From the IMG/VR virus record IMGVR_UViG_3300032236_000235, positions 1-38,022 of that record: a stretch of 38,022 nucleotides of DNA; one strand, given 5' to 3'. The notes beneath the pieces were generated by a model. That model did no database searches. It was not told the DNA's origin and saw only the letters and a program-made list of their open reading frames with translations. Source of the stretch: a virus. Made by a program: the position numbers and the translations under genes. Below are positions 1 through 38,022 of this stretch, one piece after another. Each line of letters begins with the position of its first letter. Within the stretch, counting starts at the first letter, position 1.

Positions 1-203
1 ATATCACTTTTTACAGGGTAATGCTCACCCTTCACGCCAGTGATGATCCAGTCGCCTCGGTTTACGATGTGACCGCCTTCTAGTGTTTCTATATAGCCGA
101 TTGACTCAGATATGTCATCACGAAAGCGCATCACAGCAGGATGGTCGCCCAGCTTGAACCACTGGATTGCCTCAATCTCTACAGGCTTTTTCCTGAATTT
201 CAT
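1..203 (-). CDS. Partial phage protein, PGDYG-like (C-terminus outside window)
   Basis: An open frame starts at ATG 203 and runs off the left edge, so about 68 residues are visible and no ORF longer than that can be judged. It begins MKFRKKPVEIEAIQW and has a GDWIITGVKGEHYPV segment. This layout is typical of a very common small phage protein of unknown function, related to the PGDYG family. The start is set by an ATGA overlap with the stop of the gene upstream (200-430). It is the most distal visible gene of the leftward early operon. The family resemblance is recalled, not searched. Confidence 0.75.
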   Translation of the reverse strand, partial: MKFRKKPVEIEAIQWFKLGDHPAVMRFRDDISESIGYIETLEGGHIVNRGDWIITGVKGEHYPVKSD

Positions 204-430
204 TTCTTATCCTTTACCCACAAACAATCAAAACAGATGCGCATCATCAAGCGCACAAACCAGTTCGGCTCCTTGCCTTTTACTGGGCGATAAACAACTT
301 CAGCCCCACCCGACCTACTGCCAAACATATAGCATTTCCATTCAGATTGCTCTGGTGTCGATAGGAATGTGTATTCATTTGGCTTGTAGACCCACTTGTC
401 TGGGTCGGTTGGGTGGTCTTTAAGAGGCAT
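200..430 (-). CDS. Small phage protein of unknown function
   Basis: A 76-residue product starting MPLKDHPTDPDKW. The start at 430 is preferred over longer in-frame options because it overlaps the end of the membrane gene 420-602 by 11 bases, while a longer form would run through it. The protein is rich in aromatic residues and has Cys at residues 33, 66 and 69, but no motif I recognise. It is coupled by ATGA to the gene downstream. Confidence 0.65.
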   Translation of the reverse strand: MPLKDHPTDPDKWVYKPNEYTFLSTPEQSEWKCYMFGSRSGGAEVVYRPVKGKEPNWFVRLMMRICFDCLWVKDKK

Positions 431-602
431 AATTTTTACTCTCCAAAAGAACCTGCCAGACAAGCGCGGCAACAATTGACGCGCCAAAAGCCACAACAGC
501 ACGAGCCGCTTCAGGCCAACAGCCTGCATCCAAATTCCAGTTGACAAATGCCGCAAGAAGGTATGTCACTGGGTATGGAATAAGTGTCAATAGATATTTC
601 AT
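420..602 (-). CDS. Small membrane protein with two predicted helices
   Basis: A 60-residue protein starting MKYLLTLIPY, with two hydrophobic stretches (about residues 3-20 and 35-53) that should form an inner-membrane hairpin. A GGGGAG Shine-Dalgarno lies five bases before ATG 602, which decides against the longer upstream start. The gene overlaps the next one (200-430) by 11 bases. Its place in a block of small early genes suggests a dispensable host-interaction role; this is inference only. Confidence 0.6.
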   Translation of the reverse strand: MKYLLTLIPYPVTYLLAAFVNWNLDAGCWPEAARAVVAFGASIVAALVWQVLLESKNYAS

Positions 603-603
603 G

Positions 604-765
604 TCATCTCCCCACCGACACACAGCGGTATCGGTCTTTCAAGTTAAGTTCTTGCGCCGCTTTGACGCACAGTGCTTCATTGCCAAACGAACCCAAGCTA
701 CGCCAGTCATAGGCGCAGGAATATGCTTGGCAAGCAACGATAGTCCAAACCATAAGTGTTGTCAT
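604..765 (-). CDS. Small protein with possible N-terminal membrane segment
   Basis: A 53-residue frame from ATG 765 to TGA 604, beginning MTTLMVWTIVACQAYSCAYD. The first 15 residues are hydrophobic and could act as a signal or anchor; four Cys (12, 17, 35, 48) fit an exported, disulphide-bonded peptide. A GCGAGGGAAGC ribosome-binding region precedes the start and is duplicated upstream of 783-908. It fills the gap between two other small genes on the same strand. Confidence 0.55.
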   Translation of the reverse strand: MTTLMVWTIVACQAYSCAYDWRSLGSFGNEALCVKAAQELNLKDRYRCVSVGR

Positions 766-782
766 GCTTCCCTCGCTTTCAA

Positions 783-908
783 TTACAAATCATCTATTGA
801 ACTGCTGGCCCATTCGCTCCAATGGCAAGCAAAGCCAAACACAAGGTAAACCATCCCAACACACAAAGCCCAGAAATGGTTATCAAATAAGTATTGGCCT
901 AATGTCAT
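783..908 (-). CDS. 41-residue single-pass membrane peptide
   Basis: Starts at ATG 908, overlapping by ATGA the stop of 905-1129. The peptide has one long hydrophobic helix (about residues 13-29) and a short polar tail. The longer in-frame start at 971 lies inside the upstream gene and has no support. Function unknown. Confidence 0.55.
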   Translation of the reverse strand: MTLGQYLFDNHFWALCVGMVYLVFGFACHWSEWASSSIDDL

Positions 909-1129
909 GCTTCCCTCGCTTTCAGCATTGCGTCTGCCATTGCGTAAGCAAACCCAGCGACCTTTTCGCAATCCAAATCCACATTAGTTCGGATTGACTC
1001 CATGATGGCAGGATAGAACATGGTGGTTAGCGCCTTTGCTGCAAAGTAATCACGCAAGGTCATGCCGTTGTATTGGCTTAATTCATCGCCCCATTTGAAA
1101 GCAACGGGAAATGCTGGTGGGTTGTTCAT
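905..1129 (-). CDS. Conserved small phage protein ('NGMTLRDYFAAKAL' type)
   Basis: A 74-residue protein starting MNNPPAFPVAF. It carries NGMTLRDYFAAKAL in the middle and YAMADAMLKARE at the C-terminus, the two hallmarks of a widespread phage/prophage protein family of unknown function. ATGA overlaps join it to the genes on both sides (1126-1335 and 783-908). The family match is from memory of the motif. Confidence 0.8.
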   Translation of the reverse strand: MNNPPAFPVAFKWGDELSQYNGMTLRDYFAAKALTTMFYPAIMESIRTNVDLDCEKVAGFAYAMADAMLKAREA

Positions 1130-1335
1130 TTCAAAGCCTCTTTGTATTCCTCTGCTTGCTCTTGTTCCAAGTCAAAAACTTCAAAACAGTTTTGTCCACC
1201 TTGACGCCAGTGAAGTTTGTCTCGACATACAGCCGCAACCTTGTTTGCCTCGTCTTCTGTTTCATACAAGCCAACAACGTCTGAATCAACGCCACACTCA
1301 ATACAACCCACGTTAAAAACCATATATCTTTTCAT
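1126..1335 (-). CDS. Small acidic phage protein of unknown function
   Basis: A 69-residue protein starting MKRYMVFNVGCIECGVDSDV. The N-terminal half looks like a beta-strand pair with Cys 11 and 14; the C-terminal half is a Glu-rich helix (EQEQAEEYKEALK). It is coupled by ATGA overlaps to 1332 upstream and 1129 downstream. No known domain recognised. Confidence 0.65.
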   Translation of the reverse strand: MKRYMVFNVGCIECGVDSDVVGLYETEDEANKVAAVCRDKLHWRQGGQNCFEVFDLEQEQAEEYKEALK

Positions 1336-1637
1336 TTCTTCATCATCCTTATGTACATGGCAAATGAGGCGATGGTGTCTCGACCAAAGCCAGACAGCTT
1401 CTCAATGTTTTGCGCCACTTCTTCAAGGGTTGCGTTGCGAATGCTGTCGCCCATCATCTTTGTTACATCAGATTGCATTTGCTTTTGCATTCCATCAATT
1501 ACGCCACGCTCATAGTCCGATGCAGACTCCCTCCAATTTTCAAACTGCGCCTTCACAGCTTCTTTCCTCTGCTTGGCTTGGCGCTCAATCTCGTTGAACG
1601 CTTCGTCCTCGGGGTCAAGGTATCTTGATTCAGTCAT
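1332..1637 (-). CDS. Charged helical protein of unknown function
   Basis: About 101 residues from ATG 1637, or 105 from an in-frame GTG at 1649; neither start has a strong Shine-Dalgarno. The protein is acidic and strongly helical, with EIERQAKQRKEAVKAQFENW likely a coiled coil, and it ends in a hydrophobic Met-rich helix (SFAMYIRMMKK). The ATG start overlaps the end of 1630-1830 by 8 bases, and the stop overlaps the next start by ATGA. Function unknown. Confidence 0.65.
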   Translation of the reverse strand: MTESRYLDPEDEAFNEIERQAKQRKEAVKAQFENWRESASDYERGVIDGMQKQMQSDVTKMMGDSIRNATLEEVAQNIEKLSGFGRDTIASFAMYIRMMKK

Positions 1638-1830
1638 CTCTGTGCTCACTTCTCATGATTCGGCGCTCCATGTGCTTGACGGTGCGCTTGAGGTTTAAGT
1701 TCTCTGCCTTCAGGCGCTCTATTTGGGCGCTGTACGCCTTCAAGCGTGCCTTGGCAAGGTCTACCCACGCAGGCGAGCCTTCAGCGTGCTGTGGCGCTTC
1801 TGGTGCAGTCATGGTCTTGGGGTTTGACAT
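1630..1830 (-). CDS. Short coiled-coil protein
   Basis: A 66-residue protein from ATG 1830 (MSNPKTMTAPEAPQ), with AAGGA about 10 bases upstream. Residues 22-60 form a clear amphipathic helix with a leucine heptad (AQIERLKAENLNLKRTVKHM), so it probably dimerises. A longer frame from a TTG at 1938 exists, but that stretch is better explained by the overlapping gene 1781-1942. Function unknown. Confidence 0.55.
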   Translation of the reverse strand: MSNPKTMTAPEAPQHAEGSPAWVDLAKARLKAYSAQIERLKAENLNLKRTVKHMERRIMRSEHRDD

Positions 1831-1942
1831 TCCATATTTCCTTGCAAAGTGTGCATCGCCACATGAAGCGGCAAAAGATCCGCACCTGTCCCGTCTTGAC
1901 CTTAACCGTCTTGGCGTCAAAGGTGCGAATACGCTCAATCAT
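1781..1942 (-). CDS. Overlapping small zinc-finger-like protein
   Basis: A 53-residue frame from ATG 1942 to TGA 1781, starting MIERIRTFDAKTVKVKTGQV. It contains CRFMWRCTLC followed later by HDC, a plausible metal-binding set (CxxC plus His/Cys). The start overlaps the stop of 1935-2036 by 8 bases and the end overlaps 1630-1830 by 50 bases. Its protein-like composition and the Cys/His spacing favour it as the real reading of this segment. Confidence 0.5.
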   Translation of the reverse strand: MIERIRTFDAKTVKVKTGQVRIFCRFMWRCTLCKEIWNVKPQDHDCTRSATAR

Positions 1943-2036
1943 CTTTTTGCATCTCAGACAAGATCATGGCAATGATCCAAAGAACTCCAATGCCAATCAA
2001 GGCTCCGAGGGTTAGCAAAAGGAAGGTGACAATCAT
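1935..2036 (-). CDS. 33-residue membrane peptide
   Basis: ATG 2036 overlaps the stop of 2033-2227 as ATGA. The product is almost entirely one hydrophobic helix (FLLLTLGALIGIGVLWIIAM) followed by a short polar tail. GGAGGC lies a few bases before the start. It is too short for most gene finders, but the coupling on both sides supports it. Function unknown. Confidence 0.5.
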   Translation of the reverse strand: MIVTFLLLTLGALIGIGVLWIIAMILSEMQKDD

Positions 2037-2227
2037 GCCGCCTCCGTGGCTCCAACGATGACGGTAAGGGCCTCAATCAGCTTCTGGGCCTCAGCCTTGG
2101 TCATGGTAGTGTAGGCGTTGCAACCCGTCATGGACAGGCTGAGCCACACGCCATCGTCGTAGGGGCTGGTACGGATGGCGTGGTCGCCACCGTGCGTCTT
2201 AACAGCAAATTCCAGATCGTCGCTCAT
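2033..2227 (-). CDS. Small phage protein of unknown function
   Basis: A 64-residue protein (MSDDLEFAVKTHGGDHAIRT) with a beta-rich front and a helical end (KAEAQKLIEALTVIVG). Translation looks coupled: ATGA overlaps join it to the genes on both sides, and GGAGG lies upstream of ATG 2227. No domain recognised. Confidence 0.65.
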   Translation of the reverse strand: MSDDLEFAVKTHGGDHAIRTSPYDDGVWLSLSMTGCNAYTTMTKAEAQKLIEALTVIVGATEAA

Positions 2228-2403
2228 GATGCCTCCTTGGCCTTCATGTGGGCCTCGTAAATCTTGTTGATGTCGCGCAGGCGCTGAATCTCAGCCGCCA
2301 TCTCGCCCACACCATCAAACTTGTAACCCAACTGTTCGTTGACAAAGGTCACGACAAAGTCGATGCCCGCCTCAAAACCCTCTTTCCATTCTTTGTCTGA
2401 CAT
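2224..2403 (-). CDS. Small phage protein of unknown function
   Basis: A 59-residue frame from ATG 2403 to TGA 2224, preceded by AAAGGT. The product (MSDKEWKEGFEAGIDFVVTF) is helical and acidic. It has the WKEGFEAGxDF start seen in several short phage proteins that associate with nothing known. A stable hairpin lies about 20 bases before the start. Confidence 0.6.
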   Translation of the reverse strand: MSDKEWKEGFEAGIDFVVTFVNEQLGYKFDGVGEMAAEIQRLRDINKIYEAHMKAKEAS

Positions 2404-2424
2404 GATTTTTACCTTTCAAATAAT

Positions 2425-2438
2425 GGGGCCGAAGCCCC
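2425..2438 (-). promoter_or_regulatory. Intergenic UUCG-tetraloop hairpin (copy 1)
   Basis: On the minus strand the sequence is GGGGC-TTCG-GCCCC: a perfect 5-bp stem closed by a C-G pair around UUCG. It lies just after the stop of 2448-2807 and before 2224-2403. No U-run follows, so it is more likely an mRNA stability or processing element than a full terminator. Confidence 0.6.
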
Positions 2439-2447
2439 GGTGGATGA

Positions 2448-2807
2448 TCAATACGCAAACTCTTCGGAACGCTCCCAAGCCAAATCATCGGCTTGACCGT
2501 ATGCCTGATACGCCTCGGAACCGTAAACGGCACGACCAGCTTCCCAAGAATCAAAACCAACTGGCAACTTACCCAAGGCCAAACGAGCGTTCAAGGCGGC
2601 GGCTTGGGCCTCTGCCTTTGCAACAGCATCGGCCTCTGAACGATCAACAGCGACAGACTTGACGCGGGTATCGCCGGACTCTGATACGGCGCAAACGTAA
2701 GCGGCAAAACCGTAGATGTAACCGCGAGGGTTGCTGTAATCAGCCATCTCTGAATCTTGACCAATAACCACGATGTCGGCGTAGGCGGTGAATTGAGTTA
2801 CTTGCAT
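2448..2807 (-). CDS. Alanine-rich phage protein of unknown function
   Basis: A 119-residue protein (MQVTQFTAYADIVVIGQDSE). It has a beta-rich N-terminal half containing RGYIYGFAAYVCA, then a long Ala-rich helix (about residues 57-79) and an aromatic acidic tail. AAGGA lies before ATG 2807. It is the first gene after promoter module A, so it is probably strongly transcribed. No known domain recognised. Confidence 0.7.
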   Translation of the reverse strand: MQVTQFTAYADIVVIGQDSEMADYSNPRGYIYGFAAYVCAVSESGDTRVKSVAVDRSEADAVAKAEAQAAALNARLALGKLPVGFDSWEAGRAVYGSEAYQAYGQADDLAWERSEEFAY

Positions 2808-2818
2808 TTTGATTTCCT

Positions 2819-2876
2819 TTTTCAGTTACCCTGCTTATTGCAGTGATTGGGATCTTAACACAAAATTAAGATGATG
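2819..2876 (-). promoter_or_regulatory. Promoter/leader module A with operator dyad
   Basis: Positions 2852-2872 form a perfect inverted repeat, ATCTTAA-N7-TTAAGAT. On the minus strand it overlaps an extended -10 (TGTTAAGAT). The following leader contains CTGC-N5-GCAG and GGGTAACTGAAA, and almost the same block recurs near 4530-4580. The module therefore looks like a repressible promoter for the genes from 2807 leftwards. The -35 is poor, as expected for an extended -10 promoter. Confidence 0.6.
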
Positions 2877-2879
2877 TGG

Positions 2880-2905
2880 GGGTAGGTGTTTTCCCTACCC
2901 TTTTT
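2880..2905 (+). terminator. Terminator-like hairpin facing right
   Basis: GGGTAGG (2880-2886) and CCTACCC (2894-2900) form a 7-bp stem with a 7-base loop, followed by TTTTT on the plus strand. On the minus strand it would be preceded, not followed, by the tract. It sits directly after the stop of the leftward DUF932 gene, where it could stop rightward antisense transcripts. Confidence 0.5.
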
Positions 2906-2908
2906 CCC

Positions 2909-3763
2909 TTATGCCGCCATCAACTCCTCAATCTCTACCACGTTGGACTTGAGCTTGGCAAACTGGTCAGCCAGCGTCCACAGGGCGCGGTTGAGGCGCA
3001 CGTTTTCGTTGACGCCCTTCACGCCGCGTGTGCTCATGCGGCGACCAGTGGCGGTGCGTCCGGGCACGCCACCCTTGATCATGTTCTCCTGAACCCGGTT
3101 AAAGGTCGTCCAGAGGTCAGGCTTGGCGTCTTGGTAACGGAAGGGTTGCAAGATGCCCTCGGTGGTCACGGGAGCCTTGCCCTCGTCCCAGCGCAGTTGC
3201 AGGGCGGCATTTGCAAACACTTGGGACTCACCCTCGTTCAACGTGATGGCCTTGTAGGTGTCAATGCGGGCCATGATCTCCTCGGTGTTCTCCAGCACGC
3301 GGGTTGCGCCCTCAATCACGTTGTCCACCACGTTGCCATGGTGGCGCACCCGGATGTCGCTGAACACGTCCCCGGCGATCAAACCGTTGGAGCACACAAA
3401 GCGAAACACGCCCGACAGCAATTGGTAGCTGGAAGTGCCGTCGTGGCTGTTGATCAACACGATCTCAGGAACCTCGTCGTTGGTGATCAGGCTGGATGCG
3501 TGGCGCAGGCGAACCATGTGCTTGGTGTGCTCGCGCTTGTCGAGGTCGCGCACCTTGGTCTGACGAACCTCAAAGGGTTGGAAACCTTCGTCACGCAAGG
3601 CGTCGATCACCTTGATGGTTGGGATGAAGGTGTACTTCTCGCCACGGCTACTGTGAGCCTCACCAGCCAGCACGCTGGGCGCGTAACGGGCGATGACGTC
3701 GTTGGACAACTCGGTCTGTGAACGGAAGGCGGCTTGGTTGGAGCTAGATGCAAAACGGTACAT
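2909..3763 (-). CDS. DUF932/DUF945 phage protein
   Basis: A 284-residue protein that resembles the DUF932 family found on phages, plasmids and genomic islands (relatives of YfjQ/YafZ). Visible features that fit: an N-terminal region leading to EKYTFIPTIKVIDALRDEGF, then HMVRLRH, the central EIVLINSHDGTSSYQLLSGV, FRFVCSNGLIAGD and the HHGNVVDNVIEG segment. AAAGGA precedes ATG 3763. The biochemical role of the family is not established; abundance and an anti-restriction role have been proposed for relatives, which I treat as uncertain. Neighbouring genes are small and unknown. Confidence 0.8.
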   Translation of the reverse strand: MYRFASSSNQAAFRSQTELSNDVIARYAPSVLAGEAHSSRGEKYTFIPTIKVIDALRDEGFQPFEVRQTKVRDLDKREHTKHMVRLRHASSLITNDEVPEIVLINSHDGTSSYQLLSGVFRFVCSNGLIAGDVFSDIRVRHHGNVVDNVIEGATRVLENTEEIMARIDTYKAITLNEGESQVFANAALQLRWDEGKAPVTTEGILQPFRYQDAKPDLWTTFNRVQENMIKGGVPGRTATGRRMSTRGVKGVNENVRLNRALWTLADQFAKLKSNVVEIEELMAA

Positions 3764-3782
3764 GATGATTTCCTTTGAAGAG

Positions 3783-3983
3783 TTAAACGGGTTTCAGTTT
3801 CATTTGACGCTCGCGCAGAGCATCAATCTCGGCCCACAGCTTGACGTAGTAGGGGTCATCTGTGGGTAGGTCACGACGCAATTCCAAAGTGTCATAGCAG
3901 TCGATCAAAGCGCGACGGCAGGTGAACCAGTCGTAGTGCTTGACCTTGTTCTCAAAAACTTTGTGCATTTCGCCGTATGTCAT
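3783..3983 (-). CDS. Small phage protein of unknown function
   Basis: A 66-residue protein starting MTYGEMHKVFENKVKHYDWF. ATG 3983 has a good AGGAG ribosome-binding site and lies directly after a tetraloop hairpin; the longer in-frame start at 4205 would run through the upstream gene. It is helical and charged, with CRRALIDCYDTLELRRDL in the middle. No known domain. Confidence 0.65.
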   Translation of the reverse strand: MTYGEMHKVFENKVKHYDWFTCRRALIDCYDTLELRRDLPTDDPYYVKLWAEIDALRERQMKLKPV

Positions 3984-3996
3984 GGTGTTCTCCTGT

Positions 3997-4012
3997 GGGG
4001 GCCGTAGCCCCC
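3997..4012 (-). promoter_or_regulatory. Intergenic UACG-tetraloop hairpin (copy 2)
   Basis: The minus strand reads GGGGGC-TACG-GCCCCC, a 6-bp perfect stem with a C-UACG-G loop of the UNCG class. It sits between the stop of 4018-4230 and the Shine-Dalgarno of 3783-3983. No U-run follows. Confidence 0.6.
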
Positions 4013-4017
4013 GTTGG

Positions 4018-4230
4018 TTAATTGTTGGTGGTACGGAATACGCAATCGCGTTGAGTGCCTTGTTCGACTTCTTTGACGGTGTCAAACCCACGCACACCAC
4101 AATCTTTTTCGTCGTCCCACACAAAGTCTTCGTCAAGGGTAACGATGATGCTATTGCCGTCACCGCGCTCGTCGTCGATGTGGGCCACCCAAGGGCGAGT
4201 GGCAAGGATTTTTAAAAAAGTCTTTGACAT
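4018..4230 (-). CDS. Small acidic phage protein
   Basis: A 70-residue protein from ATG 4230 (MSKTFLKILATRPWVAHIDD). The start is supported by an AGGGGGG-type Shine-Dalgarno; the frame further upstream (to 4410) is antisense-like sequence inside the previous gene. The protein is acidic in the middle (TLDEDFVWDDEKDCG). Function unknown. Confidence 0.6.
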   Translation of the reverse strand: MSKTFLKILATRPWVAHIDDERGDGNSIIVTLDEDFVWDDEKDCGVRGFDTVKEVEQGTQRDCVFRTTNN

Positions 4231-4243
4231 GTCGCCCCCCTGA

Positions 4244-4519
4244 TTAACGTGCAGTGACTTTGACAGAAAACACGGCGGTGGTGTTGGTGTACTTTGCAAC
4301 GACATCATCGGTGATACCGAGGTCGGCGTACATTTTTTTGGTATCGACAACCTTGCGGTTTGCTTCGATGTAGGTGGCCTTGAACAGCACACCCTCGACG
4401 GTTTTACCACCGTCTTTGATTTGGTCTTTGATGGCGTCTGCCTGCTTGGTGAGGTCAGCGATTTGAGCCAAGAGTTGACCCAGAGTGTCTACAGAGTTGA
4501 ATGCGAGATCGTTGTTCAT
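4244..4519 (-). CDS. Phage protein with N-terminal coiled coil
   Basis: A 91-residue protein (MNNDLAFNSVDTLGQLLAQI). Residues 13-37 form a likely amphipathic helix (LGQLLAQIADLTKQADAIKD), and the rest is a small alpha/beta region. It is the first gene after promoter module B. No strong Shine-Dalgarno lies close to ATG 4519; the conserved leader just upstream may serve in translation instead. Function unknown. Confidence 0.65.
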   Translation of the reverse strand: MNNDLAFNSVDTLGQLLAQIADLTKQADAIKDQIKDGGKTVEGVLFKATYIEANRKVVDTKKMYADLGITDDVVAKYTNTTAVFSVKVTAR

Positions 4520-4526
4520 TTCAGTG

Positions 4527-4600
4527 TCTTTCAGTTACCCTGCGAATTGCAGTGAACGAATCTTAACACAGAATTAAGAATTGATGTAAAGCAATACCCA
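4527..4600 (-). promoter_or_regulatory. Promoter/leader module B with operator dyad
   Basis: TCTTAA (4561-4566) and TTAAGA (4574-4579) form an inverted repeat over an extended -10, TGTTAAGAT, on the minus strand, with a possible TTTACA -35 about 18-19 bases upstream. The leader (CACTGCAAT-NN-GCAGGGTAACTGAAA) is almost identical to that of module A. It should drive 4244-4519 and the genes beyond. Confidence 0.6.
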
Positions 4601-4609
4601 ACTATTTTG

Positions 4610-4689
4610 TGGGGATTTAGCAAATATTCAATGTTTCTGGGGATTTGCGGGGATGTAACCGTTCGGTAATCGGTTACCTTCTGGTTACC
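4610..4689. repeat. Short repeats in the intergenic control segment
   Basis: TGGGGATTT occurs at 4610-4618 and 4638-4646 and GGGGAT again at 4649-4654. GTAACC (4655-4660) is inverted against GGTTACC copies at 4672-4678 and 4683-4689, which are 11 bases apart and run into the end of the HNH gene. They may bind a protein or belong to an origin; nothing in the sequence decides. Confidence 0.35.
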
Positions 4690-4949
4690 AAAAGCTCAAT
4701 GGTGTCGGCAAGGATGTCCAACTCGTCCACGCTGTGGCGCTTGAAGTCGTCCCTCGTCCCATGCCAGCCCTTGGAGCCTGTGTGGTGGGCAGGGCAGAGG
4801 GGAATGACCAGCCAATTGCTTTGGCGTTGGGCCATCCCCACCCCCTCCCGTGGATGATGTAGCTGGGCTGGGGTCTCTCCGTACCCCATACGCCTACACA
4901 TGCCGCACCCTAACTCAGCCACGGCATTCATCCACTCTTTTTCGGTCAT
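4674..4949 (-). CDS. Ref-like HNH nuclease
   Basis: A 91-residue protein resembling the phage P1 Ref (recombination enhancement, RecA-dependent nuclease) group of HNH enzymes. Visible zinc and catalytic residues: C15 and C18, the pair H31-H32 in QLHHPREG, then NWLVIPLC with C52, AHH (55-56) and H63. RecA-dependent cutting of DNA at displacement loops is known for P1 Ref; here it is inferred. It is linked by ATGA to 4946-5287 and lies in the recombination/replication block with a RusA-type resolvase, which supports a role in phage recombination. Confidence 0.75.
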   Translation of the reverse strand: MTEKEWMNAVAELGCGMCRRMGYGETPAQLHHPREGVGMAQRQSNWLVIPLCPAHHTGSKGWHGTRDDFKRHSVDELDILADTIELLVTRR

Positions 4950-5287
4950 ATCGTGACCTTATCCTGAACCCTATTGGACGCTTCTATAGACCGCCAGACG
5001 TCAATTCGGGCTTGGGCGGCTATCAGCATCCACCGAAGCTTTTCTTCGGCCTCTACGGCCTGTTTGATGGCTAACAGGTGTGCTCTGTAGTTGGGGTCGC
5101 TGTACGCCTCACGCTCCTGCGCGTTGACGGCCTCAAACCCATGGTGCAGGGCGGTCTTGCAAAGCTCTGCCTTCAGGGTCTTGCGAAGCTCTTCCATGTA
5201 GATGCGGTTGGCCCTTGCTTGGGCGTACTCGCCTGACTTGGCGATGATGTAGTCAATCGCTTGGTTGGGGTCGGTCATCTGACTCAT
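4946..5287 (-). CDS. Conserved helical phage protein
   Basis: A 113-residue, mostly helical protein. It has YAQARANRIYMEELRKTLKA near the N-terminus, AQEREAYSDPNYRAHLLAIK in the middle, and EKLRWMLIAAQARIDVWRS near the end. This pattern is common in phage recombination/replication clusters, but I know of no assigned function. ATG 5287 has GAGGTGAT upstream and an ATGA overlap with 5284-5700. Confidence 0.7.
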   Translation of the reverse strand: MSQMTDPNQAIDYIIAKSGEYAQARANRIYMEELRKTLKAELCKTALHHGFEAVNAQEREAYSDPNYRAHLLAIKQAVEAEEKLRWMLIAAQARIDVWRSIEASNRVQDKVTI

Positions 5288-5700
5288 GCCATCACCTCGA
5301 CTCTTCCATCGCGGTAGTGCAGGCGATTAAACACCCGGCTGGGGTAACTCAGGAAGTCCTGCGCACCGGGCCTTGTCACCATGTCGCGCAACTCTTCGCC
5401 ACCGTAAACGGTCTTGACCAAGTCCTCTTTGTGGTTTCGCACGCGAATCTTTTTGGTTGCACCCAAGTCCCTCAGGCGCTCTTCACCGGCGGGGGTGATA
5501 TTCCAAAACCCATCACGGGACTGCACAAACCCATCCTTCTTCAACGGGTCGATGACGTATTGAAAAAATCTCTGGATCGAAATGTTTTCGGTTTGTGTTC
5601 GCCACTCTTGTTCTGTCATGGGACAGCGGGCAATTCTTTCCAATCCCCGGTGGATCATGGAGCCACGGGTATAGAAAGAGCGGATGGGTTCAGCGTTCAT
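5284..5700 (-). CDS. Winged-helix-like phage protein
   Basis: A 138-residue protein (MNAEPIRSFYTRGSMIHRGL). Residues about 10-80 look like a winged helix: helices around IARCPMTEQEWRT and QRFFQYVIDPLKKDGFV, then a strand pair ending in FWNITPAGEERL, as in many small DNA-binding regulators. The C-terminal part is basic. GGAGAATTT precedes ATG 5700, and it overlaps rusA by ATGA. DNA binding is inferred from the pattern. Confidence 0.6.
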   Translation of the reverse strand: MNAEPIRSFYTRGSMIHRGLERIARCPMTEQEWRTQTENISIQRFFQYVIDPLKKDGFVQSRDGFWNITPAGEERLRDLGATKKIRVRNHKEDLVKTVYGGEELRDMVTRPGAQDFLSYPSRVFNRLHYRDGRVEVMA

Positions 5701-6122
5701 AAATTCTCCAGTTGTACGATCAATAACCCCGGCTTCTCACCGGGAAACCTGTAGACAGAAATTGGCTGAAAGAACTTGTCGTCCACACCCAACGCCTGCG
5801 CTACACCATCAAGTCCCGCCTTGCTCGCCGCCAGCAAGTTGTCCACATCCCTATGGCGCTTGTCCGGCATGAAGTACATCAGCGTTACCCTGATCTCTTT
5901 TCCATCGTTGATGAAATCTTTTCCTTCCTGCTTAGTCAGATAAAAACAATCCTCTCTGTACTGAGTCTTGACCTTGTGGGTTGCCGCCCAATGCTTTCCG
6001 TTTTTGTTGTTGGGCATCAACTCGCTTGGGGGGAACGGAAGCCTTAGCAAGGTTGCGTTGGGTTTCCATGCGTCGTATAAGGTCGGCAAGTCCTTGATCG
6101 CCACGGATGCGTTCAATGTCAT
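5697..6122 (-). CDS. rusA: RusA-type Holliday junction resolvase
   Basis: A 141-residue protein of the RusA endonuclease family, which cleaves Holliday junctions. The catalytic region is clear: DKRHRDVDNLLAASKAGLDG at residues 87-106 supplies D92, D94 and K101, followed by LGVDDKFF with the further acidic pair at 114-115. The N-terminal LPFPPSELMPNNKNGKHW is also typical. ATG 6122 is chosen because AGGAG lies six bases upstream and it forms an ATGA overlap with 6119-6337. An alternative TTG at 6050 would give the usual shorter RusA start but has no ribosome-binding site. It overlaps 5932-6222 in another frame. Confidence 0.85.
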   Translation of the reverse strand: MTLNASVAIKDLPTLYDAWKPNATLLRLPFPPSELMPNNKNGKHWAATHKVKTQYREDCFYLTKQEGKDFINDGKEIRVTLMYFMPDKRHRDVDNLLAASKAGLDGVAQALGVDDKFFQPISVYRFPGEKPGLLIVQLENL

Positions 6123-6222
6123 TCTTGACTCCTACCCACCAAGATTGCGCGTTCTCTAACCCTAAAGCGCCAATCTTTTCTTTCCTCCTCCTCAGCCACT
6201 CCCGCGCCTCGCAGTTCTTCAT
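5932..6222 (-). CDS. Phage protein overlapping rusA in another frame
   Basis: A 96-residue frame from ATG 6222 (MKNCEAREWLRRRKEKIGAL), with GGAG about 12 bases upstream. CEAREWLxRR followed by WWVGVKNDIERIRG and LxDLIRRM is a pattern I associate with small phage proteins encoded next to RusA. Its last 190 bases lie inside the rusA reading frame, and its first 104 inside 6119-6337. An in-frame ATG at 6321 forms ATGA with 6318-6515, but the extra N-terminus does not look protein-like. Function unknown. Confidence 0.5.
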   Translation of the reverse strand: MKNCEAREWLRRRKEKIGALGLENAQSWWVGVKNDIERIRGDQGLADLIRRMETQRNLAKASVPPKRVDAQQQKRKALGGNPQGQDSVQRGLFLSD

Positions 6223-6337
6223 GTGGTCTAAGGTCTCCGGTGAGATAGAGGCAATGATCGGTGAGAGTCTCGGAGCCAATATTGCCTTCGCGGATCTGGT
6301 CGAGGATTTTGTTCGCTTCATAACGGGTCATAGTCAT
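6119..6337 (-). CDS. Small phage protein ('YEANKILD...TGDL' type)
   Basis: A 72-residue frame beginning MTMTRYEANKILDQIREG. The first 37 residues, ending in CLYLTGDL, resemble a common phage protein type (EANxILDxVR...TGDL) that precedes RusA genes. The remaining 35 charged residues look like out-of-frame reading of the overlapping gene 5932-6222, as if an earlier stop had been lost. The stop overlaps rusA by ATGA. No clear Shine-Dalgarno is seen. Confidence 0.55.
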   Translation of the reverse strand: MTMTRYEANKILDQIREGNIGSETLTDHCLYLTGDLRPHEELRGAGVAEEEERKDWRFRVRERAILVGRSQE

Positions 6338-6515
6338 CTGTTTCGTAAAACGGTTTTACAGGGGGCTGAGTGAACTTTGGCTTGATCATCTCTTCGTATG
6401 GATCTTCTGTTGCCCATGCGTGCTTGGAACACTTCTTCCAACCCGCACTGACAGTCCAACGAGCATTGCAACCAAGCACTTGGCACTTCAAGGGATCTAT
6501 ATCGGGTTTTTCCAT
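6318..6515 (-). CDS. Small Cys/His phage protein, possible zinc binding
   Basis: A 65-residue protein (MEKPDIDPLKCQVLGCNARW). Cys 11, Cys 16, Cys 29 and His 32 are spaced like a small zinc-binding knuckle (CQVLGC...KKCSKH). The C-terminal half is Pro/acid rich. It overlaps the end of 6497-6880 by 19 bases, which suggests translational coupling. Function unknown. Confidence 0.65.
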   Translation of the reverse strand: MEKPDIDPLKCQVLGCNARWTVSAGWKKCSKHAWATEDPYEEMIKPKFTQPPVKPFYETDDYDPL

Positions 6516-6880
6516 GGTTTACCTCTTAACTTGGCAAGGTTTTCTTTGGCTTTGCGTACAACCTCAGGATCCACAGGGGTAGGGTTGTATTCGATCTGTT
6601 TCTCATCTCTCGGTATAGCAGGGCCAGCATTGCAAAACTCTCGAAACTTGATGGCGCTCGGCGGAAAGTCCCCACTGAGCCTCCCAAAAGCGTAATCAAG
6701 GCTTGGCTTGTAGGTCAAAAACGAGCCAAGTTGGTCTTTCCAAATCTGCCTAACAACACCCAAGTCCATACCCTCCCAGTTACGGTTAAATGCCTGACCA
6801 TAAATGCCACCCAGCATCACAAAAACGTAATCAAGGCCAGCCTCTGCATCAACAAAATCAGCTTCCGAGTAATTTGACAT
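6497..6880 (-). CDS. Lambda P-like helicase loader / replication protein
   Basis: A 127-residue protein from ATG 6880 (MSNYSEADFVDAEAGLDYVF) with GGGAG eight bases upstream. The middle (WxxQLGSFLTYKP.LDYAFGRLSGDFPPSAIKFREFC, gaps marked by dots) resembles the phage replication protein P group, which recruits host DnaB helicase to the origin. It is shorter than lambda P, so only the conserved part may be present. Its place directly downstream of the DUF1376 replication protein, overlapping it by 23 bases, matches an O/P-type pair. Helicase loading is inferred. Confidence 0.65.
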   Translation of the reverse strand: MSNYSEADFVDAEAGLDYVFVMLGGIYGQAFNRNWEGMDLGVVRQIWKDQLGSFLTYKPSLDYAFGRLSGDFPPSAIKFREFCNAGPAIPRDEKQIEYNPTPVDPEVVRKAKENLAKLRGKPWKNPI

Positions 6881-7574
6881 TTTGTCCACTCCCAATAAGT
6901 CCACGAGTCAAGCCAGACATGACAGTCTGATTCATTACGCCAGTCTTGGTCAAGCCATTGGCTTGTGGTTTTTCGGCAACCCACTCGGCCTTGAATGACG
7001 TCCAGTTGCGGACAACCACCTCAGCCAAGGCCCTCTCCAGCGACCAACCAGCCTTGTCTGCCTCACGCTGAATACCAGCCATCACCAACCCAGTAATCTG
7101 CGCCTTCTTGACTTTCCGCTGTTTGACAAACTGATCCCAAACTTCTGATGACACGCCGTCAGGCGGAGCGACGTCAGTCGCTGTCTTCTTTGTTTCTTGG
7201 TTATTGTTTAATGGTTCTTGTTTCTTGTTTGGTTGAACGTCTGTTGAACGGGCGTTGCTCCTGCGTTCAGCAGATGCCTTACCGGCCCTTGAAGCCTGCT
7301 CGATTTTGCCGTGGTAATGCTTGATCTCACGGTCGGCGCGAGGGTTGATCCACCCCTCCTCAGAGTTGTGAAAAAACTCCTCAAGGATTAAATGCACCTT
7401 GTCCTCATGTTCACGCATGCCAATCTGGCGTGCAACCGCCGCCACACTGACGTTCAACGGGCGTTCATGAAGGTAGTACAGATCAAGAAGTCGGCGGTAC
7501 GCCAAGTCCTCTAGCAAGTCCAAATGGTTTGTGTGCGACTTATAGTCGCCAATATTGAATTGGTAGTAGTGCAT
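6858..7574 (-). CDS. DUF1376 (YdaU-like) replication protein
   Basis: A 238-residue protein starting MHYYQFNIGDYKSHTNHLDL at ATG 7574, with GGAG five bases upstream. Residues 1-90 match the DUF1376 layout (HYYQFNIGDY, LDLLEDLAYRRLLDLYY, VARQIGM), seen in prophage proteins that take the place of the lambda O initiator. A low-complexity Asn/Gln/Lys linker (about 110-140) separates a C-terminal helical domain (WDQFVKQRK...WTSFKAEW). It is the second gene of the leftward operon and is followed by a P-like gene, so DNA replication initiation is the likely role. Confidence 0.8.
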   Translation of the reverse strand: MHYYQFNIGDYKSHTNHLDLLEDLAYRRLLDLYYLHERPLNVSVAAVARQIGMREHEDKVHLILEEFFHNSEEGWINPRADREIKHYHGKIEQASRAGKASAERRSNARSTDVQPNKKQEPLNNNQETKKTATDVAPPDGVSSEVWDQFVKQRKVKKAQITGLVMAGIQREADKAGWSLERALAEVVVRNWTSFKAEWVAEKPQANGLTKTGVMNQTVMSGLTRGLIGSGQNVKLLGS

Positions 7575-7634
7575 ATTTTCTCCGCTGTCCTCCACTGACA
7601 AAGAAACTGCGGCAGGCGGGGAGGCTCGCTTTTC

Positions 7635-7656
7635 GGTGGGGAGATCAGGCCCCACC
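7635..7656. terminator. Strong hairpin between repressor and replication genes
   Basis: GGTGGGG (7635-7641) and CCCCACC (7650-7656) form a perfect 7-bp GC-rich stem with an 8-base loop. No U-run follows on either strand, so it may attenuate or stabilise the leftward transcript instead of ending it. Confidence 0.4.
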
Positions 7657-7676
7657 TAGCCGTGTTTCAAACCATC

Positions 7677-7880
7677 TTACAACGAAAAAAGGTCAGGGCG
7701 CAATACCTCGCGCTTCACCAACCCCTGCGTTGCTTTCTCAATCTTCACCGCCAACTCTGCTGACGGACGCTTGTGGTTGTGGATCAAAATAGATAACCAT
7801 GTCGCAGTGATGCCCAAATGTTGTGCCATCTCATTCACCGCTCCCATGGGTTCATCTTTGAAATACTCTTTCAAGTCCAT
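7677..7880 (-). CDS. Cro/YdaS-type HTH regulator
   Basis: A 67-residue protein (MDLKEYFKDEPMGAVNEMAQ) with a helix-turn-helix at about residues 13-36 (VNEMAQHLGITATWLSILIH), followed by KRPSAELAVKIEKATQG, typical of the YdaS/Cro group of phage regulators. It is the first leftward gene; GGAGAG lies before ATG 7880, and two near-palindromic sites lie just upstream. It probably binds those sites and represses its own promoter and the rightward one. No separate CI-like repressor is seen in the window. Confidence 0.8.
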   Translation of the reverse strand: MDLKEYFKDEPMGAVNEMAQHLGITATWLSILIHNHKRPSAELAVKIEKATQGLVKREVLRPDLFSL

Positions 7881-7894
7881 CTAATTCTCTCCTG

Positions 7895-7984
7895 CCCGCG
7901 AGTATACCTTAACTTGCAATTAACAAAGCCCCTCAGTTTTCATCAGGTATTTCTAACTTGAAATTAAAAAGTGTGGTGTAATTC
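7895..7984. promoter_or_regulatory. Divergent control region with two operators
   Basis: Two near-palindromes of the form (T/C)TAAC-N5-ATTAA lie at 7909-7923 and 7953-7967, 44 bases apart. The left one sits just upstream of a leftward -10 (TATACT, complement of 7901-7906), so binding would block it. TTGAAA at 7958-7963 is a good rightward -35, although its -10 (around 7977-7984) is weak. The region separates the leftward and rightward early operons. Confidence 0.6.
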
Positions 7985-8021
7985 GTTTGCGCCGATGTTG
8001 GCGTGTTACGAGAAAGAAGTT

Positions 8022-8168
8022 ATGAAACCCACAAGAGAGTCAATTGACTACGCCTGCTCTGTCGAGCAATTTTCCCCAAAAAACAAATTCGCTGATGCTT
8101 GCGTGAGGGTCGTCCTTGCGGTGGCATTTGTAGTCGTTCTGCTGGATGTTTTCGTATGGAAACCTTGA
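8022..8168 (+). CDS. Small membrane protein, first rightward gene
   Basis: A 48-residue protein from ATG 8022 (MKPTRESIDYACSVEQ) with AGAAAGAAG upstream. A hydrophobic helix (about residues 26-44, VRVVLAVAFVVVLLDVFVW) makes it a single-pass membrane protein. The longer frame from 7971 would start over the promoter. It overlaps the next small gene by 13 bases. Function unknown. Confidence 0.6.
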   Translation: MKPTRESIDYACSVEQFSPKNKFADACVRVVLAVAFVVVLLDVFVWKP

Positions 8169-8278
8169 GCGAGCAAGAGTACAGGGAATGGCTTGCCAAC
8201 CCTGTTGATCAACTGGAATACCGCCTTTGGGCAGTAACTGAAGACCTTAAACAACTTTTACAGAAAGAAGAATCATGA
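8156..8278 (+). CDS. 40-residue helical phage peptide
   Basis: The frame from ATG 8156 to TGA 8278 (METLSEQEYREWLANPVDQL) overlaps the start of the SSB-like gene as ATGA. It is a single charged amphipathic helix (LEYRLWAVTEDLKQLLQKEE). Tight coupling on both sides and biased composition support it as real. Function unknown. Confidence 0.55.
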   Translation: METLSEQEYREWLANPVDQLEYRLWAVTEDLKQLLQKEES

Positions 8279-8934
8279 GCTTTATCGTCGAGGGTTCATC
8301 CTCATCATCATCGTTTATCACCGTGCCTGCTGGCTCTCATATCGCTCGTTGCTACCGCATCGTTGACTTGGGAACCCAGCAGACCGAGTACCTTGGTCAG
8401 ATCAAGCACCTGCGCAAGGTCATGTTTGGCTGGGAGCTTCACGGCGAGGACAACGATGGCAACCCCTTGGTCACCGAGAAGGGTGAGCCAATGGCAATCT
8501 TCAAGAACTACACCCTCAGCCTGAACGAGAAGGCCAACCTGCGCCTTGATCTGCAAGGGTGGCGCGGCAAGCAGTTCACGGACGAAGAGAGCCAGCGTTT
8601 TGACATCTCCAACGTGCTTGGCGCTTGGTGCATGCTGAGCGTTATCCACCGCCCCGGCAAGGACGGCAACAAGATCTTTGCCAACGTCGCCAGCATCTCC
8701 CCTGTGCCCGCACAGGTCAAGAAGTTTGGCTTGCCTGAGGGCGTCAACAAACTGCAAATGTTCCGCTTGGCAGACCCCGACATGGAGCTTTTTGAGACCT
8801 TCAGCAAGGGCCTGAAGGAGAAGATTGAGGCTTCCCCTGAGTGGCGTGCCCTGAAGTCCACCAAGGCCCCCTCTGCGGCTCCCAGCGCGGCCTCCAGTGG
8901 GTTTGATGACATGGACGACGACCTGCCCTTCTGA
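8275..8934 (+). CDS. Phage SSB-like single-stranded DNA-binding protein
   Basis: A 219-residue protein of the phage single-stranded DNA-binding type. The N-terminal two thirds are beta-rich, as in an OB fold (RCYRIVDLGTQQTEYLG, KVMFGWELHGE, VLGAWCMLSVIHR, KIFANVASISPVP). The C-terminus is a low-complexity Ser/Ala/Pro linker ending in acidic DDMDDDLPF, the interaction tip seen in bacterial SSB. It should protect single strands during replication and recombination and contact partner proteins through the tail. The operon neighbour is an exonuclease, as in many phage recombination modules. Confidence 0.75.
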   Translation: MSFIVEGSSSSSSFITVPAGSHIARCYRIVDLGTQQTEYLGQIKHLRKVMFGWELHGEDNDGNPLVTEKGEPMAIFKNYTLSLNEKANLRLDLQGWRGKQFTDEESQRFDISNVLGAWCMLSVIHRPGKDGNKIFANVASISPVPAQVKKFGLPEGVNKLQMFRLADPDMELFETFSKGLKEKIEASPEWRALKSTKAPSAAPSAASSGFDDMDDDLPF

Positions 8935-8936
8935 CC

Positions 8937-9209
8937 ATGCAGTTAGATCTTCGTTTTGATGGCGCAGATTACGACCGCTCCCGCGATGACGTCCGTTTGA
9001 CTGGACAGATTCTGCGGGTGTGGGAGTGCGTTTCCGATGGCGGGTGGAGGACTCTCAAAGAAATTGCCCAAGTTACCGGAGACCCTGAGGCAAGCGTTAG
9101 CGCCCAACTCAGACACCTTCGCAAACCTCGTTTTGGTGGATACACCGTCGAGCGCGAATACATCACCAACGGCCTGTACAAGTATCGGGTCATTCCAAAG
9201 GAAATTTAA
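8937..9209 (+). CDS. Winged helix-turn-helix protein
   Basis: A 90-residue protein (MQLDLRFDGADYDRSRDDVR). Residues about 20-85 form a winged helix: QILRVWECVSDGGWRTLKEIAQVTGDPEASVSAQLRHLR is broken across helices 1-3, and YTVEREYITNGLYKYRV is the wing. It probably binds DNA as a small regulator of early transcription. It lies two bases after the SSB-like gene and overlaps the lipoprotein gene by one base (TAATG). Confidence 0.7.
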   Translation: MQLDLRFDGADYDRSRDDVRLTGQILRVWECVSDGGWRTLKEIAQVTGDPEASVSAQLRHLRKPRFGGYTVEREYITNGLYKYRVIPKEI

Positions 9210-9490
9210 TGAAAGCTGTACTTTTGTTGCTGGCGCTGACGGGATGCGCCGCCGGGTCGTCTTGGAACGCCCGCGTGGGGAACCCCGCAAACGACGCTGG
9301 GTCTTACAAGCTCCAAAACCTTGAGGTTGACGCCAACGTCCAGCCCCTGAGCAGGAACGAGGTCATTTACGCGATCAACGAGTGCGAGTCCAGTGGGCTT
9401 CGCGCTGTGATGATCTACGCCAAACGCAAGATCAATGGCTACACCGCAGACATTGTGGTGGACGTCTCTTGTGCCCCCAAACGCTATTAG
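9209..9490 (+). CDS. Early phage lipoprotein
   Basis: A 93-residue protein with a short signal peptide and lipobox (MKAVLLLLALTGC, Cys 13), so the mature part would be lipid-anchored in the envelope. It contains SRNEVIYAINECESSGLRAV and ends in VVVDVSCAPKRY; Cys 59 and Cys 88 may pair. Similar small lipoproteins occur in phage early operons. A role in superinfection exclusion fits an early, envelope-bound phage product, but this is inference. Confidence 0.65.
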   Translation: MKAVLLLLALTGCAAGSSWNARVGNPANDAGSYKLQNLEVDANVQPLSRNEVIYAINECESSGLRAVMIYAKRKINGYTADIVVDVSCAPKRY

Positions 9491-9497
9491 GAAAACC

Positions 9498-9701
9498 ATG
9501 GTCGCCAAAAAACCTGCAACAAAATTTCCGCGTACCCGCAACGCTGAAAAACAAGACAACTTTGCCATCGGCGTGTCCTCATCCCACTACTGGATGATCA
9601 CCGGGATGGCCCAATCCCAAGAGGGAACCCGCACGCAAGTGCTCAACGAAATGATTGAGCATTACATCCACACCGTTCTTGCTAAGGGGAACACAAAATG
9701 A
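9498..9701 (+). CDS. Small ribbon-helix-helix-like protein
   Basis: A 67-residue protein from ATG 9498 (MVAKKPATKFPRTRNAEKQD) with AGGA upstream. A basic N-terminus is followed by a strand (NFAIGVSS) and two helices (YWMITGMAQSQEGTRTQVLNEMIEHYI, given only in part), the order of a ribbon-helix-helix DNA-binding protein. The stop overlaps the exonuclease start by ATGA, so it may regulate the operon. Confidence 0.5.
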   Translation: MVAKKPATKFPRTRNAEKQDNFAIGVSSSHYWMITGMAQSQEGTRTQVLNEMIEHYIHTVLAKGNTK

Positions 9702-10465
9702 CAACAATCATTGCAAGGGCCAGCGAATCACAGCACTGGTACGACAAGTCAGGCAAGCCGATGTACTCGGTCAAGGCCAAGGATGGCTCCGACCGCCCCA
9801 CGACCCTCAGGGACGCCCGAAAATTGAATTTGATACCCTCGGTCACCACGATCATGGGCGTGGCGGCAAAGCCCGGTTTAGAGGCTTGGAAGATGAATCA
9901 GATGATGATGGCGGCACTCACCCTGCCACGCGCACCTGACGAGCCTGAGGAGCAGTTTGTTGAGCGGATCCAAAGGGACGCCAAGGAGCAGGCCAAGCAG
10001 GCGGCAGAACGCGGAACCCGCATCCACGAGGCGCTGGAAAAGTTCTACGAGGGGGTGATGTACTCCGAGTACGCCGAACACCAAGCGGGCGTTGATAGCG
10101 CCATGCGCAAGTACTTTGGCAACCCAGAGTGGAAGACAGAGACCGCCTTTGCCAGCCACTACGGGTACGGTGGAAAGATTGACCTGCACTCCATGGAAGA
10201 CGACGGGATTGTGGTTGACTTCAAGACCAAGGAGTTCACAGACCCAACCAAGATCGCGCTGTACGACGAGCTACCAATGCAGTTGGCGGCATACCGCATG
10301 GGGCTAGACATTCCCCATGCTCGGTGCGCAAACGTGTTTGTTTCTGTTACCCAACCCGGCCTCGTTGAGATCAAGGAATGGACTGAGGAAGAGCTTCGGC
10401 GTGCATGGCACATGTTCTACGCGCTCAGGCAGTTTTGGTACGCAAAAACAGGATTGGAGGGTTGA
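9698..10465 (+). CDS. PD-(D/E)XK phage exonuclease
   Basis: A 255-residue nuclease of the Cas4/RecB-like phage exonuclease group. Visible motifs: GTRIHE (106-111), E148 in KTETAF, GGKIDL with D162, VVDFKTK with D174 and K176 (the D-x-K core), and QLAAYR (195-200). Such enzymes digest double-stranded DNA ends to prepare single strands for annealing or strand invasion. The SSB-like gene in the same operon fits this role. I see no separate annealase (Beta/Erf/RecT) gene in the window. Confidence 0.8.
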   Translation: MTTIIARASESQHWYDKSGKPMYSVKAKDGSDRPTTLRDARKLNLIPSVTTIMGVAAKPGLEAWKMNQMMMAALTLPRAPDEPEEQFVERIQRDAKEQAKQAAERGTRIHEALEKFYEGVMYSEYAEHQAGVDSAMRKYFGNPEWKTETAFASHYGYGGKIDLHSMEDDGIVVDFKTKEFTDPTKIALYDELPMQLAAYRMGLDIPHARCANVFVSVTQPGLVEIKEWTEEELRRAWHMFYALRQFWYAKTGLEG

Positions 10466-10466
10466 T

Positions 10467-10616
10467 ATGGGATACATCATTGGTTGGGCCTGCGTCTTTG
10501 CGTGGTTCACACACATCTTCACCTGCTTTGCGCACGCAATGTGGGGCTTCTTAATCGCTGGAGCCTTGTTCTTCCCCATCGGGATCCTGCATGGCTTCTA
10601 TCTCTGGTTTTCTTGA
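10467..10616 (+). CDS. 49-residue membrane protein
   Basis: Starts at ATG 10467, one base after the exonuclease stop, with GGAGGG upstream. It has two hydrophobic stretches (residues 3-25 and 27-47, the latter FLIAGALFFPIGILHGFYLW), so it is an integral membrane protein. Two His and a Cys lie in the first helix. Function unknown. Confidence 0.6.
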   Translation: MGYIIGWACVFAWFTHIFTCFAHAMWGFLIAGALFFPIGILHGFYLWFS

Positions 10617-10625
10617 AAGGTAAAC

Positions 10626-10841
10626 ATGGCTACAGAACAACGCATCTACAAAGTTACAAACGGTAACTCCACCCACCTTGTGCAGGCCGCGAGCCAAGCA
10701 CAGGCCCTGCGTCACGTCGCAGGCAAGACGTTCTCTGTCGAGGTCGCCAAGGCCATTGACGTTGCAACCATCATGAGCAAGGGCATCTCGGTTGAGGTTG
10801 CCTCTGTGATCGCAGAACAGACACAAATTCCAATGGAGTGA
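10626..10841 (+). CDS. Small phage protein of unknown function
   Basis: A 71-residue protein (MATEQRIYKVTNGNSTHLVQ) with AAAGG upstream. The pattern of IYKVTNGNSTHLVQAASQAQALRHV (shown here in parts) resembles the strand-helix start of a common small phage protein with an 'xxxASQAQAxxHV' element. The last third repeats SVEVA twice (FSVEVAKAI and ISVEVASVI). No function known. Confidence 0.6.
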   Translation: MATEQRIYKVTNGNSTHLVQAASQAQALRHVAGKTFSVEVAKAIDVATIMSKGISVEVASVIAEQTQIPME

Positions 10842-10843
10842 AA

Positions 10844-11074
10844 ATGAACAACCCCTACCTGACCCTTGAGGAGATCAAGGAATCCTTCAGAAAAACCCAC
10901 CTTGAGGAGAACCATAACTTCCTTGAGGAGGACTTGGTCAAGCTTGCAAACGCCTTTGTGATGGCGGCAACACCCGCTATCGTGCGCACCGAGAGGGCTT
11001 TGTGCGTGGAGTTTGTCGCCAGCCTTAACACCGAGGTTGCCAAGGCTTTGGAAGACAAGCGCGGCAAGCTTTAA
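10844..11074 (+). CDS. Last gene of the rightward early operon, unknown
   Basis: A 76-residue protein from ATG 10844 (MNNPYLTLEEIKESFRKTHL); GGAG lies five bases upstream, which favours this over the GTG at 10838. It is helical and acidic. The stop overlaps the stop of the convergent late gene by four bases, and no terminator separates them. Function unknown. Confidence 0.6.
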   Translation: MNNPYLTLEEIKESFRKTHLEENHNFLEEDLVKLANAFVMAATPAIVRTERALCVEFVASLNTEVAKALEDKRGKL

Positions 11075-12507
11075 GGATTTTCTCTGCGGTGCTTTTCGTA
11101 AGCCTCAACAAGAGGCGACCAAAATGGTTTTGACGCATTCGTTGCCTCTCCCAAGGCGGCGGGAGCCTGCATTAAAACGCCAGCGCCCCTAACCGGGGCG
11201 TTTGGAACCATCGACAAAATTGAACCCAGCGCGGCAGATCCGTACTTTGCAACATCTGGATCCATGATGGCGTGTTGCCAATCTGGTTGGCTTTCCCATG
11301 CCTTCTTTGCTTTCTCGGCCCACGTTTCAGACAAAGCGCCACTGATAGCGGGGGTTACAACGCGGGATTCGGAGCCGGGAATTGCAGAAAAGATTGGAGC
11401 AAGGGGGCCTTTGCCATATCTTTTTTCATATTCTTGTTTTTGTAATTCATTTTGCAATCGTCTTTTTGCTTGATCCTCAGTTAACTCCACCGTTGTGGGG
11501 GCTGGGGTGCCTCGATGTTCGTTTAATTGTTGACTTGCCTCAACTAATTGCTTGAAAGTTGCATCACGAGCTTTTTTTGCATCTTCGGCTTGCTTTAGAG
11601 CCATGGCTTTATCTCTGGCAAGTTGCTCTTGAGCCTGAGGCAAATACTTTGCTCGCTCTTGTTCTAAAGCGTCAGCTTGGGCTTTAGCATCAGCTTTTGC
11701 ATCACGCATAGCTTGTGTTCCGCCAAGTGTTTGGGCGTAATTTTTAGAAATTTCACCCTTTGGCATCATGTTTTTATATCGCTGGCTAACTTCGTTCACA
11801 TCGCCAGCGCCAACGCCAAAACCAGTTTTATTGCTCCATTTTTCCCCGCTTGTCAGGGGATTGATGTCGTATCTTAATTCTTCAGGAAGGTAGTCATTGA
11901 TGGTCAGTGTTTTGTGATACTCGTGATTCAACAAAGCTCTTTGATGCTCATTCTCCATCGCTTGATGTAGATCTTGAATATTATCAAAATGTGACTTTAA
12001 TTGATTCCCATAATCAATATGAGATTCAAAATCTGTGTTTAGCTTTTTCTTTGCGAGTATGTCTTCGGCTTTTTGAGCGCGGTCATTTTCTAAAATGTTT
12101 TCTTGCTCGGCAACTTTTACCTGTGGCGGGTAAGGAACATAGTCAGGCATCAATTTGCGCAACACTTCAGATGCGCCAACGGCTTCCGCTCCATGTATTG
12201 CGTCGCTTTTCCAATCCTCTTTTTTATCTGGCTGACTTTGAGGTTGAGCGTTTTTGTTTTTGGAGTCCAAATACTCTTGCATCACTTGCGATGCTGATTT
12301 TTGTGTTGGTGGATTTTCAGATTGCGTTTGTTCTGAATTTTGTTGATTAGCTTGATTTTCTGAAGACGCATCAGGCAATGGCGCTGGCGGCCTTGTTCTT
12401 GAAACAGGCTGTTGTGTTTGATCAGATGCTGGTTTGTTTTTTAAAATTCCAGCTTCTTTGAGTCTGGCATCTACTTCCGCTTGGATTTGATCTTCAATAT
12501 CGCTCAT
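11071..12507 (-). CDS. Putative internal virion/ejection protein, helical
   Basis: A 478-residue protein, the last gene of the late region. It has a Gln/Pro/Ser-rich disordered stretch (about residues 20-95), a long helical and charged middle including ALEQERAKYLPQAQEQLARD, and a C-terminus with a hydrophobic, Gly/Ala-rich segment (YGSAALGSILSMVPNAPVRG). Large helical proteins at the end of a podoviral structural operon are often ejected with the DNA. It overlaps the previous gene by ATGA. No family recognised, so the role is inferred from position and shape. Confidence 0.55.
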   Translation of the reverse strand: MSDIEDQIQAEVDARLKEAGILKNKPASDQTQQPVSRTRPPAPLPDASSENQANQQNSEQTQSENPPTQKSASQVMQEYLDSKNKNAQPQSQPDKKEDWKSDAIHGAEAVGASEVLRKLMPDYVPYPPQVKVAEQENILENDRAQKAEDILAKKKLNTDFESHIDYGNQLKSHFDNIQDLHQAMENEHQRALLNHEYHKTLTINDYLPEELRYDINPLTSGEKWSNKTGFGVGAGDVNEVSQRYKNMMPKGEISKNYAQTLGGTQAMRDAKADAKAQADALEQERAKYLPQAQEQLARDKAMALKQAEDAKKARDATFKQLVEASQQLNEHRGTPAPTTVELTEDQAKRRLQNELQKQEYEKRYGKGPLAPIFSAIPGSESRVVTPAISGALSETWAEKAKKAWESQPDWQHAIMDPDVAKYGSAALGSILSMVPNAPVRGAGVLMQAPAALGEATNASKPFWSPLVEAYEKHRRENP

Positions 12508-14129
12508 GGTCGTCTAGCCTTTTCTCTTTCTCGCGCCTTCTTCATGGTTTCTTCCCAATTGGAATTTTGCTCTTGTATCAATCTTTGATAAACACGATTT
12601 TCAGCTTCCACTAATGGGTGTTGTTCTTGTATTGCATGAAACGGGGCAGGAGTCCCAGACTCCAATGCGCGTGGCAATGCCTTATTGATTGCGCCATAAA
12701 GATTTTGCGCGTGTTCAATATGGATTTTGTTCATTTCAATTTGGTGTGCAATTGCCTGCGGGCCTTGCAAAATACCAGTTTCTTGCAACAACAATTGTTT
12801 AAACTTTTCCGCACCCGCAGATTCAGGGCTGATGCCACGAGCCAGCAAACTGTAATAAGACAATGTAGCCAAATTATTGGTAAAGGCGTCCTGATAATTT
12901 TGCAATACAGGAGACAGTGCACCCTTTGCCCCGGCTTCCACAGGAATGGAAATTGAAGCGGCATTACCGTACAAGCTAACCACAACGCCAGCTTGTGCCA
13001 TAGTGGCGGCAGGGCCTAATTTTCTGACCTGATTGGTGATGTCATCAACCATGTCGGGGTTTTTCTTAATGGCCTGATCGGCTCCATCAAGAGCGCCCTT
13101 TACAACACCTAGCGTCGTTGGGCTATTTATGATTTGCAACTGTTTGTATTGGTTGGCTGGTTGCTCTTCAACGGCTTTGGCGGTACCAATTACAGCCGCA
13201 TTTGCTTGTCTTTCATTTTGCGTTAACAAGCTATCAGGGCCGTTATGTGGAATGGCAAAACGATTTTGAATTTTAAAGTTTGTAAAGTCTGGACGTCCGG
13301 GTTCAAACTGCCCTGCCTCAGGCAAAAAACTTGGAGCAGAAGTTTCTGGTAAGTTTTTATTGGCCCCTGTGGCTGTCTTAAAAGCCGTTGGCGACGCTGA
13401 GCTTGCGGGAACATCACTTTGATCGGTAGATTTTCCGTCGCCCTGATCTGTATCCTTTAATCGCGGATTTTTTGCAGTATTCTTTGTTCCTGTTGGCGCA
13501 ATAATTGGAGTCAACTTTTCTTGAAGAGACTTTAAATCGGCTATTCCTTGGTTGTATTCTTCAGCAGTTATTTGACCATTTATTTTTTGGTCGTTAAGTA
13601 TGTTTCTCTTGTTTGTGATTACGGATGTAAGCAATTGATTTTGCGACACACGCAAAGTCTGATTGGTTTTTTCTGCATCCAAGGCGGATTTGGCGGCAAT
13701 GGCGGATGCTGAATTTGGAGCCAGTCCAGCAATTTCAGCATAAGTATCTTCATCCATTGGCTCGCCAGTTTTTTTCCACTCAGAAAACTTTTGGGCCGCA
13801 TCTTGGTTTTGTCCCATTGATATTTTGGACAGCGCAAGTTGCGCCCTTAATTGAGCAATGGGCAATTCCGAAGTTCTTTGGTTCTCAAGATTCTCTGCCA
13901 TCGCTTCGTTTGCGTTACCCAAGGATGCAATAAAGCCACCTAATTGAGGTTTTGCAAATCCTGCGGCAACCTTAAACCAATTAGGTTGCGCATATCTTTG
14001 CTCCAGAGCCGACAAAGAATCCTGCAATGCTTTTTTATATTCTTCTGTATCCTGATCCCTTGCCCCGTACAAATTTACTTTGCTTGGGTCAACAAAATTT
14101 ACTGACGCTAAAGGTGAAGGTTCTGCCAT
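12504..14129 (-). CDS. Putative internal virion/ejection protein
   Basis: A 541-residue protein (MAEPSPLASVNFVDPSKVNL), with AAGGA before ATG 14129. The N-terminal part is helical (YKKALQDSLSALEQRYAQPN), followed by a GFAKPQLGGFIASLGNANEA stretch found in several phage structural proteins, then a disordered Ser/Thr/Asp-rich linker (about 215-265) and a C-terminal helical domain. Together with the genes on either side it forms a set of three or four large proteins at the end of the late operon, as for podoviral ejection proteins. Function inferred. Confidence 0.55.
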   Translation of the reverse strand: MAEPSPLASVNFVDPSKVNLYGARDQDTEEYKKALQDSLSALEQRYAQPNWFKVAAGFAKPQLGGFIASLGNANEAMAENLENQRTSELPIAQLRAQLALSKISMGQNQDAAQKFSEWKKTGEPMDEDTYAEIAGLAPNSASAIAAKSALDAEKTNQTLRVSQNQLLTSVITNKRNILNDQKINGQITAEEYNQGIADLKSLQEKLTPIIAPTGTKNTAKNPRLKDTDQGDGKSTDQSDVPASSASPTAFKTATGANKNLPETSAPSFLPEAGQFEPGRPDFTNFKIQNRFAIPHNGPDSLLTQNERQANAAVIGTAKAVEEQPANQYKQLQIINSPTTLGVVKGALDGADQAIKKNPDMVDDITNQVRKLGPAATMAQAGVVVSLYGNAASISIPVEAGAKGALSPVLQNYQDAFTNNLATLSYYSLLARGISPESAGAEKFKQLLLQETGILQGPQAIAHQIEMNKIHIEHAQNLYGAINKALPRALESGTPAPFHAIQEQHPLVEAENRVYQRLIQEQNSNWEETMKKAREREKARRP

Positions 14130-14138
14130 GATTTTTCC

Positions 14139-15098
14139 TTATTGCCCAATGTTCATGATGTTGCCATAGGCATCACCGAGCGAAGACATCAATTGACTCC
14201 ATGGGGTCAATCCGCTCTTGTCTTTTGTGAACATACCAGCAGAGGTTGCGCCCAGTGTGGCAATTGCAGACAGCGGTGAACCTTGGTAGGTGTTCACGGT
14301 TGATGTTGGGATGGTGTAGCCACGCAACAAGCCAGCCTGCTTGGCGGCAATGTCCAGCGGGAACATTTGCTCGTTTTGCCCAATCTGTTGTTGTTGGGTT
14401 CCAAGGTTGAACATGCTGTTGATGTTGTTCAGGCCAAGCTGTTGCTGTTGGGCCGCCAAGTTACCTTGTGCCGTTGCGCCAGTGATCAAATTCTGCTGTC
14501 CTGCATTTGCCGCGCTTGACGCATACTGACCCAACTGAGCTTCCAAGGCTTGTTGCTTCTGAGCGTTTTGCATGGCGTTTTGGTAGCCAGCCTGCAATGC
14601 TTGATTCTGTTGCGCCAAGATGTCGGTGTTTGCGTTTTGCAGGGTTTGGCCCAGCACCTGAGCGCCACGGGTAGAGCCAAACTGACCAGAGCCAACAGCG
14701 GCGGCGGTTGCCTGAGGAGCCAAGTTCTGTTGGATGTTTCGCTGGCCCAAGGTGCCAATTGAGTTCACCACATCCTGTGTGTATGGACTCATGTACTGCT
14801 GAGCCAACTGAGATTGGTCAACATTGGCGTTGCTGAAGTAGGGCTGTGCGGCGTTCAATGGGCTTTGCGCATTAACAGCATTACCAATGGTGTTCTGGGC
14901 ACCCGCAAGGTAAGGTTGATAGCTTTGACCAGCCTGCGCAACATTGCCAAACGCTTGGTTTTGTAAGTTGGTTGGGCCAACAAACTGCGCGTTGGAGCCT
15001 GCATTTGTTCCCTGCTGGGCAATATTGCTAAGGTAATTCGTGTAGTACTCTGGCGCTTGCGTTGCCGTCGTTTGGGAACTTTGGAGAATATCTGCCAT
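14139..15098 (-). CDS. Gln/Asn/Ala-rich virion protein
   Basis: A 319-residue protein dominated by Gln, Asn and Ala, with a likely long helical bundle (GYQNAMQNAQKQQALEAQLG, AAQQQQLGLNNINSMF). The segment AAAVGSGQFGSTRGAQVLGQ is characteristic of a structural protein type in freshwater and marine phages. The C-terminus is Gly/Ser rich and hydrophobic (SAIATLGATSAGMF). AAAGG precedes ATG 15098. Likely a virion or DNA-ejection component; the exact place in the particle is not evident. Confidence 0.6.
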   Translation of the reverse strand: MADILQSSQTTATQAPEYYTNYLSNIAQQGTNAGSNAQFVGPTNLQNQAFGNVAQAGQSYQPYLAGAQNTIGNAVNAQSPLNAAQPYFSNANVDQSQLAQQYMSPYTQDVVNSIGTLGQRNIQQNLAPQATAAAVGSGQFGSTRGAQVLGQTLQNANTDILAQQNQALQAGYQNAMQNAQKQQALEAQLGQYASSAANAGQQNLITGATAQGNLAAQQQQLGLNNINSMFNLGTQQQQIGQNEQMFPLDIAAKQAGLLRGYTIPTSTVNTYQGSPLSAIATLGATSAGMFTKDKSGLTPWSQLMSSLGDAYGNIMNIGQ

Positions 15099-15100
15099 TT

Positions 15101-17440
15101 TTAGCCTTTCATTGCCTCACGCAGGTACTGTGCGGGCTTCTTTGCCTTGGGGGGAATTTTAGTGTCTGGAGCCGATCTTTTGTGCGCCCTGATTTGTTCT
15201 CTCATGGCGTCAAGCATCTTTGCTCCATGCTTGTTTGATCCACGGCCCAGTGACGTCACAAACCCAGCAGGTAGGACGTACTCGCCATCAGCGATCTGGG
15301 CGCGTATGGGTTGACCGCCACCGCTGTGGTGTTCGGGGATGCTTCTGCGGAACTGCTCCAAAGCACCAGCACCAGCCTTGCTAGAACCGTCTCCAAAGGC
15401 CGCAACGGTGTCGGCGTCCACTACATAGTCGCCGTCGTGCAAAACGGCTGGAATGTCGTCTGATTGGCCTGTGCCGCGACCTTGGGCGTAGTGACCAGTC
15501 TTGCCGGTGATGAATTCAGGCCGATGACTCAATGGAGAATCTTTTTGGTTGGCCTTGCCCCCATCCGCATATCCGGCGGCTCCAGCACCTGCGGCAGAAA
15601 CGCCGTTTGCGGCTCCAATACCCATTGCCGCACCTGTACCAAGCCCACCAGAAGAACCGGGGCCTGTGCCGGTTGTAGCGGCGGTTGTGGCAGTCACTCC
15701 CGCCTGACCTGTTGTTCCAGCCAACCCACCCGGCCCAGAAGAAGCGCCATCGGCCCCAGCATTGTTTGCGGCATTTGCAATACCTTGGGCGGTTGCCGCA
15801 TTGGTTGCCGCAATACCTTGGTTGACGTTTGCCACGCCATTGTTGTTTGCCGCATTTGCCGCCGCTACCGCATCTGCGGTTAAGCCGTTAGCAGTGTTTG
15901 CTTCAGCCAAAGCCTTGGCGGCGGCTTCCTTGCCCATCTGGCTGTTTTGCATTGCATTTTTGACGGCGTCAATAGTCTTCATCAAAACTTGAAATGTAAT
16001 TGGGGGTTGGCTAAGCATTCGACCAAGGCCCTGTAAGCCAGAATTTACTGCTTCTCCAATGTTTGACATTGCCGCCGCGTTTGCCGCCGCGCCTTCTGGA
16101 TTGGGGGTGGGGGTTTTTCCTGTGCCGCCAACTTGAATACTGGCTAGCGGGCTTTTATCCTCAGGCTTTTTGACTGGAGCCGCTTGGTATATATAGGTGT
16201 GCGGGTCTGAGTAGTCAATCTTCTGTGTGTCCCCGCCATCAGCAAAACGTGGGACAGATCCACCATAAGCAAAACCAAATTGCGCAGGCTTTGTACCAAA
16301 CAAGACGTTTGATGAATTGTTTGGATTCTGACCCAAATAATCCACACTACTCAATGAGGCTGGCTTTGTTGTTGCCAACTGGGTATACGGGTCTGTGGTG
16401 TCAATCAGGTAGTCGTAGCTGTTGTCCTTGATGGGCTTGACATCAACCCCGCCACCATCGGCATAGGAGGGTTGATTAACAGTCATTCCGCGCTGTTGAA
16501 GCACCGCCATCAGGGCAGGGATAACCGCCTGCTCTTGGAGCTTGACCATTGATGGCCCCGTTGTTTGCCCTCCACTTGAGCCGGGAAGAAAGCTCTCACC
16601 AAACTTCAACGAGCCAAAGTCGCCAAGGCCACCTTTACCTGTTGGTCGGCCTCCCGATGGAATTCCACCTATCTCACCCAAAAGACTTCCAACCGTTTTT
16701 AAGGCGTCTTGCCAGCCGGGTCTTGTTGTGCCTTCTGGGGTATTGATAAACGACTTTGGATCCCCCAATGACGGAACAGAATTCAATGGTGTGAAACCGC
16801 CAGCGCCCAAAGTACCAGCCACTCCTTCTGCGCCAGTTGCTGGGATGGTTAAACCTTGTGCGCCACCCATTGCCTGAATACCCGGCTGTGAGGATAGCTT
16901 TATTGCCGCATCCCCAATGGCGGCTGGGTTGCCAACCTTTGCTGTTCCCAATGAATAGTTAACAGGCTCCAGCGGCATGTCACCAGCCGTAACAAACTTG
17001 GTTGGATCAGACGATATTTTTATTTGCGGGATTTCATATTTGTTGCCTAAATCGTACCCGGATCCAGCATCAGACATTGTCGATGACGCATCAGCAAGCG
17101 TGCTATGCAAAAACTCATCTCGTGTCATTGGCTGATAAAGATCAGGGGCCGAAAAATCAGCCAAAGAGTTAGCCGCGCCAATCTCAGAGCCAGTTGAACC
17201 AATTACATTCCCAAGTGCATCCAATCCGCCAAGCTCACTTGTTGCGGCGGCATCTGCCATCAAAAACTCTGGATCCATTGTGGCGGCGGCTAACGCCAGC
17301 GACATAACTGGGTTGTCTGATACGGCCTTGGAAATACCGCTTACTGCGTCACCTATTCCGCCAGCAATACCGCTAATTGCGTCTCCAACGCCACCAAGTA
17401 CGCTATCTAATGCGTCGCCTACTGCGGATACTGCTCCCAT
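15101..17440 (-). CDS. Large Gly/Ala-rich virion protein with duplicated C-terminal motif
   Basis: A 779-residue protein. The first 45 residues are Gly/Ala heptad-like (VGDALDSVLGGVGDAISGIA), which could interact with membranes. A long low-complexity Ala/Gly/Asn/Thr stretch fills about 450-625. YADGG or FADGG recurs through the protein. The C-terminus has two copies of a D-G-(D/E)-Y-V-(V/L) unit (residues 669-701 and 718-750), each ending in a helix. Such units occur in structural proteins of aquatic phages. GGGGAGAG lies before ATG 17440. Probably a virion protein; exact role unknown. Confidence 0.6.
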   Translation of the reverse strand: MGAVSAVGDALDSVLGGVGDAISGIAGGIGDAVSGISKAVSDNPVMSLALAAATMDPEFLMADAAATSELGGLDALGNVIGSTGSEIGAANSLADFSAPDLYQPMTRDEFLHSTLADASSTMSDAGSGYDLGNKYEIPQIKISSDPTKFVTAGDMPLEPVNYSLGTAKVGNPAAIGDAAIKLSSQPGIQAMGGAQGLTIPATGAEGVAGTLGAGGFTPLNSVPSLGDPKSFINTPEGTTRPGWQDALKTVGSLLGEIGGIPSGGRPTGKGGLGDFGSLKFGESFLPGSSGGQTTGPSMVKLQEQAVIPALMAVLQQRGMTVNQPSYADGGGVDVKPIKDNSYDYLIDTTDPYTQLATTKPASLSSVDYLGQNPNNSSNVLFGTKPAQFGFAYGGSVPRFADGGDTQKIDYSDPHTYIYQAAPVKKPEDKSPLASIQVGGTGKTPTPNPEGAAANAAAMSNIGEAVNSGLQGLGRMLSQPPITFQVLMKTIDAVKNAMQNSQMGKEAAAKALAEANTANGLTADAVAAANAANNNGVANVNQGIAATNAATAQGIANAANNAGADGASSGPGGLAGTTGQAGVTATTAATTGTGPGSSGGLGTGAAMGIGAANGVSAAGAGAAGYADGGKANQKDSPLSHRPEFITGKTGHYAQGRGTGQSDDIPAVLHDGDYVVDADTVAAFGDGSSKAGAGALEQFRRSIPEHHSGGGQPIRAQIADGEYVLPAGFVTSLGRGSNKHGAKMLDAMREQIRAHKRSAPDTKIPPKAKKPAQYLREAMKG

Positions 17441-17800
17441 TTAGACTCTCCCCATCCAGTTGAATTGTGGAATGTTTGAGGGCATCACATCAACGCCAAT
17501 CCTTTTTAAGAGTTGTAGGATCTGTGGGTTGTCTGCCTTGCCGTAAATAAATTGAATGTGTGAAGCCTTCAGGTGCTCATGAAAGACCGTCAATGATCGC
17601 ATCAATGTGAGTGGCTGATCAACCGTGAACAGATGAACCTCAACCGCAATGGGTGAGATGGGCGTGCAAACAAGAACAGAATTGTTCTCGTGCATGATGA
17701 CCGCATTGCGTTTTGTTTTTGCTCCGACAGCCTGAATAACGGCATTTGGATCAACGCCATTCCTCTGAGAGTCTGCGGTAATGATCTGTACTACATCCAT
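17441..17800 (-). CDS. Possible GNAT-like protein
   Basis: A 119-residue protein from ATG 17800 (MDVVQIITADSQRNGVDPNA). Alternating strands and helices (AVIMHENNSVLVCTPISPIA, VEVHLFTVDQ, MRSLTVFHEHLKAS, IQFIYGKADNPQILQLLKRIG) resemble the layout of the GNAT acyltransferase fold. A clear acetyl-CoA loop (Q/RxxGxG/A) is not seen, so it may be a degenerate member with a structural role. The next gene starts one base after its stop. Confidence 0.45.
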   Translation of the reverse strand: MDVVQIITADSQRNGVDPNAVIQAVGAKTKRNAVIMHENNSVLVCTPISPIAVEVHLFTVDQPLTLMRSLTVFHEHLKASHIQFIYGKADNPQILQLLKRIGVDVMPSNIPQFNWMGRV

Positions 17801-17802
17801 GT

Positions 17803-18036
17803 TTAGCTCTCTATTCTCATGATTCCGACAAATTGTTGCGCCCAATCTTGCCAGTTCTCAAAGTTGCGGCTGTCGGGCACTCCAGAGTTAATGAAGTATC
17901 CAATGCCAGTCATCCCATCCACCCACTCTCTCCACGACTCTTCTGGCAGGTGACCAAGTTGCTGTGGAGCAAATTGCTCTTCCGTGAGCTTGCACCACTG
18001 ATCCCAAGTCATGCCGCGAGGGTCATAGGGTGTCAT
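17803..18036 (-). CDS. Small Trp-rich phage protein
   Basis: A 77-residue acidic protein (MTPYDPRGMTWDQWCKLTEE) with six Trp. ATG 18036 overlaps the stop of the gp10-like gene as ATGA, so the two are probably translated together. Similar short Trp-rich proteins occur next to tail genes in related phages, but I cannot assign a function. Confidence 0.6.
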   Translation of the reverse strand: MTPYDPRGMTWDQWCKLTEEQFAPQQLGHLPEESWREWVDGMTGIGYFINSGVPDSRNFENWQDWAQQFVGIMRIES

Positions 18037-19787
18037 GGGTTGCCCGTTCCGCGAACATCTCCGCCGTCTATGGACAACAGCACCTTGCCCATCTGGTAAT
18101 TGCCATTCTGCGTGTTGGACTCAAACCTCAACCGCAATTCACGACGCTGTTCGCGCATGTCAATCTTCAATGTGTCTGGATCAAATGGGTATGGGTCAGA
18201 CGTGACATCCACGTCATCTGCATAGCCCTTGCCAGTCACATACACGTTCATTGTCCCACTTTGGACAAAATCAGGCTCTATGCGCTCAATGTGTGCCCAC
18301 ACGTTGTCGCCTTGGAGTTGCGGGTTGCCGGGGCCGCCTGTCACCAACCCCAAGTTGCATGTCTCAAACGAGGACTTGATGGCGTCAACCGTCTTGGTGT
18401 ACACGCGATCAGTGCCTGTCTCGTGTTGCCACAGGGTATAGCCACCAGTGATGTTTGGATCAATTCCACCCCAGATTGGCTTGACAAACACCTCTGAGAA
18501 CGTGCCAGCAGAGCGCCTTGCGCCCTCAGCCTGACCCGCGTCATACCAAGTCTTCTCGCGCACGTTGTAGATGATCGCGTCGGTGCATTCTGTGGCGTCG
18601 CCCTTTGGGTAGAACCACCATATCTCACCCCAACGAGGAACCTTGGTACACCACACCTTTTGACGCTGTGCATAGTTCAGGTTGTCAAAGAAGTAGTTCT
18701 GGTTCATGGTGTTCTGGATCTCTTGCACAACACCGTTGTACATCAAGAAACGATCAACACCGCACCAGTAGAAGATGCCGTCGTACTCAATCACGCACTG
18801 CGAGGACATGATAGAAGTCTGGCTGGTCAGCAGATCGTACTTCCAATAGAAGTTCAGTCCGTTGACGGTGGAGGGCGCATAGGACACGCGAATCAGCGAA
18901 TCCAGCGACCAAAACAGGCCGGAGGGTGATGTAGTACCACCGCGCACAGGAAGGCCCTTGACGATCTTTCCGGTAGACACGTTGTTGGCGTTGGCGTCGG
19001 AGCCAACCCAATTGTTAAAGTCACCCGCCGTGCTGTTTTGAATCAGGCCGTTGTTACCGTAGACAAACAGGTAGGGGTGAAGCATCACCACGCCACCAGA
19101 AACGGAGATGTTGTTGTCAAAGGTTGCGGTGATCGTGGTTGAGTTGGTGGCGGCGGCAGACATGGTCACAGCGGTACCGACCACGGACACCACATAAGTG
19201 CCAGCCGGAATACCTGAACCCGTGATTGTTTGTCCTGCGCCTACCCTTGCGTTTGCAGTCGTAAGGGTAAATGTTGTTGTGGCATTTGTTGTGCCAGTTG
19301 CGGTGAATACGCCAACGGGATCCAGCGACGTGCCGGGAAACTGCCCAAACAAGGGCCTTGTGTTGACCGTGCTGTCGATGGCGGCAAGGTTTTGACCGGG
19401 GTGCGCAACAATGTTATTTGTGTTGCCGCCTGTTGAGTCGTAACCAATGTCAAACTGCCACAGGTTGTTGGCGTTGGCGGTAAATCCAGACGAAAAGGTG
19501 TACTGGGTGGGGCCTGCCCCCACGCCATCGTCATTGTCTGTGACCCACTGCTCAAGGCCGTTGTTGTAGCCAGAGACAACGTAGTTCAGTCCATTGGTGG
19601 ACGTCATGGTCATGCCACGAGAGATGCTTGTGGCGTTCAGGAATATGCCGTTGTAGCCACCCATCTTGCGAGGAAGGCCACGTTGGAACCTCACCCATTC
19701 GCCATCGACAAAGGTGTCGGAGGCAAACTGAGTTCCATCCCGCTGGATACCGGGCTTGATCGCAAGTGTCGTGACCTTTGCTGTCAA
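18033..19787 (-). CDS. P22 gp10-like packaged-DNA stabilisation / tail protein
   Basis: A 584-residue protein resembling the P22 gp10 tail accessory factor, which closes the portal after DNA packaging. It has the family opening (IKPGIQRDGTQF, VDGEWVRFQRGLPRKMGGY) and repeated beta-blade segments such as YDGIFYWCGVDRFLMYNG and WGEIWWFYPKGD. Residues about 160-226 are an inserted Thr/Gly-rich beta domain. The start is TTG 19787: GGAGG lies six bases upstream and it overlaps the preceding stop as TTGA. Family placement is from motif memory. Confidence 0.75.
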   Translation of the reverse strand: MTAKVTTLAIKPGIQRDGTQFASDTFVDGEWVRFQRGLPRKMGGYNGIFLNATSISRGMTMTSTNGLNYVVSGYNNGLEQWVTDNDDGVGAGPTQYTFSSGFTANANNLWQFDIGYDSTGGNTNNIVAHPGQNLAAIDSTVNTRPLFGQFPGTSLDPVGVFTATGTTNATTTFTLTTANARVGAGQTITGSGIPAGTYVVSVVGTAVTMSAAATNSTTITATFDNNISVSGGVVMLHPYLFVYGNNGLIQNSTAGDFNNWVGSDANANNVSTGKIVKGLPVRGGTTSPSGLFWSLDSLIRVSYAPSTVNGLNFYWKYDLLTSQTSIMSSQCVIEYDGIFYWCGVDRFLMYNGVVQEIQNTMNQNYFFDNLNYAQRQKVWCTKVPRWGEIWWFYPKGDATECTDAIIYNVREKTWYDAGQAEGARRSAGTFSEVFVKPIWGGIDPNITGGYTLWQHETGTDRVYTKTVDAIKSSFETCNLGLVTGGPGNPQLQGDNVWAHIERIEPDFVQSGTMNVYVTGKGYADDVDVTSDPYPFDPDTLKIDMREQRRELRLRFESNTQNGNYQMGKVLLSIDGGDVRGTGNP

Positions 19788-21004
19788 AACGTGCCTCCGG
19801 GGATGCCTACGGGTACTCGCAGGCCGGTTGTGGTCAAAGTCATGCCACCAGCACCACCCGCACTGAACCCAAGCTGTCCACTACCAACCAAGAACATGCC
19901 TGTCGAGTTGTCGCCAACAAAGTTAAGCGATGGGCCACCTGCGGTTCCATTTCCAAGCGTCAAGGACGACAGGGTAGAGGTTGATGCGGTCTGCGAGTTG
20001 TAGACATTGTTGCCGTCGCAAATAGCGATGATGGTCTGGCTCTGCGGCAAGACAACTGTTGTTGCTCCGACGGTCGTGGTCTTGAATGTCAGCGTGTACG
20101 AGCCTGTGGTCTTGTTTTGAAGCGAGTAAAGCTGAACCGTTGGCGGCAGGATGACCGTACAGTTTGAGGTCAGGGTTCCCGTGTACTCTTGGATCAGGTT
20201 TGACGCCTCGGACGATGTCAGGGTGACAGTTCCGCCGGTCACGTTATTTACAAACTGGGTAAAGAAAAAGCTTGTTGCCTGACCATAACCAAAGGTGAAG
20301 AACCCTGTTGAGCCGTTACAGCAGACGACAAACGACTCACTGATCTGAAGCTGAGCGTTGGCGTTTCCGTCAATGGTGTCACTTCCCTGAGGGACGATGT
20401 TCAGGATGCCTGAGCCATTGTTTCTGATGATCACAAACCAGTTGTTGCCAACCGAGCTTGTTGATGGAAGGGTAAATGTCCCAGCACCTGACTCCCACAC
20501 CAAAAACGATGCGCGGTCTGAGTACAGGATCTGATAGTTGCTGTACTGGGTCTGTACGTTATAGGCGGCATTCAGGGTGGTGTTCAGCGCGGCAAGGCCG
20601 TACCCAGCAAGGCTTGCGGCGTTGGCTGAGGATGTGCCAGCACCAAACGTGATGACAGTCCATTGACCCGGATCTGTGGTGTTGTCGGTCAAATAAACGA
20701 AGTTTGCGATGCCAGACGCAATAGAGGCAATTGATGCCAATCCAGCATTTTTGACGCTGAATGTGTGAGAGCCAATGTTGCGGATGATGATGTTTTGACC
20801 GACGGACACCTGCTGGGCAGACGGCAGAATCAGCGACAGACCATCCGAGCTTGCTGTGACATCCATAATGTTTGCCACGACGGTAGAGTCGTTGCCGTTG
20901 ACGGGCCACTGCAATACGGTGTCGGCGGTGATGGACAGGGACTCGTACCCAACCTGTGATGGATTGATCGTCTGGCCCGTAAAGGGATTGGTGTATGTGG
21001 TCAT
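19784..21004 (-). CDS. Fibre-like / tail-associated beta protein
   Basis: A 406-residue protein (MTTYTNPFTGQTINPSQVGY) with a beta-rich, Thr/Ser/Gly-rich composition typical of phage fibres. Repeated strands such as TGTLTSNCTVILPPTVQLYS and TLTFKTTTVGATTVVLPQSQ suggest a trimeric beta-structure. The end (MTLTTTGLRVPVGIPGGTF) matches the closing GGTF of the fibre gene at 28775-31351, so the two may share an attachment or tip element. It overlaps the gp10-like gene by TTGA. Function inferred. Confidence 0.6.
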   Translation of the reverse strand: MTTYTNPFTGQTINPSQVGYESLSITADTVLQWPVNGNDSTVVANIMDVTASSDGLSLILPSAQQVSVGQNIIIRNIGSHTFSVKNAGLASIASIASGIANFVYLTDNTTDPGQWTVITFGAGTSSANAASLAGYGLAALNTTLNAAYNVQTQYSNYQILYSDRASFLVWESGAGTFTLPSTSSVGNNWFVIIRNNGSGILNIVPQGSDTIDGNANAQLQISESFVVCCNGSTGFFTFGYGQATSFFFTQFVNNVTGGTVTLTSSEASNLIQEYTGTLTSNCTVILPPTVQLYSLQNKTTGSYTLTFKTTTVGATTVVLPQSQTIIAICDGNNVYNSQTASTSTLSSLTLGNGTAGGPSLNFVGDNSTGMFLVGSGQLGFSAGGAGGMTLTTTGLRVPVGIPGGTF

Positions 21005-21006
21005 AA

Positions 21007-21642
21007 TTAGCTATCCACTGCAATGGTTTGTCGGTCACCAACGCGGGTTGTGTCTTCTGTCTTCAGGGCATTGATTGCTTCTGAGTACTTCTGTTGGAAG
21101 ATTTGACGTTGGTCGTTTTTTAGGAACGGCATGGCCTGCAACAGAGTGCCGTACAGCATGGCGTTCGGTGCGTTTTGGGTCAGCCAATTGGTTTGGTTTT
21201 CCGATGACAGGGGCGGTATGCGCTCGTAAAACAAAACCTCAAAGGTGTAGTCTTGGTCTGGCGTCGGGGCGAGATACCAATGGTCGTAGTCGATGTCGGA
21301 ATAAAACAAAGGCGCGTCCGTTTGGGTGGCGTCGGGCCAATATGTCTTCAGGTACTCAAACTTGCGCAGGAAAACGGGCTGGGTTCCAGTTGCCGTGTTA
21401 ATCGCCATCGAGACCGTCTTGCGCCAGCGTGCTGGTTTTTGCAAGACAGGATTGTTTGTGGTCATGGTGGCGTTTGCCACGCTCAATTGCCCAAGGGTTT
21501 TAATCTCTTGAGCAATCTCAAATTCACATAGGGTAATAAAGGTTGGGATGGCGTTGACAACCGCAGGATCTTGGCGCTCCAAGTACTGAAGCACCGTCGA
21601 ATTTAGGCTGTCATAGGTCATCACCCAGCTTGGAGTTGACAT
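21007..21642 (-). CDS. Head-tail adaptor-like structural protein
   Basis: A 211-residue protein of a common phage adaptor-like type. Hallmarks: LEFEIA-type opening (here LCEFEIAQEIKTLGQL), KPARWRKT, FLRKFEYLKTYWPDA, PLFYSDIDYDHWYLAPTPDQ, FEVLFYERIPPLSSENQTNW and PFLKNDQRQIFQQKY. It is likely a connector component at the head-tail junction. AAGGG precedes ATG 21642. It sits between the lysis genes and the tail genes, away from the other adaptor-like gene (31702-32772). Confidence 0.7.
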   Translation of the reverse strand: MSTPSWVMTYDSLNSTVLQYLERQDPAVVNAIPTFITLCEFEIAQEIKTLGQLSVANATMTTNNPVLQKPARWRKTVSMAINTATGTQPVFLRKFEYLKTYWPDATQTDAPLFYSDIDYDHWYLAPTPDQDYTFEVLFYERIPPLSSENQTNWLTQNAPNAMLYGTLLQAMPFLKNDQRQIFQQKYSEAINALKTEDTTRVGDRQTIAVDS

Positions 21643-21706
21643 TACCAGTGCCCTTTCATGGTTTTACCCCAAAATATCTGGTGCTCATTCTAGGGTTCCT
21701 TTGGGT

Positions 21707-22309
21707 TTATGCCAAGGCATTCAGGGCACGTTCTGTGCGGGCAACTCGGTCATCCAGACCCAAAGTGCCGCCATTGATCTTCTTGGTCACCGCAACGATG
21801 TCCGAGGCAATGTTGTTCAGGTGGTGGGTTGACCAAAACCAGCCAGCCGATAGGGCGGCGTATTGGGGGGTAGAAACCAAGTCGGGATCTGACTCCAAGT
21901 CCACGCCAATGGCCTCTCCGCAGGCTCTGTAGTTGTCCCTGCCGGTCAATTGGATCAGGCCACGACCACGGTACGACCAGCCATCCCCAGATATTTCGTC
22001 ACCGTTGCCCATGCGGTTGGCATAGACGTGGTTGGCAATGGCCTCAGGATTGCGGTTGTATGGCATGGCGGCCTCCAGCGAGGGGAAACGCTTGGGCCAC
22101 ACCTTGCACAGCGACTCTGCCTTGTAATTTAAATTCTCAGTTAATGCGGTGAATCCATTTGACTCGTGTCCGCACTGACCAAGGAAGGAGGCTTGCTGTT
22201 CGGGGGTCTCAATTCCAAATGTTTCAAAGGTAAGGTTGATAGCGTCAATCCACTCTTCTGCCTTGGCTGGATTTATGTGGAGGGCTTGGGCAAGCTGTTC
22301 GGAGTTCAT
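21707..22309 (-). CDS. GH19 endolysin
   Basis: A 200-residue cell-wall hydrolase of glycoside hydrolase family 19, which cuts the glycan strand of peptidoglycan. FLGQCGHES at 42-50 supplies the catalytic Glu 49, and GDGWSYRGRGLIQLTGRDNY at 108-127 is the family signature; SAGWFWSTHHLN follows. No signal peptide or membrane segment is visible, so it depends on a holin for export. It overlaps the Rz gene by ATGA and closes the lysis cassette. Confidence 0.9.
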   Translation of the reverse strand: MNSEQLAQALHINPAKAEEWIDAINLTFETFGIETPEQQASFLGQCGHESNGFTALTENLNYKAESLCKVWPKRFPSLEAAMPYNRNPEAIANHVYANRMGNGDEISGDGWSYRGRGLIQLTGRDNYRACGEAIGVDLESDPDLVSTPQYAALSAGWFWSTHHLNNIASDIVAVTKKINGGTLGLDDRVARTERALNALA

Positions 22310-22791
22310 TTTTGTCCTTTCAGGGTTTGGTACACGGTGTTATAGGCGTCTATACACGCATTCAGTTGTCTTGTGTTGGCGTCGCCTTGGTCGGTGATGG
22401 CGACAAGACGTCGAGCAGTCTCTGGGTCAAGTTCGGCGCTTGCTTGAACGCTATCTCTGGGGGCAGGGGCGGCATCTGTGGTGGCTGATATGGGGCAGAG
22501 GGTGGTTTTGACAGGAACCCGCAACCTGAGAGCGCCAGAAGCAATAGCGGCATCACGCTTGGCAATTTGAATTTTGGCATCGTTGTTCACCTTTACAAGT
22601 TGTGTTGCTGTTGTATGTACAGCGGAAACAAGGGCCTGCTCCTTTTGTCTGGCCTCCTCGTTCAGCTTGGCGATCTCCAATTGCTGGCGATCATGTTCGG
22701 CCTGCTCGCCCTTGTAATAACCACCGAAGAACGCGCCCACAAAGGCCAAGACAACGGCAATCAGGGTGTAAGGATTGAATATCAAGCTCAT
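22306..22791 (-). CDS. Rz-like i-spanin
   Basis: A 161-residue inner-membrane spanin. Residues 8-26 form the N-terminal membrane anchor (LIAVVLAFVGAFFGGYYKG), followed by a periplasmic coiled coil (QLEIAKLNEEARQKEQALVS). The C-terminal part has ELDPETARRLVAITDQGDAN and LNACIDAYNTVYQ, the segment typical of Rz. With its Rz1 partner it joins inner and outer membrane and drives the last step of lysis of a Gram-negative host. AAGGA lies before ATG 22791. The rz1 frame lies entirely inside it. Confidence 0.85.
   Translation of the reverse strand: MSLIFNPYTLIAVVLAFVGAFFGGYYKGEQAEHDRQQLEIAKLNEEARQKEQALVSAVHTTATQLVKVNNDAKIQIAKRDAAIASGALRLRVPVKTTLCPISATTDAAPAPRDSVQASAELDPETARRLVAITDQGDANTRQLNACIDAYNTVYQTLKGQK
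22362..22580 (-). CDS. Rz1-like o-spanin lipoprotein, embedded in Rz
   Basis: A 72-residue frame nested in the Rz gene. It has a lipoprotein signal (MPLLLLALSGC, lipobox LSGC with Cys 20 of the longest form) and a Pro-rich mature part (PPSAPYQPPQMPPLPP), the hallmarks of Rz1. Start is ATG 22580 or the in-frame ATG 22553; both keep the lipobox. It would sit in the outer membrane and bind Rz in the periplasm. Gene embedding is the best known Rz/Rz1 arrangement. Confidence 0.85.
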   Translation of the reverse strand: MPKFKLPSVMPLLLLALSGCGFLSKPPSAPYQPPQMPPLPPEIAFKQAPNLTQRLLDVLSPSPTKATPTQDN

Positions 22792-23183
22792 TCCTTGGCT
22801 CCTTTGAAAACCGGCTCGTCGTCGTCATCGGCTTTGGGTGTGCTCAATGGTCGGACAATAGGCTTTGGGGTAGGCGCTGGGGGCGGCGAAACAGGTGGAG
22901 GACTGACCATTGGTTTAGGAACAATAGGGGAGGCTGTAGCGTTGCTTCCATGACCAACAGCCATCAACGTACCAATGATGGAGATCATGCTCACCAAGAC
23001 GGTTTTAAGGATCTCAAACAACACCACATCATTGGGAGCTTGCTTGCCCATGGGTTGGGTGACAAAGATCAAGCAGTACAGGACGCCAAAACAGGCACAA
23101 ACAAGGCAGACAACAAAGCCCATTTGAGTCCAAAATTGGCCCAAAGCGTGCCAATCCTCAGGGGTTCTTCTGTTTGTAGGCAT
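22788..23183 (-). CDS. Holin candidate with Pro-rich tail
   Basis: A 131-residue membrane protein with two hydrophobic helices (about 21-41 and 60-77) and a Pro-rich, then acidic, C-terminus (VSPPPVSPPPAPTPKP). AAGGA precedes ATG 23183. Its position just upstream of Rz/Rz1 and the endolysin, with ATGA coupling, makes it the best holin candidate; the sequence matches no holin family I recognise, and the two neighbouring membrane proteins are alternatives. Confidence 0.5.
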   Translation of the reverse strand: MPTNRRTPEDWHALGQFWTQMGFVVCLVCACFGVLYCLIFVTQPMGKQAPNDVVLFEILKTVLVSMISIIGTLMAVGHGSNATASPIVPKPMVSPPPVSPPPAPTPKPIVRPLSTPKADDDDEPVFKGAKE

Positions 23184-23361
23184 TGTAAATTTCCTTTGTC
23201 ACAAGATCCTTGGTGCAGACGCCAGCGGCTTCGCACTGAGGCGGTTCGCATTCAGCCTTCCCCCAATTTTGTGGGTCTTGGCATGGATAACGGTAAGAAT
23301 CGTGGCAACCAGTCAGGATGACGAGCAAGACAGACAGCAACCAAACCTCATAAATATTCAC
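23158..23361 (-). CDS. Phage lipoprotein, Cys-rich
   Basis: A 67-residue protein with signal and lipobox (VWLLSVLLVILTGC) and a Cys-rich mature part containing YRYPCQDPQNWGKAECEPPQ. GTG 23361 is preferred as start because AGGAGG lies four bases upstream; ATG 23376 would lack a ribosome-binding site. CQDPxNW-type lipoproteins occur beside lysis and tail genes in aquatic phages. It overlaps the genes on both sides. Role unknown; spanin-like or envelope function is possible. Confidence 0.65.
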   Translation of the reverse strand: MNIYEVWLLSVLLVILTGCHDSYRYPCQDPQNWGKAECEPPQCEAAGVCTKDLVTKEIYNAYKQKNP

Positions 23362-23686
23362 GCTTCCTCCTGTCATAAATTGGGTTATCTTTGAACTCTG
23401 TGGGTTCTTTTTCCCGTCTGCTCTTTTCAACTTCCCGTCTTAATTTTTCAACCTTCTCCAATTGGGCCTTGGCCTCGTGCTTTGCATCCAGCACATCTAG
23501 GTACAACATACCCAGCATGGGGAGCATCAGAGCCACCAAAACACAAGCCGCTACCCATCCCACTATGTCTTCCCCAATCGACTGATGAACAGGAGCCACA
23601 TCCACAGGTAGAGGAGGAATATAGTAGTCGCTACTAGATACGCTGACTTTGCTTGGAAGTTTCTTTTTGCCTCCGCCCGTTGCCAT
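23348..23686 (-). CDS. Membrane protein with C-terminal coiled coil
   Basis: A 112-residue protein: a short basic, Ser-rich N-terminus, one membrane helix (about residues 43-62, VGWVAACVLVALMLPMLGML) and a charged coiled coil (AKAQLEKVEKLRREVEKSRR). This layout resembles an i-spanin or a structural membrane protein, but the Rz-like gene downstream is the better spanin. Its first 124 bases overlap the gene upstream. AAGG-type ribosome-binding site before ATG 23686. Confidence 0.55.
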   Translation of the reverse strand: MATGGGKKKLPSKVSVSSSDYYIPPLPVDVAPVHQSIGEDIVGWVAACVLVALMLPMLGMLYLDVLDAKHEAKAQLEKVEKLRREVEKSRREKEPTEFKDNPIYDRRKREYL

Positions 23687-24243
23687 GCCTTGTACCTTTC
23701 CTTTGCTTCCTGCTTTAGTCTAGCCTGCTCCTGTTCTTGTTTGATGATGTCACGGGTCTCAAATGTTCGGCTATACAAGGCCCCCATTTCTTTGGGCGCA
23801 CCGTATACCATCGCCTCCCTTATCTCAACCTCCAGCGCCGCCATCTGATCCTGCGCCACGATCCGCTTCAATGCGGCCTCCATCAGATTGGCATCAGGGT
23901 CATAGACGTTCTTGCTCTTCTCTTCCTCTTGTCTTATGTGCGCCGCTAACTGCTCCTGAAGGCGAAAGAACGTCGTCAATTGTTCTACGATGTCCGACAT
24001 CACCTTGGTCTCGTCAACGCTTACATAGGCTTCCTTCTTTTTCTCCACAGGCTTTGGCGCTTTTGGTTTTGCTCCAAAGAGCTTAGACCAGAACCCACGG
24101 ACTTCGATTGCGACACCAACAGCTTCGTCAATGGTTGACCTGACCTCCATGAAGGACTCTTTGCACTGCTTGTACAAAGCGGTTCCTTGCTGAATTGCGC
24201 TAACGCAAGCCTTTGCGGCGAGGAGGATAGAGATCGGGTCAAT
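23563..24243 (-). CDS. Helical membrane-anchored phage protein, probable ATT start
   Basis: A 226-residue frame if it starts at ATT 24243, directly after the stop of 24244-24459; an alternative TTG at 24177 gives 204 residues. The upstream part (IDPISILLAAKACVSAIQQG) matches the usual N-terminus of this aquatic-phage protein type, which normally begins M-(I)-D-P-I. The rest is coiled-coil-rich (LTTFFRLQEQLAAHIRQEEE; REAMVYGAPKEMGALYSRTF) and ends in a membrane helix (YLVATTIFLLYLWMWLLFIS). GGGG lies about eight bases before ATT. Function unknown. Confidence 0.6.
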   Translation of the reverse strand: MDPISILLAAKACVSAIQQGTALYKQCKESFMEVRSTIDEAVGVAIEVRGFWSKLFGAKPKAPKPVEKKKEAYVSVDETKVMSDIVEQLTTFFRLQEQLAAHIRQEEEKSKNVYDPDANLMEAALKRIVAQDQMAALEVEIREAMVYGAPKEMGALYSRTFETRDIIKQEQEQARLKQEAKERYKAWQRAEAKRNFQAKSAYLVATTIFLLYLWMWLLFISRLGKT

Positions 24244-24459
24244 TTACAGCCCCAAAAGCTTTTTCACGAACTCGGCGGCAACTCCGGGGCCAAACAGCAC
24301 AGTCAAGATCACCGCATACAGCAAGTATTCAATCTTGTTCATGCGCTTGGTTCCTTCGTCAAACCGAGCCTGAATGCCTTCATATCGTTGAGCGCAGACC
24401 GCCTCATGGACACTTAGGCGCTTGTCAGTCTCAGTAGCGAGTTCGTGAATTTCAGCCAT
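24244..24459 (-). CDS. Small membrane protein, XhlA/holin-like layout
   Basis: A 71-residue protein with a helical N-terminal half (ETDKRLSVHEAVCAQRYEGI) and one membrane helix near the C-terminus (KIEYLLYAVILTVLFGPGVA). This order of coiled coil then single membrane helix resembles XhlA-type lysis-associated proteins. Its place at the head of the lysis/membrane block supports a link with lysis, but it could also be a structural membrane protein. Confidence 0.55.
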   Translation of the reverse strand: MAEIHELATETDKRLSVHEAVCAQRYEGIQARFDEGTKRMNKIEYLLYAVILTVLFGPGVAAEFVKKLLGL

Positions 24460-24462
24460 TTT

Positions 24463-24696
24463 TTACTCTGCCGTTACTTCTTTTGCCTCGGCAGGTTGAT
24501 CTGCCAAAGCTTGTTTCAACATGTTGAAAAACGTGTCTCGACCAACTTGCAGTTGATCCAAGTTGAAGCGTGCAGAACTTACTTTTCGCTCCAAATCAAC
24601 AACGTGATCCAAAAGCGATTTTTGTTGCTCATTCAGCTTTTCAACGTCGTACTCGACACCATCAATGATGAGTTGGGGTTTTGTGTTGTTACCCAT
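24463..24696 (-). CDS. DUF6447-like small phage protein
   Basis: A 77-residue protein (MGNNTKPQLIIDGVEYDVEK). The strand pair LIIDGVEYDVEKLNEQQKSL followed by a long coiled coil (VDLERKVSSARFNLDQLQVG) resembles a small protein common in cyanophages and other aquatic phages. TAAGGAG lies six bases before ATG 24696; another ATG just upstream is out of frame. Function unknown. Confidence 0.6.
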   Translation of the reverse strand: MGNNTKPQLIIDGVEYDVEKLNEQQKSLLDHVVDLERKVSSARFNLDQLQVGRDTFFNMLKQALADQPAEAKEVTAE

Positions 24697-24714
24697 TTCA
24701 TGCTCCTTAAGTTA

Positions 24715-24734
24715 CCGCCATCTTGGGCTGGCGG
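24715..24734. terminator. Short hairpin between fibre gene and small gene
   Basis: CCGCCA (24715-24720) and TGGCGG (24729-24734) form a 6-bp stem with an 8-base loop in the gap after the fibre gene. No U-run follows on the minus strand. Partial termination or mRNA stability is possible. Confidence 0.3.
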
Positions 24735-24752
24735 CTTGCCCATATTGTCAAA

Positions 24753-25868
24753 TTACGCAACAAAATTGCCCGAATACCCATAAGGGCCTATTGGCAATAT
24801 TTTGTAATAACTTCCAGCCAAAGGCGTGACTGTTCCAGCACTTGATGTGACATTGAATCTTAAATTTTTGGCTCCAGCACCACCCGCAGTATTTATAGTC
24901 CCTTTAACAATAAACAAATGGTTTGTTGCGGTTGTCAAAGAGGCTGATGCCGCAAAAGCCGCTCCAGCAGATGTGCTACCAATTATGTTTGCATACTGAG
25001 GCGTTCCTACCGCCGTTCCACCAGCCACCGCATCCATTTCAAGGTGTGCATTGATGTAGTTTGGCGCAACGCTTGATGTCAGGGTGACGGTCACAGTACC
25101 TGCCGTGGTTTTAGTAAAGTACAAGTAAGCTTCAATTTCAAAAACCTGAGCAGGTTGGAGGGATACCGCAGAGTTTGCCCCAAAGAAATTGCTAATGGTG
25201 GGGCCAATTGCAGATCCTGCCGAATAAAGCCTCCAATAAAGAATATTTGGTATATACCCTCTTCCATTCAGCGTTGTAAAGTAAAGGCCGGGGTTTGATC
25301 CAAAATTAACTTCATCGAAAGCATATTCAATGTTTCCGTCTGTACCTTGTACCAGTGGGGACAAATAACCAGAAGCCATGTTTATTGGAACTGGGCCATT
25401 ATTTGAAGATGGAGCAGACGCTACAGATATATAAGCATTTGATGTTGGTGATGTACCAAGCCCAACAGTTCCGCTGAATGTAACCCCGCCAGTGGTGGCA
25501 ATGCGCATCGCCTCGGAGCTACCCATAACGAATGTCATTGGCAAAACAGTGCCGCTACCTCTGGCGTTAGAAGTTATGCGGGCTTCTGTATTTGAATTTG
25601 CTCCAATTGAAATACTTAAAACCGCTCCATTTGTGATAGCAGAATCAGCTTCCAAATTGATAGATGACTGAGTTGCCGTGCCGTTTGGAATAAAACCAAC
25701 AATAGTGTTTTGGTTTGTGGTGCTTGTCTGGATTTGCACACGATTAGAAACAGTCGCATTACTGAAGTCGCCGGTGATGCGGTTACCCGTACCCGTAAAT
25801 GTCAGGTTGCCAGATATGGTGTCTGATGGGGTTGTAATCCCAGTTGTCCCATTGATTGTTACTGTCAT
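24753..25868 (-). CDS. Tail-fibre-type protein 5
   Basis: A 371-residue beta-rich protein (MTVTINGTTGITTPSDTISG) of low Lys/Arg content, typical of phage fibres. NGTTGITTP at the N-terminus is common in fibre proteins of aquatic phages. The C-terminal half (about 175-371) contains FYFTT-type strands such as AYLYFTKTTAGTVTVTLTSS and could be a receptor-binding domain. AAGAGG precedes ATG 25868. It is the last of five consecutive fibre-type genes. Not assignable beyond this. Confidence 0.65.
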   Translation of the reverse strand: MTVTINGTTGITTPSDTISGNLTFTGTGNRITGDFSNATVSNRVQIQTSTTNQNTIVGFIPNGTATQSSINLEADSAITNGAVLSISIGANSNTEARITSNARGSGTVLPMTFVMGSSEAMRIATTGGVTFSGTVGLGTSPTSNAYISVASAPSSNNGPVPINMASGYLSPLVQGTDGNIEYAFDEVNFGSNPGLYFTTLNGRGYIPNILYWRLYSAGSAIGPTISNFFGANSAVSLQPAQVFEIEAYLYFTKTTAGTVTVTLTSSVAPNYINAHLEMDAVAGGTAVGTPQYANIIGSTSAGAAFAASASLTTATNHLFIVKGTINTAGGAGAKNLRFNVTSSAGTVTPLAGSYYKILPIGPYGYSGNFVA

Positions 25869-25878
25869 GGTTTACCTC

Positions 25879-26796
25879 TTATTCGTAAAGGATGTTGATT
25901 GTTCCAGCAGATGGAGTTGTATCAAAGGTATCAGTGCCATTGACAGTAGTAATTCTTACGGCGGTTAAAGCCGCGCCAAGAGCAATTCCACCACCAGCAA
26001 AAGTGGCTACAGTTGCAGTACTAAATCCAGCCCCCGATGCAACCCAAGTATTTCCTGATAAATTGGTAATAATAATTGAACCTGAGTAAGCGGTACTAGC
26101 CGCATTAGTAGTGGTAATAGCAAAACCAGCAGATATTAACCCCGAAGATACTCCATTTGCTTGACCTGCGCCTGATGAATAACCAGATGTTGTGTATGTT
26201 GGCGTAGCGCCAGTGCCAAGTTGAATAATTTGAACAGATGTACCACTTGTACTCACTGCGTTAAACATTACAGTAATGCGTTTTACCCAAGATGGCAAAC
26301 TTGCAAAATCAATAACTGTTTGACCTGCACAAGTAACAGAAGCGCCTTGAGTAATAACACTTGATGCCATTGAACTCACTACAGCACCAGTAATCGTTGG
26401 GCTGGTTAGCGTTGGGTTGGTTAGCGTTGGGTTGGTTAGCGTTGGGCTTGTCAACGTATTTGTTGCGACAGTTGTCATTGGATACCAAGAGGTATTTGAC
26501 AAACGATAGACGTAGGTCGTTGCTTGGTTTGCTGGAAGGACTGTGACAGCACTTACAACTGTTTGACCTGTATTGCCATTGAGCGTCAAGGCCGAGATCA
26601 GCTTGGTTGAACTAAATGTGATGGTCATACCATCAGCAGGAACCGCAGGCATTGTGATTGTGCCTGTTGCCAACGTACCCGCAGGGTTCATCACCAGTAC
26701 GTTTGCTCCAGTGAAAGTGTATGAGAACCCAGTCGTCGGGGTTTGGTAGTCGTACTGTTGAATCAGTCCGTTTGTTCCGTCAAGTTTTGCTGTCAT
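25879..26796 (-). CDS. Tail-fibre-type protein 4 with pentapeptide repeats
   Basis: A 305-residue beta-rich protein. The N-terminal 100 residues (TGTITMPAVPADGMTITFSS; GQTVVSAVTVLPANQATTYV) look like fibre strands. They are followed by a run of SPTLTNPTLTNPTLTSPTIT pentapeptides encoded by a 15-base repeat, a rigid linker seen in many fibres. The C-terminal part may be the binding head. GGAG precedes ATG 26796. Confidence 0.65.
   Translation of the reverse strand: MTAKLDGTNGLIQQYDYQTPTTGFSYTFTGANVLVMNPAGTLATGTITMPAVPADGMTITFSSTKLISALTLNGNTGQTVVSAVTVLPANQATTYVYRLSNTSWYPMTTVATNTLTSPTLTNPTLTNPTLTSPTITGAVVSSMASSVITQGASVTCAGQTVIDFASLPSWVKRITVMFNAVSTSGTSVQIIQLGTGATPTYTTSGYSSGAGQANGVSSGLISAGFAITTTNAASTAYSGSIIITNLSGNTWVASGAGFSTATVATFAGGGIALGAALTAVRITTVNGTDTFDTTPSAGTINILYE
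26396..26455. repeat. Four tandem 15-base repeats
   Basis: Units at 26396-26410, 26411-26425, 26426-26440 and 26441-26455 follow GTTGGG(T/C)TGGTTAGC. Units two and three are identical, unit one differs at one base, and unit four is degenerate. They encode T-L-T-N-P-type pentapeptides in the fibre gene and are prone to length change by slippage. Confidence 0.75.
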
Positions 26797-26810
26797 TGGT
26801 TATTCTCCAG

Positions 26811-26996
26811 TTACCAGCCTGCCATATCAACATACTTCTGACCATCCGCACCGCAGTCAGAAAGGAACTCATCCTTTTGTTCTGCGCTGTAGTTGCGGCA
26901 TTTCACACGCTTCAATTCAGTTTCTGTTTCTTCCAGCCATGTGGCTTCTAGAGTGTTTGCTTTGATGTCGTGACAGACTGCGGCTAAGTAAATCAT
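26811..26996 (-). CDS. Small conserved phage protein in the fibre block
   Basis: A 61-residue protein (MIYLAAVCHDIKANTLEATW). The pattern of YLAAxxxDIKANxLEATWLEE, CRNYSAEQKDEFLSDCGADG and YVDMAGW (shown in parts) is found in short proteins beside tail-fibre genes of aquatic phages, with no known function. ATG 26996 overlaps the stop of fibre 3 as ATGA. Perhaps an assembly partner of the fibres. Confidence 0.65.
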   Translation of the reverse strand: MIYLAAVCHDIKANTLEATWLEETETELKRVKCRNYSAEQKDEFLSDCGADGQKYVDMAGW

Positions 26997-28003
26997 GATG
27001 TTGCTCCTTTAAGTAGAGTGAAGTTAAGAACAATAGCTTCTGACAACGAACCTGCACTTGTATTTCTTACTGTAATTGAGCAAGAACCAGCGGCAACTCC
27101 ATCAGCAGTACAAAAATAAACGCCAGCAGAACCACCAGAACCCCGATGAATCAAAATTGTATCTGTGGCGGCTATCAAAGAATTGGTAAATGTAAAGCTA
27201 ACATTGGTGTTAGCCGCTAAAGCCGCCGCATTCATCGTAATCTGGCCTGTAGGCTTGTTTAGCGTTACAGCAGTAGCTTTATTTGTTGCCTGTGTAACAG
27301 TACCACCAGCGCCTGTGCCGTAGCCAAGACCAGCGGCAGTAACAACAAGAGTATTGCCACTGGAGTCGATAGTCATACGCACAGTGTTATTTGTGCCAAG
27401 ATGTAAACTGTATGCGCCTGCCTGATTTATCACAGCAGAATACGCAGACGAACCTCCAACAATACCTCCACCTGTAGAACTTTCCACGCCAAAACGAGCC
27501 GTTCCACTCCCGTTAATGGCTTGTAATTGAGCGTAGTTTGTACCTGTTGATGATGTTAAACGTATATTTCCTGTTGTTGCAGAAATATCTAGCGGGAAAG
27601 AAGGCGTAGTACCAATCCCCACATTACCAGAGATATCAATAGTCAACCTTCTGGTGTTATTTGTAACAAAATAAATTGGGTGGTTTGTGTAAGAACCAAA
27701 CACACCTTCACTTGTGCTTGTATTCCATTGAGAATAAATAGAGCCTGTTGTTAAAGCAGAGTCAACAGATACCCATGCAGTGGGGTTTGTGGCGTTTACC
27801 AAATAAGTTGATGAGCCACGCACATCTAATTTAGCGGCTGGCGAACTCGTACCAATCCCCACATTACCAGAGGTATCACTGGCAATAAAACTCCCACCTG
27901 TGACGGTTGGGAGGTTGATTGTGTAGTTGCTGTTTGTGTTTGGTGCGGCAATCGTCAGGACACCAGTCCCGCTTGGGTTACCTTGTATTTGTACTGAACT
28001 CAT
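26993..28003 (-). CDS. Tail-fibre-type protein 3
   Basis: A 336-residue fibre protein (MSSVQIQGNPSGTGVLTIAA). It contains the common fibre motif SGNVGIGTSSPAAKLDV twice (the second as SGNVGIGTTPSFPLDI), encoded by near-identical DNA. The N-terminal VTGGSFIASDTSGNVGIGTS and the Ser/Thr/Gly-rich strands fit a trimeric beta-shaft; a C-terminal domain (about 230-336) has SGGSAGVYFCTADGVAAGSC. AAGGAG precedes ATG 28003. Confidence 0.7.
   Translation of the reverse strand: MSSVQIQGNPSGTGVLTIAAPNTNSNYTINLPTVTGGSFIASDTSGNVGIGTSSPAAKLDVRGSSTYLVNATNPTAWVSVDSALTTGSIYSQWNTSTSEGVFGSYTNHPIYFVTNNTRRLTIDISGNVGIGTTPSFPLDISATTGNIRLTSSTGTNYAQLQAINGSGTARFGVESSTGGGIVGGSSAYSAVINQAGAYSLHLGTNNTVRMTIDSSGNTLVVTAAGLGYGTGAGGTVTQATNKATAVTLNKPTGQITMNAAALAANTNVSFTFTNSLIAATDTILIHRGSGGSAGVYFCTADGVAAGSCSITVRNTSAGSLSEAIVLNFTLLKGATS
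27608..27881. repeat. Two direct copies of the GNVGIGT coding segment
   Basis: About 29 bases around TACCAATCCCCACATTACC occur at roughly 27608-27638 and 27849-27880 with one or two differences. They encode the two SGNVGIGT fibre motifs. They could be points of recombination within the fibre gene. Confidence 0.6.
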
Positions 28004-28012
28004 GTGTTCTCC

Positions 28013-28765
28013 TTAAACCACTGTCCAAACAGAGCCTGTTGGAACTGTTACCGTAATGCCTGTATTCACGGAAACAGGCCCAGCACTCAATGCGTTGTAA
28101 TTCGATGGAATTGAATACGATACCGACACTGTATTGGCGTTTAATGTCATACCGTTTGACGACAAATGAGCCGTGGCGGTCAAGTCACCAGTGCTTGGTT
28201 TGTACAAAAGATTGGCGTTGCCGGTGTAGATGGTCGATACAGCGCCGCTTGTTGCTGATGCAAACAGCGGGTATACGTTTGATGATGTTGATGTGTCGTT
28301 GGACAAAGAAACACCACCAACAGAGTTCCAAGCGGGGGAAGAGCCACTGTAACCTTCAAACGCGTTGGTGGTTGTGTTGTAACGCAACATGCCAGTTGAA
28401 GGGGATCCGGGCTGTTGTGCGGTTGTACCCTTGCTTATCAACAAAGCGCCAGTCGAGCTAAATGTCGAGTCCGAGGTAGCCGTCAAAGCACCAGTCACCG
28501 CAAGGGTAGTTCCGCTCCAAGTTAGGTTGGCTGAGCCGCCAAGTGCGCCTGAGTTGTTGAACTGGATTTGGGTGTTGGAGCCACCGATGGTTCCCGCGCC
28601 CTTCGTTGCCAATACCTGAACAACGCCACCCGAATCTTTATAGAACAGCTTACCGTCGGCAATATTGATAGCCAATTCGCCGTTGACAAGGTTTGCCGCC
28701 AATGGTGTGTTGGTCGTTGTGCTACTGTAGTAGAGCGAGATCGGGGTATAGCCTGTTGCCGCCAT
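28013..28765 (-). CDS. Tail-fibre-type protein 2
   Basis: A 250-residue protein whose N-terminus (MAATGYTPISLYYSSTTTNT, then GELAINIADGKLFYKDSGGV) is a widely shared virion-attachment segment of fibres in freshwater phages. It is followed by beta repeats (NTQIQFNNSGALGGSANLTW), a TGMLRYNTTTNAFEGY motif and a C-terminal ITVTVPTGSVWTVV that resembles the fibre-end segment seen in many short fibres. AAGGA precedes ATG 28765. Confidence 0.7.
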   Translation of the reverse strand: MAATGYTPISLYYSSTTTNTPLAANLVNGELAINIADGKLFYKDSGGVVQVLATKGAGTIGGSNTQIQFNNSGALGGSANLTWSGTTLAVTGALTATSDSTFSSTGALLISKGTTAQQPGSPSTGMLRYNTTTNAFEGYSGSSPAWNSVGGVSLSNDTSTSSNVYPLFASATSGAVSTIYTGNANLLYKPSTGDLTATAHLSSNGMTLNANTVSVSYSIPSNYNALSAGPVSVNTGITVTVPTGSVWTVV

Positions 28766-28774
28766 GTTGTTTCC

Positions 28775-31351
28775 TTAGAACGTGCCGCCCGTAATGCCAC
28801 CTGTAATAGTGCCATTGACTGCGTTTACAGTTATTGATGAGTTTACCAATTCAGGTAAGTTGCCGCTAGTAGCTGTCTTGAAAACAAGATAGTTTGTAGC
28901 CCCTGTGGTTGTGAGTGTTGTGCCGGTATTGGTTGTGTTTGTAGCGTTGGTTGCGTTTGTGGCTGAACCAACCGACAAGGTCGATTGAGCTACATAAGTT
29001 GGAGCCGTTGCTCCCGCAGTCAAGACGTACCCAGATGTACCCAAGGCCAAGGTCGATGTGGCCCCAGAACCTGTCTGGTAGACCAAAGAACCCGCCGCTC
29101 CGCCCGCCACATTGGTCGCGGTGGTCGCCGTGGTGGCGGTTGTTGCCGAACCCACAGCAAGGGTGCTCTGGGCCACATACTGGGGTGCGCTTGCCCCTGC
29201 GGTCAGGACGTACCCAGAAGTCCCCAGAGTCAGCTTGGAGAGCGTGGTAGACCCTGAGGCATAGAGCATGTCGCCTATGGAGTAGGAGGCCAGTCCTGTG
29301 CCGCCGTAGCCCACGCCGATGGTCGAGGCGTTCCAAGTACCAGCCGTCAGGGTTCCGACGCCCGTAATGCCGGTGTAGGAGCCGCTGATGTAGGCGGAGC
29401 CAACAGCCCCTGAGGTGATCTGGTTGCCGTTGATGGCAATTGATGTCGAGCTTGCCGCCGTCAGTTGGCCTTGGGCATTGACAGTGAAAGTCCCAACCGA
29501 GGATGCCGATCCATACGAGCCAGCGGTCACCGTGGTGTTGGAGATGTTGAATGTCGTTGCGGGAGACAGGTTTAAGCCCGTGCCAGCGGTGTAAGTTAGG
29601 GGTGCATTGAATTGCAGGAACACCAGAGCCGTTGTTCCAACCGTAATTGGCAAGGGGGTCTGCTGAACCCATGCGGTGGATGCGTTTGTACCTGAAATGA
29701 CCAGCACATAGTCGCCAGCATCAATCTCGTTTGTTCCCGCTCCGCTGGAGTCGTAATCGCTTGACCTTGTCAGAACAAACTTGGTTGATACGCTACCCGC
29801 GTTGGTGACGTCGTAGATACCGTTGTATGCGGCGTTTCCTCCAACCTCATCCTTGACCAACACACGTTGACCGGCAGTAGGGGAACCGCCACCCAAAGAC
29901 AGCACGCCATTTGCGTTGGCTGTGATGGTTGCGCCAACACCAGAAGCGCCATTGTTGTAGGTGTAGGAAGGTAATGTGGTTGTGGTTGCGTAGTTGACTG
30001 GCTGGTGGTAGTTCAATCCAGATGCAATTGAGTCTACATACTGCTTGGTCGCCAACTGCAATGCCGACACAGGGTCTTGCGTCACCGTGACCGATGTCAG
30101 GCCAGTTAAGGTAGCTGTCGTGCTACCCAATGAAACATTGGTAGATCCAATGGTCAAGGACGAGTTTGTCAGCGCACTGTTGGGGATGTTGGTAAAGGTA
30201 TTGGTTGACCCGCTGATCGACTTGTTTGTGAGCGTCTGCGTTCCAGTAAGAGTCGCAACAGTTGAGTCTATGGCGATGGTGACAGGAGCCGAGCCGTTGT
30301 AGCTCGTTCCTGTGAGTCCAGTACCAATCGTGAGGTTGTTGGACAAAACAATTGGAATTGTTCCAGAGCTACCCAAATTGACTGTGACACCATTGAAGGT
30401 GACCGCGCTGTTTGCCAGTTGAGCGTTGGTGATCGTCCCCGACAGATCAGTCGTTGGAACGGTCGAAGATGCCGTCATTGGGCTTGTGCCGTTGCCCTTG
30501 ACGTAACCAGTCAACGTAGAGGCCCCTGTACCGCCGTTGGAGGCGTTCAAAATCCCACCAAGGGTTACCGCGCCAGTCGTGTCTGAGGAGGGCGAGAAGC
30601 CTGTTGTGCCAGCACTGAAGGACGTAACACCACCAGCCAACGAAAAGGGACTCCAAGAGCCTGCTGAGTAGCCCTCAAACTGCAATGTGTCGGTGTTGTA
30701 GCGAATCTTGCCACTTGCACCTATTCCACGGTCTCCAACGCCACCCTGAGGTAGTACCATGCCAGCCAAGCCGGGGATTACGGGGTTGTCGGCAATTGAA
30801 ATTGTGGGCGAACCAAGCAAGCCAGTGGGGTTTGCGACGTTGATTTGGTTTGAAGTGCCTGTAATTTGGGTTGAGGACAGCACACCACCCGTCGAGAGCG
30901 TCAAAAGACCGTTTGCAGACAGGTTTGCAAGCCCCAAAACCTGTCCAGTCAGTGCAATTGATGGGTTTCCAGCTATACCGTCACCGTTTGTGACCGAAAT
31001 TCCGCTGGATGACGCACCAATCGAGCGATTTGTCAGTGTTGTTGAGTTTGTTTTGACCTGAAAACCAGCACCAGACGACACCAGTGACAGCGGAGCGCCA
31101 GTCAAGTTAATGTTCAATGGGCTTTGAGCGCCGCCATCCACCGCTGTGAGACCAGATCCTGCACCCAAGTACCTGCTGTTTGGCAGGGTTGGCTCTTGGT
31201 TAACCGTGATGAACGTCTGGGTTTGGGTGGGAGACCCAGCAACCGCACCCGTTGTGGCGCGTACAGTGATGCCGCCTTGGACGACGGCAACCAGTTCCGA
31301 CCCTGTAATCGGGCCAGCGGCAGGTAAGTCGGTTATCTGTACGTTTGCCAT
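28775..31351 (-). CDS. Large tail-fibre-type protein 1
   Basis: An 858-residue fibre (MANVQITDLPAAGPITGSEL). The ITDLPAAxxxxGSELV opening is a common fibre N-terminus. Further along come a GKIRYNTDTLQFEGYSAGSW motif, LATKQYVDSIASGLNYHQPV (the YVD collar found in T4-like and other fibres) and two long near-repeats (TSGYVLTAGASAPQYVAQST and TSGYVLTAGATAPTYVAQST) about 180 bases apart. It ends in GGITGGTF. It is the largest of the five fibre genes and the first transcribed. TAATG overlaps the upstream gene. Confidence 0.75.
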   Translation of the reverse strand: MANVQITDLPAAGPITGSELVAVVQGGITVRATTGAVAGSPTQTQTFITVNQEPTLPNSRYLGAGSGLTAVDGGAQSPLNINLTGAPLSLVSSGAGFQVKTNSTTLTNRSIGASSSGISVTNGDGIAGNPSIALTGQVLGLANLSANGLLTLSTGGVLSSTQITGTSNQINVANPTGLLGSPTISIADNPVIPGLAGMVLPQGGVGDRGIGASGKIRYNTDTLQFEGYSAGSWSPFSLAGGVTSFSAGTTGFSPSSDTTGAVTLGGILNASNGGTGASTLTGYVKGNGTSPMTASSTVPTTDLSGTITNAQLANSAVTFNGVTVNLGSSGTIPIVLSNNLTIGTGLTGTSYNGSAPVTIAIDSTVATLTGTQTLTNKSISGSTNTFTNIPNSALTNSSLTIGSTNVSLGSTTATLTGLTSVTVTQDPVSALQLATKQYVDSIASGLNYHQPVNYATTTTLPSYTYNNGASGVGATITANANGVLSLGGGSPTAGQRVLVKDEVGGNAAYNGIYDVTNAGSVSTKFVLTRSSDYDSSGAGTNEIDAGDYVLVISGTNASTAWVQQTPLPITVGTTALVFLQFNAPLTYTAGTGLNLSPATTFNISNTTVTAGSYGSASSVGTFTVNAQGQLTAASSTSIAINGNQITSGAVGSAYISGSYTGITGVGTLTAGTWNASTIGVGYGGTGLASYSIGDMLYASGSTTLSKLTLGTSGYVLTAGASAPQYVAQSTLAVGSATTATTATTATNVAGGAAGSLVYQTGSGATSTLALGTSGYVLTAGATAPTYVAQSTLSVGSATNATNATNTTNTGTTLTTTGATNYLVFKTATSGNLPELVNSSITVNAVNGTITGGITGGTF

Positions 31352-31692
31352 TACGGTTGAACCTGAATTCCGTCAAGATTGCCATCATTCTCAATGATGT
31401 TTTCGTTCTGTTGAAGGCTGATGACATACTGCTCGTTGCCGCCAGTAGTCAAAGCATTGGGGTCTGTTGCCACACTCACATCTGGGCGAGGGAAACGCAA
31501 ATTGATGCGCTCTGTCTTCCTTGCGGGCAGACGGTAGGGATCCTTCTCGTCAGCGCAACCTTGTTGGCACACCGACAAGCCGGGGAAGTTTGGGTCTGGG
31601 TGCGCCTCATCAATGGCCCTCTTCATGCGGCATCTGTCGCAGATAAAGATTGCTATCGAAGCATTGCCTGTGGTGTCAAGGAAGCGTGGCAT
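31351..31692 (-). CDS. Cys-rich small phage protein, likely zinc binding
   Basis: A 113-residue protein. Cys 18 and 21 (ICDRC) and Cys 42 and 46 (VCQQGC) are spaced as a zinc ribbon. The middle (DPYRLPARKTERINLRFPRP) is conserved in similarly placed proteins of other aquatic phages. AAGGGGGC precedes ATG 31692. It lies between the adaptor and the first fibre gene, so a structural or assembly role is plausible but not shown. Confidence 0.65.
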   Translation of the reverse strand: MPRFLDTTGNASIAIFICDRCRMKRAIDEAHPDPNFPGLSVCQQGCADEKDPYRLPARKTERINLRFPRPDVSVATDPNALTTGGNEQYVISLQQNENIIENDGNLDGIQVQP

Positions 31693-31701
31693 CGCGCCCC
31701 C

Positions 31702-32772
31702 TTAGCGTGTGTATACGCCGATGTTGGGCGCGTAGTAGATGGGTGACTTGTCTCGTTCTTCTTGCTCAGCCATGTTGAAGTACTTTTCAGCTTGGCCTTC
31801 AAGGTACTGAATGCGTCCAGCATCGACGCCGGGGAGTAATTGCGCCATCTGGTGCGAAAGCATGTTCTGGATTGCCATCAACCAACGATCTGGGATAGCC
31901 AACTGCCCACTCAAGGCTCCAACGTCTTCAATCTGCGCCGAGTACCACACGGTCATCTGAATGAACGGGTCGGATGGGGCGGGCCACAGGTAGATGGTTG
32001 CCTGAGGGATGGTGCGATCAAACCAGTACTGATACGGTTGATTTGCAGTGAAATTCTTGTTTGGCAGGTTGGTGTAGTCGTCGCGGTTCAAGCGAGCCAT
32101 GGTGATCTCTGTGGAGTTGTTGCCCACATAAAACTCACGCACAGCCAAGGTGTTGCCGCCAGTCTCGCGCATGCGGTAGTACTGGCAAGTCTGACCGGGG
32201 TCAATGTCGTACCACAGCCACTCGTTGTTCACCCATGTTGTGACGCCAGTGTCCTCAAGCAGGTTCCAAGTTGTGCCGTCGTTTGACCACTCAAGCAAAA
32301 TATGAAACGAGCCAGAGACCCCGGGCAGGATACCAATTGACCCTGCATACACCTCGTTGTATTGACCGTAGTTGATGCCGATGTACCCGTTGGATGCGGT
32401 TTGTTGGTCAATCGTGTCCACGTCGCCATCAAATGCGTTTGCAACGACGCCAGAGGAATTTAGGTAGCCACCATCACTGTTGGGTGTTGGGCGGTTCAAG
32501 CGGCGATACAGGGCGTTCAAAACATCATTTCCTCCCACAGGTAGCAGGTATTGATATTGATCAGCCTTGAGGCCGTATACCTTCTTCTTGATGGCAAAGT
32601 ACTGAATGCCTTGGTTGATCAGGTTGCTCAGCAAATAGAACAGCGCACGCTTGGCAGACAGGACTTGTTCGTCGGTTAGCTCTTCAGCAAACTTTCCAGC
32701 GCGACGAGCACCATCATCAATCAGGTTTTGAACCGTTATGACAGTTTGACCGACTGTTCCTGAGTACGCCAT
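31702..32772 (-). CDS. Head-tail adaptor-like protein with discoidin-like insertion
   Basis: A 356-residue protein. The N-terminal helices (about 12-75: NLIDDGARRAGKFAEELTDE, LFYLLSNLINQGIQYFAIKK) and the C-terminal part (about 218-356: YQYWFDRTIPQATIYLWPAP, QMTVWYSAQIEDVG) resemble phage adaptor/structural proteins. Between them, residues about 100-217 look like an F5/8-type (discoidin-like) beta-sandwich: VVANAFDGDVDT, GYIGINYG, FHILLEWSNDGTTWNLLEDT and QYYRMRET. Such domains often bind sugars. AAGGA precedes ATG 32772. The adaptor call is inferred from fold pattern and position. Confidence 0.6.
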   Translation of the reverse strand: MAYSGTVGQTVITVQNLIDDGARRAGKFAEELTDEQVLSAKRALFYLLSNLINQGIQYFAIKKKVYGLKADQYQYLLPVGGNDVLNALYRRLNRPTPNSDGGYLNSSGVVANAFDGDVDTIDQQTASNGYIGINYGQYNEVYAGSIGILPGVSGSFHILLEWSNDGTTWNLLEDTGVTTWVNNEWLWYDIDPGQTCQYYRMRETGGNTLAVREFYVGNNSTEITMARLNRDDYTNLPNKNFTANQPYQYWFDRTIPQATIYLWPAPSDPFIQMTVWYSAQIEDVGALSGQLAIPDRWLMAIQNMLSHQMAQLLPGVDAGRIQYLEGQAEKYFNMAEQEERDKSPIYYAPNIGVYTR

Positions 32773-32781
32773 GCTAGTTCC

Positions 32782-33075
32782 TTACCAGTTTGGGTGAATT
32801 TTTTTCTTTGTGGAAGAATGTTTTTTAACCTTTCCACCCTTTGATTTTCCCATTAAGGAATCAAAAGCTGAACTTGTTTTTTCAAAATCCGCAACCGACG
32901 AATTAACCGCATCATCAAAACCCGATGATGAATCTTTTAATGCTTGGTCTGTAACCTCATTGACTCTTTGCTGTAATCGGTCATACGCTTCTTTGTTTTC
33001 CAACTCTGTTCCGTTGACGTAATAAGCCATTGAGCCATCAGCTTTTTTTCCTGATTTGAATGTGTAATTAGGCAT
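32782..33075 (-). CDS. Trp-ended small protein (array member 6)
   Basis: A 97-residue protein starting MPNYTFKSGKKADGSMAYYV. A beta-hairpin-like N-terminus is followed by a charged helix (EAYDRLQQRVNEVTDQALKD). The basic C-terminus has the KGGKV motif and ends H-P-N-W. The stop codon runs straight into the next ribosome-binding site (TGGTAAGGA). It lies in an array of six genes with this ending. Likely a virion or assembly protein by position. Confidence 0.65.
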   Translation of the reverse strand: MPNYTFKSGKKADGSMAYYVNGTELENKEAYDRLQQRVNEVTDQALKDSSSGFDDAVNSSVADFEKTSSAFDSLMGKSKGGKVKKHSSTKKKIHPNW

Positions 33076-33084
33076 TGCAATCCC

Positions 33085-33522
33085 TCACCAGTTAGAGTTT
33101 TTGACGCCTTTAGCCGAAGTTGATACACCGCATTGACTCAGGTCGATCTTTCCACCCTTTGAGTACGATGATGTGCTTCGCTTAGCGGCGCTGATTCTGT
33201 TACCCAAGGCGTTCATGCGCCCAGCGATGTCACGCGCCTTGAGTTCGTTTTCAGACAGGTTCTGCTCACGATCAGCGTATTGCCAGTTCTTTCCCTTTTC
33301 ATGAATAGCCTCCATTTCAGCGTGTTGCTTTTCAAGTTCGGGTAGGTTTGCGGCATCTTGCTTGGCCTGCTCTTGCAATTGCATAGCGCGTTCTTTTTTT
33401 CGTGCCGCCATGCGTGCGTCGGTTTCTTCGCGGGTGGGCGTCTTGTCGTACTTACCCTCAAACATGCGTTTGATGGCCTCTTGAGCGCCTTTTTTAATTG
33501 CGGGACTTGATTCCAACATCAT
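33085..33522 (-). CDS. Trp-ended helical protein (array member 5)
   Basis: A 145-residue protein, strongly helical and charged (ARKKERAMQLQEQAKQDAAN; ENELKARDIAGRMNALGNRI). The C-terminus carries YSKGGKIDLSQCGVST and ends N-S-N-W. AAGGAG lies before ATG 33522. The junction is TGGTGAGGG, a variant of the array junction. The shared tail suggests a common partner or location for the array proteins. Confidence 0.65.
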   Translation of the reverse strand: MMLESSPAIKKGAQEAIKRMFEGKYDKTPTREETDARMAARKKERAMQLQEQAKQDAANLPELEKQHAEMEAIHEKGKNWQYADREQNLSENELKARDIAGRMNALGNRISAAKRSTSSYSKGGKIDLSQCGVSTSAKGVKNSNW

Positions 33523-33531
33523 GATGACTCC

Positions 33532-34068
33532 TTACCATTTGGGTGACTTTGAATTTTTTGAGGCGGTTGAAACTCGACCCGAGCCAAGATTGATTCTGCC
33601 CGATTTGTCGGTATAACTATGCACTTTTCCGCCTTTTTTCATGCCCATAGGGGGAATTTGAGGCATGCCGGGGGGAGGGGGCATGCTTTGTGCGCCCTGC
33701 TGGGACATATCTTTGGTGGGTGCAGATTGGTAAGGCGCAGGCATAGTAGCTGGCCTGCCCGCATTTGGGGACATGCCGCCACCACCCTGAGGTGGAGCAA
33801 CAGGTCGTCCGGGGTTGGGTTGGGGCATCTGCTCTACCTGCCCGCCAGTCGCGGGGCCTGCTTGGTTCATTGCGTTGCCAATTGCTGGGCCAGCGTTTTG
33901 CATGTTGTTCATGCCACCAGCAAACGCACCTTTTATGTCATTCATGGCTTGTTGAGGAGGCGCAACCGGCTGAGGAGGCGCAACAACCTGACGAGGGGTC
34001 GGCAGTTGCTGAGGAGCAAATGGTCGAGGAGCCTGACCAAACATTGGGTTTCTGTTGAAAATGGGCAT
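33532..34068 (-). CDS. Trp-ended Pro/Gln-rich protein (array member 4)
   Basis: A 178-residue, largely disordered protein from ATG 34068 (MPIFNRNPMFGQAPRPFAPQ), rich in Pro, Gln and Gly (VAPPQPVAPPQQ). A short Ala/Met/Asn helix is present (GGMNNMQNAGPAIGNAMNQA). The tail has KKGGKVHSYTDKSGRINLGS, then GRVSTASKNSKSPKW, ending S-P-K-W. AAGGA precedes the start; the junction after the stop is TGGTAAGGA. Confidence 0.65.
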   Translation of the reverse strand: MPIFNRNPMFGQAPRPFAPQQLPTPRQVVAPPQPVAPPQQAMNDIKGAFAGGMNNMQNAGPAIGNAMNQAGPATGGQVEQMPQPNPGRPVAPPQGGGGMSPNAGRPATMPAPYQSAPTKDMSQQGAQSMPPPPGMPQIPPMGMKKGGKVHSYTDKSGRINLGSGRVSTASKNSKSPKW

Positions 34069-34076
34069 GATGTTCC

Positions 34077-34268
34077 TTACCAAGTGGGAGAAGATTTATT
34101 CTTCTCGTGGGTTGTTACCTTGCAATCACTCAGATCAATCTTGCCGCCTTGCTTGTATTTGCTCAAGCTAAAAGGTGGCTGTGCGTTTTGTGAGCCAACT
34201 GCACCACCATCGCTTTGGGCGGGTTGCTCTGGAACATCAGGCGTCTCAACGGTTGTGTCTATTGGCAT
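34077..34268 (-). CDS. Trp-ended small protein (array member 3)
   Basis: A 63-residue protein (MPIDTTVETPDVPEQPAQSD): an acidic, Pro-rich, probably disordered front half followed by KQGGKIDLSDCKVTTHEKNK and the ending S-P-T-W. GGKIDLSxCxV(S/T)T is shared with array member 5. AAGGAG precedes ATG 34268 and TGGTAAGGA follows the coding end. Function unknown. Confidence 0.65.
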   Translation of the reverse strand: MPIDTTVETPDVPEQPAQSDGGAVGSQNAQPPFSLSKYKQGGKIDLSDCKVTTHEKNKSSPTW

Positions 34269-34278
34269 GATCTTCTCC

Positions 34279-34674
34279 TTACCAGCCGGGGCATTTCCAA
34301 CGCTTCAAAGACGCCTTTGCTCTCTCTGCGTCGCCCTTTGAGTGCTCTACCACTCCGCTCATGCGGGCACAAAAAGAGTCCTTGCGCGATCCACCTTGGG
34401 GTTGAGGAGCCTTCAGGTGGGATCCAGTCTCACGGTTGTACTTTTCGCGGCCTTTTTCGGTCAATCCAGCGCCCTTGGAGACTGGAAGCTTCTCACCCCT
34501 GCCGACGGCAAGAGAGACGCCTCCATCCTTCATTCTGGCTGTTTTGGCTGACTCTTTGAAGGCTTGAGCAGTTGGAGCGCCCTTTGCACCCGGCTTACGC
34601 ATGCGCTCACCAGAGCCTTCAGCGATTCTTTGCTGTTTTGCATGAATGTTGGCATATAGCCCTTTCTTTGCCAT
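34279..34674 (-). CDS. Trp-ended basic protein (array member 2)
   Basis: A 131-residue basic protein from ATG 34674 (MAKKGLYANIHAKQQRIAEG); a longer start at 34704 would run into the previous gene. MRKPGAKGAPTAQAFKESAK and GLTEKGREKYNRETGSHLKA are recognisable from small proteins in phages and other aquatic sequences. The end is FCARMSGVVEHSKGDAERAK and then K-C-P-G-W. It probably binds nucleic acid or another virion protein; inference only. Confidence 0.65.
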   Translation of the reverse strand: MAKKGLYANIHAKQQRIAEGSGERMRKPGAKGAPTAQAFKESAKTARMKDGGVSLAVGRGEKLPVSKGAGLTEKGREKYNRETGSHLKAPQPQGGSRKDSFCARMSGVVEHSKGDAERAKASLKRWKCPGW

Positions 34675-34676
34675 GA

Positions 34677-34835
34677 TTACCAGCCAGACTTGCCGCCACC
34701 GCACATCTTCTTTGGTGCGGCACGCTTGGTGCTGTATGCAATTGCCACGGCTTGCTTGACAGGTTTGCCTGCCTTGACCTCGGTGGCAATGTTCTTTTTG
34801 AACGCCTTTTCAGATTTGGATTTGATCAGGGGCAT
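34677..34835 (-). CDS. Trp-ended 52-residue basic protein (array member 1)
   Basis: The frame from ATG 34835 to TAA 34677 ([20 protein letters not shown]). [20 protein letters not shown] is a motif I know from short basic proteins next to phage structural genes (related to DUF6496). The tail has [13 protein letters not shown] precedes the start. It is too short for many gene finders but clearly fits the array pattern. Confidence 0.65.
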
Positions 34836-34844
34836 GATGCGTCC

Positions 34845-35609
34845 TTAATCTGGGTTTTTGATCAAGTAGCCACCTTGGTAGCAACTCACAGTAAATGGGC
34901 TACCAGTGTTTGCCTTGACTGTAAATTGCAAGTCGGTTTTTTCAGGATGGGAAATTGGGCTGTTGTTGAACGGGACTTCTTGCTTTTGCACAAAAGTGGA
35001 TTGATGCGTCAAAGTGATTTGACCGCTTTGTGTGCCAGTGTTCAACTTGTTCCACTCAGCAGAAATCATGTAGTTGCTGGATGTAAATCCAATGCTTGCA
35101 TCGTACTGAGAGTAAGTCAAATAGAAGGTGTAGCCAGCGGGAACGGTGTAAATAGACATCTGAGTCTGACCAACGCCAGCGGCAATCTTGGCGTACACAG
35201 TTGAACTGATGGACGCTGTGATGTTTCCAGTATTTGTGCTGTTCAGCATTTCCATGCTGTTAATGCGCAAAAACGAATTTGTTGTGGTTACGTTTGTTGT
35301 GCCGTTCAGTGCAATTGTCTCTGTCAGGATGTTGTAGTTTGCATCCAAGCCGTTGATGATTACCGAACGAGTTGTATTGTCTGTTGCGCTGTCGCTCACC
35401 AAAACCAATTGAGCGGCAGACGATGGGTAAACATAGTTGCCACCAGAAAGAGTTAAACCCTCCCACAATGGGCCTTGTGCACTGCTACCAACCGCTGTTG
35501 AGTATCCAAAAATTGAGACAACAGAGTGACCATCAACTTGCCCACGGGCAATTTGCAAGTCAAACGGCTCATACGCACCCATGCGCGTGACGGAAGAATA
35601 AGTTCCCAT
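34845..35609 (-). CDS. Beta-rich virion structural protein
   Basis: A 254-residue protein from ATG 35609 (MGTYSSVTRMGAYEPFDLQI), with GGAGG five bases upstream, preferred over the TTG at 35621. Long beta-rich Thr/Ser/Asn stretches (TLSGGNYVYPSSAAQLVLVS, ILTETIALNGTTNVTTTNSF) and the absence of Lys/Arg clusters suggest an exterior capsid or head-tail protein. It is found two genes downstream of the capsid-decoration candidate in the same operon. Function inferred. Confidence 0.6.
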   Translation of the reverse strand: MGTYSSVTRMGAYEPFDLQIARGQVDGHSVVSIFGYSTAVGSSAQGPLWEGLTLSGGNYVYPSSAAQLVLVSDSATDNTTRSVIINGLDANYNILTETIALNGTTNVTTTNSFLRINSMEMLNSTNTGNITASISSTVYAKIAAGVGQTQMSIYTVPAGYTFYLTYSQYDASIGFTSSNYMISAEWNKLNTGTQSGQITLTHQSTFVQKQEVPFNNSPISHPEKTDLQFTVKANTGSPFTVSCYQGGYLIKNPD

Positions 35610-35636
35610 GCGGGCCTCCAAAAATCAAAGAGAGTA

Positions 35637-35650
35637 GGGGCCGTAGCCCC
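35637..35650 (-). promoter_or_regulatory. Intergenic UACG-tetraloop hairpin (copy 3)
   Basis: The minus strand reads GGGGC-TACG-GCCCC between the His-rich gene and the structural gene at 35609. It is a 5-bp stem with a UNCG-class loop. A run TTTGATTTTT follows about 12 bases later, too far for a standard terminator. Confidence 0.6.
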
Positions 35651-35659
35651 CACTCAGGT

Positions 35660-37051
35660 TTAGCACTTCGCTGAACCGCCACGCTTTTTGCTTGGCGTAA
35701 CAGTCACCGACCTTTCAGTCTTGGTGACGCTTCCTTCTGGAGTGGATGGCGTGAAGTAGCTCTTTGCTTTACCGTAGAGTTCCTTTGCCATGCTCAGGGG
35801 ATTCAAAGCATCTTCTAGCTCTCTACTTGCTTTGTCAGACACAGCCTTGGGATTGCTTACCGTGTATTTGTCATTGCTTGTAGAGCCGCCATCATCAAAC
35901 TTTTTTACCTGACCACCCTTCTTAAAAGTGCCAGACTGCAAGCTGTTAGCCACGGGACGGGAAACGAAGTGACGAGGCATCTTTACTGCCTTGCCCTCAT
36001 CGTTAACACTTCCCCCCGTGGCGTAGGCTTTTTTTGAGGCATGACCTCCGTGCTTGAAGCCACCAGCATTCGCTTCCTTAACCTCGCCAGTCTTGGTGTT
36101 CACCTTGCCGGGCTTGGCGGTGTCAGCGGGACGGTTTTCCCAATCGCCATCATGCTCAATGGTTCCACCATGGGCATAGTGATGCTTGGCCTTACCGCCA
36201 TGCTTGAAGCCACCAGCGTTGCTCATGCGCACGCCTTTAGTTCCATGGGCAGGGTCGTTATGGTCACCATCATCAACCTTGGTGTTCTCATACATTTTGA
36301 CGTTACCAGTGATGGTTCCGCCTGATGCGTAGCGATGTTTTTTGTGGGCGTGACCGCCATGCTTAAAGCCGCCAGCATTGCCTTCTTTGACTTCGCCAGT
36401 ACCGTGAGCGCGATCAGTCTTGCGACCATCGCGCATCTTGGTTTTGACGTAAGGCTTCTCGTCATGCTCAATGGTGGTCTTGGTCTCGAAAGCTTCCGCT
36501 TTCTTTTGCAAACCGCCGCCAGACTTCAGCTTCAGGTGTGTACCCTTACCGCCTTTGTGCTCTTGAGCGTCATGCTGTGCCATAGCCTTCTTGATCATGG
36601 CCTTGTCTTGAGCCATATCACCAGCCTTGCCACCCTTCTTCATGCCGGGTTGCAGTGGAGCACTAGCCATCGCGCGTTGAGCCAAGGCACGCTTTGCCAA
36701 GGCCGCACGAATCGCAGGGCTTGCCATTGCCGCCATAGCCGCAGGGTTAGCCATGGGAGAACCCATCATGCCGCCATCAGCCTTGTGCGCAACCTTGCCG
36801 CCACCCTTGAAGTTGGGGTTCATGGCTTTCTTGCGCTCGTGCAGTGAGGGCTTTTTGGGGCTGTGTCCATGCTCAGCTTCCATAGCCTCGTGGTGCTTGG
36901 TGTGACCACCGTGCGCCATGTGGTGCATAGGCTTGTGACCATGCTCCTCTTTGGCTTTGTGCTTGGAATGAACGTGACCGCCTTTTTTCATCTTTAGGAT
37001 GACAGAAGGCTCGTCGGTCATCATCTTTGGCATTTGTTTAAATTCAGCCAT
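35660..37051 (-). CDS. His/Lys/Gly-rich repeat protein next to the capsid gene
   Basis: A 463-residue protein of strongly biased composition. The N-terminal 70 residues have many His (HGHKPMHHMAHGGHTKHHEA); residues 93-135 are Ala/Met-rich. Three copies of NAGGFKHGGxAxKKxYAxGG-like units lie at about 225-245, 278-296 and 328-347, and KKGG recurs through the protein. The C-terminus is basic and ends K-R-G-G-S-A-K-C. AAGGGG precedes ATG 37051. Possible roles are metal or DNA binding inside the head, or an internal scaffold; none is shown. Confidence 0.65.
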   Translation of the reverse strand: MAEFKQMPKMMTDEPSVILKMKKGGHVHSKHKAKEEHGHKPMHHMAHGGHTKHHEAMEAEHGHSPKKPSLHERKKAMNPNFKGGGKVAHKADGGMMGSPMANPAAMAAMASPAIRAALAKRALAQRAMASAPLQPGMKKGGKAGDMAQDKAMIKKAMAQHDAQEHKGGKGTHLKLKSGGGLQKKAEAFETKTTIEHDEKPYVKTKMRDGRKTDRAHGTGEVKEGNAGGFKHGGHAHKKHRYASGGTITGNVKMYENTKVDDGDHNDPAHGTKGVRMSNAGGFKHGGKAKHHYAHGGTIEHDGDWENRPADTAKPGKVNTKTGEVKEANAGGFKHGGHASKKAYATGGSVNDEGKAVKMPRHFVSRPVANSLQSGTFKKGGQVKKFDDGGSTSNDKYTVSNPKAVSDKASRELEDALNPLSMAKELYGKAKSYFTPSTPEGSVTKTERSVTVTPSKKRGGSAKC

Positions 37052-37062
37052 GATGTGTCCCC

Positions 37063-37512
37063 TTAGACTTTCTGAGCATACAAAACTGTCAGCACATAAG
37101 TGCCTTGAGTTGTGCTGATTGTGCCGTTGGGGGCAATGGTGAAATAAACGCCAGTGTTTGAACCGACGTTTTGCATAGCCAACAGTTGAGCCGCTGTGTA
37201 TGACAGAGACGCGCGACCACCAGCGATTACGTTGGTAGCTGACAGGTATTGTGTACCTGCGGCGGCAGTGCCAATGGTTGCATTGATTGCAGTAGCTGAG
37301 CCACCACCAACAACTTCGTCCACAGTCTGATCAAGGTGAAATGACAGAATCTGTGCGGAAGCGGGAATGGTGACGGAGCCAGTAACTGCTGTGCCTGCGG
37401 CGACGGTTGTCACGCTGACGGTCTGCGACAGAATAACGTAACCGCCATCCACCGTATCAGTCAAAGTGCCAGATCCAGCACGCAGGGTAGAACCGAAATA
37501 GGTTTGAGCCAT
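37063..37512 (-). CDS. Putative capsid decoration protein
   Basis: A 149-residue beta-rich protein (MAQTYFGSTLRAGSGTLTDT) with almost no charged residues in the middle and a Thr/Ala/Ser/Val-rich composition, as in small head-decoration proteins. It lies directly after the major capsid gene, the usual site. TVSVTTVAAGTAVTGSVTIP and GGRASLSYTAAQLLAMQNVG are its main strands. GGAG precedes ATG 37512. The call rests on position and composition. Confidence 0.55.
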   Translation of the reverse strand: MAQTYFGSTLRAGSGTLTDTVDGGYVILSQTVSVTTVAAGTAVTGSVTIPASAQILSFHLDQTVDEVVGGGSATAINATIGTAAAGTQYLSATNVIAGGRASLSYTAAQLLAMQNVGSNTGVYFTIAPNGTISTTQGTYVLTVLYAQKV

Positions 37513-37536
37513 TATCTTTTCTCCATGAAGGAGTGA

Positions 37537-37548
37537 GGGCCGAAGCCC
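37537..37548 (-). promoter_or_regulatory. Intergenic UUCG-tetraloop hairpin (copy 4)
   Basis: The minus strand reads GGGC-TTCG-GCCC, a 4-bp stem with a C-UUCG-G loop, directly downstream of the major capsid gene. It belongs to the same set as the hairpins at 2425, 3997 and 35637. Confidence 0.55.
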
Positions 37549-37557
37549 CCACTTCGA

Positions 37558-38022
37558 TTACGCGCCGGGTGTACCGTACATTGCACGGGGATCAGTGAAG
37601 CCGACGTCGTAACGCTCTGTCGCTTTGTAGCGCATAGAGTCAGTCTCGAAGTCACCTTCCATGGTCTTCTCCAAACGACGACGCATCAAAAGCTTCATGC
37701 CTTCGGGAGCGTCGGTTTGAACCCACCATGCTGTGCTGGAAGTCAAACGAGACAACACAGCCGCGCCTTCGTCCAACAGACCGATGGACTTGACGGGGTT
37801 GATGTCGTTGTTTGCATTGCCAGTACGCAAAACAGACTTCAACAACACTTCGGCTTGGAAGATGTTGCCGGGGGCCACCACCAACTGGCGGGGAACCAAA
37901 CGAATCTTCTTGCCGTTGTTGTCCACAGCCTGACGGATTTTAATCAACATCTGTTCGAGAGATGTTTGAGACAAAACAGCGGCAGTGGTCAACTGGTTGC
38001 TGAAAGTACCATTCACGTTGGG
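37558..38022 (-). CDS. Major capsid protein, C-terminal part (cut at window edge)
   Basis: The frame is open to the right edge, giving about 154 residues of the C-terminal part; there is no true start in the window (an in-frame GTG lies near 38016). QLVVAPGNIFQAEVLLKSVL, LDEGAAVLSRLTSSTAWWVQTDAP (in part) and the end GDFETDSMRYKATERYDVGF followed by DPRAMYGTPGA are typical of HK97-fold major capsid proteins. It would form the icosahedral shell. It is the first visible gene of the leftward late operon. Confidence 0.75.
   Translation of the reverse strand, partial: PNVNGTFSNQLTTAAVLSQTSLEQMLIKIRQAVDNNGKKIRLVPRQLVVAPGNIFQAEVLLKSVLRTGNANNDINPVKSIGLLDEGAAVLSRLTSSTAWWVQTDAPEGMKLLMRRRLEKTMEGDFETDSMRYKATERYDVGFTDPRAMYGTPGA

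Follow-up and report, generated by a model that had tools for sequence, protein, structure and literature searches.

Comparative evidence for a four-site phage regulon of a YdaS/Cro-like protein with apparently portable promoter cassettes

Genes and Features of the Locus

The window, i.e., the whole 38,022-base stretch of the viral record IMGVR_UViG_3300032236_000235, contains a divergent early region, in which the first gene of the leftward operon encodes a predicted repressor, and two internal promoter regions that share an operator-like dyad with it. The features are as follows (sites without a strand are given as such).

2448 to 2807, minus strand: 119-aa protein from the ORF listing, predicted target of cassette 1
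2825 to 2869, minus strand: cassette 1, comprising operator, -10 (2857-2852), hairpin CTGC/GCAG (2843-2840 with 2834-2831) and GGTAAC (2830-2825)
2855 to 2869, no strand: operator site 1, overlapping a leftward-firing predicted extended -10, TGTGTTAAGAT
2880 to 2900, no strand: hairpin GGGTAGG/CCTACCC between the end of a DUF932 gene and cassette 1, read from the sequence
4244 to 4519, minus strand: 91-aa protein (ORF; weak phrog_6244 match), predicted target of cassette 2
4534 to 4577, minus strand: cassette 2, comprising operator, -10 (4565-4560), hairpin CTGC/GCAG (4552-4549 with 4543-4540) and GGTAAC (4539-4534)
4563 to 4577, no strand: operator site 2, overlapping a leftward-firing predicted extended -10, TGTGTTAAGAT
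7589 to 7666, minus strand: int-alpA-like structured RNA (RF02996), three-way junction, directly 3' of the regulator
7677 to 7880, minus strand: 67-aa YdaS/Cro-like predicted repressor that heads the leftward operon (PF15943, profile and fold matches)
7901 to 7906, minus strand: -10 TATACT of the leftward regulator promoter, read from the sequence
7909 to 7923, no strand: operator site 3, in the leftward promoter of the regulator gene, 2 bp upstream of the -10
7953 to 7967, no strand: operator site 4 with the sequence CTAAC-N5-ATTAA, covering the rightward early promoter's -35 region
7974 to 7982, plus strand: putative extended -10 TGGTGTAAT, rightward early promoter, read from the sequence
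7990 to 8009, plus strand: leader hairpin CGCC-GATGTT-GGCG followed by TGTTAC, read from the sequence

Sites 3 and 4, 44 bp apart, separate the regulator gene (start at 7880) from a small rightward ORF (ATG at 8022), the first in that direction, which encodes about 49 aa. The position of site 3 is matched in relatives (e.g., L004 and L005), and at the position of the rightward 5'-leader hairpin relatives retain a hairpin with other stems. The -35 elements look weak by eye. The start codons of the leftward ORFs 2448-2807 and 4244-4519 follow sites 1 and 2 at 47 and 43 nt, and each site is embedded in a repeated unit of about 50 bp that consists of the operator, the overlapping extended -10, a leader hairpin and GGTAACTG; this longer unit was absent from the initial annotation. 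The 119-aa protein had no Pfam or PHROG match, and in L027 a protein with an N-terminus similar to that of the 91-aa protein stands behind a cassette. The hairpin at 2880-2900 is terminator-like, with a T-run on the plus strand, and hairpins of differing sequence occupy the equivalent place in relatives.

The product of 7677-7880, read as YdaS/Cro-like in the initial annotation, indeed belongs to this family: it scored 46.4 bits against Pfam PF15943 (cut-off 30), its structure-profile matches were 8co2, 8c7k and 3bd1, and the nearest solved structures were the CP-933P YdaS "Cro" entries. An AF2 model, made of the homologue L079 and not of the window protein, has the YdaS/Cro fold (pLDDT 91.7) and matched YdaS 8co2 best (TM 0.89 by query length, 1.1 Å). 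Within the recognition helix, Thr27 and Ser30 are the proposed specificity residues of the window regulator; Ser30 falls in the predicted recognition helix of the L079 model and is aligned with lambda Cro Asn31, which we take to be a DNA-contacting residue. YdaS proteins still carry the toxin name in Pfam.

Distribution of the Operator Motif

The operator is a 15-bp dyad whose half-site, going outward from the centre, is 5'-GTTAA-3'. The four sites of the initial annotation, TTAAC-N5-ATTAA at 2855, 4563 and 7909 and CTAAC-N5-ATTAA at 7953, were confirmed in position and in placement at promoters, the latter two between the divergent genes and the former pair on the extended -10 TGTGTTAAGAT. 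Exact TTAACNNNNNATTAA (TTAAC-N5-ATTAA) occurs three times in the whole 38,022-base record (2855-2869, 4563-4577 and 7909-7923), with no fourth copy, and the variant CTAACTTGAAATTAA (CTAAC-N5-ATTAA) occupies 7953-7967. All four sites are intergenic and well in excess of chance.

Three exact copies compare with 0.05 expected from an order-1 Markov control and 0.02 from an order-3 control (neither reached three in any of 300 runs), and the reversed pattern had no match in the record. With up to one mismatch, 7 matches were found against 1.50 expected, a number reached in none of 100 shuffles; the three additional ones (11470, 13212 and 22130) lie on the opposite strand within coding sequence, in a number compatible with chance. 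A chance origin of the sites is ruled out by these shuffle and Markov controls together with the spacing controls in relatives.

Sites and Cassettes in Related Phages

The N5 geometry recurs in related phages: YTAAY-Nk-RTTAR at k=5 gave 16, 112 and 81 matches in three clades, compared with maxima of 1, 8 and 30 at other spacings (most counts in relatives take in related sequences). In many relatives the sites adjoin the regulator's own gene. The composite cassette (site, -10, hairpin and gene start) was found in 115 unique contexts at k=5 and in 0-1 contexts at k=2-4 and 6-9. Near-identical units of promoter and stem-loop thus stand before unrelated genes. The ORFs behind the 115 contexts form 24 clusters, of which a few are spurious or doubtful (e.g., those starting VLCK, VLHP and LKQG), and we put the number of downstream gene families at about 18-24. 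A 4-bp stem was present at the expected place in 77 of 89 unique leaders, compared with a mean of 9.2 and a maximum of 18 in shuffled leaders (shuffles that preserve single-base content only), and the hairpins comprise nine different, interchangeable stems.

Such portable cassettes with a 5'-leader hairpin were missing from the initial annotation, and their occurrence before many different genes suggests that sites 1 and 2 may be part of a reusable switch which different phages have placed before many unrelated genes.

Covariation Between Regulator Residues and Operators

Operators were callable for 81 of 108 unique relatives of the regulator, the remaining 27 having no callable site (L211 was left out of the tallies of residues 30 and 27 as a non-homologue). 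Ser30 goes with the outer base T in all 42 callable regulators that have it and Gly30 with C in all 36; Ala30 is mixed (2 C, 1 T), which breaks a strict rule by which residue 30 alone would set the outer base. Outer bases are also mixed in 10 of the 34 loci with at least three strict sites.

Residue 27 follows a second division. TAAY-N5-RTTA was present upstream of 54 of 82 Thr/Val27 regulators and of 0 of 17 with Glu/Ser27, and TTGAA-N7-TTCAA-type sites upstream of 14 of the latter 17 and of none of the former 82, with no crossings; three Ala27 regulators had neither type upstream and six regulators were too short upstream for this tally. The spacing of TTGAA-Nk-TTCAA is likewise fixed (22 at k=7, at most 2 at other spacings). 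L095, a Ser27 regulator, has TTAA sites in its locus, whereas other Ser27 regulators have TTGAA-type sites.

On the tree, which is poorly resolved, there are four residue changes, three operator changes and three independent pairs, the last being fewer than a sign test requires. A first tree test that pooled Ala with Ser gave 72/72 concordant and was superseded by the wider tally.

Proposed Regulation and Its Alternatives

The four-site regulon under the YdaS/Cro-like protein proposed in the initial annotation is supported by these sequence comparisons and can be extended. That the regulator would read the four sites has good comparative evidence, with few independent switches. We consider it highly probable that a regulator dimer represses its own, the rightward and the two internal promoters, with portable cassettes and Cro-like timing. 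The 67-residue protein would bind the 15-bp dyad as a dimer and keep RNA polymerase off the promoters. Site 3 would serve for repression of its own promoter, site 4 for that of the divergent rightward early one, and sites 1 and 2 for that of the two internal promoters, whose extended -10 is overlapped by the operator. Autorepression combined with the shut-off of early and accessory promoters is the likely mechanism. The cassette hairpin, at or near the predicted mRNA 5' end, probably guards against 5'-end-dependent decay, and a gene that gains a cassette would enter the repressor's regulon.

As the first early gene encodes the regulator, which would be autorepressed, and no integrase was found, Cro-like timing (an early burst, then shut-off) appears likelier than lysogeny maintenance. 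Tyrosine integrase (PF00589) was found in none of 20 records and resolvase (PF00239) in none of 16; many of the records are fragments, which weakens the argument from a missing integrase. A lambdoid immunity region, with a divergent CI-type repressor and an integrase, was seen in none of the examined records, nor were relatives of the regulator or prophage relatives found in bacterial genome contigs. Tentatively, and with somewhat more doubt than belief, we generalize that apparently non-integrating phages build a regulon from portable units of operator, extended -10 and 5'-terminal mRNA hairpin, which bring new genes under one Cro-like repressor, with a specificity that tracks residues 30 and 27.

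It is unlikely that the sites are read by another DNA-binding protein, be it a host factor or a second one from the phage, and that their correlation with the YdaS-like protein merely follows clade membership. Few independent switches are available, and HTH_3 proteins in 5 of 16 records point to a second HTH regulator in some relatives; however, the window's record gave no HTH_3 match, many relatives have the sites next to the regulator gene itself, and two separate residue-base relations hold, with the covarying residues inside the regulator's recognition helix.

We regard as very improbable that the YdaS/Cro-like protein is mainly an activator at some promoters, e.g., the rightward one, where the site over the -35 region is open to activators. 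The weak look of the -35 elements would suit such a role, but the dyads of sites 1-3 overlap or abut a -10 or spacer, as fits polymerase exclusion, and YdaS of CP-933P, a functional Cro analogue, represses both divergent promoters according to its published account (PMC8630535). There is as little to recommend the idea that the repeats are conserved promoter sequence for host RNA polymerase (AT-rich spacer and extended -10) with no regulator involved: the AT-richness of promoters and the overlap of sites 1 and 2 with the -10 would fit, but promoter function alone is insufficient for the shared dyad, since site 3 stands upstream of its -10 and site 4 covers the -35, and the outer bases track a regulator residue at a fixed dyad spacing.

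Comparison with Known Systems

In lambda OR/OL, operators lie between divergent promoters and Cro is a small autorepressing HTH protein. The window resembles this arrangement in its operators between divergent promoters and its small HTH regulator (autorepression being predicted here), but differs in that the region holds two sites instead of three, a CI was not found, and additional sites stand in portable internal cassettes.

The promoter-early stem-loop elements of T4, reportedly described by Arbiol et al. in 2010 as mobile regulatory cassettes before unrelated small genes, implying gene shuffling, share with the window cassettes a promoter and stem-loop before unrelated genes; the window cassette, unlike these elements, contains a repressor operator and has its hairpin at the predicted mRNA start. 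Nothing assigns these phages to the T4 type, and the only named relative, described as a 57-kb siphovirus, argues against it. Named phages gave no match at the DNA level; the one tblastn record matched, MW202545.1, has a Gly30 regulator and C-type sites.

CP-933P YdaS (8co2, 8c7k) has the Pfam family and fold in common with the window regulator. The CP-933P repressor gene likewise borders a divergent early region, where two stretches are protected, and the sites overlap promoters (PMC8630535). CP-933P, a lambdoid prophage, pairs YdaS with CI and CII analogues, whereas neither a CI partner nor an integrase was found for the window. The precise binding sequence of CP-933P YdaS was, according to that account, still to be determined (PMC8630535), and for the window system a dyad and two specificity positions can be proposed. 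The cluster A mycobacteriophages, according to PMC6550527, have one repressor and many dispersed stoperators, the motifs of which diverge with the repressor, as seems to be the case here. Stoperators, however, are 13 bp long, lack symmetry, halt elongation and number up to about 30 in a genome; the window has four sites, which are dyads over promoters.

Set against their operators, the 108 regulators yield a concrete and testable candidate recognition code which, if true, would make YdaS-family recognition readable and imply immunity-like types among phages that show no evident lysogeny. Through the cassettes a phage could bring accessory genes into a regulated programme in one step, and repressor and cassette together would form a compact switch set with at least three specificities.

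A Structured RNA Next to the Regulator

The int-alpA-like RNA of the window scored 33.3 bits against RF02996, below the gathering score of 35.8, while the homologous place in L247 passes it with 39.9. RNA modules from the regulator leaders of relatives were considered as a potential component of the system, but the window was not found to contain them. Nineteen RNA sequences were picked by pattern over 93 regions, and 18 of them were used with trimmed ends (L024 was left out). The conservation is inflated because the selection pattern fixed GGCTAGG, CCGAAAAG and CGCCTGCC, leaving inner helix 2 free; the 18 related sequences show compensatory changes.

Operators and their probable regulator

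The motif scan of the 38,022-base IMG/VR record found TTAAC-N5-ATTAA in exact form at 2855, 4563 and 7909 and as the variant CTAAC-N5-ATTAA at 7953, which bears out the four sites of the initial annotation, all of them (4/4) intergenic. At most 0.05 exact copies are expected by chance, and three copies were reached in 0 of 300 simulated sequences. The motif is not as frequent in coding sequence, where the extra matches (11470, 13212 and 22130) each contain one mismatch and are consistent with a background of 1.5.

The candidate regulator is the first gene of the leftward operon:

7677-7880, (-) strand: regulator, 67 aa, with a match to PF15943

Its proposed YdaS/Cro-like nature was upheld by the PF15943 match (46.4 bits, cut-off 30), by the matches of a profile from 15 relatives to the CP-933P YdaS 'Cro' structures 8co2 and 8c7k and Xylella Cro 3bd1, and by the fold of a homologue in the related locus L079, whose AF2 model (pLDDT 91.7) had the same YdaS/Cro entries as its best PDB matches (8co2_A: TM-score 0.89 by query length, 1.1 A, Foldseek E 1.3e-3). 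Among PHROG families, the regulator also matches one annotated as 'transcriptional repressor'. The predicted recognition helix spans residues 25-32 of the L079 model and so includes residue 29, the equivalent of Ser30 in the window protein. By our reading of the helix-turn-helix, Ser30 corresponds to Asn31 and Thr27 to Ser28 of lambda Cro, both of which contact DNA. According to PMC8630535, YdaS of CP-933P is a Cro analogue that binds and represses its divergent promoters, and its precise binding sequence was left to be determined there.

Conserved geometry and residue-operator covariation

Scanning 2.9 million viral contigs for relatives yielded 80 loci with the regulator and 80 with DUF932, and later scans added more distant regulators; INPHARED contributed one regulator relative and genome_contigs none. 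YTAAY-Nk-RTTAR sites peaked at k=5 in three clades (16, 112 and 81 sites, against at most 1, 8 and 30 at other spacings; these counts include related sequences), and the dyad geometry of the window is therefore a property of the whole group.

The window has T as the outer base of the half-site. When this base was left free in the search, sites upstream of Gly30 regulators ended in G (half-site CTAA) and those upstream of Ser30 regulators mostly in A (half-site TTAA). After the last scans, 108 unique regulators were available, 81 callable and 27 without a call; among the callable ones, Ser30 went with T in 42/42 and Gly30 with C in 36/36, and Ala30 with C in two and T in one. In a tree computed before those last scans, with the recognition helix left out, 72/72 callable regulators were concordant (Ala grouped with Ser), with four residue changes and three operator changes required. 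Three pairs on independent paths were available when all branches counted and only one when the branches had to be well supported; a sign test needs more. In the 34 loci with at least three strict sites, the outer base was pure in 24 (13 T, 11 C) and mixed in 10.

Regulators with Glu27 and Lys31 were accompanied by TTGAA-N7-TTCAA sites (22 at that spacing versus at most 2 at others), placed likewise in the regulator's divergent region and in internal cassettes; judged from sequence, this combination appears to be a second specificity switch. Upstream TAAY-N5-RTTA sites occurred with 54/82 Thr/Val27 regulators versus 0/17 Glu/Ser27 regulators, and upstream TTGAA-type sites with 14/17 Glu/Ser27 versus 0/82 Thr/Val27 regulators, L095 being a locus-level counter-example (Ser27, yet TTAA sites). 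A Ser27 clade (L237, L222, L258, L260 and L241) has TTG.A/TTCAA-type half-sites at its own promoter, with looser spacing and a poorly defined operator. Stoperators are described as diverging together with their repressor in PMC6550527. Among the open-licence PMC papers listed by the searches, none dealt with a residue-operator code in the YdaS family or with operator-bearing cassettes of the kind described below.

An apparently portable cassette

Sites 2855 and 4563 share a layout beyond the dyad: TTAATTNTGTGTTAAGAT, 7-8 nt, CACTGCAA..GCAGGGTAACTG and the start codon. This exact form was found in seven IMG/VR contigs, all of which had also come up among the nearest relatives in the protein searches. 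A looser version of the unit, in which the site is followed by (R)AT, a hairpin and the start of a gene, was seen in 115 unique contexts at k=5; every other spacing between 2 and 9 gave 0-1. The ORFs downstream fall into 24 clusters, some spurious, and the cassette precedes differing genes in relatives (e.g., at the second cassette in L004 and L005).

A 4-bp stem at offset 7-12 was present in 77 of 89 unique leaders (shuffled mean 9.2, maximum 18). Nine different stems occurred, followed mostly by GTTA, GGTAA or GTTTA, and in four of the 12 leaders that lack a perfect stem the sequence is CGGTC...GATCG, whose two arms pair if one G-U is allowed. The predicted RNA start, 6-7 nt from the -10, would be the base immediately before the stem. 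Because a 5'-end hairpin is a known means to slow 5'-end-dependent mRNA decay, we propose that the leader hairpin may protect the cassette mRNA in this way. Arbiol 2010 is reportedly a paper on T4 cassettes.

An int-alpA-like RNA after the regulator

Directly 3' of the regulator lies a match just below threshold (33.3 versus 35.8):

7589-7666, (-) strand: int-alpA-like RNA

The homologous position in L247 carries an int-alpA match above threshold (39.9), and L061, L016, L287 and L008 have sub-threshold matches there. A three-way junction fits 18 sequences: 93.9% of cells are paired, and four pairs show changes on both sides. None of 500 shuffles equalled these two measures, although 47 of 500 reached the number of further pair types. 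Covariation thus supports a predicted three-way junction. A match in L213 (3936-4002, 32.3 bits) is distant from the regulator, so a second copy may exist in that locus.

Proposed circuit

During infection, the regulator would be expressed from the promoter containing site 7909 and, on accumulating, would shut this promoter, the rightward early promoter (site 7953) and also the promoters of the cassettes, in which dyad and -10 overlap. Profile searches found no tyrosine integrase in 20/20 records and no resolvase in 16/16 (14/14 and 10/14 control genomes positive, respectively), and HTH_3 proteins occurred in 5/16 records and not in the window; Cro-like timing is therefore favoured over lysogenic maintenance, with binding, repression and timing all being what we infer. 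The first rightward ORF has a similar protein in L007:

8022-8168, (+) strand: first rightward ORF, about 49 aa, MKPTRESIDYACSVEQ...

Other RNAs in relatives

In relatives, RNA segments that look structured and modular, conserved at their ends and hypervariable inside, occur singly or in arrays between the regulator promoter and start codon and elsewhere in the genomes (L048, about 9550-10000; L036, about 9600-10000; L032, L019, L041, L230 and L095; also L084, 16031-16260, and L181, 9426-10040); none was found in the window. A simple pattern separates three kinds (12, 21 and 12 unique copies), with no Rfam match in the loci searched, and none was called as a tRNA in the ten relatives scanned for tRNAs. 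L044 contains a strong Betaproteobacteria-1 RNA match (13632-13749; 106.7 bits, gathering 49.4), which perhaps points to the group of hosts that these phages infect. The only named relative, MW202545.1 (described in its record as a complete, circular siphovirus genome of 57 kb), carries a cluster of six tRNA genes at 24240-24815.

Follow-up and report, generated by a model that had tools for sequence, protein, structure and literature searches.

Six genes ending in Trp in a phage late operon

The window analysed here is the whole of an IMG/VR virus record of 38022 bases. Its late operon lies on the minus strand and comprises, in order, the C-terminal part of the major capsid protein gene, the gene of a 149-aa protein, the gene of a GG-rich protein termed the hub, a phrog_8198 gene, six genes whose products end in Trp, the adaptor gene and genes for tail and fibre proteins (Table 1). 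The capsid gene is upstream of the tagged genes in the same operon, and from knowledge of the Mu gpT / Phage_capsid_4 family we take its product to have the HK97 fold. Solved structures related to the capsid protein, the adaptor or the 37063 protein were sought by sequence and none was found.

Table 1. Features of the late operon from the capsid gene to the adaptor gene (window coordinates)
Feature	Position	Strand	Remarks
Major capsid protein, C-terminal part (Mu gpT-like / Phage_capsid_4)	37558..38016	-	Pfam; 5' block boundary; truncated by the window end
GG-rich hub protein, 463 aa	35660..37051	-	repeated GG[KH][VIA] motifs; C-terminus GGSAKC
phrog_8198 protein	34845-35609	-	between the hub and the six Trp genes
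Passenger gene 1, phrog_2423 family, MPLIKSKS...	34677..34835	-	tail GGGKSGW at 34680-34700; last residues KSGW
Passenger gene 2, Pfam DUF6321	34279..34674	-	conserved core to RWKC, then Trp extension PGW (34282-34290); last residues CPGW
Passenger gene 3, 63 aa	34077..34268	-	long tag GGKIDLSDCKVTTHEKNKSSPTW at 34080-34148; last residues SPTW
Passenger gene 4, 178 aa, Pro/Gln-rich	33532..34068	-	tail MKKGGKVHSYTDKSGRINLGSGRVSTASKNSKSPKW at 33535-33642; last residues SPKW
Passenger gene 5, 145 aa, predicted helical	33085..33522	-	long tag GGKIDLSQCGVSTSAKGVKNSNW at 33088-33156; last residues NSNW
Passenger gene 6, 97 aa	32782..33075	-	tail KGGKVKKHSSTKKKIHPNW at 32785-32841; last residues HPNW
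Adaptor (head-tail connector)	31702..32772	-	3' block boundary; MW202545 homologue annotated as tail adaptor

An initial annotation had described six consecutive genes ending in Trp with a GGK motif common to several of them. All six products do end in Trp, and the motif was confirmed: GGK(I/V) is found in four of the six, two of which have the longer form GGKIDLSxCxV(S/T)T, and a fifth gene (34677) has GGGKSGW instead. The product of passenger gene 2 belongs to Pfam DUF6321 (62.4 bits for a gathering cut-off of 28.5). A protein scan returned no relatives of the 32782 gene; homologues are nonetheless present in two of the related loci, L005 and L163. At the rate of Trp endings outside the capsid-adaptor block (about 7/1043 genes), the probability of six in a row is ~1e-13. 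Related loci lack independence, and a count of the unrelated fronts that carry the ending is a better measure than this run probability.

The Trp ending is conserved in relatives and carried by many fronts

Relatives of the window were gathered by means of a homologous adaptor, which gave 137 distinct loci; these are metagenomic contig fragments whose genes were called by a simple script, and the members of the clade are related. In 121 of the 137, Trp is the last residue encoded by the gene directly before the adaptor, and the ending is kept in relatives. Over the same loci, 183 of 582 genes inside the capsid-adaptor block end in Trp, compared to 11 of 1054 outside it (about 1% or fewer), and four of these 11 are block genes situated at contig edges. 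When both neighbours of a Trp-tagged gene were visible on its own strand, the gene had the capsid gene upstream of it and the adaptor gene downstream in every case (149/149), with one further case on the other strand.

The 243 Trp-ending proteins formed 27 clusters by single-linkage BLAST, 26 of them with a GG/RWxC tail. Because some clusters are singletons of low complexity and one joins several families via fusions, the count of "about 25 unrelated fronts" serves as a working figure, and the absence of a BLAST match does not prove the absence of homology. The initial proposal of a modular array, in which a C-terminal tag is kept while the front is exchanged, gains support from these genomes, as other phages carry different fronts on the same tail. 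In this freshwater virus group, many small proteins that appear unrelated carry the same Trp-final tag. The idea that all fronts are basic was dropped after a per-family count of isoelectric points in the Trp clade (median 8.2, range 4.1-10.4); with pI so mixed, "basic internal proteins" is no general rule in this clade.

Two passengers, at L005:7091-7516 and L163:6401-6685, have the same MMLKSSPT... start and the same tag with different middles. The exchange is therefore three-part and goes beyond front versus tag.

No isolated phage was found to have the full Trp tag, the nearest record being the uncultured MW202545 with the short form GGKVNW. A tblastn search of short tag peptides against named phages gave nothing useful, and the open literature searched yielded nothing relevant on tag peptides or DUF6321.

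A C-terminal motif at a nearly fixed distance from the stop codon

To define the tag without reference to gene ends, DNA was scanned for GGK(I/V)xLxxCxV(S/T)T with no condition on the downstream end. Among 2.9 million viral contigs there were 76 matches, 75 of which had a stop codon 23-25 residues after the first Gly. The same scan over 257 Gb of bacterial and archaeal genomes gave 15 matches, none with such a C-terminal tag. A stop distance that is near-constant in 75 of 76 viral matches and in 0 of 15 matches in bacterial genomes identifies the motif as a C-terminal tag of nearly fixed length. An adaptor gene lies downstream of 72 of the 75 full-tag copies; the stretch examined around the remaining three showed no adaptor. 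The full tag is 23 residues long, GGK(I/V)xLxxCxVSTxxKxxxSxW, with an aromatic last residue in 74 of 75 copies (W 64, F 10, C 1); shorter forms keep GGK...W or merely xGW.

Positions that the scan left free are conserved as well, Lys18 reaching 97%. Tags on different fronts in different loci share 61% protein identity, and at fourfold-degenerate sites of identical residues the agreement of third bases between fronts is 0.34, compared to a random expectation of 0.29. For orthologous tags dN/dS is about 0.16. These comparisons indicate that the tag is held by purifying selection at the protein level, and the three values together argue against the end of a recent DNA cassette. The shared end might otherwise be a relic of gene exchange, conserved 3' DNA and its junction having served as a cassette crossover point with no function in the protein. 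Fronts are indeed freely swapped, and one and the same N-terminal module, MMLKSSP for example, can stand before different middles. However, the near-random fourfold sites despite the protein identity, the low dN/dS of the tag and the frequency of TAAGGA after genes that do not end in Trp largely refute this explanation, which we regard as very improbable.

In the predicted structure of the 33085 protein the long tag is of low confidence and unstructured (pTM 0.46 for both structure models), as expected for a docking peptide.

The stop codon junction is a common translation signal

The initial annotation had also described a junction shared by the Trp genes. The sequence TGGTAAGGA does occur exactly four times in the window, solely at Trp-gene junctions, and a variant, TGGTGAGGG, is present at 33085. 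As a piece of conserved cassette DNA the junction was not supported, given the fourfold sites reported above and the frequency of TAAGGA elsewhere: in the same loci TAAGGA follows 42 of 170 Trp-ending genes (25%) and 145 of 845 other genes (17%). In these phages the stop codon generally tends to overlap the Shine-Dalgarno sequence, so that "TGG + TAAGGA" amounts to a signal in the protein placed beside a common one for translation.

Another explanation would be translational coupling (TGG-TAA-GGA) among the densely packed genes of the operon, with the Trp endings as a side effect; the four of six junctions in the window would speak for it. It is refuted by the junction counts, with TAAGGA after 17% of non-Trp genes and other junctions at most Trp genes in relatives, by the ten copies in which Phe replaces Trp in an otherwise intact tag, and by the Trp-free ADG tag of a sister clade, and we give it next to no weight.

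A sister clade carries a different tag in the same interval

In a sister clade, the same capsid-adaptor interval holds proteins with a different C-terminal tag of fixed length (GGSASSRADGIAQRGKTRGKMV). Several unrelated proteins in loci L055, L058 and L062 end there in GGSASxRADGIAxRGKTKGKxC or near variants. A DNA scan with the pattern ADGxAx(K/R)G(K/R)T(K/R)G(K/R) gave at least 123 matches in at least 80 loci. Among the matches listed, 103 of 123 reach a stop codon exactly 15 residues after the A of ADG, the tag is found on about 57 front clusters with up to four front families per locus, and all 41 cases that could be checked lie between capsid and adaptor. Comparison of the Trp and ADG tag profiles with hhalign gave a probability of 2.3% (P 0.02), the KGG part alone being aligned, and did not demonstrate homology of the two tags.

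The two tags were never mixed in 256 loci (176 Trp and, among the ADG matches listed, 80 ADG). Reference capsid proteins of the two clades, M1 and M2, are 38% identical. Where both tag and capsid could be read, 86 of 86 Trp loci had an M1 capsid and 36 of 36 listed ADG loci an M2 capsid, an agreement that is confounded by the common descent of each clade. Among the ADG matches listed, both tags are seen on members of four front families: DUF6321, MPxKSxxQ, "FxxAFxxAR...FNGKxYNT" and "LADFQxxYGxDKxLxD". Members of these shared families wear the tag of the clade in which they are found.

These observations bear on the possibility that the tag is a handle for host or phage proteostasis, through delivery to a chaperonin or recognition by a protease or its adaptor, and sets the stability of passengers rather than their location. 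In relatives, GroES is encoded upstream of the capsid gene, and the tag is C-terminal and, in the model, disordered. A host factor, however, would not require that the tag type track the capsid clade of the phage and change while the passengers stay, and within these genomes no protein encoded outside the capsid-adaptor interval bears a tag. We consider such a handle improbable.

The ADG tag was also found in a cultured cyanophage: in Planktothrix phage Pag-Yong1, the protein UMO75986.1 (L233:4313-5239), encoded between the capsid and adaptor genes, has the ADG-type tag GGMIGRDGCAKRGRTKGRFI, and the capsid protein of this phage shares 70% identity with its ADG-clade counterpart. In L282, L285, L055:4788-4982 and L062:4970-5164, a protein of 58-64 aa encoded downstream of the adaptor has the ADG motif at its N-terminus (MAFTKSADGIAKQGKTKGKNLGDSG...) rather than at the other end. 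In five further loci (L262, L299, L305, L321 and L327) ADG tags extend into an end resembling that of the hub (ADGIASKGKTKGKIVKMxxGGxC), with two end types in one protein.

A putative docking tag for the assembling head

The near-fixed length, the selection, the apparent disorder, the confinement to the head operon, the uniformity within a genome and the swap between capsid clades fit a peptide that docks on, or targets its carrier to, a lineage-specific partner in assembly. The explanation that we favour, at a probability of roughly 0.55, is that a lineage-specific C-terminal docking tag recruits unrelated small passengers to one partner in late assembly, most likely a component of the head. 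Small and largely disordered passengers would share the tag, which would bind a single lineage-specific partner. The likeliest candidate is the major capsid protein or some other part of the head under assembly. Several accessory proteins would thereby be built into or loaded into the head; we infer that virions would contain them, and their delivery may accompany that of the DNA. A capsid-targeting or cargo role is plausible, and it is strengthened by the capsid-adaptor location, by a second tag that is specific for a capsid clade and by the passengers common to both tag types.

Three known systems resemble this arrangement in part. Phage T4 targets proteins into its head during assembly by means of a capsid targeting sequence (CTS). 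In IPI-III and Alt, this is a short terminal peptide on divergent, poorly conserved small proteins that vary between relatives, and the CTS is carried by variable basic internal proteins (PMC9026906). The CTS differs in being N-terminal and removed by the prohead protease; all tags described here are C-terminal, the Trp tag is longer, with about 23 residues and an aromatic end, and the likeness implies no sequence relation.

Encapsulins use C-terminal cargo-loading peptides for an HK97-fold shell (PMC7355545). The likeness is that of a C-terminal peptide common to unrelated cargos and encoded beside the shell gene: here, about 26 front clusters carry the Trp-type tag and 57, among the matches listed, the ADG tag. 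An encapsulin is a nanocompartment of the cell and takes up a single cargo or a few, whereas many passengers per tag are present in this phage head operon, and we imply no homology. The gene upstream of the tagged genes encodes a capsid protein of Mu gpT / Phage_capsid_4 type in Pfam, presumably of HK97 fold from family knowledge.

In McdB, a C-terminal Trp is needed for association with the carboxysome and can be replaced in part by other aromatic residues (PMC11321042). McdB is a divergent and often disordered protein that depends on its terminal aromatic residue to associate with a protein shell, and the tag resembles it in that Phe may stand for Trp. McdB is a carboxysome adaptor of a single protein family with no connection to phages; here too the likeness implies no sequence relation, and the passengers scanned against Pfam gave no match to the McdB family.

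One candidate partner of the tag is the hub, in view of its GGKV repeats and GGxxC terminus. The tag could bind this GG-rich protein (35660-37051), or another late factor, in a complex or condensate of the infected cell outside the virion, the repeats and the end of the hub being part of the same network. Hub proteins are 20-fold enriched in GG[KH][VIA] (8.3 vs 0.4 per 1000 aa); of 58 homologues, 253-586 aa in length, 50 have Cys as the last residue, mostly after GGxx, which makes a third type of conserved C-terminal end; the hub gene and the tagged genes are neighbours; and C-terminal Trp motifs of the McdB type also affect condensates (PMC11321042). The hub is, however, also present in loci with a Trp-less DUF6321 and without Trp passengers, so that its presence does not call for the tag, and as a product of the head operon it may itself be virion material. 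We judge assembly outside the virion unlikely, though less so than a role in proteostasis.

Docking to a head component may have a wider meaning, which we put forward tentatively and with less confidence than docking itself: environmental short-tailed phages might possess a modular head-loading system with one address tag per capsid clade, in which any tagged small protein would be loaded and delivered and the interval would act as an exchangeable payload bay. The tag would then identify payload proteins from sequence alone. Most small proteins of phage head operons are without known function or location, and the tag provides a sequence-only rule for grouping them; common to dozens of unrelated families, it predicts one shared destination. 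Should the tag prove to act in head loading, uncultured phages would have an equivalent of the T4 CTS at the C-terminus, candidate delivered proteins could be listed from metagenomes, and a peptide for capsid cargo loading might be obtained. The swap of tags on passengers from one capsid clade to the other allows docking to be put to a direct test.

DUF6321 passengers with and without the tag

DUF6321 (PF19846) proteins have three ends according to lineage, a bare RWKC, RWxCPGW, or RAWNC followed by the ADG tag. The bare form is found in cyanophages, pelagiphages and some lake relatives, xGW is added in the Trp clade, and ADG is present in some sister-clade loci. Homologues in cyanophage P-SCSP1u, in pelagiphages and in freshwater phages are likewise encoded between capsid and adaptor or tail-tube genes. 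They differ in that, outside the Trp clade, they stop at RWKC; the xGW extension is seen only in this lineage and the ADG tag in some sister-clade members. On the adaptor tree, the distribution of bare and Trp endings requires at least 4 changes within the Trp clade, and in loci devoid of the Trp ending the capsid proteins are still at least 80% identical to the Trp-clade reference. Loss in at least four places with so similar a capsid indicates that the tag is dispensable. Another Trp passenger was present in 0 of 11 loci with bare DUF6321 vs 40 of 121 with the Trp form (P 0.03, kinship ignored).

One result counts against docking to the head: in the T7-like capsid of P-SCSP1u, a phage with a bare DUF6321 homologue, there is no icosahedrally ordered extra protein. 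In the capsid-adaptor interval of the same phage (L166:11536-11954), the halves of the window DUF6321 protein are encoded by two separate, overlapping genes in reversed order.
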